DNA of 54,559 nucleotides from Deltaproteobacteria bacterium (GCA_019308745.1 JAFDHO010000006.1:1-54559); one strand, 5' to 3'. Positions 1-54,559 are shown, counted from the stretch's first letter. Notes: generated by a model not told the origin, from the letters alone. Program-made: numbers and translations.

Positions 1-298
1 CCTTCACGGTTAGGATACTTTGCTTTGAATTGGCAAGACCTTCACAGTCATCTGCCCTTTTCTGTCCATATTCTTCAGCGCTGATACCATTGATCCGAGG
101 GTGAGCAATGGAAGGGTAATGATCCATTCCTCTGCCCGCTTCTCCACTCCTTCTAATGGCGGCCTTCTCCACAATGACGACTCCGATGTTTTTCTCGGCT
201 GCCCTGATCCCTGCGATGCAACCTGCAAGTCCTCCCCCAAGAATGACGAGGTCGGACACTACAATTTCATCAACGACATCTTCCAATTGCTTAGCCAT
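1..298 (-). CDS. FAD-dependent oxidoreductase, AprA/fumarate-reductase-like flavoprotein (5' part only)
   Basis: Only the first 99 codons lie in the window; the gene runs off the left edge. The start is the ATG at 298, preceded by a purine-rich ribosome site (gaggtgtaggg). Around residues 17-30 the protein has a dinucleotide-binding fold with the GGGLAG motif, followed by a strand ending in an acidic residue (VIVEKA). The segment GRGMDHYP near residue 55 resembles the flavin-contacting region of adenylylsulfate reductase A and related flavoproteins. It starts six bases after the small zinc-finger-like gene, so the two are very likely cotranscribed. Substrate unknown: the catalytic part is outside the window. 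Confidence 0.8.
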   Translation of the reverse strand, partial: MAKQLEDVVDEIVVSDLVILGGGLAGCIAGIRAAEKNIGVVIVEKAAIRRSGEAGRGMDHYPSIAHPRINGISAEEYGQKRADDCEGLANSKQSILTVK

Positions 299-304
299 CT
301 TTCC

Positions 305-511
305 CTACACCTCTTCGTCTATCAGTTCACCAATATCTGGTATTTTGACAGAGACTGTGAATTCCTCGTACATCTTTTCCATGTCGAACCTTGGGTATTC
401 ATAGAAGAAGAGGTTAAAACAGGACTCGCTACAGAAAACGTGGCTCTTTCCGCGCAGGGTCTTCTTCACGGGCCCTTCCTTGAAGGTCCGTTCACAATAC
501 TCGCATTTCAT
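305..511 (-). CDS. small TRASH/MYM-like zinc-binding protein (68 aa)
   Basis: A 68-residue protein with two cysteine pairs, C3-x2-C6 and C27-x3-C31, separated by 20 residues. This spacing is typical of TRASH/FCS/MYM-type treble-clef zinc fingers, found in metal-sensing or metal-delivery proteins. The acidic tail (GELIDEEV) is unstructured-looking. It lies 24 bases after the IclR gene and six bases before the flavoprotein, all on the minus strand. A role as metal-binding accessory or chaperone for the flavoprotein is inference from position only. No signal peptide, so cytoplasmic. Confidence 0.75.
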   Translation of the reverse strand: MKCEYCERTFKEGPVKKTLRGKSHVFCSESCFNLFFYEYPRFDMEKMYEEFTVSVKIPDIGELIDEEV

Positions 512-535
512 GGGACGCAGTCCTCTCTCCTGGTT

Positions 536-1318
536 TCAATAGATTGGCAGTACAATGCTTGAACCGTAGGTCTGGGAAATCTCATTTGCACACTGCAAAA
601 TGGGTTGAATCTGCTTTCTCACCCTGGGTTCGGTGAATCTGTTTGAAGGTCCGGAAATGCTGATGCATCCGATGACCTGGTCAAAGGAATCAAAAATAGG
701 AGCGGACATGAAATGGGCGTCCCTCTCATCCGCCGCCAGATTCATTGCGTAGCCTTTTTTTCGGATATCAAGCAGTTCCTTTTCTAGATTTCTAACAAAA
801 TCGGAAATTTGGTTGGGTGGTGAGCTCGTCACATTTCTTCGAACATCTCTGAGTATAAGGGTCCTTTCAGGCTCGGATAGAAAGGCGAGAACGACCTTCC
901 CAGCCGATCCCTCGTATAGTGGTATGCTGGCTCCAATCTCAGCTACTCGGCGGACTTGGTGATGGCTTTCCACCTGGGCGACAATGATAACGGCGTTCCC
1001 GGAGCGCATATTGAGAACGACAGTTTCCGAGGATAAATCCCTGAGTTTCGCCAAAATGGGAAGAACATTGCGAGTGAGCCGCAAACGCTGGAAATAGGCT
1101 TTACTCAAAAGGACAATTCGTGGCCCAAGCCTGTAAACCTTGGTTAACGCGTCTTGCTCCAGCAGACCTTTCTCGCGCAAGGACACGAGGACTTGGTGGA
1201 CGGTGCTTTTCTTGTATTGAAGCCTCCTGGCGATTTCGGTAACGCCAACGCCCATTTCCTCCTCGGCGACTGCAAAGAGAACATCAATGGCCTTTTCGAC
1301 TGTGGAAAGACTGCGCAT
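536..1318 (-). CDS. IclR-family transcriptional regulator
   Basis: 260 residues, the normal IclR length. Residues 1-65 form the winged helix-turn-helix (MRSLSTVEKAIDVL, then the recognition helix STVHQVLVSLREKGLL). The rest is the GAF-like effector domain (YEGSAGKVVLAF, then GYAMNLAADERD and SGPSNRF). IclR proteins usually control catabolic or uptake genes next to them. Here it heads a minus-strand run with the zinc-finger protein and flavoprotein and stands divergent from the M16 gene and the TctCBA transporter, so either group could be its target. The start is the ATG at 1318; no strong ribosome site precedes it. Confidence 0.92.
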   Translation of the reverse strand: MRSLSTVEKAIDVLFAVAEEEMGVGVTEIARRLQYKKSTVHQVLVSLREKGLLEQDALTKVYRLGPRIVLLSKAYFQRLRLTRNVLPILAKLRDLSSETVVLNMRSGNAVIIVAQVESHHQVRRVAEIGASIPLYEGSAGKVVLAFLSEPERTLILRDVRRNVTSSPPNQISDFVRNLEKELLDIRKKGYAMNLAADERDAHFMSAPIFDSFDQVIGCISISGPSNRFTEPRVRKQIQPILQCANEISQTYGSSIVLPIY

Positions 1319-1344
1319 GTCCGCATATTACGAAAAACATTCTA

Positions 1345-1382
1345 ATTATACAACTCATATACGTTCAGAAGTCAATTGTCAA
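1345..1382 (-). promoter_or_regulatory. candidate sigma-70 promoter for the IclR operon
   Basis: Read on the minus strand, TTGACA (1377-1382) is followed after 17 bases by TATGAG (1354-1359). A second TTGACT/TATAAT pair, with TATAAT at 1345-1350 and a 19-base spacer, overlaps it. It lies 27-60 bases upstream of the IclR start. The rest of 1319-1675 holds the divergent promoter at 1592 and no gene that I can support. Confidence 0.5.
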
Positions 1383-1591
1383 GACCTTAAGAATAAAGGA
1401 CGTCATTTATTCGTCTTCGCCAGAATACCCCACAGCTCGTTGCAGGGAGCTTCATTTTTGTCACAGGACGCTCCCGGAACCCAGGAGCGTAATCTTGGCT
1501 CAAGTTCGTCTCTCCTCCAGCCGGACGGCCGCAGCCAGGGTGATAGGCCTATGCGAAAAGGAAGTGACGCGAGGTCATGGTCCTAAATGCT

Positions 1592-1621
1592 TTGATTTCT
1601 TATCGGCTTATCAATTAGAAT
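1592..1621 (+). promoter_or_regulatory. candidate promoter for the M16 peptidase gene
   Basis: TTGATT (1592-1597), an 18-base spacer and TAGAAT (1616-1621) sit 54 bases before the ATG at 1676. Weak but well placed. Confidence 0.4.
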
Positions 1622-1675
1622 ATCTGACCATCAGGCAGACGGATTTTCGTTTTTCCACAAAAAGAGTAGAGGGAT

Positions 1676-4600
1676 ATGGAAATGAGGTTCATCAAAACAG
1701 TTGTAGTGGTGATGCTACTGACTTTGATCTGTTACATTACCGCCGCCATTGGATCAGCCAGTAGGTTCAACCTGGCTGTGAAGGAATTCTCCCTGGACAA
1801 CGGCATGATGTTCCTGGTCGTAGAGCGCCATGTGACGCCACAGGTGGCGTGCCGGCTGGCCGTCAGGGCAGGGGCGGCCTTTGAGGACACCGGCAAGACA
1901 GGAATTGCCCACATGCTTGAGCACATGATGTTCAAAGGGACCAAGAATTTTGGGACCCTAGATTACAAAAGGGATCAGGAACTGCAGGGGAGAATCGAGG
2001 TTGCATACCAGGTTATCAAGGCTGAAGAGGACAAACGCCATCCCAACAAGGAGCTCATCGCCCAGAAAAGAGCTGAAATGGAGAGGTTGAGAAGGGAGGT
2101 CCTCGAAATTTATGTGCCCCAGGCGTTGTCTTCCCAACTTGGGAAGAATGGCGCAGTGAACGTCAATGCTTTTACGAGTATGGACCAGACCCAATATGTC
2201 TCGTCCATACCATCAGACATGCTGGAACAGTGGTTCTCCATCATGAGCGAGCAATTGTTTGAACCGGCCTGGCGGGAGTTCTATGTGGAAAAGGAGGTGG
2301 TCCAGAGGGAGTGGGCCTATCGGTATATCAATAACCCCAACGGCGCTGCGTGGCTTGATCTCAATGCGCTTGCCTACGCGGCCCATCCTTACAGAAATCC
2401 CGTTATCGGATGGAAGTCAGACATGGAGAGATTCAGCACAAGGGATGCCATAGAATTTCACGAGGAATACTACAGTCCCAGCAATGCTGTTGCCGTGCTT
2501 GTGGGGGATGTTACACTGGAACAAGTGAAGGGGCTTGCCGAGACCTATTTCGGAAGGTACCCGGGAGGAAGGCGCGCTCCAGAAAGGGTCACAAGGGAGC
2601 CCGAGCAGGAAGGCCCCAGGGAGACCATACGGTTTTTGAAGGGGGCCAGGACCCCCCTGGTGAGGGTAGGGTTCCATGCCCCTCTCATGGGAGAGAAGGA
2701 TTTTTATGCCCTCGACGTGTTGAGCATGGTCTTGAGTTACGGACACAGTTCTCGCATAAATCAGGACATCGTCAACAGGGGACTGGCATCGGGGGCCTGG
2801 GCAATGAACATGGACACCAGGTATGGCGGTCTTTTTGTGCTTGGAGGGACTCCCAACGAGCCCGAGGAGGTGAAAGGAGAAACTTTGTCGCCTGGCCGGA
2901 GACGCCAAATCTATTTGAAGGCCTCGAGGGAGCTCGAAGAGATTCTCCTCAAGGAGGTGGAAGCCCTGGAGGATCGCCCCGTAACACGCAGGGAACTGGA
3001 GCGCATAGTCAAGATGAACCAGAGGGCCTTCCTTGAAAGGCTCAGGAACAACGAAAGCCTTGCCGGCACCTTGGCCTCCCTCGAGGTCCAGATCGGGTGG
3101 CGCTATCTGATGTCCTATCTGGAAAGGATTCGTAAAGTAACGCCACAGGATGTAATCCGGGCGGCAAGGAAATACATCACCAGGGAGAAAAGGAACAGTG
3201 TTTTAATCATCCCAGGAGGCAAACCCGAGAAACCACCGGTTCAATACAAAGAGGTAAGGAGCATAAGCGGCAAGGCAGCCGCAAGGGTGGTGAAACCGAA
3301 GACATTGGAAAACCACTCTGTTTATCCCACCCCTCCCGGTTGGAAACATCCCCTCTCCTTTGAGCGGCGACCGGAAAAGATCACCTATCCCAAGGCAGAA
3401 ACGGCGTCAGTTGGGGGCACTCGGCTCTTTTACCTCCCTGACCGGGAACTCCCCCTTATCGATTTGACCATACTGGTCAAGGCCGGGAAGGTGGACCTGG
3501 ATCCCTCAAAGACGGGCTTGGCCGACATCCTGAGTCGTTCCATCATAAGGGGGGGCACGAAAAAGTACGACCCCTCTGCCCTTGCGGTCCTGCTGGATGA
3601 AAGCGCCATGGACCTCTCCGTCTTGATCGGCGAAGAAATAAGCGTCATACAACTTTCGGTGATGAAGGAGGATTGGGAGAAGGGCCTGGAGATATTGGAA
3701 GAGGTCCTAAAGCGGCCCCGATTCGATCCCCAGGTGCTGAATGCGGTGAAAGAACAGGGATTGACGGCCCTGAAGAGACAGAGCGAGGATGCCCAGAGTG
3801 TCAGTATGAGGGAATGGAGGATCTGGCACTTCGGAAAGCACCCCTATGGACGGGACCCCCTGAAGGGACTGGAGACCATCCCCAGTATAAGCCGCCATGA
3901 CCTTCTGGCGTTCTTGAACACATATTTTGTCCCTTCTGGCATGGTGTTGTGCCTCGCGGGGGACATTGAAAAGGACAAGGCAATCCAAGGCCTGAAGGGG
4001 TTCTTGGGGCGTCTGGGGAGTGGAGGGGCGCCCGCGAGGGAACTTAGAGAGCCCGGTGAGACGCCACCTGTATTGGCGCTCATACACAAACCGGGGCAAG
4101 TCCAGTCACAGGTTGCCATGGGACTCCCGGGCATCAAACGCACCAACCCGGACTACTGGAAGATGGGGCTCCTGGTGAGCATCTTCGGTGGCGAGGACTC
4201 TCTCCTCTACACTCGGCTCCGGGACGATCTGGGCCTGGTTTACGCCGCAGGCTTTTTCCAGTCCTACAGGTGGAAGGCAGGCTTTCTCCTGGGCTATATC
4301 GGATGCAGGGGGGACAAGACGGTCGAATCCATTCGTGAAACGGTCAGGTTAATGAACTCCCTGCGCAAGGAAGTCCCTGGCGAGGAACTGGAGCAGAAGC
4401 GGCTGGACGTCCTGAACAGCTTCGTATTCAACGTGGATACCCCAGCGTCACTCGTGGAGGTTTATGGCCGCTACTACATGAGAAGGGAGCCCCTAGATAC
4501 CCTGGAGAGGATCCAGGACTCCTACCTCGGGGCTACAAAGGAAGAGCTTGAATCCCTGGCGCGGAGGCTCTTGGACCCGAGCAAACTGCAGATCTTCGTG

Positions 4601-4708
4601 GTCGCAGACAAGACCATAAAGGTCGACCAGGGGACAACTCTGGAGCAGGGTCTGGCGGCCTTGGCACGGGAACTGGGCCTTCCTTATCGGGAGATGCCCC
4701 TTCGCTGA
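1676..4708 (+). CDS. M16 (insulinase/pitrilysin) family zinc metallopeptidase, two-lobed, exported
   Basis: 1010 residues. An N-terminal hydrophobic segment (about residues 5-25) suggests export or anchoring. The inverted zinc motif HxxEH is intact at H79, E82 and H83 (AHMLEHMMFKGT); the distal Glu ligand is most likely E212 in EKEVVQRE. The stretch of about 95-160 is a charged helical insertion not present in compact M16 enzymes, so H83 and E212 are 129 residues apart, against about 77 in pitrilysin. The second M16 half (about 570-1000) lacks the zinc motif, as usual for the inactive lobe. Family members degrade peptides; the substrate cannot be read here. GTAAT-type ribosome site is not obvious, but the ATG at 1676 fits the signal segment. 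Confidence 0.93.
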   Translation: MEMRFIKTVVVVMLLTLICYITAAIGSASRFNLAVKEFSLDNGMMFLVVERHVTPQVACRLAVRAGAAFEDTGKTGIAHMLEHMMFKGTKNFGTLDYKRDQELQGRIEVAYQVIKAEEDKRHPNKELIAQKRAEMERLRREVLEIYVPQALSSQLGKNGAVNVNAFTSMDQTQYVSSIPSDMLEQWFSIMSEQLFEPAWREFYVEKEVVQREWAYRYINNPNGAAWLDLNALAYAAHPYRNPVIGWKSDMERFSTRDAIEFHEEYYSPSNAVAVLVGDVTLEQVKGLAETYFGRYPGGRRAPERVTREPEQEGPRETIRFLKGARTPLVRVGFHAPLMGEKDFYALDVLSMVLSYGHSSRINQDIVNRGLASGAWAMNMDTRYGGLFVLGGTPNEPEEVKGETLSPGRRRQIYLKASRELEEILLKEVEALEDRPVTRRELERIVKMNQRAFLERLRNNESLAGTLASLEVQIGWRYLMSYLERIRKVTPQDVIRAARKYITREKRNSVLIIPGGKPEKPPVQYKEVRSISGKAAARVVKPKTLENHSVYPTPPGWKHPLSFERRPEKITYPKAETASVGGTRLFYLPDRELPLIDLTILVKAGKVDLDPSKTGLADILSRSIIRGGTKKYDPSALAVLLDESAMDLSVLIGEEISVIQLSVMKEDWEKGLEILEEVLKRPRFDPQVLNAVKEQGLTALKRQSEDAQSVSMREWRIWHFGKHPYGRDPLKGLETIPSISRHDLLAFLNTYFVPSGMVLCLAGDIEKDKAIQGLKGFLGRLGSGGAPARELREPGETPPVLALIHKPGQVQSQVAMGLPGIKRTNPDYWKMGLLVSIFGGEDSLLYTRLRDDLGLVYAAGFFQSYRWKAGFLLGYIGCRGDKTVESIRETVRLMNSLRKEVPGEELEQKRLDVLNSFVFNVDTPASLVEVYGRYYMRREPLDTLERIQDSYLGATKEELESLARRLLDPSKLQIFVVADKTIKVDQGTTLEQGLAALARELGLPYREMPLR

Positions 4709-4714
4709 AATACC

Positions 4715-4738
4715 GGGCCATGAAAAGATCCCTGGCCC
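4715..4738 (+). terminator. stem-loop after the M16 gene
   Basis: GGGCCA (4715-4720) pairs with TGGCCC (4733-4738) around a 12-base loop just after the M16 stop. Only two T follow, so intrinsic termination would be weak. Confidence 0.35.
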
Positions 4739-4768
4739 TTGACAATTGCCATCAATAGCCAATATACT
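4739..4768 (+). promoter_or_regulatory. candidate sigma-70 promoter of the TctCBA operon
   Basis: TTGACA (4739-4744), 18-base spacer, TATACT (4763-4768). It abuts the preceding stem-loop and lies about 155 bases upstream of the tctC start, leaving a leader that contains two Shine-Dalgarno-like aaaggagg tracts. Confidence 0.55.
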
Positions 4769-4923
4769 AGCAAACCTTTTGTAAGATTGGGTGTTATTCT
4801 AAAGGCTTAGCCGGAAAATTCAAGAAACCGCCAGCCGTGAGAAAGGAGGTAATGGGAAAGGGAAAATATGTAAGAAGGATTTTTGCCGGGCAAATCAAAC
4901 ACAAATTGGGAAAGGAGGAAGCT

Positions 4924-5874
4924 ATGAATACAAAAAAGATTTTGATTGGTTTCGGAGTCATTTGTATGATGCTGGCGCCTGTTTTGGGTCAAGCGGAAGA
5001 CTGGGCCCCTAAGGGTTCGATTAGACTCCTGATTGCGTTTGGTGCCGGGGGATCCACCGATACCCTGGGACGATTGGTTGCGGCCCAGGTCGAAGAAGAC
5101 ACGGGATGGAACATTGTTGTGGAAAACAAACCCGGCGGGGGAGGCGTGGCTATGCTATCGGGGTTGATGCATGAAAAACCCGATGGTTTGACAATTGGAT
5201 TGGCTGTGAATGTGCCCATACTCTTGAATTTGGCCAAACGAGCAGACAAGCTACCGTTCAGAATCCATACTTTTGACTACCTTGGTACCATTGCCAAGGG
5301 AGAAGTAGCACTGGTAGCGCGATCTGATGCACCGTTTGACGATATCCAGGGCTTTATAGCGCTTGCAAAAAAGAAAAAAATGGCGATTGCATTTGACGCC
5401 ATGCCACAACAGATGGTTATGACGGCCGTCGGTAATCAGGCCGGCGTAAAATTTAGGTTTGTCAAACACAAAAGCGGTGCGGAACAGATACAGAGTATTC
5501 TCGGCGCTCACGTTGATGCCGGCTGTCCCGCAGGTGCTCATATCAAGTACCTCCAAAGCGGCGATCTTAAGATGATTGCGGCCTTTGGTAAGGATCGTTA
5601 TGCTTACGCACCTGAAACAAAGACCCTCATTGAGAGCGAGTACAAATTCTACCTCGATCCCTATTACTACCTGGTCGCGCCCAAGGGATTGCCTGCCAGC
5701 GTAAAAGCAACCCTGGTCAAGGTTTTCGACAAGGCCATCCATTCCGATAGAGTGAAGACAGCCCTTTGGAATACGTTGAAGGTAGCGCCGCATAACTTGG
5801 GGCCGGACGGCACGTTTAGGATGCTTTCAAACGGGGTGAGAGACATAAAGACCGTCATTGATGCGGGAAAGTAA
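4924..5874 (+). CDS. tctC: tripartite tricarboxylate transporter substrate-binding protein (TctC/Bug family)
   Basis: 316 residues from the ATG at 4924, which follows a strong ribosome site (aaaggaggaagct) and opens directly on a Sec signal peptide (KKILIGFGVICMMLAPVLGQAE). The mature protein starts with the family hallmark: IRLLIAFGAGGSTD, then VVENKPGGGG, then KPDG. TctC proteins bind organic acids in the periplasm and hand them to TctAB. The ligand is not readable; tricarboxylates, dicarboxylates or aromatic acids are all known in the family. An in-frame GTG at 4837 would add a charged leader before the signal peptide and is rejected. Confidence 0.93.
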   Translation: MNTKKILIGFGVICMMLAPVLGQAEDWAPKGSIRLLIAFGAGGSTDTLGRLVAAQVEEDTGWNIVVENKPGGGGVAMLSGLMHEKPDGLTIGLAVNVPILLNLAKRADKLPFRIHTFDYLGTIAKGEVALVARSDAPFDDIQGFIALAKKKKMAIAFDAMPQQMVMTAVGNQAGVKFRFVKHKSGAEQIQSILGAHVDAGCPAGAHIKYLQSGDLKMIAAFGKDRYAYAPETKTLIESEYKFYLDPYYYLVAPKGLPASVKATLVKVFDKAIHSDRVKTALWNTLKVAPHNLGPDGTFRMLSNGVRDIKTVIDAGK

Positions 5875-5890
5875 AGCCTTTACTCACAAC

Positions 5891-5918
5891 GACTCCGCGT
5901 GATTAGTCTCGCGGAGTC
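5891..5918 (+). terminator. perfect intercistronic hairpin between tctC and tctB
   Basis: A perfect 9-bp stem (GACTCCGCG at 5891-5899, CGCGGAGTC at 5910-5918) with a 10-base loop lies between tctC and tctB, with no T tract. It probably stabilises the upstream mRNA or attenuates transcription, giving more binding protein than membrane subunits, a common pattern in such transporters. It overlaps the potential GTG start at 5899 and argues against that start. Confidence 0.6.
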
Positions 5919-5946
5919 ACTACCCCAGTGGGTCAGGAAGCTTCGA

Positions 5947-6366
5947 ATGACACTCAATCGTATATCAGGGCTTGTTGTCGCCGTCATCGGTCTAGTCCTG
6001 CTTTTTTGGATTATTCCACGGCACACCGAAACGGTGGATTATGCCTGGCTGCGTCCGGCGACATTGCCTATAATCACGGCCGTTGTTGCCCTTATATCAA
6101 GCATTGTCCATATCATTTTCCCTTCCGGGACAGCCGAACTTGATGTGAAGCTCGCACTGCGTGCCGGTTTGTTTTTTGTGATTTCCCTGCTTGCCCTTTT
6201 GCTAATGCACTTCCTCGGCTTTCTCGTTGGCGCGCCGTTCCTGGTTATGGTCCTTATGCTATTGGTTGGAGAGCGCCGGCCGCTCTGGTTGATCGCAGGT
6301 ATTGTGTTGATACCTCTGGCGATGTGGAGTACCATCGTGCTGCTGCTGGGTCGGCCGCTCCCTTAG
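5947..6366 (+). CDS. tctB: TctB-family small membrane subunit
   Basis: 139 residues from the ATG at 5947; the longer GTG start at 5899 sits inside the hairpin. Four hydrophobic segments are visible: GLVVAVIGLVLLFWII, LPIITAVVALISSIVHIIF, LFFVISLLALLLMHFL and LIAGIVLIPLAMWSTIVLLL. Order and size match TctB, the poorly conserved small subunit of TTT transporters, and its position between the binding protein and TctA supports this. Cytoplasmic membrane. Confidence 0.85.
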   Translation: MTLNRISGLVVAVIGLVLLFWIIPRHTETVDYAWLRPATLPIITAVVALISSIVHIIFPSGTAELDVKLALRAGLFFVISLLALLLMHFLGFLVGAPFLVMVLMLLVGERRPLWLIAGIVLIPLAMWSTIVLLLGRPLP

Positions 6367-6384
6367 GAGATAACGGTTACTACC

Positions 6385-7887
6385 ATGATTGATTTCAACA
6401 TCGTCCTTGCGGGTCTTTCCGACGCATTTACCCTGTATAATTTGTTTTTCGTTCTTTTTGGCGTGATTCTAGGCCAGCTCGTGGGCGCCCTTCCAGGCAC
6501 GGGGCCGGTTATGGCCATGGCCATCGCTATCCCCTTTACCTTTACCTTGAATCCCCTCACCGCCATCGCCTTTCTGGTCGGGGTCAATAAAGGGGGGCTG
6601 GTCGGTGGGGCCATTCCCGCTATATTGATCAATACTCCCGGAACGCCTGATGCCGCCGCCACTACCCTGGATGGTTTTCCTATGACCCAGCAAGGAAAAT
6701 CGGAAAAGGCCTTGAAAACGGCCCTTTATTCATCCATTACCGGTGACGCATTTAGCGATGTCATTCTTTTTACCGTCTCCCCGCTCATCGCCGCGGTGGC
6801 CCTAAAAATGGGCCCTATGGAAATATTTGCCCTCATGGTGTTCGCATTCTCGGTCATCGCAGGGCTTGTGGGCGATTCCATGGCGAAAGGAATCACATCG
6901 ACGGCCTTGGGTCTGTTTTGTGCTACCGTGGGATTGGATCCGGAACATAGCACACCGCGTTTTATCTTTGGATTTTTCGAACTATATGACGGGCTACCGC
7001 TCGTGTCTGTGGCCTTGGGGATGCTGGCCGTGCCCGAAATATTTCGGCGGCTGTCACGAATCCGAGGCAAAATCAGCTCGGCCGTAACGGTCTCTAAAAC
7101 GCAAAAAAAGGAGGATCGGCGGGTCAGCCTGGCCGAGTATTGGTCCTGCCGGTATACCATCCTGAGAGGTTCGATAATTGGAACCATCATGGGGGCAATC
7201 CCTGGACTTGATTCTTCGGCCGCGGCATTTATGACCTATGCAACAGTAAAACAGACATCGAAAGATCCGGATAGCTTCGGCAGGGGCAACATTCACGGCG
7301 TCGCGGCAACGGAATCCGCCAACAGCTCGGTCTCCGGGGCCAATTTGATCCCCATGCTCACGCTTGGTATACCCGGCAATATTGCCGCTGCTCTGATTAT
7401 CACCGCACTAATGATCCATGGCGTTCAGCCGGGCCCTCTTCTTTTTCGAGAGCAGGGACGACTGATTTACGGCCTTTTCGGCGCCTTGATGATGGCGAAT
7501 GTTCTCAATCTCACATCAGGGCTTCTGGGACTGCGTCTCTGGTCACGTGTGATTAGAGCGCCTGAATCATTTATTTTTCCGACGGCCCTGCTGCTTTGCA
7601 TCGTGGGGGTGTATATGGCCACAGGCGGGTTGCTTGGCGTGAGTATTATGTTCATCTTCGCATTTCTAAGTTACCTGATGCATGCGTTTGGTTACTCGGC
7701 TATTGTATTTGTTATCGGCTTCTTTCTCGGAGAAAGATTCGAGCTGACCTTGTCTCAATCATTGAATTTGATAGACGGCGAACCTATCGTGTTGCTTCAT
7801 CGCCCGATCGCGCTCGCTCTTTTTGCCCTGGCATTCTCTTCCGTGTATTGGTTTAGCATCCGTCCTGCGAAGAAAAATCGGCAATGA
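6385..7887 (+). CDS. tctA: TctA-family large membrane subunit
   Basis: 500 residues, the typical TctA length, with about 12 hydrophobic segments. The N-terminal family signature is clear (GALPGTGPVMAMAIAIPFTF, then GGAIPAILINTPGTPD), and its second copy appears in the repeat half (GAIPGLDSSAAAFM, then LTLGIPGNIAAALI). TctA is the permease channel of the TTT system. It starts 18 bases after tctB and overlaps the next gene by four bases (ATGA), so all are one operon. Confidence 0.95.
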   Translation: MIDFNIVLAGLSDAFTLYNLFFVLFGVILGQLVGALPGTGPVMAMAIAIPFTFTLNPLTAIAFLVGVNKGGLVGGAIPAILINTPGTPDAAATTLDGFPMTQQGKSEKALKTALYSSITGDAFSDVILFTVSPLIAAVALKMGPMEIFALMVFAFSVIAGLVGDSMAKGITSTALGLFCATVGLDPEHSTPRFIFGFFELYDGLPLVSVALGMLAVPEIFRRLSRIRGKISSAVTVSKTQKKEDRRVSLAEYWSCRYTILRGSIIGTIMGAIPGLDSSAAAFMTYATVKQTSKDPDSFGRGNIHGVAATESANSSVSGANLIPMLTLGIPGNIAAALIITALMIHGVQPGPLLFREQGRLIYGLFGALMMANVLNLTSGLLGLRLWSRVIRAPESFIFPTALLLCIVGVYMATGGLLGVSIMFIFAFLSYLMHAFGYSAIVFVIGFFLGERFELTLSQSLNLIDGEPIVLLHRPIALALFALAFSSVYWFSIRPAKKNRQ

Positions 7888-8735
7888 AGGTTATTTTACT
7901 TGGTACAGGCGGACCCAGACCCGATCCCCACCGACAGGGCCCCAGCTTGGCCGTCCAAGTCGACAGCACTTGTCTCTTGTTTGATGCCGGTCGCGGGGTG
8001 ACGATACAACTAATGCGGGCCGGCATATCAGTCAGCTGTGTCAATCCGGTATTTATCACGCATCACCATTTTGATCATATCGGCAACCTGGGAGATCTTA
8101 TCCTTTCCAGTTGGAATTCGGGTCGAAAAACGCCCCTTTCCATATATGGGCCGGAAGGTACGGAAGCGATTGTCCGTGTGCTTCTGAATGAAGTTTACAA
8201 CAAAGATATCTTTTTCCGGCAAAAAGAGGCCCAGGTCACCGGGGTGGAGCTGGCCGATATCAGGAAGATCGTGGATACCAAAGATATCTCTTCCGGCTTG
8301 GTTTTCGCAGACAAAGGCATCAAGGTCTATTGCGAATTTGTCGAACACGGGCACACCTTAGGCATACCGGTAGAAGATTGGAAATGCCTCGCCTACCGGA
8401 TCGAGGTGAAAGGTAAGTCCTTGACAATCAGCGGTGATGCTGTTGATTGCCGGGGACTCGCCTCCCTGGCAGTAAACACCGATGCCCTCGTCATGTGCTG
8501 TTATCTGTCAAAAAAGGAGATGGGGGACAGGGAAGGTGATCTGATTGGCGAGCATATATTGGCCTGCACGCCGCAGGTAGGAAGAATCGCTTCCAGGGCC
8601 AAGGCGAAAAAGCTGATATTGACGCACATGCGAGAGAAGAATAACGATTTGGTGAAGGATGTCGTTGATGAAATTGAATCTGACTATGAAGGAGAAGTAA
8701 TTCCGGGTAAAGATTTGATGACGATTTCTGTTTGA
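7884..8735 (+). CDS. metallo-beta-lactamase-fold hydrolase (RNase Z/arylsulfatase-like)
   Basis: 283 residues. The zinc motif HxHxDH is intact at H60-H65 (THHHFDHIGN), preceded by the usual LLFDAGRG strand and followed later by a SGDA motif that supplies the bridging Asp. The C-terminal LILTHM provides the last His. The closest general resemblance is to RNase Z/arylsulfatase-type MBL proteins, but being translationally coupled to tctA (ATGA overlap) it more likely acts on the imported compound or its ester/lactone than on tRNA. That functional assignment is inference. Confidence 0.85.
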   Translation: MKVILLGTGGPRPDPHRQGPSLAVQVDSTCLLFDAGRGVTIQLMRAGISVSCVNPVFITHHHFDHIGNLGDLILSSWNSGRKTPLSIYGPEGTEAIVRVLLNEVYNKDIFFRQKEAQVTGVELADIRKIVDTKDISSGLVFADKGIKVYCEFVEHGHTLGIPVEDWKCLAYRIEVKGKSLTISGDAVDCRGLASLAVNTDALVMCCYLSKKEMGDREGDLIGEHILACTPQVGRIASRAKAKKLILTHMREKNNDLVKDVVDEIESDYEGEVIPGKDLMTISV

Positions 8736-8784
8736 CCATCTCTTGAGGTAACGGGCGAGGGCTTGGATACCGATTGCAAAGGTG

Positions 8785-8813
8785 TTGACTGGGGGCAAAA
8801 AGGAGATTAGATT
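8785..8813 (+). promoter_or_regulatory. candidate sigma-70 promoter for the small-protein/pncA operon
   Basis: TTGACT (8785-8790), exactly 17 bases, TAGATT (8808-8813), 38 bases before the ATG at 8851. Confidence 0.5.
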
Positions 8814-8850
8814 ACGAACAAGAGGTCAAAGACGAATCCGGAGGTGTGAC

Positions 8851-9033
8851 ATGGATGTCCCGAGAAAGATAGGAATTGGAATACTGATGTTGATTCCGAC
8901 ATTTGTCGGAGGTGCGGCCCTGTGGGACATATTCGGCGGGAGCTGGATTCCGGTCGCGGTGTGGGTGATTATAATGGCAGGTGTTGCGGGAGGTATTGTG
9001 AACGAAAAGATCTCCTTCGGAAAGACATCCTGA
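8851..9033 (+). CDS. small membrane protein (60 aa)
   Basis: The ATG at 8851 has a near-ideal ribosome site (ggaggtgtgac). The 60-residue product has two hydrophobic segments (IGIGILMLIPTFVGGAAL and IPVAVWVIIMAGVAGGIV) and a short charged tail, so it is probably a two-helix membrane protein. No family recognised. It is the first gene after a fair promoter, and a second small gene and nicotinamidase follow. Confidence 0.7.
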   Translation: MDVPRKIGIGILMLIPTFVGGAALWDIFGGSWIPVAVWVIIMAGVAGGIVNEKISFGKTS

Positions 9034-9077
9034 CAGTACTCCAAGGAAAGGCCGGGGTTTCCGGAAAGGAGGAACCC

Positions 9078-9236
9078 ATGGTTGACAAAGAAGAAAGAAA
9101 AGAAGAAGGAAAGGCCAAAAAGAAAAAGTGGAAGCCTGGCAACTCTCTCCCATATTGCACGAATGCCCCCAGTGCGGAACACGCAAGGGCCGAGCTTGAA
9201 GATGAACCATGTGACGACTTCAGGGAAGGGGAATAG
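9078..9236 (+). CDS. small lysine-rich protein (52 aa)
   Basis: The ATG at 9078 follows a strong ribosome site (ggaaaggaggaaccc). The 52-residue product has a very basic, Lys/Glu-rich first third, a middle LPYCTNAPSAEHARAELED and an acidic end with one further Cys (EPCDDFREGE). Function unknown. The ribosome site and position between two genes of the same strand make it a likely real gene. It ends 19 bases before the pncA start. Confidence 0.55.
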   Translation: MVDKEERKEEGKAKKKKWKPGNSLPYCTNAPSAEHARAELEDEPCDDFREGE

Positions 9237-9255
9237 ATGCGGGAGTAACCAGGAC

Positions 9256-9858
9256 ATGGGGAACTCGAGTGAAAAGATAGTCCGTCCCAGACCTGGGGAC
9301 GCGTTGATCATTGTGGACGTGCAGAATGATTTCCTCCCTGGTGGCGCTCTGGGGGTCCCGAAGGGGGATGAAATCGTTCCGGTCATCAACAGGTATCTTG
9401 AGGCCCTTGTGGGGAAGGATATCCCGGTCTTTGCAACAAGGGACTGGCATCCGGAAAAGCACTGTTCCTTCAAGGAGCAGGGAGGGCCCTGGCCCCCCCA
9501 TTGCGTTGCATCTACCAGGGGGGCGGAATTCGCTCCTGGCTTGTTTCTCCCGGACTCCACAACTATCATATCTAAGGGAACGGACGTCGACAGGGATGCC
9601 TATTCTGGGTTTCAGGGCACGGATCTGGACCATAGGTTCAAGTCCTTGAACATCCGCCGGCTTTTTATCGGTGGCCTTGCGACGGACTATTGCGTGTTGA
9701 GTACGGTAAAGGATGCCCTGAGGCGGGGTTATGAGGTTATGTTGCTTCAGGATGCCATAAGGGCCGTGGACGTGAAACCTGGTGACGGCGATCGAGCCAT
9801 CGATGAGATGATCCGGTTGGGGGCGAAGCCTATCACCCGGGACATGCTCAGGCCCTGA
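9256..9858 (+). CDS. pncA: nicotinamidase
   Basis: Hydrolyses nicotinamide to nicotinate and ammonia in NAD salvage. 200 residues from the ATG at 9256; a much longer open frame upstream is occupied by the small gene before it. The catalytic triad is visible as D21 (IIVDVQNDF), K107 (IISKGTD) and C146 (GLATDYCVLST). Metal ligands D63 and H65 are in FATRDWHPEKH, with a further His at 82 (PPHCV). Cofactor biosynthesis gene nadC is also in the window (28576), so the cell both salvages and synthesises nicotinate nucleotides. Confidence 0.92.
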   Translation: MGNSSEKIVRPRPGDALIIVDVQNDFLPGGALGVPKGDEIVPVINRYLEALVGKDIPVFATRDWHPEKHCSFKEQGGPWPPHCVASTRGAEFAPGLFLPDSTTIISKGTDVDRDAYSGFQGTDLDHRFKSLNIRRLFIGGLATDYCVLSTVKDALRRGYEVMLLQDAIRAVDVKPGDGDRAIDEMIRLGAKPITRDMLRP

Positions 9859-9918
9859 CCTCAGTACCATCCACAGATCCTCTCTTTCCATCATGGCCCT
9901 ATAGGGAGCGAGTGTCTG

Positions 9919-12318
9919 TTAGGGCATGACGACAAGTTCCTTGAGAAAACTCCTTACTTCGTTGGGCAGCCATGTGAATTCGACGTGTATCTTGAAGGAC
10001 GGCATGTCGGAGGCCGGTGATTCAACGGACAGGACCTTGGCATAGAACCCGGGAAGGCCTGTAGCATTCTCCGGTTTGAGAAGGATCTTGATGTTGGAGC
10101 GAAGTTCGAGTTCCTGTTCAGTGAGAACTTCAGCCCTGGAGTCCCCGAAGCGAGCCAGATAGCCGGGAGCGGACGTTCCCGTCACTATTTTGTCTTCCAA
10201 CCGGTGGCAGATGATGGGAATGGGTTCTTCAAGTTTGAAAGTCTGGTCAATCTTCCTCCCAACCAAGTTGATTTCGTATTTGCCCCGAATGCCTTTCACG
10301 TCATAGAGGGTAACCGGCTGGTCGACGCCTTTGAACTGGACCTCTATCTTTCCACTGACGTGGACAAGGTCTTTGACCTTTTCATAGGTGGAGGGGCTGA
10401 TCAAGATCTGACCACCCGTGGTGTAGGATTCCACCCGATAGGCGGTGTTGATGGGGCTACCGATGGCGCTGTACTTGGCACGTTCCTCGGAGCCGATGTT
10501 CCCTACCACAACCTCTCCAGTATTTATGCCGATACCCATGAGGAGCTCCGGCAGGTTGAGACGGCGCTGTTCACGATTGATCTCTTGCATCCTGTTCTGC
10601 ATTTCTATGGCGCATGCCAGGGCGCGCTCGTGGTCATCGGGAGCACTGAGGGGGGCACCAAAAAAGGTGAGGAGGCCGTCGCCCTCAATCTCGTTGAGGG
10701 TGCCCCTATATCGGCCGATAACTTTGACCATTTCACTCAAATACCGGTTGAGCATGCTGATTACCTCCTGGGGGGTCAGTTTCATTGACAGGGCGGTAAA
10801 TCCACGTAAATCAGATACCAGGAAGGTCACCTCTCGAATCTCCCCGCCCATTTCCAGGCCGCCCGGAGAGCCGAGCAGTTCTTCCACCACTTCACGGCTC
10901 AAGTATCGCCCAAAGGTCTGCCGGATGAAATCCCGCTGGCGCACGCTTTCCATCCTTTGCCTTTCTTCACGAACATAACGGTAGGCCAAAATGGAGACCA
11001 CAGCAAACAGGGACATGAGGAGAGGACGTACTAACGGGAAAATAAGGCCCCAGTAGAGAAAGCCGGCGCTTGCAACAGCCGTGTAGAGGCCCGTCAAGAA
11101 AAGGGCGCCCGTAGAAAAATAGATCGATGAAAACCAAAGAGAAAGTAGAAAGATAAGAGCCAGGAGCCCTATTTCTATCAAGAGCATCTCCATCGCGGAG
11201 AGTTCTTTCAAGAAAGAACCCGTCAGGATCCCGTGCATAATATTGGCATGGACACCGCTGAGAGGGAAATTGGCATCCGTGGGGACCGGCCCCACATCGG
11301 TAGAGCCTGTGGAGACATCGGAGATAACAACGATTTTCCCCTGCATCTCTTTGCGCCACATGTCCATTTCAATGCGACTTTCCGAGGCCAATAGGATATC
11401 GGCAAAACTGTAATGATCCATTCTACCCCAGGGACCGACGTAGTTAACAATCATGTTACCGTGCCTGTCAACGGGGATCACGATATCATGGGGCTGTTCT
11501 CGCCCCGGCCTTTGCGCATGTCTCAAGGTAATACTGTCTCCCGGCCTCACAAGGATGTTCTCCGGGGGTACCTTGAGGTAGTCACAAATCACGCGGAATG
11601 GTAAGAGGGGATAATAGGCTCCTCCGTAGCGGACCAGGAGGGGAACACGGCGTAAGACCCCGTCGCGGTCGAATTTGATGCTCAGGGATCCGAGGCCGGC
11701 GGATGCATGGGCCAAACCGGGGAAAGTGGTCAGTGGATCCGAACCGACATAAAAGGATGACGGTTCTCCTTCGGATTTCAGTTCCCATTTGGTCTGGTCC
11801 AGATAGGGGTTTGGGTCGGGCGCGCCCCTGTTTCCCTTAGGCAGCTGGTCCCTGTGCCACAACTTAAAGGCCAAGGCAAAATAGACGGTGCCGGCATCAC
11901 CCGTGGCGTTGATAAGCATATCATCGTCCTTTTCCCCCAGCCGTGCCGCAAAGATGAAGTCATAGACCTGCGAAGAAACCCCCATAGATGACAGGTTCTG
12001 GATTACTCTAGCAAAGTGTGCCCTGCTCAGATAGTGGTCCTCAAGTCGCTTGATGCTTGTGTTGTTCAGATCCACGTGGACGATGGTATCATCGTAGGGG
12101 AGGCGAAATCTCTCCGATGAGGCGCGGATCTGGAAGAGTTGATCTATGGCTTGGCTGTTCCAGGACTCAAAGACGTTGGGGAGGAGCCAAAAACAGAAGT
12201 GGGCGGCAAGAAATGAACACAGGATCAAGACGATTGTGACTCGCAAGGTATTTTCCCTATTGGTGGTCAATCGTAAAGGTCCTGCTGTAGAATTTTTTCC
12301 CCGAAATATCAACCGCAA
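9919..12318 (-). CDS. CHASE2-domain class III adenylate/guanylate cyclase with PilZ-like C-terminus
   Basis: Up to 799 residues. After an N-terminal membrane helix (TIVLILCSFLAAHFCFWLL), about 50-385 is a periplasmic CHASE2 sensor, followed by three membrane helices and the cytoplasmic cyclase domain (about 495-660). Metal-binding aspartates are present (VSDLRGFT, EIEGDGLL) and the catalytic Asn/Arg pair is in INTAYRVES; the position that is usually Asp in GDxVN is Ser (GSPIN), so nucleotide preference is unclear. The last ~120 residues look like a PilZ-type barrel without the RxxxR motif. The frame opens with TTG at 12318, inside the DUF4384 gene; the TTG at 12270, after agcagga, is an alternative start. 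Confidence 0.9.
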   Translation of the reverse strand: MRLIFRGKNSTAGPLRLTTNRENTLRVTIVLILCSFLAAHFCFWLLPNVFESWNSQAIDQLFQIRASSERFRLPYDDTIVHVDLNNTSIKRLEDHYLSRAHFARVIQNLSSMGVSSQVYDFIFAARLGEKDDDMLINATGDAGTVYFALAFKLWHRDQLPKGNRGAPDPNPYLDQTKWELKSEGEPSSFYVGSDPLTTFPGLAHASAGLGSLSIKFDRDGVLRRVPLLVRYGGAYYPLLPFRVICDYLKVPPENILVRPGDSITLRHAQRPGREQPHDIVIPVDRHGNMIVNYVGPWGRMDHYSFADILLASESRIEMDMWRKEMQGKIVVISDVSTGSTDVGPVPTDANFPLSGVHANIMHGILTGSFLKELSAMEMLLIEIGLLALIFLLSLWFSSIYFSTGALFLTGLYTAVASAGFLYWGLIFPLVRPLLMSLFAVVSILAYRYVREERQRMESVRQRDFIRQTFGRYLSREVVEELLGSPGGLEMGGEIREVTFLVSDLRGFTALSMKLTPQEVISMLNRYLSEMVKVIGRYRGTLNEIEGDGLLTFFGAPLSAPDDHERALACAIEMQNRMQEINREQRRLNLPELLMGIGINTGEVVVGNIGSEERAKYSAIGSPINTAYRVESYTTGGQILISPSTYEKVKDLVHVSGKIEVQFKGVDQPVTLYDVKGIRGKYEINLVGRKIDQTFKLEEPIPIICHRLEDKIVTGTSAPGYLARFGDSRAEVLTEQELELRSNIKILLKPENATGLPGFYAKVLSVESPASDMPSFKIHVEFTWLPNEVRSFLKELVVMP

Positions 12319-12943
12319 GGCTTGTTACGTCCGGAGTGCCCCTGGTTTGGAGCTTTTCGGTCCCACGCAGGGATCCCATAATGGGCACAGGCTTTTCAGC
12401 GAAGGTCTTGAATCTTCGATTCTTCCATATCAGCGTGCGGATTTCTTCGACGATACTCTTTGCCAGGGCTCTCTTTTTTGCTGGGTCTGCGGTTTCGTAT
12501 TTGTTTATGAGTTCCTCGAGTTCACGCAGACGGGTTGAAGAGGCCAAGAGATAAAAGGTCTCTTGCCCAACATGCTCGTCCAACTGGAACCACTCAGCCC
12601 CCTGTGGGATGAAGTATCGCGCCCCTGAAAGAGCCCCCTGTTCAAAACGATAGGGGAACAGAACGCTCAATTCGCCCTGAGAGCTGTGATAGATGAGATA
12701 GATGAAACCCGGCCTTTCCAGTTTGACAAAGAACTTGATCTGGTCTCCGGTCCTCAGAACCGTGTCGCGGTCAATAGGAATGAGCCTTGCTCCACCTTCA
12801 CCCGTTCTAAGGGCACCAAAGGCCCACAAAAAATGGATGCTCTCTTCTTGGTCGCCTTGATGTTGTGCAGCCGCGATTCCAGACTGGAGAAGGTAATAGG
12901 GCACCAAAGTGATGAATACCAAAATCACCGCCAATCTTTTCAT
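12257..12943 (-). CDS. DUF4384-domain secreted protein
   Basis: 228 residues with a signal peptide (MKRLAVILVFITLVPYYLLQSGIAAA). The core from about 38 to 150 has DUF4384 features: an RTGDQIKFFVKLERPGFIYLIY strand pair, a LSVLFPYR turn and an IPQGAEWFQLDEHVGQETFYLLAS end. DUF4384 domains are small beta-sandwiches often fused or adjacent to caspase-like peptidases; their role is unknown. The gene overlaps the cyclase by up to 62 bases and follows the caspase gene after 84 bases on the same strand. Confidence 0.85.
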   Translation of the reverse strand: MKRLAVILVFITLVPYYLLQSGIAAAQHQGDQEESIHFLWAFGALRTGEGGARLIPIDRDTVLRTGDQIKFFVKLERPGFIYLIYHSSQGELSVLFPYRFEQGALSGARYFIPQGAEWFQLDEHVGQETFYLLASSTRLRELEELINKYETADPAKKRALAKSIVEEIRTLIWKNRRFKTFAEKPVPIMGSLRGTEKLQTRGTPDVTSLAVDISGKKFYSRTFTIDHQ

Positions 12944-13027
12944 TTCTCATCCCCTTTTGGAACTTTGCCAGGCCTCGTGGCCCTTTGGAGAAAGCAAGTG
13001 CCAAATGATTCACAAATGCCCAAGAAA

Positions 13028-14542
13028 TTACTGACTCCGGAGAAAGAAAAGGAACTCTCCCTCCCCCTCCAGCCTGCCGAAAAGGGGAGTCTGGGCATTC
13101 TTGGACGCGTCAGAGACCTTTGGCCGGAGATAGGCCCCCAGTTCCGTGCCCGTGACCACGTTGTCTTTATTAATGTCTGCCTCTCCGTCAAGGGCCCGGA
13201 GAAAGTAGGTGGTAAAGAGGCCATGCCCTTCCCGTTCTTGAACCTGTTCGCCTTTGCCGCCGGCGGTAACGACCTGTATCACCCTCATGGAGGCCACCTT
13301 CCGCAGGTATCCGCTCAGTCCCGGGGAGACACCATAGGACCTGCTGAGCCCAAGGCCTGAATAACAGGAATCCATAACATAGAGTATATGTTTCGCGGTA
13401 ATTCGGCTGGACAGGCTCCTGATTTGCTCCATAGATATGGCAGTTGATGAGTAATTGGATGTATCAGCATCAACAGGAACAATGTACCCTTGCCTGCCCC
13501 CATTGGGTAGTTCTTCGGTTTGGCCATGGCCGGCAAAGTAAAAGATGACTCTATCGTTGCGATGAACCTTTCGCGGGAGTTCGTGGAAGAGCTCCGTTAG
13601 GATTCTCCTCTGTGTAGCCTCCTTGTCAAATATGGTGGTGATTTGATCAAAACCCGTTTCAAAGAGTTTCTGCCTTACGGCCTTTGCATCGTTGACGGCA
13701 AATTCCAGGGGAGGCCACTTCTCATAGTCGTTTATGCCTATGATGACAGCAAAAGACTTGTCGTAGACCTGTCTCGTGGGAGGAGCAAGACCTGTTGCCC
13801 CAGCTTGCGGCAAGGGCGCTTCTTCCCTTTCCACGTCTACGGAGAGACTTGAGCGGTTTCCAACGGTATCAGCAGCCTGAACGGTGACGGTGTTAAGTCC
13901 CAGTTTGATGGGGATGTCCTTAAGAAAATTTCCCCTTCCATCAACAGGCACATCCAGTTGGTTTATCTTGACCCAGGAGACGCCACTCTTGTCCGTAGCA
14001 AGCCCTCGTACCGTAATATTCTCTGACCTGTACTTATAGACGAGTTTCAAGCCGCGACGGGGCGCGGGTTCGAAGAGTATGATCCTGGGTCCGGCCCTGT
14101 CAGAGGCCCTGTCGATTTTCCTCTTCAGATCCAGCGCCCCGGGGTAATCCCCTCTGATATTCAAGGACTTCTTCAAATTCATGTTTGCCCGGTCAAGTTC
14201 CCCTTTTTCAAACAGGAGATCCGCCAGCAGGTAGTACAGCTTGTAGTTCGTGGTCCCCAGTTCGGCCGCCTTGGTGAAGTATTCCAGAGCTTCATCCCTT
14301 CGACCCGCCTTGCGGTAGATATTACCGAGCAGTTCATAGGGCCTGACAAATCCCGGGCACAGCTCAATGGCCTTGAGATAGCTTCGGATTGCCCTTGATT
14401 GGTTCCTGCTATACTTGCCCTTTGAGAAGAAGTGAAGCGCCATGTCGCAATCGCTGGTGCCCCATGTAAAGGGGGCATGAGCGCCCAGAATCAGGCAGGC
14501 TGCCATGGAAAGGAAGAGCCAGCGGGTAATCTTGGAAATCAT
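13028..14542 (-). CDS. caspase-family (C14) peptidase with TPR repeats, exported
   Basis: 504 residues from the ATG at 14542, which opens on a signal peptide (ISKITRWLFLSMAACLILGAHA); a start at 14581 would precede it with a basic leader. Domains in order: TPR repeats (about 30-125), a small beta-sandwich of the kind seen in secreted enzymes (about 152-238), then the p20-type caspase domain (about 262-500). The His-Cys dyad is intact: H339 in FYFAGHGQ and C393 in VMDSCYSG. Such caspases cleave after basic or acidic residues; the target is unknown. It lies between the lipoprotein and DUF4384 genes in one minus-strand run with the cyclase. Confidence 0.92.
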   Translation of the reverse strand: MISKITRWLFLSMAACLILGAHAPFTWGTSDCDMALHFFSKGKYSRNQSRAIRSYLKAIELCPGFVRPYELLGNIYRKAGRRDEALEYFTKAAELGTTNYKLYYLLADLLFEKGELDRANMNLKKSLNIRGDYPGALDLKRKIDRASDRAGPRIILFEPAPRRGLKLVYKYRSENITVRGLATDKSGVSWVKINQLDVPVDGRGNFLKDIPIKLGLNTVTVQAADTVGNRSSLSVDVEREEAPLPQAGATGLAPPTRQVYDKSFAVIIGINDYEKWPPLEFAVNDAKAVRQKLFETGFDQITTIFDKEATQRRILTELFHELPRKVHRNDRVIFYFAGHGQTEELPNGGRQGYIVPVDADTSNYSSTAISMEQIRSLSSRITAKHILYVMDSCYSGLGLSRSYGVSPGLSGYLRKVASMRVIQVVTAGGKGEQVQEREGHGLFTTYFLRALDGEADINKDNVVTGTELGAYLRPKVSDASKNAQTPLFGRLEGEGEFLFFLRSQ

Positions 14543-14615
14543 GTGCGATCCCATAGTCGGAAAATGCCGGCGCCCGCACACACGTTACCACGGTGCCGGA
14601 TCGGGCTGGATAAAG

Positions 14616-15395
14616 CTATATTTCCTCTTCGATTATCCCCTGCGCGGCATTGATCCTGAAATTATCGAATTCACCAACAACCACGGCCTGAGCCCCTATG
14701 GATTTTCTCTTCATGGTGAAGTTCTGGAGCACAAGACCAACCTGGGCGTTGTTACCACTGGAGGGGAAGGTGTTGGTCCTTATCCATCTGCCGTTGCCTC
14801 TCCTGTATAAGGTGCTTACTTTGTCGCCTATCCTTACGATTCGCAGGCTCCCCTTGAAGTCACCGGTGGGATGCCAGCTCTTCCCCAGAATGGTCCTTCC
14901 ATGGCGGTAGCTTGCGAATATCCCGCTTCGCTCTTGACCGGCCTTGAGTATGGTAATGGCCATCATCCTGTTCCATTGGGGCCTTTTTCCCCGTTCAATG
15001 GCGGCGAACCCGATCACTTGGTCAAGGTCTGTCGCTCCCCTGACAAAGGTCATTGCGCAGTCAATTTGAATGTCAAAGTCCCCTTTCAGCTCATACTTTG
15101 CCACAAGTCCGCCTTTACTGAATGTTCCGACCTGTGTTTCAATGATCAGGTGCCCTTTTTCAATCTTCATGTCCGCCGATTCATAGTTTTGCAATTGATC
15201 TTCTGAATACACAAAACCCGACTTTTCCCACAAATCTTCCCGTAGTCTGTCAAAGGGATCATTGTAATAGGCCAACCTACTTTGGGGCAGGCTGTTTTGT
15301 ATATCAAAGGAAAGTTGTTGGGCGATACAGGCCCCAAGGAAGATAAGTGAAACGGCCAGAAAGGCAAGACGTATCCTCGCATCTATCTCCTTCAT
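14616..15395 (-). CDS. lipoprotein with concanavalin/LamG-like fold (hypothetical)
   Basis: 259 residues from the ATG at 15395, preceded by a gggggtagc ribosome site. The N-terminus is a lipoprotein signal (LAFLAVSLIFLGAC, lipobox LGAC). The mature part is beta-rich with patterns like GHLIIETQVGTF, GDFDIQIDCAMTF and NAQVGLVLQNF, as in jelly-roll glycan-binding proteins (3-keto-disaccharide hydrolase/LamG type), but I recognise no catalytic site. It heads the caspase-DUF4384-cyclase group, 73 bases before the caspase start. Envelope location is likely; function unknown. Confidence 0.75.
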   Translation of the reverse strand: MKEIDARIRLAFLAVSLIFLGACIAQQLSFDIQNSLPQSRLAYYNDPFDRLREDLWEKSGFVYSEDQLQNYESADMKIEKGHLIIETQVGTFSKGGLVAKYELKGDFDIQIDCAMTFVRGATDLDQVIGFAAIERGKRPQWNRMMAITILKAGQERSGIFASYRHGRTILGKSWHPTGDFKGSLRIVRIGDKVSTLYRRGNGRWIRTNTFPSSGNNAQVGLVLQNFTMKRKSIGAQAVVVGEFDNFRINAAQGIIEEEI

Positions 15396-15541
15396 GCTAC
15401 CCCCCCTGTCTTTGATGAAGGAAGAAAACCTTTGGAATGACATTATTTATGATGAGAGAGGGCCCTACAGTAAAGAGTAAGTAAAAGCCTGTATGATCTT
15501 TTGCAAACAATGCCCCAAAATCTTGGTTTAACATCATTGAC

Positions 15542-15684
15542 GTCCGGTTGGGATTTTGCAAAAGCAGACACTTGCCAAAGGCTTGATCAAGAACATGAGG
15601 CCCGTGGCCCCTGGAAGGTCTTTTCCAGGGACCACAATCAGGTGTCCTAGGATCACTTCGGCTTTGCAAAATCCTAACCGGACA
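15542..15684. repeat. MITE-like element, copy 1 (143 bp, terminal inverted repeats)
   Basis: The left end GTCCGGTTGGGATTTTGCAA is mirrored at the right end (15663-15684) with one mismatch over about 22 bases. Inside is a hairpin with 8-bp arms (15608-15615 with 15623-15630). No coding capacity. The element at 29478-29617 has the same ends and, on the opposite strand, similar inner sequence, for example TTGCCAAA, GATCAA and GTGGCCCC blocks in the same order. This is the main content of the 491-base gap between the lipoprotein gene and the DUF362 gene. Confidence 0.75.
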
Positions 15685-15886
15685 TTACTGGTTTAGCATT
15701 GAAGGTTGACTGAATAGTTGCTAAGTTTATTGGAAAAAACGGGATGGGTCAAGGGGAAAAAGGATTTGACAAGTCCGTGGTGGATGGCGCTTGTGCCTTC
15801 TGAGGGAAGGGATCGAAGACAGAGGAGAGAGAAGGGGAACTAAGATCGAGAGGGAGGATGTTCCGGTTTACGCATCGGAGGATTGT

Positions 15887-17650
15887 ATGACAGCAGGGAC
15901 AAGGCTCAGGAAGGTGCGGTTGACACAGGACCTGAGGGATCGATGGAGGCGATACTGTGCCGCCAGCGGCATCGGTGGACGATATGCTGACTATCGTTGG
16001 GAGCACTGGACAGGCGATAAAGAGGTCACACCCTACGTTGCAGAAAGGGATGGGGAGGACATGGGCTGGATCTTTTACCGTGAAGCCCACAGCACCATTG
16101 AGGGACTTATTGTCAAAGAGGAGCGGGCCCGGGAGGGGATTGAAGCCATCATGGTAGATGCCCTCGTTGCCAAGGAAAGCCTCGTCTCCGCGGAAATCCT
16201 GGAGTCGGACACAAAGAAATACCATACCCTGATCAACTATGGTTTTCGCCCAACAAAGTCTTTCTCTTCAGGCGGGTTTGACCTCCTCGGAATGGATTTG
16301 AGTATTGCGGCCTACATGGAGAAAGCCAGGGGATGGAGGCCTGCAAGGCAATACGAAAAGAGCGAGCGTGTCGCCGTTGAAAGGGTTCGTGGAGAAAGGA
16401 CTCACGACGAGATCAAGTCCTCACTCCTCAAGCTCATCCATGACCTGGGCGGGCTGGAGGCCTTTATCACCAAGGGCGACATCGTGGTCGTCAAACCCAA
16501 TGTCGTGGCAGACCATGGCCTCCGCAACGGTCTCTATCAAGGGGGCGTGGTAACCGACCTCGGCCTCCTCAGGGCCCTAATCGAGATCCTACTGGCCCGG
16601 GCGGGAAGAGTCATTGTGGCAGAAGGGTCTTCCATCAACAGGGCCGAGACGACAAAGCTCTTTGCCCATTACGGGTACGATAGATTGGTGGAGATAGACC
16701 CGCACAGGGTGAGCCTCGTGGACCTCAACAGGGACAAACTGGTCAGAAAGTCGGTGCCGGGAGGGAAAAGGATGCTTTTCCGGGAAATTCCGGTGACCCT
16801 TGAAGAGGCGGATGCCATCATCAATCTGCCCGTCATGAAGACCCACTTCGCCGCCCTCGTCTCCCTGAGCATCAAGAATCTTCAGGGGGCCATCCCCCCG
16901 CTCGAGAAATACATGAGCCATTACTTCGGCCTGTGGCAGAATCTGGTCAATATTCACCATCTTGTGAAACCAAAGCTCCACATTGTTGACGGGCTCGCGG
17001 CCCAGGAGGGTTTTGGGCCGGTCTACGGGTCATCCAAGACCACGAATTTGATCATCGGAGGAACGAACCCTGTGGCCGTAGACGCGGTCACCACGAGGAT
17101 CATGGGTCTCGACCCCGCTCTTTCACCCCCTGTATACCTGGCTTACATGCAGGGTTTGGGACCCCTTGAGCCCGAGAAGATCATCACCATCGGTGCCCCG
17201 ATCGAAGAGGTCATCACCCCGCTCAAAGAAGCGGACCTTGACTTGAGTAATGGCGAGAACCTTAAGGTGCATGCTGAAAGCGCCTGTCCGGGCTGCAAGG
17301 GATACCTTCACTATGTCCTCTACAAGCTCAGAAGACCGGATCCGGCCCATCCCGGCACCCTCTTGATCGACCGGCCATTCGAAAAGAGGGTCAACCTGTT
17401 TCTGGGGCCCGTGACCCAGGCGGAGCCCAATCCCAATGAGGCAAATATCTTTCTCGGCACCTGCCAGCGGCACCATGCCGCTATGGGCAAGCACCTTCCG
17501 GGCTGCCCTCCCCATGCGGAGGTCCTCATGAAGGGCGTGTTCAGCCTCTATCCGGACATAAAGAGGCCCGCCTATGCGGACGAGAACGCTGAAGACAAGT
17601 TGGAGAAGATGCTTGAGAGGCTCTTGGAAGAGTCTGAAGGGAAACATTGA
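15887..17650 (+). CDS. DUF362 protein with N-terminal acetyltransferase-like region
   Basis: 587 residues from the ATG at 15887, chosen for its tcggagga ribosome site. Residues ~165-470 are a DUF362 domain (VVKPNVV, LIEILLARAGRVIVAEGSS, then NLPVMKTHFAALVSLSIKNLQG, then GGTNPVAVDAVTTRIMG). DUF362 proteins usually carry ferredoxin clusters; here only a CPGCKG pair and scattered cysteines (TCQRHH, PGCPPH) follow, so no classical 2[4Fe-4S] domain is present. The first ~150 residues read like a GNAT-type acetyltransferase (IEGLIVKEERAREGIEAIM, NYGFRPTKSF). Function unknown. Confidence 0.8.
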   Translation: MTAGTRLRKVRLTQDLRDRWRRYCAASGIGGRYADYRWEHWTGDKEVTPYVAERDGEDMGWIFYREAHSTIEGLIVKEERAREGIEAIMVDALVAKESLVSAEILESDTKKYHTLINYGFRPTKSFSSGGFDLLGMDLSIAAYMEKARGWRPARQYEKSERVAVERVRGERTHDEIKSSLLKLIHDLGGLEAFITKGDIVVVKPNVVADHGLRNGLYQGGVVTDLGLLRALIEILLARAGRVIVAEGSSINRAETTKLFAHYGYDRLVEIDPHRVSLVDLNRDKLVRKSVPGGKRMLFREIPVTLEEADAIINLPVMKTHFAALVSLSIKNLQGAIPPLEKYMSHYFGLWQNLVNIHHLVKPKLHIVDGLAAQEGFGPVYGSSKTTNLIIGGTNPVAVDAVTTRIMGLDPALSPPVYLAYMQGLGPLEPEKIITIGAPIEEVITPLKEADLDLSNGENLKVHAESACPGCKGYLHYVLYKLRRPDPAHPGTLLIDRPFEKRVNLFLGPVTQAEPNPNEANIFLGTCQRHHAAMGKHLPGCPPHAEVLMKGVFSLYPDIKRPAYADENAEDKLEKMLERLLEESEGKH

Positions 17651-17697
17651 TTTGTGAGAGAACGGGAAATGTGAGATGGTGCACCGATAATTTTTTC

Positions 17698-17726
17698 TTG
17701 ACCTCTCACCGGATATTGCATAAAAA
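17698..17726 (+). promoter_or_regulatory. candidate promoter of the B12 uptake operon
   Basis: TTGACC (17698-17703), 17-base spacer, TAAAAA (17721-17726), placing the transcript start just before the riboswitch. Confidence 0.5.
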
Positions 17727-17742
17727 GTCTTTTATATACTTT

Positions 17743-17935
17743 CAGGTGTCCCAGTGGGACTTAATAGGGAACTCCGTTAGAATCGGGGACGGGCCCGCCG
17801 CTGTAACCCCGCCCTTTTCCATTGTATAGTGGAAGAGGGAACCCTTTAGTAAATTTTTGCCACTGTTCCTTTTCTAGGGATGGGAAGGCTGCTAAAAGGG
17901 CGGGGGAGTCAGAAGACCTGCCTGAAAGCTTGGGT
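17743..17935 (+). promoter_or_regulatory. cobalamin (adenosylcobalamin-type) riboswitch
   Basis: Conserved core segments appear in the correct order: a GGTGTCCC-type P2 opening, GGGAA, the junction GCCGCTGTAACC, GCCACTG, GGGAAGG and the B12 box at 17907-17922 (AGTCAGAAGACCTGCC). The element binds cobalamin and shuts off downstream transcription or translation. Here it lies directly before a TonB receptor and BtuFCD genes, so the sensed molecule and imported molecule agree. The open frame that crosses it is not a gene. Confidence 0.97.
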
Positions 17936-17988
17936 ATGACCTTCGAGGAACGGGGTCACCCCGAGGATCTTGAGGATAAAAACGGGAT

Positions 17989-18024
17989 ATCCCCGGATCG
18001 ATCAATTCGGTCCGGGGATTTTTT
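17989..18024 (+). terminator. rho-independent terminator (riboswitch expression platform)
   Basis: ATCCCCGG (17989-17996) pairs with CCGGGGAT (18012-18019) and is followed at once by a T run ending at 18024. It lies between the B12 box and btuB, so the riboswitch most likely works by transcription termination when cobalamin is bound. Confidence 0.88.
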
Positions 18025-18076
18025 GTCTAGGCCGGGACCTGGGAAATCTCTCAGTAGAACAAGGAGGAAAGGGAAA

Positions 18077-20155
18077 ATGAGATCAACGTGGTTCTTTTCG
18101 CTTGCGGTTTCAGTAATCTTTGTTTTGGCCGGGCTGTCTCAGGCGTTAGCGCAGGAAGAGGAAAAAGAAAGTCCGCAGGGGAAGGAAAGACCGGCGGAGA
18201 TTGTCATGGAAGAGGTGGTGGTCACCGCAACGAAGACGGAAGAAAGGCGGGGTGACATTCCCAACTCGGTAATTATCATGGATGAGATAGACATCCAGGA
18301 ATCCCCGGCACAAAGCCTGGGAGATTTTTTGGCAAACGAGCTGGGGATAGACTGGAGGACATACGGCAACTACGGTGGTGCATCTCAGGAGATCCACATA
18401 AGGGGCATGGGAGGCGATGGGACCCAGGTGTTTGTAAACGGCGCAAACGTCAATTCTCCTTCGCTCGGCACGGCAGATGTGTCAAAAATCCCCCTCAACA
18501 GTATTGAACGTGTTGAGGTTGTCAAGGGTTCGGGATCCTTGCTCTACGGTACGGGTGCCATGGGAGGGACTGTCAACATCATTACCAAGGGGCCGACACG
18601 TGATAAAGTGGACCTGAAATTGAGCGCCGGCTACGGCTCGAAGGATACCTACCATTTGTCACTCGAGCAGGGAATGTTTCTTTCCAGCGATATGGGTTAT
18701 TATTTGGCGGCAACTCACCGGGAAACCGATGGATCCAGGGATAACAGCGATCTCCGCCACAACGATATATCGCTCAAGTTGGTCCGTGATGGATCAGACT
18801 TGGATATAAGCTTTTATGGCGATTACACTGACAGGGAATACGGCAGGCCTGGCGTACAACCGCCCCCAGGGACCCAGGATTTTTTTGCCAGCGGTGTAAG
18901 GGTATATAGCAGTGATGCGGCAAGTACCCTTGATAGGAGTAGTGATGAAGATGCACACCTGGTCCTGGAAGTCAATGGTAACCCCTCGGATCGAGTGGGC
19001 TTCAAGGTTAGGGGAGATTATACCCATATGGAGAACTATAACTTGACACGTTATTACAACTCATTTTCAGGCGGTGTTCCGGGCAGTAAGACCCGGACAA
19101 CCAACCAGTTTTCCACGATGGAAGGGAACGCGGAGATCAGGCCATTCCAGGGCTCAAGCCTCTTATTGGGTGCTGATTATAGGGATTATGACTGGGAAAA
19201 TGAGAATGTGAGCCTGGATGACAACGGTAACGAGATATCTGGGTCCAGGGCAAGAAATAAGGCCCACCTGTATTCCAAAGGGATTTATGCGGAGGCCCAA
19301 TACCGGCCAATCAGGTTTTTCAAGGCCCTCGCCGGAATCAGGCAGGAGAGCCATTCGACCTTTGGACACAAAAACATCCCCCGGCTGGGCATTGTGTTGA
19401 ATCCCCTCGAGGACACCGTGCTGAAATTCAGCAGAGGAAAACACTTCAAGGCCCCTACCCCCAATGACCTTTTCTGGCCCCGTGAAGACTGGGGATGGGG
19501 CATGGGCGCCGAAGGAAACCCCAACTTGAAGCCGGAAACAGGATGGCACAGTGATGCCACCTTGGAACAGAGGTTTCTCGATGGCAAGGTGTTTGTCACG
19601 ACTTCCTATTTCAAGTGGGACATTGATGACAAGATACGCTGGGTCCCTGATGCGAGTTTCTTCTATCGAGCTCAAAACCTGGACCGGTATGAAGCAGATG
19701 GCTGGGAGCTGGGGGCCAGGATCAGGCCCTTTCAAAATATGGCCTTGGCCTTAGCCTATACGAACACTGACGCCAAGGAACAAAGGGCGGGTGGCGCAAA
19801 ACGTCAAGCCCTGTATACTCCAGGCCAGCAGTTCAAAGGAGTACTGACCTTCTGGACCGAATCCGGGCTAAATGCTAATGTTACTGTCCGTTACGTGGAG
19901 GAGAGGCCGGGAAATTACAAAACGGACACTTCGGTGCAGCCCAATAAGATCTTAGAAAGTTGCTGGACGACAGACATCAAGATGGAGCAGAACTTACATG
20001 ATCACTGGACGATTGCCCTACTTGGCAGTAACGTCTTTGACAAGGGCTACGAAACCTACGTGGCAAATTTCACGGACTCGACGGGCAAGGCAACCTTATC
20101 GGGATATCCCGGGGCAGGGAGGTCTTTTCTCCTTACAGTAAGATATGAGTATTGA
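18077..20155 (+). CDS. btuB: TonB-dependent outer-membrane receptor, cobalamin (BtuB-like)
   Basis: 692 residues from the ATG at 18077, after an aaggaggaaaggg ribosome site. Signal peptide MRSTWFFSLAVSVIFVLAGLSQALA; a TonB box EEVVVTATK follows near residue 37. The plug domain (about 50-160) has IHIRGMGGDGTQVFVNGANVN and VEVVKGSGSLLYGTGAMGGTVNIIT. The rest is a beta barrel ending in an aromatic C-terminus (LLTVRYEY). The cobalamin assignment rests on the upstream B12 riboswitch and the BtuFCD genes downstream. Substrate could also be cobinamide. Confidence 0.95.
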   Translation: MRSTWFFSLAVSVIFVLAGLSQALAQEEEKESPQGKERPAEIVMEEVVVTATKTEERRGDIPNSVIIMDEIDIQESPAQSLGDFLANELGIDWRTYGNYGGASQEIHIRGMGGDGTQVFVNGANVNSPSLGTADVSKIPLNSIERVEVVKGSGSLLYGTGAMGGTVNIITKGPTRDKVDLKLSAGYGSKDTYHLSLEQGMFLSSDMGYYLAATHRETDGSRDNSDLRHNDISLKLVRDGSDLDISFYGDYTDREYGRPGVQPPPGTQDFFASGVRVYSSDAASTLDRSSDEDAHLVLEVNGNPSDRVGFKVRGDYTHMENYNLTRYYNSFSGGVPGSKTRTTNQFSTMEGNAEIRPFQGSSLLLGADYRDYDWENENVSLDDNGNEISGSRARNKAHLYSKGIYAEAQYRPIRFFKALAGIRQESHSTFGHKNIPRLGIVLNPLEDTVLKFSRGKHFKAPTPNDLFWPREDWGWGMGAEGNPNLKPETGWHSDATLEQRFLDGKVFVTTSYFKWDIDDKIRWVPDASFFYRAQNLDRYEADGWELGARIRPFQNMALALAYTNTDAKEQRAGGAKRQALYTPGQQFKGVLTFWTESGLNANVTVRYVEERPGNYKTDTSVQPNKILESCWTTDIKMEQNLHDHWTIALLGSNVFDKGYETYVANFTDSTGKATLSGYPGAGRSFLLTVRYEY

Positions 20156-20242
20156 GAGGGTCCATTTTCCTGGTTGAAATCAGCAGCCCCACAGGCAAGG
20201 TAATCCAATGCCACAGACCCATGGTGAATCAAGCAGTACGAA

Positions 20243-21142
20243 ATGAGGAATTGTAAGGCCATATTCTTTGCATTTCTATCCGTCTTGATACTGGGACATG
20301 CGAAAGAGGCTGGGAGTGAAACTTTCAAGGATGCCCTGGGAAGACAGGTGGAACTGAGGGAGGTTCCCTCCAGCCTTATCCCCCTCGCCCCTAGCCTCAC
20401 GGAGATCCTCTATTTCCTGGGGCTGGGAGATAGGGTGGTCGGTGTTACCACCTTCAGCCAATATCCCCCTGAGGCGAGAAAAAAACCCAAGGTTGGGAGT
20501 TATATCAACCTAAACGTGGAAAAGATCATCAGCCTGTCTCCCGACCTGGTTATTGGCACTGTGGATGGAAATGAGCCGAGGGTGATTGACATCCTGGAGC
20601 AGGCAGGCACTAAGGTCTATATCGTCAATCCCCGGAATGTGGAGGAACTGTTAGAAACCATCGTAAAGGTGGGGGAGGTATGCGGCATACCTCAAAGGGC
20701 TCAAAGACTGGCTGTAGAATTGCGGCGGCCTGTTTCAAGGATAGAAAGAAAGACCAGGCTTCTCAGGAAGCCCCTGGTCTTTCTGCAGATCAATATCAAG
20801 CCCATCATGACGGTAAACAGACATACGTTCCAGCATGACCTCATAAGGTTGGCAGGCGGCGTGAATATGGCGCGGGACGAGAAGGTCCCCTATCCCCGTA
20901 TTAATATTGAAGAAGTGATCAAAAGAAAGCCAGATGTCATCCTTATATCATCTATGGAAAGGGGCGGGCTGTTTGAGCGGGCAAGAAAGGAATGGCTGAA
21001 ATGGATTACTATTCCTGCAGTAAGAGATAGCCGGGTCCACCTTGTCGACTCTGACCTCATTGATAGGCCTTCGCCGAGGTTTACTAGGGGGCTGGAGGTG
21101 ATGGCTGCCCTGATCCATCCTGAAGTGAAATGGGAAGAATAG
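20243..21142 (+). CDS. btuF: ABC transporter periplasmic binding protein, cobalamin (BtuF-like)
   Basis: 299 residues with a signal peptide (MRNCKAIFFAFLSVLILGHA). Class III binding-protein features: DALGRQVELREVPSSLIPLAPSLTEIL at the start of the mature protein, then VVGVTTFSQYPPEA and VGSYINLNVEKIISLSPDLVI, then the long inter-lobe helix. This fold carries B12, haem and siderophores. The stop is followed immediately by the btuC ATG. The ribosome site is weak, consistent with coupling to btuB 87 bases upstream. Confidence 0.92.
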   Translation: MRNCKAIFFAFLSVLILGHAKEAGSETFKDALGRQVELREVPSSLIPLAPSLTEILYFLGLGDRVVGVTTFSQYPPEARKKPKVGSYINLNVEKIISLSPDLVIGTVDGNEPRVIDILEQAGTKVYIVNPRNVEELLETIVKVGEVCGIPQRAQRLAVELRRPVSRIERKTRLLRKPLVFLQINIKPIMTVNRHTFQHDLIRLAGGVNMARDEKVPYPRINIEEVIKRKPDVILISSMERGGLFERARKEWLKWITIPAVRDSRVHLVDSDLIDRPSPRFTRGLEVMAALIHPEVKWEE

Positions 21143-22177
21143 ATGTCTAATATTCCGCTAAAGAGACCCCTGAATCCAGGACGTGTGATTTTCATCTCCC
21201 TGTTGATGTTTCTGCTTCTCCTCGTAACAATGGGGGCTTCACTGGTGTTGGGGACGGCAGAGATAGGGATACATCAGGCCCTGGACGTCTTTTCGGGCTC
21301 ATTGCAGGCCGATGATTCGGCAAAGTTGATTCTCTTGAGGGTCAGGCTTCCCAGGATCATTCTGGCGGGCCTTGTGGGTTTCTCCCTTTCCATGGGCGGG
21401 ACAATCTTCCAGGCGCTCCTCCGTAACCCCCTTGCAGACCCTTTCATACTAGGCATTTCCAGCGGGGCCGCCTTTGGCGCCGTGACAGGAATCGTCCTGG
21501 GTTTGACCTTTGCCCTGGGTGTTCCCCTGATGTCATTTGCGGGAGCCTTGGTGACTATTTATCTTGTCATGGTCCTGGGAAGCCGCAAAATGGGGATGGA
21601 GTCTTCCACCATCCTTTTGACCGGAGTGATTATCAATGCCTTCTTCACCGCAATCATCATGTTTTTCGTGTCCACGGCATTTGACAGCCGGCTCCATACC
21701 ATGCTCTTCTGGCTCTATGGAGACCTTTCCCAGAGCCGCTACGGCTCCCTTGCTATCATAGGCCCTGCCTTGGTTCTTGCATCGATCGTCCTGTACGGGT
21801 ATTCAAAGGAGCTGAACCTTATTACGGCAGGAGACGAAACGGCGGTCCAGTTGGGAGTCGAGGTCGAGAGGGCAAAAAAAATCTGTCTTGTGGTGGTGTC
21901 CCTCGTCATCGGACTGGTCGTTTCGTTTTCGGGCCTGATTGGTTTTGTAGGGCTGATCATTCCCCACATGGGGAGGATGATTTTTGGTTCGGATCATCGT
22001 CTCCTGATCCCGGTGTCGGCCTTTGGTGGTGCCATCTTCCTGATTGTCGCCGATACCCTTGCCAGAACACTGGTATCGCCCAGCGAGTTGCCCGTAGGCG
22101 TTATCACCGCGTTTGCAGGCGCGCCTTTCTTTATCTACCTCCTCAGAAGGAGAGGAAGCGGATGGAACCGGGCATGA
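21143..22177 (+). CDS. btuC: FecCD-family ABC permease, cobalamin (BtuC-like)
   Basis: 344 residues with about ten membrane helices. FecCD/BtuC signatures: RLPRIILAGLVGFSLSMGGTIFQALLRNPLADPFILGISSGAAFGA near the N-terminus and GLIGFVGLIIPHMGRMIFG in the second half, which forms the coupling helix with the ATPase. Cytoplasmic membrane. It overlaps btuD by 16 bases. Confidence 0.95.
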   Translation: MSNIPLKRPLNPGRVIFISLLMFLLLLVTMGASLVLGTAEIGIHQALDVFSGSLQADDSAKLILLRVRLPRIILAGLVGFSLSMGGTIFQALLRNPLADPFILGISSGAAFGAVTGIVLGLTFALGVPLMSFAGALVTIYLVMVLGSRKMGMESSTILLTGVIINAFFTAIIMFFVSTAFDSRLHTMLFWLYGDLSQSRYGSLAIIGPALVLASIVLYGYSKELNLITAGDETAVQLGVEVERAKKICLVVVSLVIGLVVSFSGLIGFVGLIIPHMGRMIFGSDHRLLIPVSAFGGAIFLIVADTLARTLVSPSELPVGVITAFAGAPFFIYLLRRRGSGWNRA

Positions 22178-22941
22178 TCTTAGAGCGGGTCGCATTCAAG
22201 TATGCTGCCCTCTGGGTCCTAAGGGGGATAGAACTCGAGATTGCGCCAGGTGAGATACTGGGGGTGCTGGGCCCCAACGGTTCAGGAAAGAGCACGCTGC
22301 TCAAGATCATGGACGGAATGCTTTCGCCGCAAGAGGGAAGAGTCCTGTTGAGAGACCGGAATCTTTCCTCCTTTGGCAGAGCGGCCATAGCAAGGGAGAT
22401 CGCCATGGTTGCCCAGGAGAATCACTTTAGATTCTCGTTTCCAGCCCTCGAAGTGGTCCTCATGGGTCGCTTTCCACATCTCAAGAGACTCCAGTTTGAA
22501 AGTGATAGGGACATGGAGATAGCACTGAGTTGCATGGAAGCAACAAATACCAGGGAACTTGCTGATCGTTCCATCCACGAACTCTCGGGCGGAGAAAAGC
22601 AGAGGGTTCTGATAGCACGGGCGCTAGCCCAGGAGCCAAAGATCATTCTCCTGGATGAACCTACATCCTTTCTTGACCTGAAACACAAGAGGGACATATT
22701 TCACCTGATCTCTACACTGACCAGAAATCGGGGGTTGAGCGTGGTGGTCATATCACACGATATTGACATCGCAACCCAATACTGTCACAGGGTATTGTTG
22801 CTGAAGGATGGATGTATTTATAGCATCGGGGAACCGGAAAAGGTCATAACATCAGAAACGATCAGCGCAGTCTATGATTGCCCTGTACTGGTAGACAGGA
22901 GCCCGGCGACGGGAAGACCGAGGGTAAACTTGGCGGTATGA
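22162..22941 (+). CDS. btuD: ABC transporter ATP-binding protein, cobalamin (BtuD-like)
   Basis: 259 residues. Walker A GPNGSGKST, Q-loop MVAQENH, signature ELSGGEKQRV, Walker B IILLDEPTSFLD and the switch His in VVVISHDID are all present. It powers the BtuC permease. Confidence 0.95.
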   Translation: MEPGMILERVAFKYAALWVLRGIELEIAPGEILGVLGPNGSGKSTLLKIMDGMLSPQEGRVLLRDRNLSSFGRAAIAREIAMVAQENHFRFSFPALEVVLMGRFPHLKRLQFESDRDMEIALSCMEATNTRELADRSIHELSGGEKQRVLIARALAQEPKIILLDEPTSFLDLKHKRDIFHLISTLTRNRGLSVVVISHDIDIATQYCHRVLLLKDGCIYSIGEPEKVITSETISAVYDCPVLVDRSPATGRPRVNLAV

Positions 22942-22972
22942 GTAAAGGGGATAGGATGGGGAGACATTGGCG

Positions 22973-23608
22973 ATGATTGAGATCTTCCATAAGGGCGGCC
23001 CCGTAATGTACCCGCTCCTTGCGTGCTCTATAACTTCACTTACCGTCATCATCGAGAGGTTCCTTTTCTGGGTCAGGGAAGATTTGAGAAGGGATCAGGC
23101 TCTTGTAGACAACGTGTTGGAGCTTTGCTGCAAGGGAGACTGGGACGCCCTAAAGAGAGAGGTAAAGGATTCCAAGGACTTCATCATAAGGATATTGATC
23201 AGCGGGATTCTCCACAGGGAATTTTCTATGACAAAGGCTATGGAAGCTGCGGCCTCTGATGAGATCAAGAGGATGCAGCGTTATCTCAGGGTCTTGGATA
23301 CAATGATTACCGTTGCTCCCCTGCTGGGTATCTTCGGGACAGTCATAGGCATCATCATGTCCTTCGAGATGCTGGGAGCCACAGGTATAGAACACCCGCA
23401 GGCGGTTACGACCGGAATCGCACAGGCGCTGATTACAACGGCCTCGGGGCTTGGCATAGCCATCCTTTCCGTGTTTCCGTACAACTATTTTAGCTCTCGA
23501 GTGGAGAATGCCGCCCTTGCCATAGAAAAATATGCCACAAGCCTGGAGATTGTCTATGAAAAGCTCCAGCAGGAGGGATTGGTGAGAAAAGAGGGGGTCC
23601 AGGCATGA
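22973..23608 (+). CDS. exbB: ExbB-type proton channel subunit
   Basis: 211 residues from the ATG at 22973. MotA/TolQ/ExbB family: an N-terminal helix (VMYPLLACSITSLTVIIERFLF), a cytoplasmic loop, then two helices (MITVAPLLGIFGTVIGIIMSF and GIAQALITTASGLGIAILSVFPYNYF) with the conserved TPLLG-like and TTAxGL motifs. With ExbD and TonB it transfers proton-motive force to the outer-membrane receptor. It is dedicated to the B12 operon by position. Confidence 0.92.
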   Translation: MIEIFHKGGPVMYPLLACSITSLTVIIERFLFWVREDLRRDQALVDNVLELCCKGDWDALKREVKDSKDFIIRILISGILHREFSMTKAMEAAASDEIKRMQRYLRVLDTMITVAPLLGIFGTVIGIIMSFEMLGATGIEHPQAVTTGIAQALITTASGLGIAILSVFPYNYFSSRVENAALAIEKYATSLEIVYEKLQQEGLVRKEGVQA

Positions 23609-24009
23609 AAGTAAACTTTCAGGCGCTGAGAAAGGCAAGGATCGAGATGCTTCCCCTTATCGATATAGTGTTTCTTCTCTTGGTCTTTTTCATCTATGCC
23701 ATGCTCTCAATGGCAGTGCACAGGGGGCTGCCGGTTAGGCTACCTTTCTCAAGCACGGCCAAAATAGAGAGAGAACTGGTCCTGTCCATCACGGTGAAGG
23801 AAGACGGAACTATCTACCTTGACAAAAAAAGAGTAAGGTTGGAGCATCTTGAGGAGGCCTTGAAATCCAAGGTCGCTGAAGAGAAAGGCCAAGGGGTTTT
23901 GCTCTTCGCTGACAGGGCCCTCAAGTACCAGGACCTGTTCCGGATCCTCGATCGCATCAGGATGGCAGGATTGACGAAGATTTCACTCCAGGCTCAGGTG
24001 GAACCGTGA
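23605..24009 (+). CDS. exbD: ExbD-type proton channel subunit
   Basis: 134 residues. One membrane helix (MLPLIDIVFLLLVFFIYAML) with the essential Asp (PLIDIVFLLLVFF), then a periplasmic domain. It overlaps exbB by four bases (ATGA) and tonB by four bases (GTGA). Confidence 0.92.
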   Translation: MKVNFQALRKARIEMLPLIDIVFLLLVFFIYAMLSMAVHRGLPVRLPFSSTAKIERELVLSITVKEDGTIYLDKKRVRLEHLEEALKSKVAEEKGQGVLLFADRALKYQDLFRILDRIRMAGLTKISLQAQVEP

Positions 24010-24791
24010 AAGGACTCGGCTTTGCTGGAGGTTTAGCCTTATTGCTGCACGGCCTCCTCTTCAGTATCAATGGGAGGTGGCTCCAGGGGAGGATAGGGCC
24101 TGTCCCCAGGGAAGAGCCGGTGGTTATATCACTTGCTCCCATATATCCCCCTAAGAGACAGTCCTCGGTAAGCGAAAAAAAGCCTGTGAAGGCCCTCCCA
24201 AAGGAGAAAAAGCAAGTCTCAAGAATAGTAACCCCAAGGAAAAGCCAAGAGAAGCCGCCAGAGGTGGCCAAGAAAAGGGCCAAAGCAAAGGTAACCAAAA
24301 AAGCGCCCCGGAAAGAAGATCATCTACGAGCAAAAGAGAAAATTCCTTTGCCAGGGCTTCCAGGGGAGGTGAAGGCACCTCAGCCCCAATCAGGAGGAAT
24401 AAAAGAGAAAGAAAAAGAGGCACAACCTCCATCTCTCCTGTCTTCAAAGGCAAAGGATATTCTAACTCCGGAGAAGACAATAGCGGAAAACAAGGAGCAA
24501 GCAGCACTTGCCCCACTAAAGCTGGCCACACCCCGGTACAAGGTTAATCCTCCACCCGTGTACCCCAGGCTCGCCAGGCGAAGGGGTTATGAGGGTACCG
24601 TGATTCTGGAAGTCCTTGTCAACAGGAAGGGTAGAGTGGAGGACGTCAGATTGCTCAAGTCAAGCGGCTACCGGATACTGGACAAGTCCGCCATGGATTC
24701 GGTCAAGAAGTGGTTCTTCGAGCCGGCAGAGCTGGGAGATGAAAAGATCGAGGCCTGGGTGAGGGTCCCTATACGTTATCAACTAAAATGA
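24006..24791 (+). CDS. tonB: TonB energy transducer
   Basis: 261 residues, GTG start overlapping exbD. A short N-terminal membrane helix (LGFAGGLALLLHGLLFS) precedes a long Lys/Pro-rich spacer (about 40-170) that crosses the periplasm. The C-terminal TonB domain (about 180-261) has NPPPVYPRLARRRGYEGTV, the YP box, and GRVEDVRLLKSSGYRILDKSA, ending WFFEPA. Last gene of the B12 operon. Confidence 0.93.
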   Translation: MKGLGFAGGLALLLHGLLFSINGRWLQGRIGPVPREEPVVISLAPIYPPKRQSSVSEKKPVKALPKEKKQVSRIVTPRKSQEKPPEVAKKRAKAKVTKKAPRKEDHLRAKEKIPLPGLPGEVKAPQPQSGGIKEKEKEAQPPSLLSSKAKDILTPEKTIAENKEQAALAPLKLATPRYKVNPPPVYPRLARRRGYEGTVILEVLVNRKGRVEDVRLLKSSGYRILDKSAMDSVKKWFFEPAELGDEKIEAWVRVPIRYQLK

Positions 24792-25151
24792 GAAGGGACA
24801 CCTCCAGGCGATGCAAGTCAACCTGTCGTAACACCGCAGGATTTGTCAACGCAAAAGATCCGTTGCTGGACTGTTTTTTGTGGACTTCAACCGATTTGTT
24901 GCCTATGTTAAAGAACCAGGGTTTTGATCAGGGTTCTCCTGTGCACATATTCCCGTAACAGGTCCTTACCTATTGAGTTACACTCCGGGCAAAGTCTCAT
25001 GGCTCCTCAACCGATCCATTCAGTATCACAACACGCGTCTTCGAAAAACTACCTCAGGCTGTGATTCTGTTGAATGACCAGTGCACCGGTTCCCTCATGG
25101 TTTAGGTTAAACACCTACGAACGTTAACCTTAAAAACAAAGGAGGGCGACC
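24792..25151. other. intergenic region, 360 bp, no supported gene
   Basis: No gene supported on either strand. It contains a possible operator at 25104-25130 just before the sugar ABC operon. No terminator was found directly after tonB. Confidence 0.5.
25104..25130 (+). promoter_or_regulatory. inverted repeat upstream of the sugar ABC operon, possible operator
   Basis: AGGTTAA (25104-25110) and TTAACCT (25124-25130) form a perfect 7-bp inverted repeat with a 13-base centre, 21 bases before the ATG at 25152. The position suits a repressor or activator site; the regulator is unknown. Confidence 0.35.
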
Positions 25152-26504
25152 ATGAAAAGATGCAGAATCTTCCTGGTAGGTGTCATCTCAATCGTGTTTC
25201 TTACCGGGGTTTCCGGTGTGATGGCACAGCAGGCGGGACTTTCCTTTTGGACAACAGAGATCGAACCTAAACGAATGGCAATTCAAAAGGATTTGGCACA
25301 AAGGTTTACGCGCCATACGGGGATAGGAATAGAAATCGTGCCAGTCGAAGAGAGCAAGCTTCCCACAAGGGTCCTGGCAGCCGCAGCGGCCAATGCCTTG
25401 CCGGACATGGTATTTGTCCCCCTCGACTACGTGATCGCCTGGGTAAAGGAACAGGTGCTGGATCCTGCCGCGGCATCGAGCGTGATAAGAGAAATCGGTG
25501 TTGACAGCTTTGCCAAGGGGCCCTTAAGGCTCGCAGAGTTGGAGGGTGGAGGATGGGCAGCAATACCGGCAGACGGATGGGGGCAACTTTTGCTTTATCG
25601 GAAGGACCTTTTTGCGGCTGCGGCACCCGAGGCCCTGTTGGGCCCACCGGATACCTGGGAGAAGATCCTGGCGGCGGCCCAGGCGCTGCACAACCCGCCG
25701 AAGGTCTGGGGAATTGCAGTGGGCACAGATCCGACCCAGGTATATACCCAGCAGGTGTTCGAGCAGTTTGCCCTCTCGAACGGGGCACGGTTGGTCAATC
25801 CCAAGAGCGGGGAAGTGGACCTAAACACACCGGAGTTCTTGCAGGCCCTCAAGTTCTACAAGAAACTGGCAGGATTCACACCGCCGGGAAATATCTACTG
25901 GAGGCAGACCCGGGAAGACTACTTTGGGGGGAGAGAGGCAATGATCATTTGGTCTCCTTTCATATTGGACGAAATGGCCGGCCTCAGGGATTCGGCCCCT
26001 GTAACGGCCAGGGATCTGGCAAAGCCGCTCCATGAGTCCACGGGGATCATCACGGCCTTCAAGGGTCCAATGGGACCGGGACCTGCCCAGTGGGGTCAGG
26101 TGAGCTATTTCGGGATACCGGTCGGGGCGGATCCCAGGGTCAAGAAATGGGCCAGGTTTCTTCTAGAGGAGGGTTACGTGGAGTGGTTGAACATGGCCCC
26201 GGAGGGCAAGTTCCCCTTGAGGCCGCAGTATGTTAACGAATGGAAGCAACTGCAGATCGGCGTGGATAGAAAGGCAAAGATTGCCGATCTCTATCCGGAT
26301 GAGGTCATTGACACCATCATTTCCGGGGTCGACAATTTCAACCGCTGGGGCTTCGCTTCAGGAAAAGGGGCCTGCGTGGGTCAGATTTATGGCACGAAGA
26401 CCCTGATCAGGCTGCTCAGGCGGTATCTTGATGGTGAAATGACGGCCGAAGAGGCAGCAGGCCAGATGAATCGGGCGGTGCGGGCACTTGAAGGGTGCTT
26501 CTAG
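25152..26504 (+). CDS. sugar ABC transporter substrate-binding protein (family 1)
   Basis: 450 residues; ATG at 25152 after aaaggagggcgacc. Signal peptide MKRCRIFLVGVISIVFLTGVSGVMAQ. The mature protein has the extracellular solute-binding family 1 pattern: LSFWTTEIEPKR, an early VPVEESKLPTRVLAAAAANALPDMV, then WGQLLLYRKDLF and PPDTWEKILAAAQAL. It delivers an oligosaccharide or related solute to the two permeases downstream. Ligand unknown. Confidence 0.92.
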   Translation: MKRCRIFLVGVISIVFLTGVSGVMAQQAGLSFWTTEIEPKRMAIQKDLAQRFTRHTGIGIEIVPVEESKLPTRVLAAAAANALPDMVFVPLDYVIAWVKEQVLDPAAASSVIREIGVDSFAKGPLRLAELEGGGWAAIPADGWGQLLLYRKDLFAAAAPEALLGPPDTWEKILAAAQALHNPPKVWGIAVGTDPTQVYTQQVFEQFALSNGARLVNPKSGEVDLNTPEFLQALKFYKKLAGFTPPGNIYWRQTREDYFGGREAMIIWSPFILDEMAGLRDSAPVTARDLAKPLHESTGIITAFKGPMGPGPAQWGQVSYFGIPVGADPRVKKWARFLLEEGYVEWLNMAPEGKFPLRPQYVNEWKQLQIGVDRKAKIADLYPDEVIDTIISGVDNFNRWGFASGKGACVGQIYGTKTLIRLLRRYLDGEMTAEEAAGQMNRAVRALEGCF

Positions 26505-26559
26505 GAACCTAGGGGGGCCCTGGCATGCCCAGATGTGAGGGGGGTCGGGAGGGAGCCCA

Positions 26560-27456
26560 GTGAAGCCTGAGTTGGCCAAGAGGGAACAACGCCTTGCCTA
26601 TCTGTTGCTTGGGCCCCCCTTCATCATAGTATCAGCCCTGATCCTCTTCCCGGTCCTCTGGAATCTCTGGTTGGCCTTTCACAAGGTTCGATTGCTGGAT
26701 TTGCGTCGTTTCCACTGGTGGGAGCTGGAGGGGACCCTCAATAACTTCCTCAAGGTATTCACCCATTATGACTTCCAGCCCGCCCTCAGGGCAACACTCT
26801 TCTATACCCTTGGAGGGACTCTTCTGGCACTTCTCATGGGTCTCGTGGCGGCCATGCTGGTACACAGGCGCTTCAGGGGGAGGGGGGTGGTCCGGGGTAT
26901 TTTCCTAATCCCCTATGTGGCGCCCGTGGTCGCCGTGGCTTTTGCCTGGCGTTTCATTCTGGATCCGAGGGGCGTGCTCATGGCCGGTTTGGCGGAGATG
27001 GGGCTCCTGGAGCAACCTCTTCATCTCCTGAGTCAACGTCCCTGGGCCATGATCTCTCTCATAGCCTTCGAGGGGTGGCGCTATTTCCCTTTTGATTTTC
27101 TCTTTATCCTGGCGCGCCTCCAGGCCATACCCGAGGAACTCTATGAGGCAGCCTCCGTAGATGGGGCAACCCCAGTGCAGAAGTTCTTCTATGTGACCCT
27201 GCCGCAACTAAGGCTGGTTCTCGCTACCCTTCTCATGCTTCGTTTCATGTGGACCTTCAATAAGTTCGATGATGTGTTCCTGGTCACACAGGGTACTGCC
27301 GGGACAAGGGTCCTGACCATCAAGGTTTATGATTTCCTGATCGGGGAGTTCGATGTCGGGGCCGGGGCTGCAATGGCCCTGGTCCTTTTTGCCATCCTAG
27401 GGGTCCTGATTCTCCTGTACTTCAAGTTTATCATGACGAGGGCAGAGGAGGAATAA
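26560..27456 (+). CDS. sugar ABC permease, MalF type
   Basis: 298 residues, GTG start after gtcgggaggga. Six membrane helices; the coupling motif EAASVDGATPVQKFFYVTLPQLR matches the EAA loop of binding-protein-dependent permeases. Three bases separate it from the second permease. Confidence 0.93.
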   Translation: MKPELAKREQRLAYLLLGPPFIIVSALILFPVLWNLWLAFHKVRLLDLRRFHWWELEGTLNNFLKVFTHYDFQPALRATLFYTLGGTLLALLMGLVAAMLVHRRFRGRGVVRGIFLIPYVAPVVAVAFAWRFILDPRGVLMAGLAEMGLLEQPLHLLSQRPWAMISLIAFEGWRYFPFDFLFILARLQAIPEELYEAASVDGATPVQKFFYVTLPQLRLVLATLLMLRFMWTFNKFDDVFLVTQGTAGTRVLTIKVYDFLIGEFDVGAGAAMALVLFAILGVLILLYFKFIMTRAEEE

Positions 27457-27459
27457 GAG

Positions 27460-28308
27460 GTGGAACGGGAGCATGTGGAGAGATTATCATTGGGCCTGTT
27501 TCGCGCCCTCGGCCTGATTTTCTTTGTTTCTATTGTGTTGTTTCCCTTCTACTGGATGATTGTGGCATCCTTGAAATCCATCATGATTCTTGCGGTCAAC
27601 CCCCTGGATCTCTGGCCCCGGCCCACAGATCTTACCTTCAGCGCCTACAGTGAGGTGTGGACACAGTTTCGCTTCGGCCGTTATTTCGCGAACAGCCTCT
27701 ATGTCTCTTCCCTCACTGTCCTGCTCACGGTCACCTTTGCAACCCTTGCTGCTTACACAATCGCAAGATTGCGTTTCAAGGGGAAGTCCCTTCTTTCAAG
27801 GAGCATCCTCGTCATCTACATGTTCCCGGCCATAGTCATTGCAGTCCCGATGTATTCCCTTTACACGAAGCTGGGCCTTCGCAATGATCTCCACGGACTG
27901 TTACTGATATATCTGGCCCAGACCTTGCCTGTTGCCATATACATGCTTTTTAGCTATTTCAAGACCCTTCCTCCCGACCTGGAGGAGGCCGGACTCATAG
28001 ACGGCTGCACGAGGCTTGGGGTCATCGGGAGGATAACCATACCCCTCAGCCTGCCGGCAATGGCAAGTGTGGCCCTGTACACCTTCATGATTGCCTGGAA
28101 CGAATTTCTATTTGCCTTTCTCTTCTTGGACAGTCCTTCAAAGTTTACCCTCTCCAGGGGAATAGTGCAGATCGCCGACAATATCAATGTCTCGCAGCAG
28201 TTACTAATGGCCTCGGCGGTGATAGCAACGGTTCCCATTATCATCATCTTCTTGGCCCTGGAACGGTACCTCGTCAGGGGCCTTACGGCAGGGGCAGTAA
28301 AGGCTTGA
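27460..28308 (+). CDS. sugar ABC permease, MalG type
   Basis: 282 residues, GTG start after aataagagg. Six membrane helices with the EAA motif EEAGLIDGCTRLGVIGRITIPLSLPA. No ATP-binding gene follows: the next gene is nadC, so a shared MsmK/UgpC-type ATPase elsewhere must drive this importer. Confidence 0.93.
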   Translation: MEREHVERLSLGLFRALGLIFFVSIVLFPFYWMIVASLKSIMILAVNPLDLWPRPTDLTFSAYSEVWTQFRFGRYFANSLYVSSLTVLLTVTFATLAAYTIARLRFKGKSLLSRSILVIYMFPAIVIAVPMYSLYTKLGLRNDLHGLLLIYLAQTLPVAIYMLFSYFKTLPPDLEEAGLIDGCTRLGVIGRITIPLSLPAMASVALYTFMIAWNEFLFAFLFLDSPSKFTLSRGIVQIADNINVSQQLLMASAVIATVPIIIIFLALERYLVRGLTAGAVKA

Positions 28309-28456
28309 GTCGAGGGTAGAAAAAGAGACGTTGCCTCAACCCTGTTCCGATGACCGCAGGATCTCGGCTCTGCAGGTGTCTCCTCGGTCAGCCCTGAGGA
28401 GGCGCCAAGACGAGAGGCGTATCTTGGGGTTTGTCCGTACCATAGCGCTCTGAGTG

Positions 28457-28483
28457 TTGACAGGCCAGCATATAAGGTATATT
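28457..28483 (+). promoter_or_regulatory. candidate promoter for nadC
   Basis: TTGACA (28457-28462) and TATATT (28478-28483) with a short 15-base spacer, about 90 bases before the nadC start. Confidence 0.3.
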
Positions 28484-28575
28484 GAATATCTCCGCAAGGG
28501 GGGAAGGGAGCTCCTGATGCGGCAGCCAGGCCATTTCAATTATTCTTCTTGGATCGAAAAGGGTAGGTGAAAGTA

Positions 28576-29457
28576 ATGGAGAGCAAGGAAGAAATCTTGG
28601 AGATCGTTCAGATGGCACTCCGAGAGGATATCGGCAGCGGAGATGTCACCACAGAGTGCACGGTGCAGCCCGGGACAAAACTTCGCGGGGAGATGTTTGC
28701 CAAGGAGAGGGGCGTAGTCGCCGGTGTTCATGTAGCCGGGATGGCATTCGAAGTCATGGACCCTGAAGTCCGGTTCACTCCGCGGGTCAGGGATGGAGAC
28801 TTTGTAGGGGAGGGAGCTATCATTTCGGAGATATTCGGTGAAGCCCGCTCAATCCTCAGCGCGGAAAGGGTGGCACTGAACCTGCTGCAGAGGATGTCCG
28901 GGATAGCTTCTTTGACGAGGAGGTTCGTGGACGCGGTAAAGCTCACGAAGGCAGTTATTATTGATACAAGGAAGACCGTGCCGGGGCTGAGAATCCTCGA
29001 CAAGATGGCCGTGCGGATGGGCGGAGGGCAGAATCACCGATTCGGTCTATTTGACATGGCCCTCATCAAGGAGAACCATATAACTGTTGCAGGAGGAATT
29101 ACTAGGGCGGTCAGGCTTGTCAGGGAAAGAGATCCTTTGAAGAGACCTGTAGAGGTGGAGGTCAGGACCCTTGAGGAACTGAAAGAGGCACTAGGTTTAA
29201 GGGTTGACAGGATCATGCTGGATAACATGTCAATAGAAGAAATGAGAGAGGCGGTAAGAATGACCGGAGGGCGCGTCCCCCTCGAGGCCTCGGGTACCGT
29301 GTCCATGGAAAACGTGGCCGAGATCGCCGAAACCGGGGTGGACTTTATTTCAGTCGGGAAGCTGACCCATTCCGTTAAGGCACTGGACATAAGCCTGATA
29401 CTCAAAAGTGATGGGCAGGAGAGGGAAGGACCCTCAGACCCTGGAATTATTTCCTGA
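28576..29457 (+). CDS. nadC: nicotinate-nucleotide pyrophosphorylase (carboxylating), quinolinate phosphoribosyltransferase
   Basis: Converts quinolinate and PRPP to nicotinate mononucleotide, CO2 and pyrophosphate in de novo NAD synthesis. 293 residues from the ATG at 28576, spaced eight bases from AGGTGA (the GTG at 28567 is too close to it). NadC signatures: REDIGSGDVTTE at the N-terminus, ALNLLQRMSGIAS, the Arg/Lys pair DTRKTVPGLR and GGGQNHRFGLFDMALIKENH, then VEVEVRTLEE and MLDNMS in the barrel. Cytoplasmic homodimer. Confidence 0.96.
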   Translation: MESKEEILEIVQMALREDIGSGDVTTECTVQPGTKLRGEMFAKERGVVAGVHVAGMAFEVMDPEVRFTPRVRDGDFVGEGAIISEIFGEARSILSAERVALNLLQRMSGIASLTRRFVDAVKLTKAVIIDTRKTVPGLRILDKMAVRMGGGQNHRFGLFDMALIKENHITVAGGITRAVRLVRERDPLKRPVEVEVRTLEELKEALGLRVDRIMLDNMSIEEMREAVRMTGGRVPLEASGTVSMENVAEIAETGVDFISVGKLTHSVKALDISLILKSDGQEREGPSDPGIIS

Positions 29458-29477
29458 AATGTGGCATAGTGTGCGGT

Positions 29478-29617
29478 AGTGTCCGGTTAGGATTTTGCAA
29501 AATAATTCTTAGAGCAGATGGTTGTGGCCCCTGCCCTTCTTGTTGATCCAGCTTTTGGCAGATAGCCTATGAGTTATTCAAGGGCCACCATACTATACAA
29601 AATCCTAACCGGACACT
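29478..29617. repeat. MITE-like element, copy 2 (140 bp, 20-bp terminal inverted repeats)
   Basis: The ends (29478-29498 and 29597-29617) are perfect inverted repeats over 20 bases, beginning AGTGTCCGGTTAGGATTTT. No coding capacity. The inner part is related to the copy at 15542-15684 in reverse orientation. It sits between nadC and the molybdopterin oxidoreductase. No clear target-site duplication is visible. Confidence 0.8.
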
Positions 29618-29663
29618 GCTGGGAATGTGGGATAGAGGAAGAAATTTCTTGTGAGGGGACAGC

Positions 29664-31835
29664 ATGACGGCGAAAAGGAGCGAAACAGGGGTGAAGGAAA
29701 TAAGAACGGGGATCTGCGGCATATGCCCTGGTGGATGTGGCGCGACAATCGAGCTCGTGAATGGAAAGATCAGCAAGATATTACCTATCAAGGGCCATCC
29801 GGTGGACGTGGTTTGCGTTCGGGGCGTCCATGCGAAGGAGATCGTATATTCCGATGATCGGCTCAAGTATCCTATGATGAGGGTTGATGATAGGGGCGAG
29901 GGAAAATTCGAGCGTATCAGCTGGGACCAGGCCATGGACCGGATCGCTGATGCCTTTGAAAAGATTAAGGAGTCCTATGGGCCGGAGGCGGTAATGACCT
30001 ACTTCGGGCGTGGCAGCTTTGACAATAACCTCACGGATGTCTTCGGGATTCGTGCACTCCCAACCCAAGGGACGTCGGGCTTTATCTTCCCCTTTGGATC
30101 GCCCAATGCCACCGGGGTCTCTGCAATCTGTTATGTCTCCTATGGCATTTTCGCCCCGGTGGCAACCCTGGGTGCGCCTATGACCTTCACCTTTTCGGAT
30201 TTCGAAAACACGGACCTGATCGTGATATGGGGGGCGAATCCGCCCACGGATTCGCCCCCGGACAAGGTGAAAAGAATCCTCGCTGCCAAGAAGCGTGGGG
30301 CCAGGGTGATAGCAATAGACCACATGCGATCAGACATGGCAAAAAAGGCCGATCAATGGATCGGAGTGAGACCGGGAACCGACGGGGCGTTGGCCTTGAG
30401 CATGATGAATGTAGTAATCAATGAGGGCCTCTATGATGAAGCCTTCGTGGGAAACTGGACTCTGGGTTTCGATGACCTTCGGCGATACGTAAAGCAGTTC
30501 CCTCCGGACGTTGCCGAAGGGATCACGCGGGTACCCAGGGATACGATCGTGAAGGCGGCCAGGGAAATAGCAAGGGCAAAAGGGGCCTCGCTTGTCATGT
30601 ACACGGGACTCGAGTATACCAACAGTGGGGTCCAGAATATTCGATCCGTCCTCAGTCTCTGGGGGATTACCGGGAACATAGACGTCCCCGGCGGGCTCGT
30701 GTTCAGGCCCCGCAGTCCGGCGAAGTTTCCGAGGATCCACTTGGATCCTCCCACGGGGGTCAAACCAATAGGAGCCGACAGGTACCCCCTGTTCTGTGAC
30801 ATGCTCAAGTCAGCCCAGTTTATGGAGGCCCCCAGGGCGATCTTGAACGATGATCCCTATCCCGTTCGGGGACTCCTCATACTGGGCGCATCGCTGCTCA
30901 CCAGCCTGCCTAACCCTGAAATCTGGAAGGAGTGTTTTCGGAAGCTCGATTTCATGGTGACCTTCGACCGGTTCATGACGGCTGACGGCATGTATGCCGA
31001 TGTCGTCCTCCCGGCAACCACCAATTTTGAAAACCTGGGCTACCAGAGGTATCCGGGAGGCTACTGCCAACTGAGACAGAGGATCATCGAACCCATAGGC
31101 GAGGCCAGATCAGGATTTCAGTTCCTTGCAGACCTGGCCCAGAGGCTAGGTTATGGGGATATGTTCCCCGCCACAGAAGAGGAACGGATCAAGTGGGCCT
31201 TTGGGCAGGGTCCCGTTTCCCTTGAAGACCTCGAGGCCCATCCCGAGGGGATCAGCTACGATGCCGGGAAGGTGGAGTACAGAAAATATGAAAAGGGGCT
31301 TCTCCGCAGAGATGGTCAACCAGGATTCAACACCCCGTCCGGGAAGCTGGAGATCGTGTCGAGCCTGCTCAAGCAATATGGCTACGATGGATTGCCTCTG
31401 TACGTGGAACCCCAGGAGGGCCCGGTCGGGAGTCCGGACCTCTACAGACGGTATCCGCTGGTGTTGAATACAGGGGCAAGGCTTCAGTCGGCATTTAGAT
31501 CGCAACACCTGAATATCCCGGGATTGCTCAAACTACAGCCTAAACCCCATGTGCTCATAAACCCCGCTGACGCCAAGGCCCGACGAATCTCCAATGGGGA
31601 CAGGGTGTGGGTGGAGTCGCAACGGGGAAAGGTGAGTGTCTGGGCCAGGGTGACCGATGATGTGATGGCAGGTCAGGTAGAATTGAATGCTGGCGGAGGC
31701 AGCCCGATCCACGCAGAGGCGTGGCGCGAGGCAAACACAAACTACATCACCGACTTCGAAAATCGTGATCCCATCTCCGGGTTCCCCGTCTACAAGGCCT
31801 TGCTATGCGAGGTCAGGAGAGGCGAGGAGTACTAG
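29664..31835 (+). CDS. molybdopterin oxidoreductase, DMSO-reductase family, cytoplasmic, Cys-ligated type
   Basis: 723 residues. The N-terminal [4Fe-4S] site is C18-x2-C21-x3-C25-x25-C51. The likely Mo/W ligand is C156 (SAICYVSYG), as in thiosulfate/polysulfide reductases and acetylene hydratase. Cofactor-binding segments include VIWGANPPTDSPP, YTGLEYTNSG and the C-terminal dinucleotide domain (RYPLVLNTGARLQSAFRSQH, VLINPADAKARRISNGDRVWVES). There is no twin-arginine signal and no neighbouring FeS or membrane subunit, so it is probably a soluble enzyme. Substrate not readable. Confidence 0.92.
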   Translation: MTAKRSETGVKEIRTGICGICPGGCGATIELVNGKISKILPIKGHPVDVVCVRGVHAKEIVYSDDRLKYPMMRVDDRGEGKFERISWDQAMDRIADAFEKIKESYGPEAVMTYFGRGSFDNNLTDVFGIRALPTQGTSGFIFPFGSPNATGVSAICYVSYGIFAPVATLGAPMTFTFSDFENTDLIVIWGANPPTDSPPDKVKRILAAKKRGARVIAIDHMRSDMAKKADQWIGVRPGTDGALALSMMNVVINEGLYDEAFVGNWTLGFDDLRRYVKQFPPDVAEGITRVPRDTIVKAAREIARAKGASLVMYTGLEYTNSGVQNIRSVLSLWGITGNIDVPGGLVFRPRSPAKFPRIHLDPPTGVKPIGADRYPLFCDMLKSAQFMEAPRAILNDDPYPVRGLLILGASLLTSLPNPEIWKECFRKLDFMVTFDRFMTADGMYADVVLPATTNFENLGYQRYPGGYCQLRQRIIEPIGEARSGFQFLADLAQRLGYGDMFPATEEERIKWAFGQGPVSLEDLEAHPEGISYDAGKVEYRKYEKGLLRRDGQPGFNTPSGKLEIVSSLLKQYGYDGLPLYVEPQEGPVGSPDLYRRYPLVLNTGARLQSAFRSQHLNIPGLLKLQPKPHVLINPADAKARRISNGDRVWVESQRGKVSVWARVTDDVMAGQVELNAGGGSPIHAEAWREANTNYITDFENRDPISGFPVYKALLCEVRRGEEY

Positions 31836-31945
31836 AACCTTTGATCTCCACCTGAGGCCTCAATACCCGCGGCAGTATTATGTCGCTGAGGGAAGTTCAT
31901 TCCAACACGGAAACCCTGCCTCCTCGAAGATCCCGGTCCGCGGGA

Positions 31946-31967
31946 GTCAGAGGCAGTTTGCTCTGAC
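31946..31967. terminator. stem-loop after the molybdopterin oxidoreductase gene
   Basis: GTCAGAG (31946-31952) pairs with CTCTGAC (31961-31967) around eight bases. A run of A rather than T follows, so termination on the plus strand is doubtful. Confidence 0.3.
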
Positions 31968-31995
31968 GTAAAAAACAGGCCCGGTCCGGTCTTGT

Positions 31996-32160
31996 CCATT
32001 TTTTCAAGACCATATCTATTTCGTCAAGAGGTGGCAACCCAATATTTGGGGTTTAAGGAATTTGGAGTCAATTCCTAGGGATTCATGAGCGTAAACCCCA
32101 AATATTGGGTTACGGCAGTGTCCGGTGGGATTTTCTTGAGATATGGTCTTGAAAAAATGG
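31996..32160. repeat. nested 165-bp palindrome (fold-back element)
   Basis: Three inverted repeats are nested in one another. The outer arms (31996-32017 and 32139-32160) match perfectly over 22 bases. The middle arms (32036-32054 and 32093-32111) match perfectly over 19, reading AACCCAATATTTGGGGTTT. A central hairpin has 7-bp arms (32056-32062 and 32070-32076). Between the right middle and outer arms, AGTGTCCGGTGGGATTTT (32117-32134) matches the end of the MITE-like family at 15542 and 29478. No coding capacity. It fills most of the gap between the oxidoreductase and vapC. Confidence 0.85.
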
Positions 32161-32244
32161 GCATGACCTCCTTGGGTGCTGGTCACTAAAAGAATATCCC
32201 TCTGGGGTGACCAAAAGCCCCGGTCGCCTGGGCCCGGATATTTG

Positions 32245-32601
32245 CTAGAAAGCCAAACCAAGTTTGTCTGCTAAGTTCCTCAGCCTCCGGTCTGCCGTCC
32301 ATAGAGGTGTGCCTGAAATCTGGGCGGAGGCCAATAGGTGAATGTCTACAAAACCAACACCCTTTCCCATCAATTGCTTTTGTTCCACAAAAAACAAGAA
32401 CTCCTCGAATTCAATTGTTGGAGCCATCGGAAGTTCTTGAAGCAGGGAAAGGATCTCTTTGCGGTTTTTCAGGCTACCACAGGCCAACTCGCCGACAATA
32501 AATGGATGAGAGGTAACTTCCCCATCCATCAAAAGCATTTCGAGGCGTTTATTCCCATGGCGGAAATGTGTAATCCAAATTGAGGTGTCGACAAGGACCA
32601 T
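32245..32601 (-). CDS. vapC: VapC-type PIN-domain toxin ribonuclease
   Basis: 118 residues from the ATG at 32601, where the PIN fold begins (MVLVDTSIWITHFR); a longer frame upstream overlaps vapB. The acidic active-site residues are present: D5, E38 (VGELA), D86 (GFVDIHLLA) and D104 (LWTADRRL). VapC toxins cleave tRNA or other RNA and are neutralised by VapB. vapB ends seven bases upstream. Confidence 0.93.
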   Translation of the reverse strand: MVLVDTSIWITHFRHGNKRLEMLLMDGEVTSHPFIVGELACGSLKNRKEILSLLQELPMAPTIEFEEFLFFVEQKQLMGKGVGFVDIHLLASAQISGTPLWTADRRLRNLADKLGLAF

Positions 32602-32608
32602 CAGTGCG

Positions 32609-32800
32609 CTATGCGGGCCTTCGCCTCTGAACGGGACGTAGATTACTCTCGGTACCACCGAGCTTGGCGAGACGTTTGCTGCTTTCCAAGGCAATCAAGG
32701 CCTTCAAGCCAAGTCGAACCAGGGAGGTCTTCTCTGTAACACCGGTCAGTCGGGACGCCTGCTCCAGTATCTTGTCATCAATGTTTATTGTTGTCCTCAT
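32609..32800 (-). CDS. vapB: VapB-type ribbon-helix-helix antitoxin
   Basis: 63 residues. The N-terminal strand and helices MRTTINIDDKILEQASRLTG are typical of the RHH antitoxin family, and the C-terminal basic tail would wrap the toxin. It binds VapC and represses its own promoter. No Shine-Dalgarno sequence is visible before the ATG at 32800, see the operator entry. Confidence 0.9.
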   Translation of the reverse strand: MRTTINIDDKILEQASRLTGVTEKTSLVRLGLKALIALESSKRLAKLGGTESNLRPVQRRRPA

Positions 32801-32804
32801 GCAT

Positions 32805-32833
32805 ACTTATATGCACCAAATATGCATATAAGT
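32805..32833 (-). promoter_or_regulatory. vapBC operator/promoter, perfect 11-bp inverted repeat
   Basis: ACTTATATGCA (32805-32815) and TGCATATAAGT (32823-32833) form a perfect palindrome with a 7-base centre, typical for RHH antitoxin autoregulation. On the minus strand TATAAG within it forms the -10, with TTGACT on the distal side as a -35. Transcription would begin at or a base or two from the vapB ATG, so the mRNA may be leaderless. Confidence 0.75.
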
Positions 32834-33010
32834 CAAGGAAAAAACCCCAATGGGCCAACGACATAAATGGGGCTTCCGTAATTTCTCAATATCTCGGCTT
32901 TCCAGGGGACCGCCTAATCCTGTGAAGAGCTTGAGGGCGCTCAAGCCATAGGGCATAACAGCGCGAATCATTTGGTGATATGCGGAGAAGCTAGGTGCCA
33001 GTAAGGATCA

Positions 33011-34345
33011 TCACCATTCGACGCGGTTTCTTCCATTCTTTTTGGCCCTGTACAAGGCCTTGTCAGCCGCCTTCAGCACCTTCTCAGGCTTTGAGAGGCG
33101 ACTGTTGGGGTTGGCTATGCCTATGCTCACAGTAACCCTCAAGCCCTTTTGCCTGAGTGCCTTCACCTTGCCACGGTGCTCGGGGGACCCCCTGTGCCTT
33201 CCCCTGCCTCGAACGGTAAAAGGCGTAGTTTCGATGATCTTTCGAAGCGTGTCCAGGTGAGGGTATGCTTCCCGGGCTGATTTGCCGGGAAAGACCGCGG
33301 TGAACTCCTCCCCGCCATAGCGAAAGACCTTAGCACCCCCTGTCAGATCTTTTAGCTTGGAGCCGATCATCATGAGGACTTGGTCCCCTGTTTTATGGCC
33401 GTATTTGTCATTGAACTTCTTGAAGAAATCAATATCAATCATAGCGATGGCATACCTTCTTCCCAGGTTGATCAATGTTTCATTCAGGCTCCTCCTTCCG
33501 GGCAGTCCGGTGAGTTCGTCCATGTAGGCCATGGAAAAGGAGGTCTCAACAGTGGCACTGAGTAATATGATACCTGCCGCTGAGAAGTAAATTGCTCGAA
33601 CGGCAATGGGAGATCCTGGCAACAGGCCAAGAAAGGCGGCCACGAGTATCCCGAGGAATCCTGCTGAGAGGGAATCACGGATTTTGTAATATCGATAACA
33701 CAGAAAGGCCATGGCCAGGAGAAATGAGAGGAGAGAAATCGTGGGGACCTGATGGAAATCCAAGAGGTTGGTCTGGGCTATCACATCTCGGAGACTCGAA
33801 GACCAGGCCGCTCCCCAATGACTGAACAGAGGAAAGGGCCCCTTTGCGCCCAATAGTGAGGGAAGGGGGAGATCTTTTTGGCAAAGGACGACCGATGCAA
33901 AGACCTGGGCCAAAATCAGGCCGACTGAGAGGCTCCCCAAGTGCGTCAAAATCCGGCGCCTGGTAAGGGTAGAAAAGAAGGCGATATTCAGGGGAATCAA
34001 TAGGCTCGTGAGTTCCGTAATTCCAAGGCCCGGGTTGCCGGGGGACGGCTTTCCGTGGCCTGACGCGGAAAGGCCAAGGTAGACAAGCCCCAGGAGCATG
34101 GAAGAGAGCACCATTCCGCCGTTATTGAAGCGCCAGCCCAGGATCATGCCGGCCGCGAAGATGGCATAGGGAAAAAAGGGCAGGATCAGGAGGAGGGCTT
34201 CTAACTCCTCTATTTTACCTATCTTTTTCGTGATGGGGGGCCATTGCCAGGCGACAAGGATTGTGATGAGGGTCAGGAATGAGGGTATGAGGAGTGGATA
34301 AAAAGAACCTTTTTTGAACACAGCTATTTTCCCAATCCGGAACAC
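33011..34345 (-). CDS. membrane-anchored diguanylate cyclase (GGDEF domain)
   Basis: 444 residues. About the first 270 carry seven or more hydrophobic segments (for example YPLLIPSFLTLITILVAW, ILVAAFLGLLPGSPI), forming a membrane sensor region. The GGDEF domain (about 280-444) begins MDELTGLPGRRSLNE, has the metal Asp in AMIDIDFFKKFND and an active GGEEF site (FRYGGEEFTAVF). The RxxD product-inhibition site five residues before GGEEF is absent. A basic stretch with several Arg/Lys, RGRGRHRGSPEHRGK, is inserted before the conserved VTVSIGIA strand. Makes cyclic-di-GMP from GTP. Confidence 0.93.
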   Translation of the reverse strand: MFRIGKIAVFKKGSFYPLLIPSFLTLITILVAWQWPPITKKIGKIEELEALLLILPFFPYAIFAAGMILGWRFNNGGMVLSSMLLGLVYLGLSASGHGKPSPGNPGLGITELTSLLIPLNIAFFSTLTRRRILTHLGSLSVGLILAQVFASVVLCQKDLPLPSLLGAKGPFPLFSHWGAAWSSSLRDVIAQTNLLDFHQVPTISLLSFLLAMAFLCYRYYKIRDSLSAGFLGILVAAFLGLLPGSPIAVRAIYFSAAGIILLSATVETSFSMAYMDELTGLPGRRSLNETLINLGRRYAIAMIDIDFFKKFNDKYGHKTGDQVLMMIGSKLKDLTGGAKVFRYGGEEFTAVFPGKSAREAYPHLDTLRKIIETTPFTVRGRGRHRGSPEHRGKVKALRQKGLRVTVSIGIANPNSRLSKPEKVLKAADKALYRAKKNGRNRVEW

Positions 34346-34414
34346 ATGATTGCCCGCGGGTTCCTGCGCAAAGTCCCCCTGCAGTCGGTGCTCCCGAGAT
34401 GAATTTAACGTCGA

Positions 34415-34443
34415 ATTATAGGTGAAACAGACTTCTGTGTCAA
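34415..34443 (-). promoter_or_regulatory. consensus sigma-70 promoter for the GGDEF gene
   Basis: On the minus strand TTGACA (34438-34443), 17 bases, TATAAT (34415-34420): both hexamers are perfect. It lies 70 bases before the start at 34345. Confidence 0.75.
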
Positions 34444-34565
34444 TGTGAGGCCATGCCTGGCGTTTCCCACAGGTGCGCCTGATTGGGCATTATCCGGGGC
34501 TTCTCTATAGGCAGGGGCTGCGGGTAAAGAGGGGTGTGTTTTTTCCATAAAAGTTATTTTTCCTC

Positions 34566-34615
34566 TTGACTTTCAGTTAAGCTTACAGCAATATAATCTG
34601 TAAGTTTTGCTGTAA
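34566..34615 (+). promoter_or_regulatory. promoter with operator-like inverted repeat, no gene directly downstream
   Basis: TTGACT (34566-34571) and TATAAT (34592-34597), 20-base spacer. TTACAGCAA (34583-34591) and TTGCTGTAA (34607-34615) are perfect inverted repeats around the -10, and CTTACAG/CTGTAAG forms a second, smaller one in the same place. The next supported gene on this strand is lexA, 580 bases away, with a palindromic repeat in between. The region could drive an RNA through that repeat or be the remains of an autoregulated gene. Confidence 0.5.
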
Positions 34616-34658
34616 TGACGATCCAGAGCCACAGGACTCGGTTTGGGTCATCCCTAAA

Positions 34659-34976
34659 CAGGTTGTTGCCCAGATCCCTTTGTCTGCTTTACTCTCGAAT
34701 AGGGACTATCAAGGAACTATTGTGCCCCTTGGGAGGTCTTTTCAAAAGGCTCAATATTCGTCCTGATCCTTCTATGCGCCCCCATAATCCTCATAGTCGC
34801 CTCCTAACAGGCACAAAAGACGGAGACTCCGGTGGAGATGATCTTTTGGGGCTACTGTGGCCTCCTGTTAAATGTTTGGTGCCGTTGCCAATGTCTGGGA
34901 GGAATTTGATTGAGCCTTGAGAAAAGGCACCCAGGGACCGCTCATCGTCCTTGATAAGGATTTGGGCAACAGCCTG
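34659..34976. repeat. palindromic repeat element A, upstream of lexA (318 bp)
   Basis: The ends are inverted repeats: CAGGTTGTTGCCCAGATCC at the left against the complement of GGATTTGGGCAACAGCCTG at the right. A second pair, starting GCCCCTTGGGAGGTCTTTTC at 34724, pairs imperfectly with 34914-34941. The whole is a large imperfect palindrome. The inner 218 bases (34724-34941) are clearly similar to 35861-36077 on the same strand. Open frames crossing it encode nothing recognisable. Confidence 0.8.
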
Positions 34977-35016
34977 TAAAAGGGCTATGGCCCGCAATAA
35001 TTGGCGATATCGGGAA

Positions 35017-35044
35017 GCCAGAAGTCAGAAGCCAGAGGTCAGAA
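35017..35044. repeat. 14-bp tandem repeat, two units
   Basis: GCCAGAAGTCAGAA (35017-35030) is followed directly by GCCAGAGGTCAGAA (35031-35044). Low-complexity unit between repeat element A and lexA; no function implied. Confidence 0.7.
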
Positions 35045-35197
35045 GAATTTTGATGTCGCTTCGCTCCAGCGAATTCATATAGTTAGGTTGAGCATTGGCG
35101 AGAACCTTATCCTGGGTTGTGGATACTGACCTCTGGATTCTCCACTGGGATATCTTGATTCGGGAGCCTGGGGCGCTGGGGTTCCAGGAGGGAAACT

Positions 35198-35803
35198 ATG
35201 AAATTGACGGAAAAACAAAAGGCATTCCTGGAATACATCTACAGGTATCTGGAGGAATGGGGACGATCTCCGAGTTTTGACGAAATATGCTCCCACTTCG
35301 GCTTCAGATCCTATAATACGGTCACTACCTATCTCAGGACCCTGGAGCGAAAGGGATACATCAGTCTCCCGGGGAAAAAGAACCAGAAGCGGGCAATTAG
35401 GGTCATCAGCCCCGTGGAAACAAAGAGGTTTGAACTCCCCCTCCTGGGGAAGGTGGCCGGGGGTAAACCCATAGAGGCGGTGGAAGACGTAAACGCCATT
35501 GAGGTCCCGCCCTCAATGGCAGGAAAAGGAGAGCATTTCGTCCTCCAGGTCAGAGGTGACTCCATGAAGGAGGACGGGATCCTGGACGGGGATTTCATCG
35601 TGGTTCGCAGGCAGCCAACGGCCGACAACGGCGAGATCGTGGTGGCCCTCGTCAACAACGAGGCTACCGTGAAAAGGTATTACAAAAGGGAAGACCATGT
35701 GGAACTAAGACCCGCCCACGGGGAAATGGCCCCCATTATTGTCAGGGGCGGGGACCTGCGTATTGAGGGAAAGGTGGTTGGAGTGATGAGGCAGTACATG
35801 TAG
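35198..35803 (+). CDS. lexA: LexA SOS repressor
   Basis: 201 residues; ATG at 35198 after a strong aggagggaaact ribosome site. The N-terminal winged helix (1-70: MKLTEKQKAFLEYIYRYLEE, then YNTVTTYLRTLERKGYI) binds the SOS box. The cleavage site is A87-G88 (GKVAGGKP), and the serine-lysine dyad is S122 (GDSMKEDGI) and K159 (EATVKRYY). RecA-stimulated self-cleavage derepresses SOS genes. It precedes imuB and dnaE2, the usual targets. The lexA box was not identified with certainty; GGTTGAGCATTGGCGAGAACC-like sequence at 35083-35105 is a candidate. Confidence 0.95.
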   Translation: MKLTEKQKAFLEYIYRYLEEWGRSPSFDEICSHFGFRSYNTVTTYLRTLERKGYISLPGKKNQKRAIRVISPVETKRFELPLLGKVAGGKPIEAVEDVNAIEVPPSMAGKGEHFVLQVRGDSMKEDGILDGDFIVVRRQPTADNGEIVVALVNNEATVKRYYKREDHVELRPAHGEMAPIIVRGGDLRIEGKVVGVMRQYM

Positions 35804-35823
35804 AGCAGGGTGTCTTATCTTGT

Positions 35824-36130
35824 CAGGCTGTTGCTCAAAGCGCGACAAGAATGGTGTTTAGCCCCTTGGGAGGTCTTTTCACAAGGCCCAATATTCGACC
35901 CAAGCTTTTGTCCGCCGCCCATAAGCCTCATAGTCATCGCCTCACAGGCACAGAAGATAGGGGCTCCGGTGGAGATGACCTCCTGGGGCTATTAGGGCCT
36001 TTTGTTAAGTGTTTCGTGCCGTTGCCAATGCCTGGGAGGAATTTGATTGAGCCTTGTGAAAAGGCCTCCCAAGGGGCTGCAGAGTCCTTATTGGGGATAA
36101 AACAAATAAAAGGCCTTGGGCACCGGCCTG
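35824..36130. repeat. palindromic repeat element B, between lexA and imuB (307 bp)
   Basis: The outer ends (CAGGCTGTTGCTCAAAG at the left, complement of TTGGGCACCGGCCTG at the right) and inner ends (35861-35887 with 36051-36077, one mismatch, starting GCCCCTTGGGAGG) are inverted repeats. The inner 217 bases are similar to element A in the same orientation. It interrupts the lexA-imuB interval. Confidence 0.8.
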
Positions 36131-36211
36131 TTATGTTTTACATTCAACTCCGGAGAGACGAACAATCCTTGATTATGGACTAAAAGCACGATCTGTTAGG
36201 AGAGTTGGGTA

Positions 36212-37390
36212 TTGCTTCGCCACATTATCCATCTTCATATCCCTGCCTTTGCCATTGCCGTAGCCCGGGTTTGTGAGCCGGGGTTGCGGGAACGCCCCGT
36301 GGCACTGGCACCGCTCCACTCAGAGCGGGCCCTCATTCTTTCTTCCTCATACGAGGCCCGAAGGGAAGGCGTTTACCGGGGGATGCCCCTTAGAAAGGCC
36401 ATCAGGTTTTGTCCTGACCTGAGAGTAATCCCTCCCGATTTAGGACTTACAGAAAGGGCGTGGAGAGAGCTGATCAGGGTAGCAACTCAATATACCCCCC
36501 TGTGGGAGCCTTTTCGCCCTGGACACGTGTATCTGGACATGACAGGCACTGAACGACTCTGGGGAAGGGCAAAGGATGCGGCCAGCCGTTTCAGGAGAGA
36601 GATCAAAAAGCGTTTACAATTGCCCGGGACGGTCGGGGTGGCGGGCAACAAAATGGTCTCCAGCATTGCATCCCGAATCCTGCGCGCCGAAGGAGTCCTG
36701 GACGTAGACCACGGCCGGGAACCCCTGTTCATGGCCCCCCTCAAGGTGGACATGCTTCCAGGTATAGGACATGTTCGCCGGAGGATTCTCCTGGAAGAAC
36801 TGAACATCACCCTGGTTCGGGAGATAGCAGCAATGGACATGGGGAGCCTGAGGATAGTCTTTGGCAAGGAAGCCTACATGATCCGCCAGAGGGCTGTAGG
36901 CATCGACCCCACTCCGGTCTGCCCGCCCAGGGCGAAACCAGTGGTCTCCGAGGAGGTTGTCCTTGCGGGGGATGAAAACGATGACGAGAAGCTCCTTTCA
37001 GCACTGTACGGATTGGTTGAGAAGTGTGCTTCTAAACTTCGAGCCAGGTCCCTGGCCCCCCGGAGGGCAGGGTTGATCATCAGGTACGCGGACCAGGAAG
37101 AGGTTACTCGCAGGATCAACCTCCCAAGGCCCAGCTTCTGGGATTTCGAGCTTTACAGGTCCATGGAAAGGTTGTTTCTTAAGGCCTGCCGGCGCCGGGT
37201 TCGGGTCAGGTTCATGAAGGTATGGTTCAGGGATTTTTCAGCACCCGACCCCCAGCTCACCCTTTTTGCAGCAGCTCCCCATGACAGAGAGAAAAAGGCC
37301 GGGGCAATCCTGGCCCTGGACCGGATCCGGGAGAGGTATGGCGGGGAGGCGATTAAGTATGGAAGAACAGTACGGATTTGTTCACCTTAA
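36212..37390 (+). CDS. imuB: ImuB-like inactive Y-family DNA polymerase
   Basis: 392 residues, TTG start at 36212 after a taggaga site. The Y-family fold is clear (RPVALAPLHSERALILSSSYEARREGVYRGMPLRKAIRFCP; LPGIGHVRRRIL helix-hairpin-helix). The catalytic carboxylates are lost: the first motif reads HLHIPAF where active enzymes have xDxD, and the second reads PGHVYLDMT where they have DE (positions 104-105). The C-terminal QLTLF (near 350) is a sliding-clamp-binding motif. It acts as the clamp-bound scaffold for DnaE2 in SOS mutagenesis. Its last 32 bases overlap dnaE2. No imuA gene is present. Confidence 0.9.
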   Translation: MLRHIIHLHIPAFAIAVARVCEPGLRERPVALAPLHSERALILSSSYEARREGVYRGMPLRKAIRFCPDLRVIPPDLGLTERAWRELIRVATQYTPLWEPFRPGHVYLDMTGTERLWGRAKDAASRFRREIKKRLQLPGTVGVAGNKMVSSIASRILRAEGVLDVDHGREPLFMAPLKVDMLPGIGHVRRRILLEELNITLVREIAAMDMGSLRIVFGKEAYMIRQRAVGIDPTPVCPPRAKPVVSEEVVLAGDENDDEKLLSALYGLVEKCASKLRARSLAPRRAGLIIRYADQEEVTRRINLPRPSFWDFELYRSMERLFLKACRRRVRVRFMKVWFRDFSAPDPQLTLFAAAPHDREKKAGAILALDRIRERYGGEAIKYGRTVRICSP

Positions 37391-40300
37391 TGTGCATTCT
37401 CACTATTCCAAGGGCTGGGGTATGGGTACCCTGGAAGAGCTCTGCCGGACCGCCAAGGAGCAGGGAATGGAACGGCTCGCCCTGACGGATACAAATGCCC
37501 TCTATGGCATGGTCTTTTTTATTCAGGCGGCCAGGGAGGTGGGGATAAAACCCATTGTCGGGGGTGAAATCCAAACCCCGGAGCACCGGGCGGTCCTGCT
37601 GGTACGAAACAGGGAGGGATATGCCAACCTGTGCCGGATCATCTCGGACCGCCACTGCCACCAGGACTTTGACATGATCCGATCCTTGAGGGAGAGACGT
37701 AAGGGGCTGATCATCTTTTCCGACGATTTCAAGGTGCTCAAGGCCCTTAGGGGAGATTCCATGGAGGATCTCTATGTAGAGATGTCACCGGGCTACAACA
37801 TGGCGGCCTGTTATGCCTTCTCCAGGAGGAGCGGGGTGCCTCCCTTGGCCACCAATAGGGTCTACCTGGCAAGGAAAGACCAGCTTCAGCTTCACCGGAT
37901 CCTCAGGGCCATTGACATGAACACCAAGCTGTCGAGGCTCACCTATGGGGACACATGCAGAGAGCACAATTATCTCGCGAGTCCAGGGGTCATGATAGAG
38001 CAGTTCCCTCATGCCCCCCAGGCGATTTGCAATACCCTTGAGGTGGCGGGGGCCTGTTTATCGGACTGGGACTTTTCAAAGATCATATTCCCTACCTTTG
38101 AGGGACTGGATGACAGAGGGGCCTTTGAGCGCCTCTATCAGGAAACCCTGGAGGGATGCCGGCGGCGATATGGAGAGATAACCCCGGCGATTCGGGAAAG
38201 GGTGGAGCATGAGATGAAAATCATCCGGGAGAAAAATTTTGCCCATTATTTTCTGGTTGTTGCCGACATTACCAGGAGGGCCAATCGTTCCTGCGGGAGG
38301 GGGAGTGCGGCTGCCTCCATCGTCTCCTATGCACTGGGGATAACCCATGTGGACCCCGTAAAACATCGCCTGTTCTTTGAGCGATTTTTGAATCCCGGCA
38401 GAATGGATCCCCCGGACATTGACGTGGATTTTGCGTGGGATGAAAGGGATCGGATCATTGACTATGTATTTGCCAAGTACGGGGCCGCCAGGACCGCCAT
38501 GGTCGCAAACCACAACACCTTTGGCGCCCGATCGGCCCTCAGGGAAGTTGCAAAGGTCTTTGGATTGACAGGATCGGAGATCAGTCACGTAACGAGCAAG
38601 ATCGGTTTCGGATGGCGTCTAAAGAGGGTCTGGAGGGAACTGGAGCACCACCCGAAGATGAGAGGGATAGAGTTCAAGAAGCCCTGGGACGAGATCCTCC
38701 ATGCCGCCGTCCGTTTAGAGGATCATCTAGATCATCTTTCCATTCACTGCGGGGGTGTTGTCGTCGTGCCCGACGAGATCCGGAGATACTGCCCGGTGGA
38801 GATATCCGCGAGCGGGGTCCAGGTGCTCCAGTGGGAGAAGGACTCCGTTGAAGAGGGGGGGTTGGTCAAGATAGATGTGCTGGGGAATCGGAGCTTGGCG
38901 GTCATCCGGGATGCCCTCGAGCTGGTAGAGAGGAACTACGGACGGCGAATCGATTACGGGGACTGGAACCCGGTCGATGACCCCGAGACGGTAGAGATCT
39001 TCTACAGGGGAGATACGATCGGTGTGTTTTACTTCGAAAGCCCGGCCACAAGGCAGGTGCTAAAGAAGGTTCAATCCGTGTATACCCTTGAAGAGTACTT
39101 CCGCCAGGACCACTTTCATTTGAACGTGGTGGTCACCTCCATTATCAGGCCTGCATCCAATGATAGTATCCATACCTGGGTCTCTCGGCTGAAGGGGCAA
39201 CCCTGGGATTACCCCCACCCCCTCTTGGAACCGGTATTGAAAGAGACCCTGGGTGTCATGGTTTTTCAGGAGCAATTGAGCCAGGCGGCGATTCACCTTG
39301 CAGGATTCGATGCAGCAGAGGCCGACGCCCTCAGGAAGGTCGTGAGTAAAAAAGACAGGGAAAAGAGGCTCCGGGACTTCTATGCCCGGTTTGACAAGGC
39401 GGCCAGGGAGAGGGGGGTTGCTCCAAAGGTAATAGAGGAGGTATGGCAGATGATTATGGGTTTTGATGGCTACAGTTTTTGCAAGCCCCATTCGGCCAGC
39501 TATACCTTGGTGGCCTACAAGTCCGCCTACCTGAGGGCCCACTACCCGGCCGAGTCCATGGCCTCGGTCATTTCAAATGGCGGGGGGTACTATTCCACCT
39601 TTGGCTATCTATCTGAAGCGAGGCGAATGGGGCTCCAGATCCTCCCCCCGGATATCAACCGGAGCGAGATCAAGTACACGGGAAAAGAACGGCATATACG
39701 GGTCGGTCTCATGCAGTTGAAGGATATCTCCGGAGAGGCCAGGGAAGCAATCATCCATGAAAGGGAAAGGCGGGGCCCCTTTGAATCCCTGGAGGAGTTT
39801 CTCAATCGAATGGCCTTCCATATCCATCTCCAGGATGTCAGGGTGCTGATCAAGGCGGGTTGCTTTGATAGCATTGCTTCAGGGCTCCCCAGATCCGGTC
39901 TTGTATGGCAGGCACTGCGGTTTTTTTCAAAGAAAGAGGAACGAAAGACACGGGACCTGTTTTCCCTTTCCCCGGGGAAGGGAACCGAGAACATCTACGG
40001 ACATTATCCTCGGAAGCTAATACTGAGGAATGAAATGGAGACCCTGGGATTTCTCCTCTCTATCCACCCCCTGGAGCAATACAAGGATCGTTTGAGGGGG
40101 TTGAAATACGTGAAGGCCGCTGAGCTTTCATCCCACGTGGGTGAGGCGGTCGCCACTATCGGGTGGCTGGTGACAGGGAAGACGGTGCAAACGAAAGAGG
40201 GTGATCCCATGAAATTCGTCTCTTTTGAGGATACCACCGGACTTTATGAGACCGTGTTTTTTCCGGAGGCCTATCACCGGTTCTGCCACATGCTTACCGG

Positions 40301-40433
40301 ATCCAGGCCCTACATTTTGAAGGGACGAGTGGGGGAGGAGTTTGGGGCACTTACCCTTGCGGTCTCCTGGATGGGTTTTCTGGACAGACGCGTAAAAGCA
40401 CCCACGGAAGAGGCCCAAATCACTCAATTGTGA
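37359..40433 (+). CDS. dnaE2: error-prone DNA polymerase III alpha subunit DnaE2
   Basis: 1024 residues from the ATG at 37359 (ribosome site ggggaggcgattaagt). Domains: N-terminal PHP (HLNVHSHYSKGWG, LALTDTNALYG), palm with catalytic aspartates D353 and D355 (PPDIDVDF) and D506 (VKIDVLG), fingers (SCGRGSAAAS, CKPHSASYTLVAYKSAYLR) and a C-terminal OB fold (GWLVTGKTVQTKEGDPMKFVSFED). DnaE2 makes translesion copies with ImuB under SOS control. Overlap with imuB indicates translational coupling. Confidence 0.94.
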   Translation: MEEQYGFVHLNVHSHYSKGWGMGTLEELCRTAKEQGMERLALTDTNALYGMVFFIQAAREVGIKPIVGGEIQTPEHRAVLLVRNREGYANLCRIISDRHCHQDFDMIRSLRERRKGLIIFSDDFKVLKALRGDSMEDLYVEMSPGYNMAACYAFSRRSGVPPLATNRVYLARKDQLQLHRILRAIDMNTKLSRLTYGDTCREHNYLASPGVMIEQFPHAPQAICNTLEVAGACLSDWDFSKIIFPTFEGLDDRGAFERLYQETLEGCRRRYGEITPAIRERVEHEMKIIREKNFAHYFLVVADITRRANRSCGRGSAAASIVSYALGITHVDPVKHRLFFERFLNPGRMDPPDIDVDFAWDERDRIIDYVFAKYGAARTAMVANHNTFGARSALREVAKVFGLTGSEISHVTSKIGFGWRLKRVWRELEHHPKMRGIEFKKPWDEILHAAVRLEDHLDHLSIHCGGVVVVPDEIRRYCPVEISASGVQVLQWEKDSVEEGGLVKIDVLGNRSLAVIRDALELVERNYGRRIDYGDWNPVDDPETVEIFYRGDTIGVFYFESPATRQVLKKVQSVYTLEEYFRQDHFHLNVVVTSIIRPASNDSIHTWVSRLKGQPWDYPHPLLEPVLKETLGVMVFQEQLSQAAIHLAGFDAAEADALRKVVSKKDREKRLRDFYARFDKAARERGVAPKVIEEVWQMIMGFDGYSFCKPHSASYTLVAYKSAYLRAHYPAESMASVISNGGGYYSTFGYLSEARRMGLQILPPDINRSEIKYTGKERHIRVGLMQLKDISGEAREAIIHERERRGPFESLEEFLNRMAFHIHLQDVRVLIKAGCFDSIASGLPRSGLVWQALRFFSKKEERKTRDLFSLSPGKGTENIYGHYPRKLILRNEMETLGFLLSIHPLEQYKDRLRGLKYVKAAELSSHVGEAVATIGWLVTGKTVQTKEGDPMKFVSFEDTTGLYETVFFPEAYHRFCHMLTGSRPYILKGRVGEEFGALTLAVSWMGFLDRRVKAPTEEAQITQL

Positions 40434-40446
40434 CTCATATCAACTA

Positions 40447-41820
40447 TCAACCGCAGTATTCCCTGAGCAGGAGTGCTGCGTTATGTCCGCCAAAGCCAAA
40501 GGACTGGGATAGGGCAGTTCTGATGGGGTATGAAGCTACCTGGGTGGCAAAGTTAAGATCGGCTATGGGCTCTTCGAGATTCTTGCAGGCGTGGGTGGTC
40601 TTGTGTCTTATGCTTAAGGCCGCAACGACGGCTTCGATAGCCCCGGAGGCCCCCAATGTATGCCCCAGCAAGGATTTTGTGGAATTGACAAGGGCACCTC
40701 TTCCAAAGGTTTCATCGATCACCTTGACCTCGGTTTCGTCATTGAGCACCGTGCCCGTGCCATGGGTATTCACGTAATCCACGTCCTTTGGGCTTTTTCC
40801 TCCATCCTCCAACACGTGGCCTATCATTCTCAGGATGTTTTGGCCGCTGCTTTGCATCATCATGATGTTGTGGGCATCACAGGTCTCTCCATAACCGATA
40901 ATTTCCGCAATGATCGGTGCGTCCCTTTCCAAGGCATGCTCTAATTCTTCTATCACGAGGACGGCCCCGCCACCTTCGCTGAACAGGAATCCGGAGTGCT
41001 TGACATCAAAGGGGCAATTTGCCTTGTCAGGGTCCTGGTTGTTATTGGTGAGCGCCCTGACCACATCGAACCCATAGAAGGTCCCTCCGTAATCGTCGTA
41101 TAAGTATTCGGTTCCACCTGCCAGGGCAAGATCAAGTTCACCGGATCTGATGGCTTTAAAACCGTAACCAATTGCCACGGTCCCTGATGCGCAGGCAGCA
41201 CAAAAGGTGTTGTTGCTTCCGCGAAAATCGAACTTAATCCCCAGATTTCCCGAGCAGGCATTGGGCATAATCATGGAGACGGCAAAGGGGTTGAAACGTT
41301 TTGGTGTTGCAAGCCTTTCCATGATGTGTTCCAGTTGAGGATAGCTCCGGGGCGCGGTATCTTTCATCTTGGGGAGGAGGTCGGCCAAGGCCTGCTTTTG
41401 CCGGGTAATAGTCTGGTATGCGAAACATTCGCTGAGGGTCTTTATACCGCCAATGCCGGTCCCCATGAAGGCCCCGGCGCGTTCTTTGTTGATTGAAGGG
41501 ACCGTAAAGGTATTTCGTCTCTGGTCCAGTTTTTCCAGGGGCAATTTGGCTGAACCGAGCGCTTGGAAGGCACAGCCTATGGCAATGAGACTCGATCTGT
41601 CCAGCTGCTTTCTCTCGATGCGGTTGATCTCGTATTGCTCAAAGGAGAGTTCCGGAAGGGGGGACCAGAGCTGGGAGTTGAAATCAGCATAATTGTACCA
41701 GTGTTCGGGAATCCTCTCGATACGGGTCTTGCCCTGAAGGCAGTTCGCCCAGAACTCCTGGATATTGTCCCCGATGGAAGTTATAATGCCTATGCCTGTA
41801 ATGACGACTCGTCTCTTCAT
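40447..41820 (-). CDS. fabF: beta-ketoacyl-ACP synthase, FabF-like, long form
   Basis: 457 residues from the ATG at 41820; the preceding TTG at 41835 is less likely. The catalytic triad is complete: Cys in FCAACASGT, His in NTHGTGT and His in KSLLGHTLGASG. It is about 40 residues longer than housekeeping FabF, with extra sequence between EHWYNYADF and the KERAGAFMG strand. It ends 13 bases after the convergent dnaE2 stop. With fabZ and a carrier protein upstream on the same strand it elongates acyl chains on that carrier. Confidence 0.92.
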   Translation of the reverse strand: MKRRVVITGIGIITSIGDNIQEFWANCLQGKTRIERIPEHWYNYADFNSQLWSPLPELSFEQYEINRIERKQLDRSSLIAIGCAFQALGSAKLPLEKLDQRRNTFTVPSINKERAGAFMGTGIGGIKTLSECFAYQTITRQKQALADLLPKMKDTAPRSYPQLEHIMERLATPKRFNPFAVSMIMPNACSGNLGIKFDFRGSNNTFCAACASGTVAIGYGFKAIRSGELDLALAGGTEYLYDDYGGTFYGFDVVRALTNNNQDPDKANCPFDVKHSGFLFSEGGGAVLVIEELEHALERDAPIIAEIIGYGETCDAHNIMMMQSSGQNILRMIGHVLEDGGKSPKDVDYVNTHGTGTVLNDETEVKVIDETFGRGALVNSTKSLLGHTLGASGAIEAVVAALSIRHKTTHACKNLEEPIADLNFATQVASYPIRTALSQSFGFGGHNAALLLREYCG

Positions 41821-41946
41821 GGGGCTATTGCTCAAGTCTAACGATCCGTTCCGTCCTCACAGACTTTTACCAAAATTCTTTTATATGCTGGCAGCCGAAC
41901 AGGATGTAGCGTCAATTTGTCCTGTCGCATAAGGGTATTTTGAAGC

Positions 41947-42216
41947 TCAGGGTTGGCCTTGCGGTTCCATGATGCTCATAATATATGCCACTGCATCACC
42001 CACGTTCAGTATTCTCTCTGCGTCTTCGTCGGGGATCTTTCTGTCGAATTCGTCTTCAAATTCCATCAACAGGGTGACGATATCCAAGGATTCGGCTCCA
42101 AGGTCGTCCACAAACCTTGTCTCCATGGTTATGCTTCCTTCGTCCGCATTGAACACTTCCGCGATCACCTTTTTGACCCTTCCGTAGATCTCATCAGCAG
42201 AGTGCTTATTACCCAT
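41947..42216 (-). CDS. acpP: acyl carrier protein
   Basis: 89 residues from the ATG at 42216 (ribosome site ggggagtgaaaag). The phosphopantetheine Ser is in DDLGAESLDIV, with an acidic helix (LLMEFEDEFDRKIPDED) after it. A second, dedicated ACP is possible given the neighbouring synthase; the usual acpP context (fabD-fabG) is missing. Confidence 0.92.
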   Translation of the reverse strand: MGNKHSADEIYGRVKKVIAEVFNADEGSITMETRFVDDLGAESLDIVTLLMEFEDEFDRKIPDEDAERILNVGDAVAYIMSIMEPQGQP

Positions 42217-42250
42217 CTTTTCACTCCCCGCCTTCGGTTCATAAAAGGAA

Positions 42251-42697
42251 CTAGGGCCGCTCGCCAATGGTAGCCATGAACTCTGCTTCGGCTACCCTTT
42301 TTTCGGCGACAGTGGATGTGCCTGCCAGCTTGATAACCTTTGAGCGTTGCCTCACAAACCGGACTTCAAATACCAATTGATCCCCGGGCAGAACCGGCCT
42401 GCGGAATTTTACCCTGTCTATGGCCATGAAATAGACGGGGGCCCCGTGCAGTTCAGAAGGAAGAGACTCGTAAGCAAGCACCCCCCCTGTCTGGGCCATT
42501 GCTTCAAGGATCAGGACACCGGGCATGATAGGTGATCCTGGAAAATGACCTTGGAAAAAAGGTTCATTGATCGTGACATTCTTCAACCCCACAACCCTTT
42601 CGCCGGGAACAAGCTCGAGAATACGGTCAACCAGAAGAAAGGGGTATCGATGGGGCAAGTACTTCATTATGTCTTGGACATTGTAAGTCGTAGGCAT
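42251..42697 (-). CDS. fabZ: 3-hydroxyacyl-ACP dehydratase FabZ
   Basis: 148 residues. Hot-dog fold with the catalytic His and Glu in QGHFPGSPIMPGVLILEAMAQ, and the usual start (IMKYLPHRYPFLLVDRILEL). Removes water from 3-hydroxyacyl-ACP. First gene of the three-gene minus-strand operon, 34 bases before the carrier protein. Confidence 0.95.
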   Translation of the reverse strand: MPTTYNVQDIMKYLPHRYPFLLVDRILELVPGERVVGLKNVTINEPFFQGHFPGSPIMPGVLILEAMAQTGGVLAYESLPSELHGAPVYFMAIDRVKFRRPVLPGDQLVFEVRFVRQRSKVIKLAGTSTVAEKRVAEAEFMATIGERP

Positions 42698-42898
42698 TGC
42701 TTTCCTCCAAAAAAGGGTTTCAGGGGCATTTCAAGTGGCAGGATCAGATGTCTTGGCCGCAGCGAGCCCATGCCCGGTGCACTTCATTTGATTTCTCCTT
42801 GAGGAGGGCCTGTGAAATCCCCCGGCACGATTGTTGTTCGTGCTGCAGGCATTGGTCTGGCAAGACCTGATGGCTTAAGACATTCTCAGCTCTCATAC

Positions 42899-42927
42899 TT
42901 TATATTCGTTTTTTCCGAATGTTTCAA
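42899..42927 (-). promoter_or_regulatory. candidate sigma-70 promoter of the fabZ-acp-fabF operon
   Basis: On the minus strand TTGAAA (42922-42927), 17 bases, TATAAA (42899-42904), about 200 bases before fabZ. Confidence 0.5.
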
Positions 42928-43008
42928 GGTCATGATAAACAAAAAGCGGGCAGGCGGATAGATCGATGGAAGGGCCAAGAAGCCGGTCCCCATGAGTCGC
43001 TTTATTGA

Positions 43009-43037
43009 TTGACAGGGGGGGTCATACTTTCTAGACT
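43009..43037 (+). promoter_or_regulatory. candidate sigma-70 promoter of the SH3-protein gene
   Basis: TTGACA (43009-43014), 17 bases, TAGACT (43032-43037). It stands divergent to the fabZ promoter; nothing else is seen in 42698-43190. Confidence 0.45.
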
Positions 43038-43190
43038 AATATGTAATCTTAACAAACGGTTAGTGAAGACTCCCCTTCCATAGGTGGAGGACCCGGGGCG
43101 TGAGATGGAAGCTTACCTCCCTCCTCGGCAAAGACAAAGGGGCGATTGTGTCCTGGCGAAGGAGGGAGCGTATTCAAACAGGGAACGGAA

Positions 43191-43796
43191 TTGAAGGGAT
43201 TATGTAAGAGACCCATTTTGGCCTTGGTGCTCTTCTTGGTGATGCCCCAGTCTCACGGTTGTCTCGTGAGCGAGAGCCAGGTTAAGGTTCAAGAGGCCCA
43301 TGGGAGTGCTGGAAGAGAAGGTCCTCACCGAGAGGAGAAGGCCCCGCATCAGCTATTAAAGACCCTTGAGGTTGTGAAGGACGGGTGCTACGTGTGGCTC
43401 AAGCCCCACGAGAAGGCCTACTACTTTGGCCCCTTGGAAAAGGGTGACAAGTTAGTGAAAATAGACACCGAGCAAGGGTGGTTGAAGGTATGGATTCCAC
43501 GGCTCAGAGAGGCCGGGTGGGTGCCGAAGGGGTTCACCGGAGAACTTGGAATCCTGTCCCAGGATATCAAGAATATGCCCGAAGACCTCTTGAGCAGGGT
43601 GGTCATCCAAGTGAGACGGGCCAATATCAGGGAGGGCCCCTCTATTGGAACACGCGTAATCACGAGGGCGCGAAAGAATCAGGATTTCTATGTGCTGGAT
43701 GAAAAGAAGGGGTGGTATCAGATATGGCTGCCTGGGCTGAAAAGGACAGGATGGATTTCGGGGAAGATAGTCAAGAAACGGTTCGGCTCCATGTAA
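43191..43796 (+). CDS. exported protein with two bacterial SH3 domains
   Basis: About 201 residues from the TTG at 43191 (cagggaacggaa before it); the frame is open from 43146, with the same TTG codon, and the start is uncertain. An N-terminal hydrophobic segment (PILALVLFLVMPQSHGC) suggests secretion or lipidation. Two SH3-like repeats follow (GCYVWLKPHEKAYYFGPL to REAGWVPK; VRRANIREGPSIGTRV to KRTGWISGKIV), each with the typical ALNVR/GW pattern. Such domains bind cell-wall peptides; role unknown. Confidence 0.75.
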   Translation: MKGLCKRPILALVLFLVMPQSHGCLVSESQVKVQEAHGSAGREGPHREEKAPHQLLKTLEVVKDGCYVWLKPHEKAYYFGPLEKGDKLVKIDTEQGWLKVWIPRLREAGWVPKGFTGELGILSQDIKNMPEDLLSRVVIQVRRANIREGPSIGTRVITRARKNQDFYVLDEKKGWYQIWLPGLKRTGWISGKIVKKRFGSM

Positions 43797-43813
43797 CCAG
43801 CTCCATGTAACCA
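43786..43813. repeat. 14-bp tandem duplication at the stop codon of the SH3 gene
   Basis: GCTCCATGTAACCA occurs twice in a row (43786-43799 and 43800-43813), spanning the TAA stop. Probably a recent replication slippage; it changes nothing in the protein. Confidence 0.85.
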
Positions 43814-43998
43814 AAGGACCTGTGGGACCCTGATCGACGGGGTATGCGGGGAGGGATACCTTTGGTTGGTATCTCTTATCGGCTCTTTGTGCGCTGGAAC
43901 CTAGGAGCTTCCGCCCCATCAGAACAAAGGAAGTTTGGAAGACTGGCATACTGGTTTGGGTCCGGTGAGAGGGCCTGGAGGTCCTTAGCTCATGGGAC

Positions 43999-44421
43999 TC
44001 AGCCGTTGATCCTCTCCACAATGTCCGAGGCCTGGCGAAGGATCTCTTGTGCGGTGGCCCTGTCATGGATCATAAACTGCTTCTCTGCAATGACCGCAAT
44101 GCGGGTTACCGATGGCGTTATCTCCGTCAATTCGATCCTGATCTTCAGTGTATCGGTCTGGGCCCTTATCTCCTCTCCAGCCTCGATCTCCTCCACGGCA
44201 TTGACCGGGATCTCCATCTTGCAGAGTGCGACAAGCAGGGCCTTTTTGGCTCTTCTAAATCCATAGGTCACGGTCTGGGAACTCTTGCTGTTGATAACGT
44301 ACTCGGCGGTCATGGCCGTACTTGTAGCTACCGCACTAAGCACTTCAAAACAGCCTGTAAGTGCAAGAAGGGAAAGGAGAACAGGAATAACCGCACATCT
44401 TCTAATGGAGGATGTCTTCAT
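43999..44421 (-). CDS. DUF3568-family lipoprotein
   Basis: 140 residues from the ATG at 44421. Lipobox LTGC after a hydrophobic signal (VIPVLLSLLALTGC). The rest has the DUF3568 pattern: VTYGFRRAKKALLVALCKMEI, then TLKIRIELTEITPSVTRIAVIA. Function unknown; members occur mainly in Desulfobacterota. Envelope location. Confidence 0.8.
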   Translation of the reverse strand: MKTSSIRRCAVIPVLLSLLALTGCFEVLSAVATSTAMTAEYVINSKSSQTVTYGFRRAKKALLVALCKMEIPVNAVEEIEAGEEIRAQTDTLKIRIELTEITPSVTRIAVIAEKQFMIHDRATAQEILRQASDIVERING

Positions 44422-44764
44422 CGCATACAAACGCCCCGCAGATGAGGTATACCAAACGGCCTTGGGCGAAATCCGGCATGTTAGCTATATGATAGCTGTG
44501 GGCAATTATTGTGCCAAAGAGGGATTTCCGGATTTCCTTAAGCTTGTCGGCGAGATGCGTCCATCTCCTTCGAAACCGAGTTTATACATTATATAACGAG
44601 ATGGCACGAAATGTCTAATAAAGGATACAATCTCGAGGGAGTTGGGAGCACTGCCCGTTCCGGGCTCCACAAATGCCTCTGGTGTATTGGGATGCCTCCT
44701 CCGGTCACCTACTTCAAGCCGATAGCGCACAAGCAAACGGCATGAGTGACTGTAAGGACGGTGT
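44422..44764. other. intergenic region, 343 bp, no supported gene
   Basis: Nothing recognisable. Neighbours on both sides are minus-strand genes, so a promoter for the DUF3568 gene is expected here, but I found none with good hexamers. Confidence 0.4.
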
Positions 44765-45064
44765 CTATAATGTGTTTTGATTTGCCATAGAATGGGAGAG
44801 GTCGAACTCATGGTGAACGGCCGTGGGATTGAGAGAATCCTCGGCCTCAAGAGCTGCTATGACAAGCTGGAGGGTATGATAATCCAGATCAAATTCATCC
44901 CACCCCAGAGAATGCAGACGCCTGTTGGCCTCTTTCAAGTCGAGGCTCAAGGCAGGTTCGGGAATGATAAAGTCCGCGATGATCTTTATGAACCCTGGAA
45001 TCAGACCAGATTCAATACCCCTTTGCTCCAGGCGCCGGTACAGGGCATTTGTTACCTCATTCAA
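44765..45064 (-). CDS. small hypothetical protein (99 aa)
   Basis: Likely start at the TTG at 45064, which follows a strong aaaggaaaggaaga site; ATG at 45118 is possible. The product begins LNEVTNALYRRLEQRGIESGLIPGFIK and is helix-rich, with an amphipathic middle (LKEANRRLHSLGWDEFDLDYHTLQLVIAALEAE). I recognise no named domain. It looks like a conserved small cytoplasmic protein of this phylum, but that is an impression. Confidence 0.55.
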   Translation of the reverse strand: MNEVTNALYRRLEQRGIESGLIPGFIKIIADFIIPEPALSLDLKEANRRLHSLGWDEFDLDYHTLQLVIAALEAEDSLNPTAVHHEFDLSHSMANQNTL

Positions 45065-45429
45065 TGGACTCTTCCTTTCCTTTTGCCGAGTGTCATGCAG
45101 ACCTATTGCCTTCCACATTTTCCAATAAATTAACAATCTCTAGGAGTAAGTCAAGCGACAAATGTGCGAACAGGGAGAAAGCCGCAGCCGCCGCGCAGTG
45201 AGGTCCCAGGGGACCTGTGGGGGGGCAAATGTAACGAGATAATCTGGGGCCCAGCTTCCTAGGGGTTGATCCTTGTATTTTCCTTGGACCAACGATAAGA
45301 AGACGCTTCCCGATGCTTGATCAACAACAGGGACCGCAACCACCTGCCCTGGGGCTACTTTGCAAGGGTCCGACCAGACAACCCTGATGCAAAATACCAT
45401 ACCCCTCACAGGCCCGATTCAAAGAAAGG
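45065..45429. other. intergenic region upstream of the cold-shock gene, no supported gene
   Basis: A minus-strand open frame at 45140-45409 has no ribosome site and no recognisable motif and is not annotated. Confidence 0.4.
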
Positions 45430-45458
45430 TTGACTTTGATCTGTTTTTTAAATTATTG
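45430..45458 (+). promoter_or_regulatory. candidate promoter of the cold-shock gene
   Basis: TTGACT (45430-45435), 17 bases, TTATTG (45453-45458). It leaves a leader of about 135 bases before the ATG at 45602, as is usual for cold-shock mRNAs whose leaders fold with temperature. Confidence 0.45.
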
Positions 45459-45601
45459 TACGTGATTGTTTTGAGGGTGAAATATCTGTCTGGTTAATTC
45501 CTGGTCCAGCCAAGGAGGGCCGCGTCTTGGGTCGGCAAGAGACAGGTCGGAATGAAGAGCAGGACGGAGACAGGGAAGGATTTGAAAGGGAGGGAAATTT
45601 C

Positions 45602-45805
45602 ATGGCACGGGGCACAGTAAAATGGTTTAGCAACAAGAGAGGATACGGTTTCATAACTCCCGAGGGAGGAGGCGAGGATCTATTCATTCATTATACTAAC
45701 ATCGAAGGGGAGGGTTTTCGCAGTCTCCAGGAGGGTCAAGCAGTGGAATTTGAAGAGGCTGAAGGCGACAAGGGCCCGCAGGCCACGAAGGTCAAACCCG
45801 CCTGA
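45602..45805 (+). CDS. cold-shock/nucleic-acid-binding protein (CspA family)
   Basis: 67 residues. The single OB fold has both RNA-binding motifs: RNP1 KRGYGFITP and RNP2 DLFIHYTNI, and the family start GTVKWFSNK. Acts as an RNA chaperone. A GC-rich hairpin follows the stop. Confidence 0.96.
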
Positions 45806-45829
45806 TGAGTTTTCTTCCGGCAATACATG

Positions 45830-45851
45830 GGCCCCGAACAAAATCGGGGCC
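45830..45851 (+). terminator. terminator-like hairpin after the cold-shock gene
   Basis: GGCCCCG (45830-45836) pairs with CGGGGCC (45845-45851) around eight bases and is followed by TT. Only a short T tract, but the stem is strong and well placed. Confidence 0.65.
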
Positions 45852-45939
45852 TTAGTCCGCATTTCCCGCAAATCGCTTCTATCAAACCCCAAAAGTACCC
45901 AACAATGGCCTACCACAACATATTGTGCAATAATCTTTG

Positions 45940-45968
45940 TTGACATACAATATTAATCCCAATATAAT
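45940..45968 (+). promoter_or_regulatory. perfect consensus sigma-70 promoter for the AMIN/PilZ/FlhG operon
   Basis: TTGACA (45940-45945), 17 bases, TATAAT (45963-45968), both exact. An inverted repeat ATATTGT (45920-45926) / ACAATAT (45947-45953) brackets the -35 and could be an operator. It lies 190 bases before the first gene. Confidence 0.8.
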
Positions 45969-46157
45969 CATTTCGGACGCTTTGCAGGCCTCTCCCCGGG
46001 ACCCGGGTCTTTTCGTCCATGAAAGACCTTCGGATAAGGCTCTGGTCTGTCCAAAGTCACTGCTCTGGCCCTGAATTTGGGGAGAACCATTTTCCTGAAA
46101 TGACTGTGTGCGGGCCAGAGGGAGCCAGGTTGCCAGGGCTTTGACAGGGATGATGAC

Positions 46158-46991
46158 ATGACAATGACGCGGCATGCAGTTCTAATGATCGCGGGTGCCC
46201 TCCTGGTGAAAGGGTTAGCCCTGGGGCCTGCAAGTGCGGCGGTCTTGGAGAGGACGCGGACGGGGGAGCACGGATCATTTACGAGATTGGTCTTTGAATT
46301 CCAAGATGCCCCTGCAGGCATACCCCTGGAGTCCGTAAATGAGGGACGTCTCTCGGTTCTCTTTCCCGGTACCCGGACAAACCTGCCCCCGGTTGTGAGG
46401 TTCGGGAGGCCCAAGCGCCTTGACCGCGTGGAATTCTACCAGCGGGGCTCAGACCTTTTCGCGAATATAATCCCAAAGTTACCCCATTTCAACGTGAAGA
46501 CGCTCCGCCTTGGAGACCCTGAGCGAGTGGTTTTTGACCTGTACTGGATTCCGCAAGCTCAGCACGGTTCTTTTTCGGAAGCGGGGGGCCAAAGCAAAGA
46601 GGTGTTCCCGACGAGAGGCACCACAACTCTCTTGAGAGAAGCTGACAGGGCATTCACAGGTGACCTGCCACAGGAGGAGGCTCAGGGGACCGGGAGTGAG
46701 AGGGCAGGTCCCGAAGATGGGGATGTCACTGATTCGCAGGACAGCATCCTCATGTCCTATATGCGATACGGGTTTTGGCAGACCTTCTTTCTTGCGGTGC
46801 TGAACTTCCTTACTCTCATCGTTATCATGATGCTGGGCTTGATGTTGTCCAGGCAGATCAAGAGGGTGGACGTCCAAGAGCAAGAAGAGGACAGGCCGCA
46901 ACAGGGGAGGGATGAGGATAGGAGGCTCATGCTTATTGATGCGGGAATCAAGAAGAGATTAAGAAGATATCACCAGGCAAAGGCAGCATAA
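46158..46991 (+). CDS. AMIN-like membrane protein (hypothetical)
   Basis: 277 residues from the ATG at 46158. Signal segment MIAGALLVKGLALGPASA, then a beta-rich periplasmic domain (about 28-135) with AMIN-type pattern (SFTRLVFEFQDAPAG, RLSVLFPGTRTN, FNVKTLRLGDPERVVFDLYW). A linker and one transmembrane helix follow (QTFFLAVLNFLTLIVIMMLGLML, about 210-232), then a basic cytoplasmic tail. AMIN domains bind peptidoglycan and localise pili or secretin machinery. First gene of a four-gene operon. Confidence 0.75.
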   Translation: MTMTRHAVLMIAGALLVKGLALGPASAAVLERTRTGEHGSFTRLVFEFQDAPAGIPLESVNEGRLSVLFPGTRTNLPPVVRFGRPKRLDRVEFYQRGSDLFANIIPKLPHFNVKTLRLGDPERVVFDLYWIPQAQHGSFSEAGGQSKEVFPTRGTTTLLREADRAFTGDLPQEEAQGTGSERAGPEDGDVTDSQDSILMSYMRYGFWQTFFLAVLNFLTLIVIMMLGLMLSRQIKRVDVQEQEEDRPQQGRDEDRRLMLIDAGIKKRLRRYHQAKAA

Positions 46992-47019
46992 GGGGCAGGG
47001 TGATGGGGAGGTCAGGGAT

Positions 47020-47313
47020 ATGGACGCCACTCCTTCCGTAAAGGAGACCGAGGACCTCGGAAGGCTCATCAGGTCATTCAGGGAAAACCATTCCATTTCA
47101 TCGGAAGATAAGGCCGTTAATGATCTTCAAAGGAATCTGAAGGAGGTCACAGGCCAGTTGAAAAGGCTTGCCCAGAAGATGGAAGGAATGGAAGCCAGGA
47201 TGCAACACCTGGAGGAAGTCATCAAACTCCTCTTCAAGAAAAGCGTCATTATGAATGAGAGCATCGAATCAATAAAAGAAGAAGTGTCCCAAGGGGTCAG
47301 GGGTAGGTCTTGA
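47020..47313 (+). CDS. small coiled-coil protein (97 aa)
   Basis: ATG at 47020 after ggggaggtcaggg. Nearly all helix, with a heptad pattern from about 30 to 90 (LQRNLKEVTGQLKRLAQKMEG, MQHLEEVIKLLFKKS). No known domain. It overlaps the next gene by four bases and probably forms a complex with an operon partner. Confidence 0.7.
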   Translation: MDATPSVKETEDLGRLIRSFRENHSISSEDKAVNDLQRNLKEVTGQLKRLAQKMEGMEARMQHLEEVIKLLFKKSVIMNESIESIKEEVSQGVRGRS

Positions 47314-48494
47314 AAGAACAACTGGAACGGCAGCGGAGGATCATCAAGGGTATTTTTGACGGTTCGGTGGTCATCGATTCCACAAAGGACTTTGAGAGTC
47401 TGTTCGAAGATGTCCCCGAGAATCCGACCCTCTACAGGGCCTTTGCTGACCTGTTAGTAAGGGAAAAGGCCTTTGCGGCAGGAGCCATGGCCTATAAGAA
47501 TGCGGCCGGGATGTACCTGGACTCGGGAGCGACCCTTCAGGCCATCGTGTCGCAGACCTTGGCTTGGCGCCTGTCAAACCCCTCTCTCGGGGAATTCCAG
47601 GATTTCCATTCAAGGATCATAGAATGCAAGGCCCAGGATAGTCCATTGAACCAGTTCTTTCAAAGAATGGAGTGGGCTGAAATGTATTCTTTCTTGCGGT
47701 GTGTAGAAAGATCCCGTCTACCGAGCAGAAAGATGATCAAGAGATTCGGTGACAGGGAGTCTCATCTATTTTTTGTAGTGTCAGGCATCCTGAAGGAGTC
47801 CATCTATCATCAGGCAAAGGAGCAGGAAGACACTTACAGGAAACGAAGTTTCAATCTTATGAAGAACGACTACTTTGGAAAGGTGTACCCTTTTCGAGAA
47901 GTCATTATCTCCAAGTCCGACGTGGAGACGGTGAGTCGGGTGGAGGTCCTGAAGATAGCCGGGCAGAAACTGATGGAGGTCTGCGTGCGGCACCCCAGGG
48001 TTGAACTCCTCGTTATTGATCTTTATGAGAAGAGGATTGAATTGGAGGAGGATGGGACATCCTACAGGGTCCGTAAGGCAGCCAGGCACCAACTCCCTAC
48101 AAAGGCCGCGGTCGGTTTCCCGCAAGGCAGTAAAGAAAGATGGCCTTTGGTACTCGATGGCGTGACGAGAGACATATCCCTGAACGGGGCCTGTATCATT
48201 GTCGGATCGAAGTACTTGGTCGGAGCCCCCGGGGAAATGGTCGGAAAGGACGTAAAGATCACCCTGAGCTTGCCGAGAACGACGGAAGACCCCTATATCC
48301 TGGGAAAAGTGATATGGGGTAAAGAGGCCCTAAATAGAAAGGGGGAGAGGGCCATGTTCGGCCTCGAGTTCCAGGAACTATCACCAAGGGACAGGGAACT
48401 TCTCCAAGATTATTGCTATGGCGGCAATGCAGAACAGAATCTCCTGTGGAGCCTCTGGGAGTCTGAGAAGAAGAGAGATCCGTATATTCAATAG
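47310..48494 (+). CDS. cyclic-nucleotide-binding-fold/PilZ protein, c-di-GMP effector candidate
   Basis: 394 residues, TTG start overlapping the upstream stop (TTGA). About 1-125 is helical, possibly TPR-like. About 130-245 resembles a cNMP-binding fold (SRKMIKRFGDRESHLFFVVSG, then YFGKVYPFREVIISKSDVETVSRVEVLKI), but the phosphate cassette is degenerate. The PilZ domain has both c-di-GMP contacts, R255xxxR259 (RKAAR) and D288-S290-G293 (DISLNG). It probably reads c-di-GMP, made for example by the GGDEF protein at 33011, and passes the signal to the ATPase downstream. Confidence 0.85.
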   Translation: MKEQLERQRRIIKGIFDGSVVIDSTKDFESLFEDVPENPTLYRAFADLLVREKAFAAGAMAYKNAAGMYLDSGATLQAIVSQTLAWRLSNPSLGEFQDFHSRIIECKAQDSPLNQFFQRMEWAEMYSFLRCVERSRLPSRKMIKRFGDRESHLFFVVSGILKESIYHQAKEQEDTYRKRSFNLMKNDYFGKVYPFREVIISKSDVETVSRVEVLKIAGQKLMEVCVRHPRVELLVIDLYEKRIELEEDGTSYRVRKAARHQLPTKAAVGFPQGSKERWPLVLDGVTRDISLNGACIIVGSKYLVGAPGEMVGKDVKITLSLPRTTEDPYILGKVIWGKEALNRKGERAMFGLEFQELSPRDRELLQDYCYGGNAEQNLLWSLWESEKKRDPYIQ

Positions 48495-48509
48495 GAGACA
48501 GGCGGGGCT

Positions 48510-49442
48510 TTGGAGGATAAATCGCTAACAGGAACCAGGACGAATCCCTTCATTTGGGCCGTTGGGGGGGGCAAGGGCGGTGTGGGCAAGAGTATCGTCT
48601 GTTCTCTCCTGGCATTTTGGCTTGCCAGGCTGGACAAGAGGGTCGTTCTTGTTGACCTTGATCTGGGCGGGGCCAGTCTCCACACGCTCATGGGGATAAA
48701 AACGCCGCCCCGAACCCTGAATGACTTTGTCACCGGAAGATGCAAGGCATTGAAGGATACCTGTGTCGATTTGGAGCTGGAAAACCTGAGGCTCATTTGC
48801 GGTGCCAGTGAAAACCTGGCCCTGGCAAATCCCCAGTTTGCGAAAAAGAGAAAGATCATTCAGAATATCCTCAACCTCGATGCGGACTATGTCCTCATGG
48901 ATTTGGGAGCAGGGACGTCCTTTAATGTCCTGGACTTCTTCTTGGTGGCCCATAGGAAGATTGCGGTTTTGACCCCCGACCCCATTTCCATTCACAATGC
49001 CTATGCCTTTGTGCGAAACGCCGTCTACAGGCGGTTGAGCCAGATCTCCCGAAAGACCCCTTACGTCCACGAACTCGTCCAGAAGGCCATGGATCCCAAG
49101 AATGACCTGAATATCCAGACGGTCAAAGAACTCCTGGAGGTGATCGGGGAATCCGGCGGCAACGGAGCGATGGAGACCTTGCAGAGGGAGATCAGAAGGA
49201 TTCGACCTGCCATAGTCACGAACATGGCACGAGACCCCAGTGAAAAGAATATAGGAAACGTGATAGGGGATGTTGCCGAGAACTACCTGATGTTAGAAAT
49301 GACAAACCTGGGTGGCGTGGCCTATGACGAAAGGATACTTGAAATGGTTTCAGGAATGATTCCCTTGACCCGCATGGGGTTATCCAGCGAGGCCTTCGTC
49401 AACACCTACGAGATCGTATCGAAGCTGATCCGCCTGAACTGA
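48510..49442 (+). CDS. MinD/ParA-superfamily ATPase, FlhG-like
   Basis: 310 residues, TTG start at 48510 after aggagacaggcgggg. Deviant Walker A KGGVGKS (22-28), switch I LVDLDLGGASLHTLMG, Walker B VLMDLGAG. FlhG-type proteins set the number or pole position of flagella or pili. No flagellar gene is in the window. It lacks the C-terminal amphipathic membrane-targeting helix of MinD as far as can be seen. Last gene of the operon with PilZ and AMIN-like proteins. Confidence 0.9.
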   Translation: MEDKSLTGTRTNPFIWAVGGGKGGVGKSIVCSLLAFWLARLDKRVVLVDLDLGGASLHTLMGIKTPPRTLNDFVTGRCKALKDTCVDLELENLRLICGASENLALANPQFAKKRKIIQNILNLDADYVLMDLGAGTSFNVLDFFLVAHRKIAVLTPDPISIHNAYAFVRNAVYRRLSQISRKTPYVHELVQKAMDPKNDLNIQTVKELLEVIGESGGNGAMETLQREIRRIRPAIVTNMARDPSEKNIGNVIGDVAENYLMLEMTNLGGVAYDERILEMVSGMIPLTRMGLSSEAFVNTYEIVSKLIRLN

Positions 49443-49536
49443 CCTGCCATAGCCTGCGTTCCATAATCCAAGAAAAAGGAAGACCGGCGGTCCGCGTGTT
49501 TTCCCCCAAAATCCTTCCGGCACGTCCATATCAAGA

Positions 49537-50832
49537 TCAACCACGGGCTAATGGCTGCCAGAGTTGCCAGAAGGTTGGGAAGGACTTGCCCACGCAGCCG
49601 TTATCCTTTATCAGCAGGGCAGGGACATTCAGGGAAATGACCGCAAGGCTCATGGCAATACGATGGTCCCCATGGGGATCAACGCAGGCTCCTTTCAGGT
49701 CTCCTTGAACGCCCCGTATGATGATTCCGTCATCAAGCTCCTCCACAGGGATCCCGAGGCGCCTCCATTGGGTCACTATGGCCTGGAGCCGATCGCTTTC
49801 CTTGTGGCGCAGGTGAGAGACATTCCTTATCACGGTCCTGCCCTTTGCAAAGGGGGCTATGGCCGCAAGTGTGGGGACCATGTCGGGGAGGGAACCCATG
49901 TCCACATCGACTCCCGTGAGGGGATTCCCTCGAACGGTGACCTTGTTTGCCTCCCTGGTAACGACGCAGCCCATGTCTTCCAGGATATCCAGCAGGGCGA
50001 TGTCCCCCTGGACGGTGACAAAGGGGGCGATGTTCTCGGTAACTACCGTTCCCCCCGTTACAGCGGCCGCGGCCCAGAAGTAGGACGCGGAGGACACGTC
50101 TCCTTCCACCACATAGTGTCTAGCGCTATATCTCTTTCCTGGGCGGACCCCATAGATGGAGTCACCCGATCTTTCCACGCGGACCCCAAAGTCCTCCATA
50201 AGATTCACGGTGATCCCTATGTAGGGCCTGGACACCTGCTTCTCAAGGATTTGGATCCTCAGTCCGTCGTTCATGTAAGGACCGGACAGAAGCAGGGAAG
50301 AGACGTACTGGCTGCTCTCTATTCCTCTGATCCGGGTCCCACCACCCTTGATACCACCGGCACGAACAAGCACGGGAGGGAATCCCTCCCTTTCGCGACA
50401 GGAAACCTTTACCCCCAGATCCCTCAGGGCGCTGACCAATCCGCCGACCGGTCTTTGGCGCATGCGAGCAGTGCCGGTGAGCACATATTCTCCTTGAGCC
50501 AGGGCACACACAGACAGGAGGAGCCTGTAGGAAGTTCCGGAGTTGCCCAAGAAGATTTCTTTTCGCCTGGTATTACGGCAAAATCTTCCTCCGGTACCCC
50601 ATACCTGCGCCCTTTGCCTCTCCAGAGATATCTTTGCTCCCAATTCCTTGAGGCCATGGACGGTGTACAGGGTATCCTCACAAATGAGCAGGTTATCAAG
50701 GACGCTTACCCCGGACGCTAGAGCTGCGGCTATGAGCGCCCTGTGTGACACGCTCTTGGATCCCGGGATCTTGACTCTTCCACGGACGGGCCCTGGGTGT
50801 TGTCTCGAAGATGTCTCACTGCCCCAGGGCAT
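49537..50832 (-). CDS. aroA: 3-phosphoshikimate 1-carboxyvinyltransferase (EPSP synthase)
   Basis: 431 residues. Signatures: KIPGSKSVSHRALIAAAL near the N-terminus, LGNSGTSYRLL, and RHKESDRLQAI. Condenses shikimate-3-phosphate with phosphoenolpyruvate. Starts 17 bases inside the end of aroE. Ends convergent to the FlhG-like gene. Confidence 0.96.
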   Translation of the reverse strand: MPWGSETSSRQHPGPVRGRVKIPGSKSVSHRALIAAALASGVSVLDNLLICEDTLYTVHGLKELGAKISLERQRAQVWGTGGRFCRNTRRKEIFLGNSGTSYRLLLSVCALAQGEYVLTGTARMRQRPVGGLVSALRDLGVKVSCREREGFPPVLVRAGGIKGGGTRIRGIESSQYVSSLLLSGPYMNDGLRIQILEKQVSRPYIGITVNLMEDFGVRVERSGDSIYGVRPGKRYSARHYVVEGDVSSASYFWAAAAVTGGTVVTENIAPFVTVQGDIALLDILEDMGCVVTREANKVTVRGNPLTGVDVDMGSLPDMVPTLAAIAPFAKGRTVIRNVSHLRHKESDRLQAIVTQWRRLGIPVEELDDGIIIRGVQGDLKGACVDPHGDHRIAMSLAVISLNVPALLIKDNGCVGKSFPTFWQLWQPLARG

Positions 50833-51631
50833 TCAGCACCGCCTCTCTCATGATGTCGTAGGGAGGCTTTACACCGGTCCAGAGCTCGAACTGCTCAGCC
50901 CCTTGATAAAGGAACATCTCGACCCCGTTTATCGTAGGACACCCCCTTTCCCGTGCGTCTTTCAAGAGCCTTGTATGGATTGGGTTGTAAATGGCATCCA
51001 TGACCAGGGTCTCGCGTTCCAATAACCCCGAAGGTATGGGGCTTTTCTCCGCCTGGGGAGCCATGCCCAGGGGAGTCGTCTGGATCAGGATTTCAGCTTC
51101 AATTCTTGTCAGATCCCCCAAAGGTATGAACTGGCAGCCTAGGTCGGAAGCCAGCTTCTCACCGCGATCTTTGCTTCTGTTTGCTATGGTCAAGGGAACC
51201 TCCCTTTCCCCGAGAGCGAAACCAATGGCCCGTGCTGCCCCTCCTGCGCCGATCATAAGGCACCTTTTGCCCGGGAGGGTAGTTGCCTCTTCTAGTGCCC
51301 TGATGGCTCCAACAGCGTCGGTATTGTATCCGACGAGATGTCCCTCCCTGTTGATAATAGTATTCACAGCACCGATCTTTCCGGCTAACTCATCCACTTC
51401 ATCTATCAAAGGGACCACGGATGTCTTGTAAGGGATCGTTATGCTCATTCCCTTGATATCCAATGCCCTGATACCCTTGATACAGCCCTCAATATCCAAG
51501 GTTTCGAAGGCCAAATAGATGGCATTTAGACCCGCGGCGGAAAAGGCCGCGTTGTGCATGGCAGGGCCAAGGGTATGGGACAGGGGATAACCCGCGACAC
51601 CGTAAAGAACTGTGGAATGATCTATCTTCAT
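50816..51631 (-). CDS. aroE: shikimate dehydrogenase (NADP)
   Basis: 271 residues. Substrate site SHTLGPAMHNAAF, catalytic Lys in SITIPYKT, Asp in NTDAVG and the nucleotide-binding GAGGAARAIGFAL. Reduces 3-dehydroshikimate. Overlaps aroD by four bases and aroA by 17. Confidence 0.96.
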   Translation of the reverse strand: MKIDHSTVLYGVAGYPLSHTLGPAMHNAAFSAAGLNAIYLAFETLDIEGCIKGIRALDIKGMSITIPYKTSVVPLIDEVDELAGKIGAVNTIINREGHLVGYNTDAVGAIRALEEATTLPGKRCLMIGAGGAARAIGFALGEREVPLTIANRSKDRGEKLASDLGCQFIPLGDLTRIEAEILIQTTPLGMAPQAEKSPIPSGLLERETLVMDAIYNPIHTRLLKDARERGCPTINGVEMFLYQGAEQFELWTGVKPPYDIMREAVLNALGQ

Positions 51632-52296
51632 CTGGAAAGCATCTCCAGGATCCTCTTCATTTCAGGGGCAGGGATCTGTCCGTCCGACGACTCCAATCCC
51701 TCTTCCAGAGAGGCAAAGGTGAGATAACCGCCGAGCAAGGGCGAGGCTATCCTGCTCAGACGTCCCAGGGGGCCCATGCAAAAGGCAATCACCCTGATAC
51801 CCAGATCTCTTGCCGACGATATAAGATCAAGTATCCGGAGATTGTCCTCCTGAGTTCCGGCCATTGTTACGATCTTTACGATGTTCGCACCGGTTGCCGC
51901 CAATCTCTTGAGGGTATCCTCGAGGACTCCCGCAGAAGGAGTCCCGTAAATTAAGTGTGTGGACACGATGATCCTTGAATCGCCTCTGTTCGCCAGGATC
52001 CCGTCCCTCAGTTGGGGAGGCATGCTGTACTCCATGTCCACGTAGTGGGCTCCAAGGGAAATGGCCTCCAATAGGACCTGCGTTATTGATTCATAGTCCA
52101 CTGTCCCTTCCCCGCCCTCTTTCTTAGAACGGTAGGTGATGATGACCGGCCTGATAGTCGTTTTTATTAACCTTTCAATGTCAAAGGACTCCATGACATC
52201 GAGCCTGAACTCTATGATATCCGCCAGTCCCGTAGCCCTTATGGTCATCCTTACGGCCTCGTCCGTGTTCTTTGCCATTATCGGAATGCAGATCAT
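51628..52296 (-). CDS. aroD: 3-dehydroquinate dehydratase, type I
   Basis: 222 residues. Catalytic His in IIVSTHL and Schiff-base Lys in NIVKIVTMA, with EFRLDVME at the barrel start. Type I enzyme, dehydrating 3-dehydroquinate. Confidence 0.94.
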   Translation of the reverse strand: MICIPIMAKNTDEAVRMTIRATGLADIIEFRLDVMESFDIERLIKTTIRPVIITYRSKKEGGEGTVDYESITQVLLEAISLGAHYVDMEYSMPPQLRDGILANRGDSRIIVSTHLIYGTPSAGVLEDTLKRLAATGANIVKIVTMAGTQEDNLRILDLISSARDLGIRVIAFCMGPLGRLSRIASPLLGGYLTFASLEEGLESSDGQIPAPEMKRILEMLSR

Positions 52297-52417
52297 GCCC
52301 TTCCTTTCTCCTCGAACTCATTCTGGAGGCCAAATGTGGCATTGAACTACCTCTGCCGGGATATTGGCAACAGAGCTACCTGTACTCACTATTCTCCCTC
52401 ACTCCAAAGAAAGATCT

Positions 52418-53473
52418 TCATTCCACACTGCTCTCCTTGTAACACCCGAGTATTTTGAGATGCGTGGTATTCTCCTTTACCTCTTCAAGGGCGTCGGTAA
52501 CAATCTCATCCACCAGAGACCCTGTGAAATCCAGGAAAAAGGCATATTCGCCCGGTTCATGGGGAATCGATTCGATCCTTGTGAGGTTAATTCCATTCTT
52601 TGCGAAGATTTCCAGTACCCTGAAAAGGGTCCCGGCCTTGTGTTCAGTGGAAAAAACGATCGAACACTTATCTCCTTCCCCCGGTTTCTCGTTTCTCGAT
52701 AGTACCAGGAATCTGGTTCTGTTTCTCGAATGGTTTTCAATGGCCTCTTTAATGATCTTCAGATGATAGAGTTCTGCACAAAGCTTGCTGGCTATGGCAG
52801 CAGAGCCTCTCGGCCTTTGTTCCATCAACATTTTTGCGGCCCCGGCAGTGTCGTAATACTGGACAGGCTCAAGCTTATTCCTCTTCAGAAAGTTTCGAGC
52901 CTGGGCAAGGGCCTGGGGGTGTGAATAAACAGTGCGTATTTCCCTGTGGTCCGTATCTGGCAGTGCAAGCAGGCAGAGGTTGATGGGAAGCTCTATGGCG
53001 CCTACGACATGCAAATCGGTATCGAGGATGAGCCTGTTGACCTGCTCCACCGAGCCCCCCAGGGTATTCTCGACCGGCACAATTCCGTAATCGGCAAGGC
53101 CGGCATCAACGCTTTCGAAGACCCTGCTGAAATCCTCGAAGGGGATAGGGATAAATTCCTCGTTCCATTTTCTTGCGGCCACCTCGCCGTAGGCCCCGTG
53201 CTCCCCCTGGAATGCTATGAGCCCGAACTCCTTTTCTTGCAATCTTTTGCTTTGCTTCAGGATTTGCAGATAGATGTCCTCGATAAACTTCCCGTTGATG
53301 AGTCCCGTAGCTCTTCTCTTTACAGATTGCAAAAGGGTCTTTTCCCTTTCCGGGTCCTCGATCTTTGTCTTGAGCTTCCTAGCCATCAGGGCATGCTCCA
53401 TCCGCTCGTTTAGGAGCCTGATGATTTTGCAGTCAAGGTAGTCAATGTTTTGTCTGATTCTTTCCAGACTCAT
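52418..53473 (-). CDS. pheA: bifunctional chorismate mutase/prephenate dehydratase
   Basis: 351 residues in three parts: an AroQ-type chorismate mutase (about 1-85, MSLERIRQNIDYLDCKIIRLLNERM), the prephenate dehydratase (about 95-265, FQGEHGAYGEVAA, PVENTLGGSVEQVNRL, NRTRFLVLSR) and an ACT domain (about 275-351, ESIPHEPGEYAFFLDF). Makes phenylpyruvate for phenylalanine; the ACT domain gives feedback inhibition. Spacing to aroB is 18 bases and to aroD 121 bases. Confidence 0.95.
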   Translation of the reverse strand: MSLERIRQNIDYLDCKIIRLLNERMEHALMARKLKTKIEDPEREKTLLQSVKRRATGLINGKFIEDIYLQILKQSKRLQEKEFGLIAFQGEHGAYGEVAARKWNEEFIPIPFEDFSRVFESVDAGLADYGIVPVENTLGGSVEQVNRLILDTDLHVVGAIELPINLCLLALPDTDHREIRTVYSHPQALAQARNFLKRNKLEPVQYYDTAGAAKMLMEQRPRGSAAIASKLCAELYHLKIIKEAIENHSRNRTRFLVLSRNEKPGEGDKCSIVFSTEHKAGTLFRVLEIFAKNGINLTRIESIPHEPGEYAFFLDFTGSLVDEIVTDALEEVKENTTHLKILGCYKESSVE

Positions 53474-53491
53474 GCCTTTCCCCCATGTGCT

Positions 53492-54529
53492 CTATATGTC
53501 TGCAATGACTTCCACAAGGGTGCCTTTCAGTTCATCGAGGTCCACCTTTTCAATGACGGCATCCCCAATCCCCTTCAAGAATACAAAGTGAACCTTCCCC
53601 TGTTCCCTCTTCTTGTCCTTTCTAACGGCATCGAGAACCATATCAACGTCATACTCGATCACTACAGGCAGCCCCAGATTCGTGAGGAGATTTTCAATCC
53701 TTCGTACCTCGCTGTCACTAAGATAGCCTCTCTTCTGCGAAAACCTTGCTGCCAAGCACATCCCGGTGCTTACTGCCTTACCATGTGAGATATTCGCAAT
53801 CTTCTCTATGGCATGACCAAGGGTATGTCCGAAATTGAGTTTTCGGCGAGTCCCCTTTTCCCTTTCATCTCTGTTCACTATTCCTGCCTTTATGGCCAGG
53901 GAGTCGTAGATTATTTTCTCCGTGCAATTCCTTTCCAACATGAGCACATCATCAAGGTTCGTTTCAAGAAAGGTGAAAAGGCCCGCGTCTCCAATCAAGG
54001 CATGTTTGACTACTTCGGCCAGGCCGTTAGAGATCTCTGCCTTGGGAAGTGTCTCTAAGAGATAAGGGTCGCAAATTACGAAGTCGGGTTGATTGAATGT
54101 CCCGACAATGTTCTTATACCCATGAAGGTTAACACCATTTTTCCCACCCACGCTCGCATCGACCTGGGATAATAGGGTGGAAGGTACAAATCCGAACCCC
54201 ATGCCCCGGAGATAGGTTGAACCAACAAAGCCGGTGATATCACATACGACACCGCCTCCGATCCCTACCAGAAAGGAAGATCGGTCGACCTCCATTTCCG
54301 TGAGCGTTCTATATATATCAAGGACCGTATCCAGGGTCTTCACCCTTTCCCCAGCTCCTAGCTCAATGACCCTGCACGGGGGGAATTGGGGGCCGTAAAG
54401 ACTTCTCACGTTCACATCGGCAAGGATCACGGCCCCCTCCAGGGGTATGTGATTTCCTAGGGACTGGATAGGGGCTCCCAGGTATATGGTGCTGGTGCCC
54501 CTTGTTCCCTGGATCTTCAAGGTCCTCAC
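53492..54529 (-). CDS. aroB: 3-dehydroquinate synthase
   Basis: 345 residues, GTG start after ctggagatag. NAD site GIGGGVVCDITGFVGSTYLRG, metal ligands in GLAEVVKHALI and NFGHTLGHAIE. Cyclises DAHP. It overlaps the stop codon of the upstream gene by four bases (GTGA). Confidence 0.96.
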   Translation of the reverse strand: MRTLKIQGTRGTSTIYLGAPIQSLGNHIPLEGAVILADVNVRSLYGPQFPPCRVIELGAGERVKTLDTVLDIYRTLTEMEVDRSSFLVGIGGGVVCDITGFVGSTYLRGMGFGFVPSTLLSQVDASVGGKNGVNLHGYKNIVGTFNQPDFVICDPYLLETLPKAEISNGLAEVVKHALIGDAGLFTFLETNLDDVLMLERNCTEKIIYDSLAIKAGIVNRDEREKGTRRKLNFGHTLGHAIEKIANISHGKAVSTGMCLAARFSQKRGYLSDSEVRRIENLLTNLGLPVVIEYDVDMVLDAVRKDKKREQGKVHFVFLKGIGDAVIEKVDLDELKGTLVEVIADI

Positions 54530-54559
54530 GATGCTATCTCCAGAAAAGCCTTTTCTCTC
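54526..54559 (-). CDS. 3' end of a gene upstream of aroB (last 10 codons)
   Basis: The last 10 codons plus stop of a frame entering from the right edge (REKAFLEIAS) overlap the aroB start as GTGA. A DAHP synthase would fit this operon position, but 10 codons cannot show it. Confidence 0.5.
   Translation of the reverse strand, partial: REKAFLEIAS

Follow-up and report, generated by a model that had tools for sequence, protein, structure and literature searches.

An exported caspase homologue encoded with a DUF4384 protein and a CHASE2 receptor-cyclase: a candidate route for periplasmic signalling

To our knowledge, the inputs of bacterial caspases and of CHASE2 domains are largely unknown, and a locus that encodes both raises the question of whether an exported protease might feed a receptor in the same envelope. 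One such locus lies in a Deltaproteobacteria bacterium, where the window, the whole stretch of 54,559 nucleotides analysed here, belongs to contig 2 in a draft genome of 5.06 Mb and 418 contigs. Between 15395 and 9919, the minus strand encodes, in this order, a lipoprotein, a caspase, a DUF4384 protein and a CHASE2 cyclase (Table 1). The original prediction proposed four same-strand genes that might form an envelope-stress circuit linking periplasmic proteolysis to cyclic-nucleotide output, and all four are indeed present on this strand as open reading frames, three of them with Pfam assignments.

Table 1. Features of the four-gene operon and of its receptor-cyclase, in window coordinates
Feature	Position	Strand	Description and basis
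Lipoprotein	14616..15395	(-)	259 aa, lipobox LGAC, predicted ConA-like jelly-roll fold, lectin/GH16-like
Exported C14 caspase homologue	13028..14542	(-)	Signal peptide, TPRs, Ig-like Glucodextran_B, C14 (Pfam)
DUF4384 protein	12257..12943	(-)	228 aa, signal-peptide-like N-terminus (Pfam)
CHASE2 receptor-class III cyclase	9919..12270	(-)	N-terminal TM, CHASE2, TM bundle, cyclase, PilZ-like tail
GAG codon, Glu aligned with Cya2 E488 (guanine-type purine selector)	10690..10692	(-)	Alignment to 2w01, 6fht
PilZ-fold C-terminal domain of cyclase, apparently degenerate	9922..10260	(-)	Model pLDDT 80, Foldseek

Intergenic gaps are short, and the DUF4384 and CHASE2 genes overlap or almost touch. The downstream neighbour, an isochorismatase-type gene, is convergent and the upstream neighbour divergent, so the operon comprises four genes. 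TTG 12318, listed as the start of the CHASE2 reading frame, was rejected as lying well inside the DUF4384 gene; a likelier start is TTG 12270, which overlaps the DUF4384 stop, or TTG 12246, each with an SD-like sequence upstream. The genome has no C14 match besides the operon caspase, and it encodes four CHASE2 proteins, the receptor included. The locus has no DNA match in the plasmid collection.

The caspase carries the C14 domain (PF00656, E=8e-16, 58.9 bits against a cut-off of 21.4), along with TPRs and Glucodextran_B (E=2e-9). Its predicted His-Cys dyad is intact, formed by His339 (YFAGHGQ) and Cys393 (MDSCYSG), and the dyad motifs correspond in all 19 caspases compared (the window protein and 18 relatives), the C14-FGE type included. 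Translation probably starts at ATG 14542, from which a clean signal peptide results; by eye and by hydropathy, this signal peptide agrees with the export originally proposed. Among PDB sequences, the C14 domain comes closest to MALT1 and GSU0716, both weak matches. In alignment, Asp285 and Asp391, the latter two residues before Cys393, occupy metacaspase-type S1 positions, which we take to line the acidic S1 pocket in metacaspases (TbMCA2) and MALT1. Their placement points to predicted cleavage after Lys or Arg.

The lipoprotein, whose lipobox was assigned by eye, matches no Pfam family above cut-off (DUF1583, E=0.0086). An AlphaFold2 model built from ten homologues (pLDDT 89.9) finds its Foldseek PDB matches among ConA-like or GH16-type jelly rolls, including GH16 glucanases, xyloglucanases, and legume-type and Emp46/47 lectins, in keeping with the earlier label of lectin-like. 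Since the GH16 catalytic motif ExDxxE was not seen in the sequence, we infer a binding rather than a catalytic role. Close homologues lie directly upstream of TPR-Ig caspase genes, and one relative (L056) has a second lipoprotein copy that forms a fusion with the N-terminus of the caspase. The family is rare, with clear members in 2 of 395 genomes, the window genome counted.

Pfam places both remaining products under the identities first given to them: DUF4384 (E=1e-13), which finds no meaningful match among PDB sequences, and a receptor with CHASE2 (PF05226, E=4.5e-35) and Guanylate_cyc (E=1.5e-23) domains. CHASE2 receptors typically have one transmembrane helix before the sensor and three after it, and the established topology places the sensor domain in the periplasm. 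Hydropathy of the window protein marks helices at 3-21, 354-372 and 396-414 (775-aa numbering) and gives the order N-terminal helix, CHASE2, transmembrane bundle, catalytic domain. Topology and signal peptides, assigned by eye, motif and hydropathy, thus put CHASE2 on the side of the membrane to which the caspase is exported, rather than opposite it, and both are predicted to be periplasmic, as had been supposed.

The best PDB sequence match of the cyclase domain is Synechocystis Cya2 (2w01, E=1e-62), with which the metal-binding Asp in SDLRGF and that in EGDG align. Both enzymes have the purine-selecting Glu, which is E488 in Cya2; the second selector is Ser in the window cyclase but Gly in Cya2. 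Exchange of this Glu for Lys in Cya2 (E488K) gives a variant with adenylate cyclase activity (PMC5995499). Glu at this position, read with the E488K result, suggests that the window protein is a guanylate cyclase with cGMP as its predicted product, the second selector, Ser, being less clear. The earlier label of a generic cNMP cyclase thus stands as to cyclase, but the product is here predicted to be cGMP. The window cyclase differs in carrying a CHASE2 sensor and a PilZ-like tail, Cya2 being compared by its catalytic domain. The tail is modelled as a PilZ barrel, and its best Foldseek matches are PilZ proteins (top match E=4e-4, TM 0.63). Pfam returns no PilZ match in the tail, and neither c-di-GMP motif, RxxxR or D/NxSxxG, was seen there by eye. 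Elsewhere in the same family there are proteins that match most of the combined cyclase and tail; among the examples inspected, the guanylate-type Glu is present in some and Lys in one.

A cyclase beside a caspase could also be read as an anti-phage or programmed-death system, with a Pycsar-like cyclase and a caspase effector, and PADLOC profiles for PycC and for caspase do match. However, the PycC match (E=5e-20) covers only the class III cyclase domain, common to such cyclases, and the cyclase sits in the membrane with its sensor in the periplasm while the caspase is exported. No Pycsar effector is found among the four genes of an operon that ends at 9919, and the flanking genes checked with Pfam are not defence genes, leaving a defence role very improbable.

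The complete four-gene set on one strand was found in three genomes, those of the window and of two Desulfobacteraceae MAGs (L055 and L062). A third other MAG (L060) has a convergent version, pairing lipoprotein with caspase and a DUF4384-like gene with CHASE2. CHASE2 genes near other caspases appear in caspase-seeded loci (L063, L067, L073, L082, L119), among them an Omnitrophota locus with a caspase, an exported protein and a CHASE2-SpoIIE protein (L063), and one where the caspase adjoins a CHASE2 protein without a recognised output (L082). Such loci are biased to caspases, so the co-occurrence figure is drawn from a receptor-seeded set only. That search covered 395 genomes of the phylum and yielded seven orthologues besides the window receptor, at 49-63% identity; an eighth match (31% identity, SpoIIE-like output) was left out.

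A DUF4384 gene adjoins the receptor in every orthologue examined (7 of 7). A C14-FGE caspase gene lies directly upstream on the same strand in 5 of 7 (L144, L145, L146, L148, L149), cases that share one family-level group and are therefore not independent, so that the independent number is smaller. The other two (G006, G073) have no adjoining intact caspase. The L143 locus yielded no caspase but has, upstream of DUF4384, the remnant of a lipoprotein gene interrupted by in-frame stops; at L147 (G006), the region retrieved around the receptor gave no caspase match. A further orthologue from the window's family (L162, G014) is divergent from an Ig-domain lipoprotein in which a caspase domain begins but is truncated where the contig stops.

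The receptor-caspase link holds across families and protease architectures. Adjacency with varied caspases, together with the full operon in L055 and L062, supports the functional connection of caspase, DUF4384 protein and cyclase proposed at the outset. Rare co-occurrence would have spoken against that proposal, and the full set is indeed rare, but the DUF4384-CHASE2-caspase core is recurrent. Were the four genes chance neighbours with no functional unit, the restriction of the complete set to three genomes would be expected. The density of C14 domains (137 matches in 198 genomes of about 3 Mb) nevertheless predicts a caspase within 3 kb for only about 0.1% of receptors, against adjacency that recurs in several families, making coincidence the least probable explanation of all.

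How general the association is depends on the partner. Proximity of DUF4384 to caspases is general in the phylum sample, where 36 of 71 DUF4384 domains have a C14 domain no more than 3 kb away. A family survey of 198 genomes found, besides the window and among the CHASE2 matches listed, a CHASE2 domain within 5 kb of C14 only in G105; because these matches missed low-scoring members, the orthologue search was used instead. G105 was rejected as a case, since other genes separate its caspases from a FecR-like gene and CHASE2 cyclase. The statement that genes of these kinds are already known as neighbours is not supported as worded: DUF4384 and caspases are commonly close together, but CHASE2-caspase proximity, among the CHASE2 matches listed, is rare and appears specific to this receptor subfamily. 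Adjacency in the receptor orthologues therefore ties the link to this subfamily rather than establishing it for CHASE2 generally.

Cyclase output varies across the same receptors. The guanylate type with a PilZ-like tail is found in the window, L062 and L143, and the adenylate type (Lys/Thr) without it in L055, L067 and L144-L149. L062 and L055 are 63% identical in CHASE2 and 36% in the cyclase, against 55% and 65% for L062 and the window. In the CHASE2 tree, L062 groups with adenylate-type proteins (99/98); in the cyclase tree, the guanylate types form one clade (100/100). The trees hold few rows, and that of the sensor has one very long branch. Their conflict is most likely explained by a putative exchange of the output cyclase on a conserved CHASE2 sensor. 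The DUF4384 protein, CHASE2 receptor and exported caspase behave as an evolutionary unit in which protease and output are exchangeable.

The chances seem to us evenly balanced that this is an envelope-facing operon in which a CHASE2 receptor produces a cyclic nucleotide in the cytoplasm, and the exported caspase and the periplasmic DUF4384 protein act on this receptor or together with it. Caspase-dependent periplasmic signalling through CHASE2 would be the likeliest single reading. The ConA-fold lipoprotein, fused to the caspase in one relative, might position it at the envelope. Once triggered, the caspase would cleave DUF4384 or the CHASE2 ectodomain after Lys or Arg, and the change in the receptor would alter cyclase activity, with cGMP as the product here and cAMP as that of most relatives. 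The fuller version, in which the exported caspase gates the receptor, periplasmic proteolysis passes through DUF4384 and CHASE2 to cytoplasmic cGMP or cAMP, and protease architecture and cyclase are exchangeable in evolution, is put forward tentatively. Least certain are the direction, with protease upstream of cyclase, and the substrate.

The direction might be the reverse, with the receptor sensing the envelope, cGMP or cAMP controlling expression or release of the caspase, and the caspase cleaving envelope proteins as a downstream effector. Caspase and receptor share an operon, and varied caspase architectures in the same slot are what an interchangeable effector would predict. Yet no CRP-like site was found upstream of the operon, matches over the window being at chance level, and the two genes are apparently on one transcript, which would bring the receptor, too, under the control of its own product. 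We regard this order of events as unlikely.

The operon may instead hold two pairs that are merely co-expressed: a DUF4384-CHASE2 receptor pair of the FecR-CHASE2 or MtxA-CHASE2 type, and a separate envelope-processing pair of caspase and lipoprotein. Pairings of FecR and of MtxA with CHASE2 are published (PMC5192318, PMC4439547), and each pair is found alone, DUF4384-CHASE2 in G006 (L147) and lipoprotein-caspase without a nearby receptor in L058 and, with less flank, in L057 and L061. Simple co-expression would not, however, lead one to expect different protease architectures to recur beside the same receptor subfamily, and this division of the operon is likewise unlikely.

Signalling from caspase to CHASE2 would extend arrangements already described for exported partners of CHASE2 receptors. 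A periplasmic signalling role has been proposed for the Magnetospirillum MtxA-CHASE2 adenylate cyclase operon, which has an exported-protein gene followed by a CHASE2-cyclase gene, as in the window; MtxA is described as lacking homology to known proteins, and no caspase or DUF4384 protein is described (PMC4439547). The Burkholderia FecR/LysM-CHASE2 kinase biofilm operon likewise sets an exported partner gene beside a CHASE2 receptor, and the cytoplasmic domains of such receptors vary, but its output is a histidine kinase with a response regulator and it has no protease (PMC5192318). Caspase and CHASE2 are united in one Trichodesmium metacaspase fusion, in which the caspase is N-terminal and predicted to be cytoplasmic (PMC3501461); the window caspase is separate and exported. 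The same source presents C14-FGE-sulfatase metacaspases, an architecture that fills the caspase slot in five orthologue genomes and is unlike the TPR-Ig-C14 order of the window; its passages on them describe no CHASE2 neighbourhood (PMC3501461). A literature text search found no description of the neighbourhood that had been called known, nor was one of this four-gene set found in the open literature.

With exported caspase and CHASE2 receptor conserved as a pair in one receptor subfamily, each has a testable partner and a measurable output. The conflict between sensor and cyclase trees points to the possibility of re-wiring a single sensor from predicted cAMP to predicted cGMP output or back. 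The pairing of caspase and receptor in relatives, with protease and signal swapped, suggests that an extracytoplasmic caspase may feed an internal signal.

Two gene groups elsewhere in the window resemble familiar systems. The TonB-dependent receptor gene and the Peripla_BP_2/FecCD/ABC transporter set lie downstream of a Cobalamin riboswitch, and together the three suggest a locus for B12 uptake. The TTG listed as the start codon of the receptor gene (17822) falls within the riboswitch, and the real start is therefore probably later. The run of LexA-like and polymerase genes resembles a DNA-damage mutasome cassette.

Features in the window and in relatives' loci
Feature	Location	Strand	Remarks
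Cobalamin riboswitch	window 17727-17939	+	RF00174, 92.8 bits
Peripla_BP_2/FecCD/ABC transporter set	window 20243-22941		
LexA-like repressor, impB/mucB/samB-type Y-family polymerase, DNA polymerase III alpha-type	window 35198-40433	+	consecutive genes
Lipoprotein gene relic	L143:3443-3868	-	in-frame stops
Lipoprotein caspase, exported protein, CHASE2-SpoIIE phosphatase	L063:5663-9952	+	Omnitrophota
DUF4384 gene, CHASE2 gene	L165:6556-9622	+	the two genes overlap

The relatives' loci vary in their components. In L143, a receptor-orthologue locus, the DUF4384-CHASE2 cyclase pair is intact immediately downstream of the lipoprotein relic, and a search of the locus for a caspase found none. The source genome (G073) carries a second, intact lipoprotein gene on a different contig. 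The related cyclase of L161 retains an NxSxxG motif in its C-terminal PilZ-like domain, whereas the tail of the window cyclase is apparently degenerate. In L063, the caspase-CHASE2 pairing has a non-cyclase output, a SpoIIE phosphatase; the exported protein encoded there matches no Pfam family.

The CHASE2 protein of L165 belongs to a different subfamily, and a FecR-like gene (judged by eye) lies upstream of the DUF4384/CHASE2 overlap. DUF4384 and FecR may have similar roles as partners of CHASE2 receptors.
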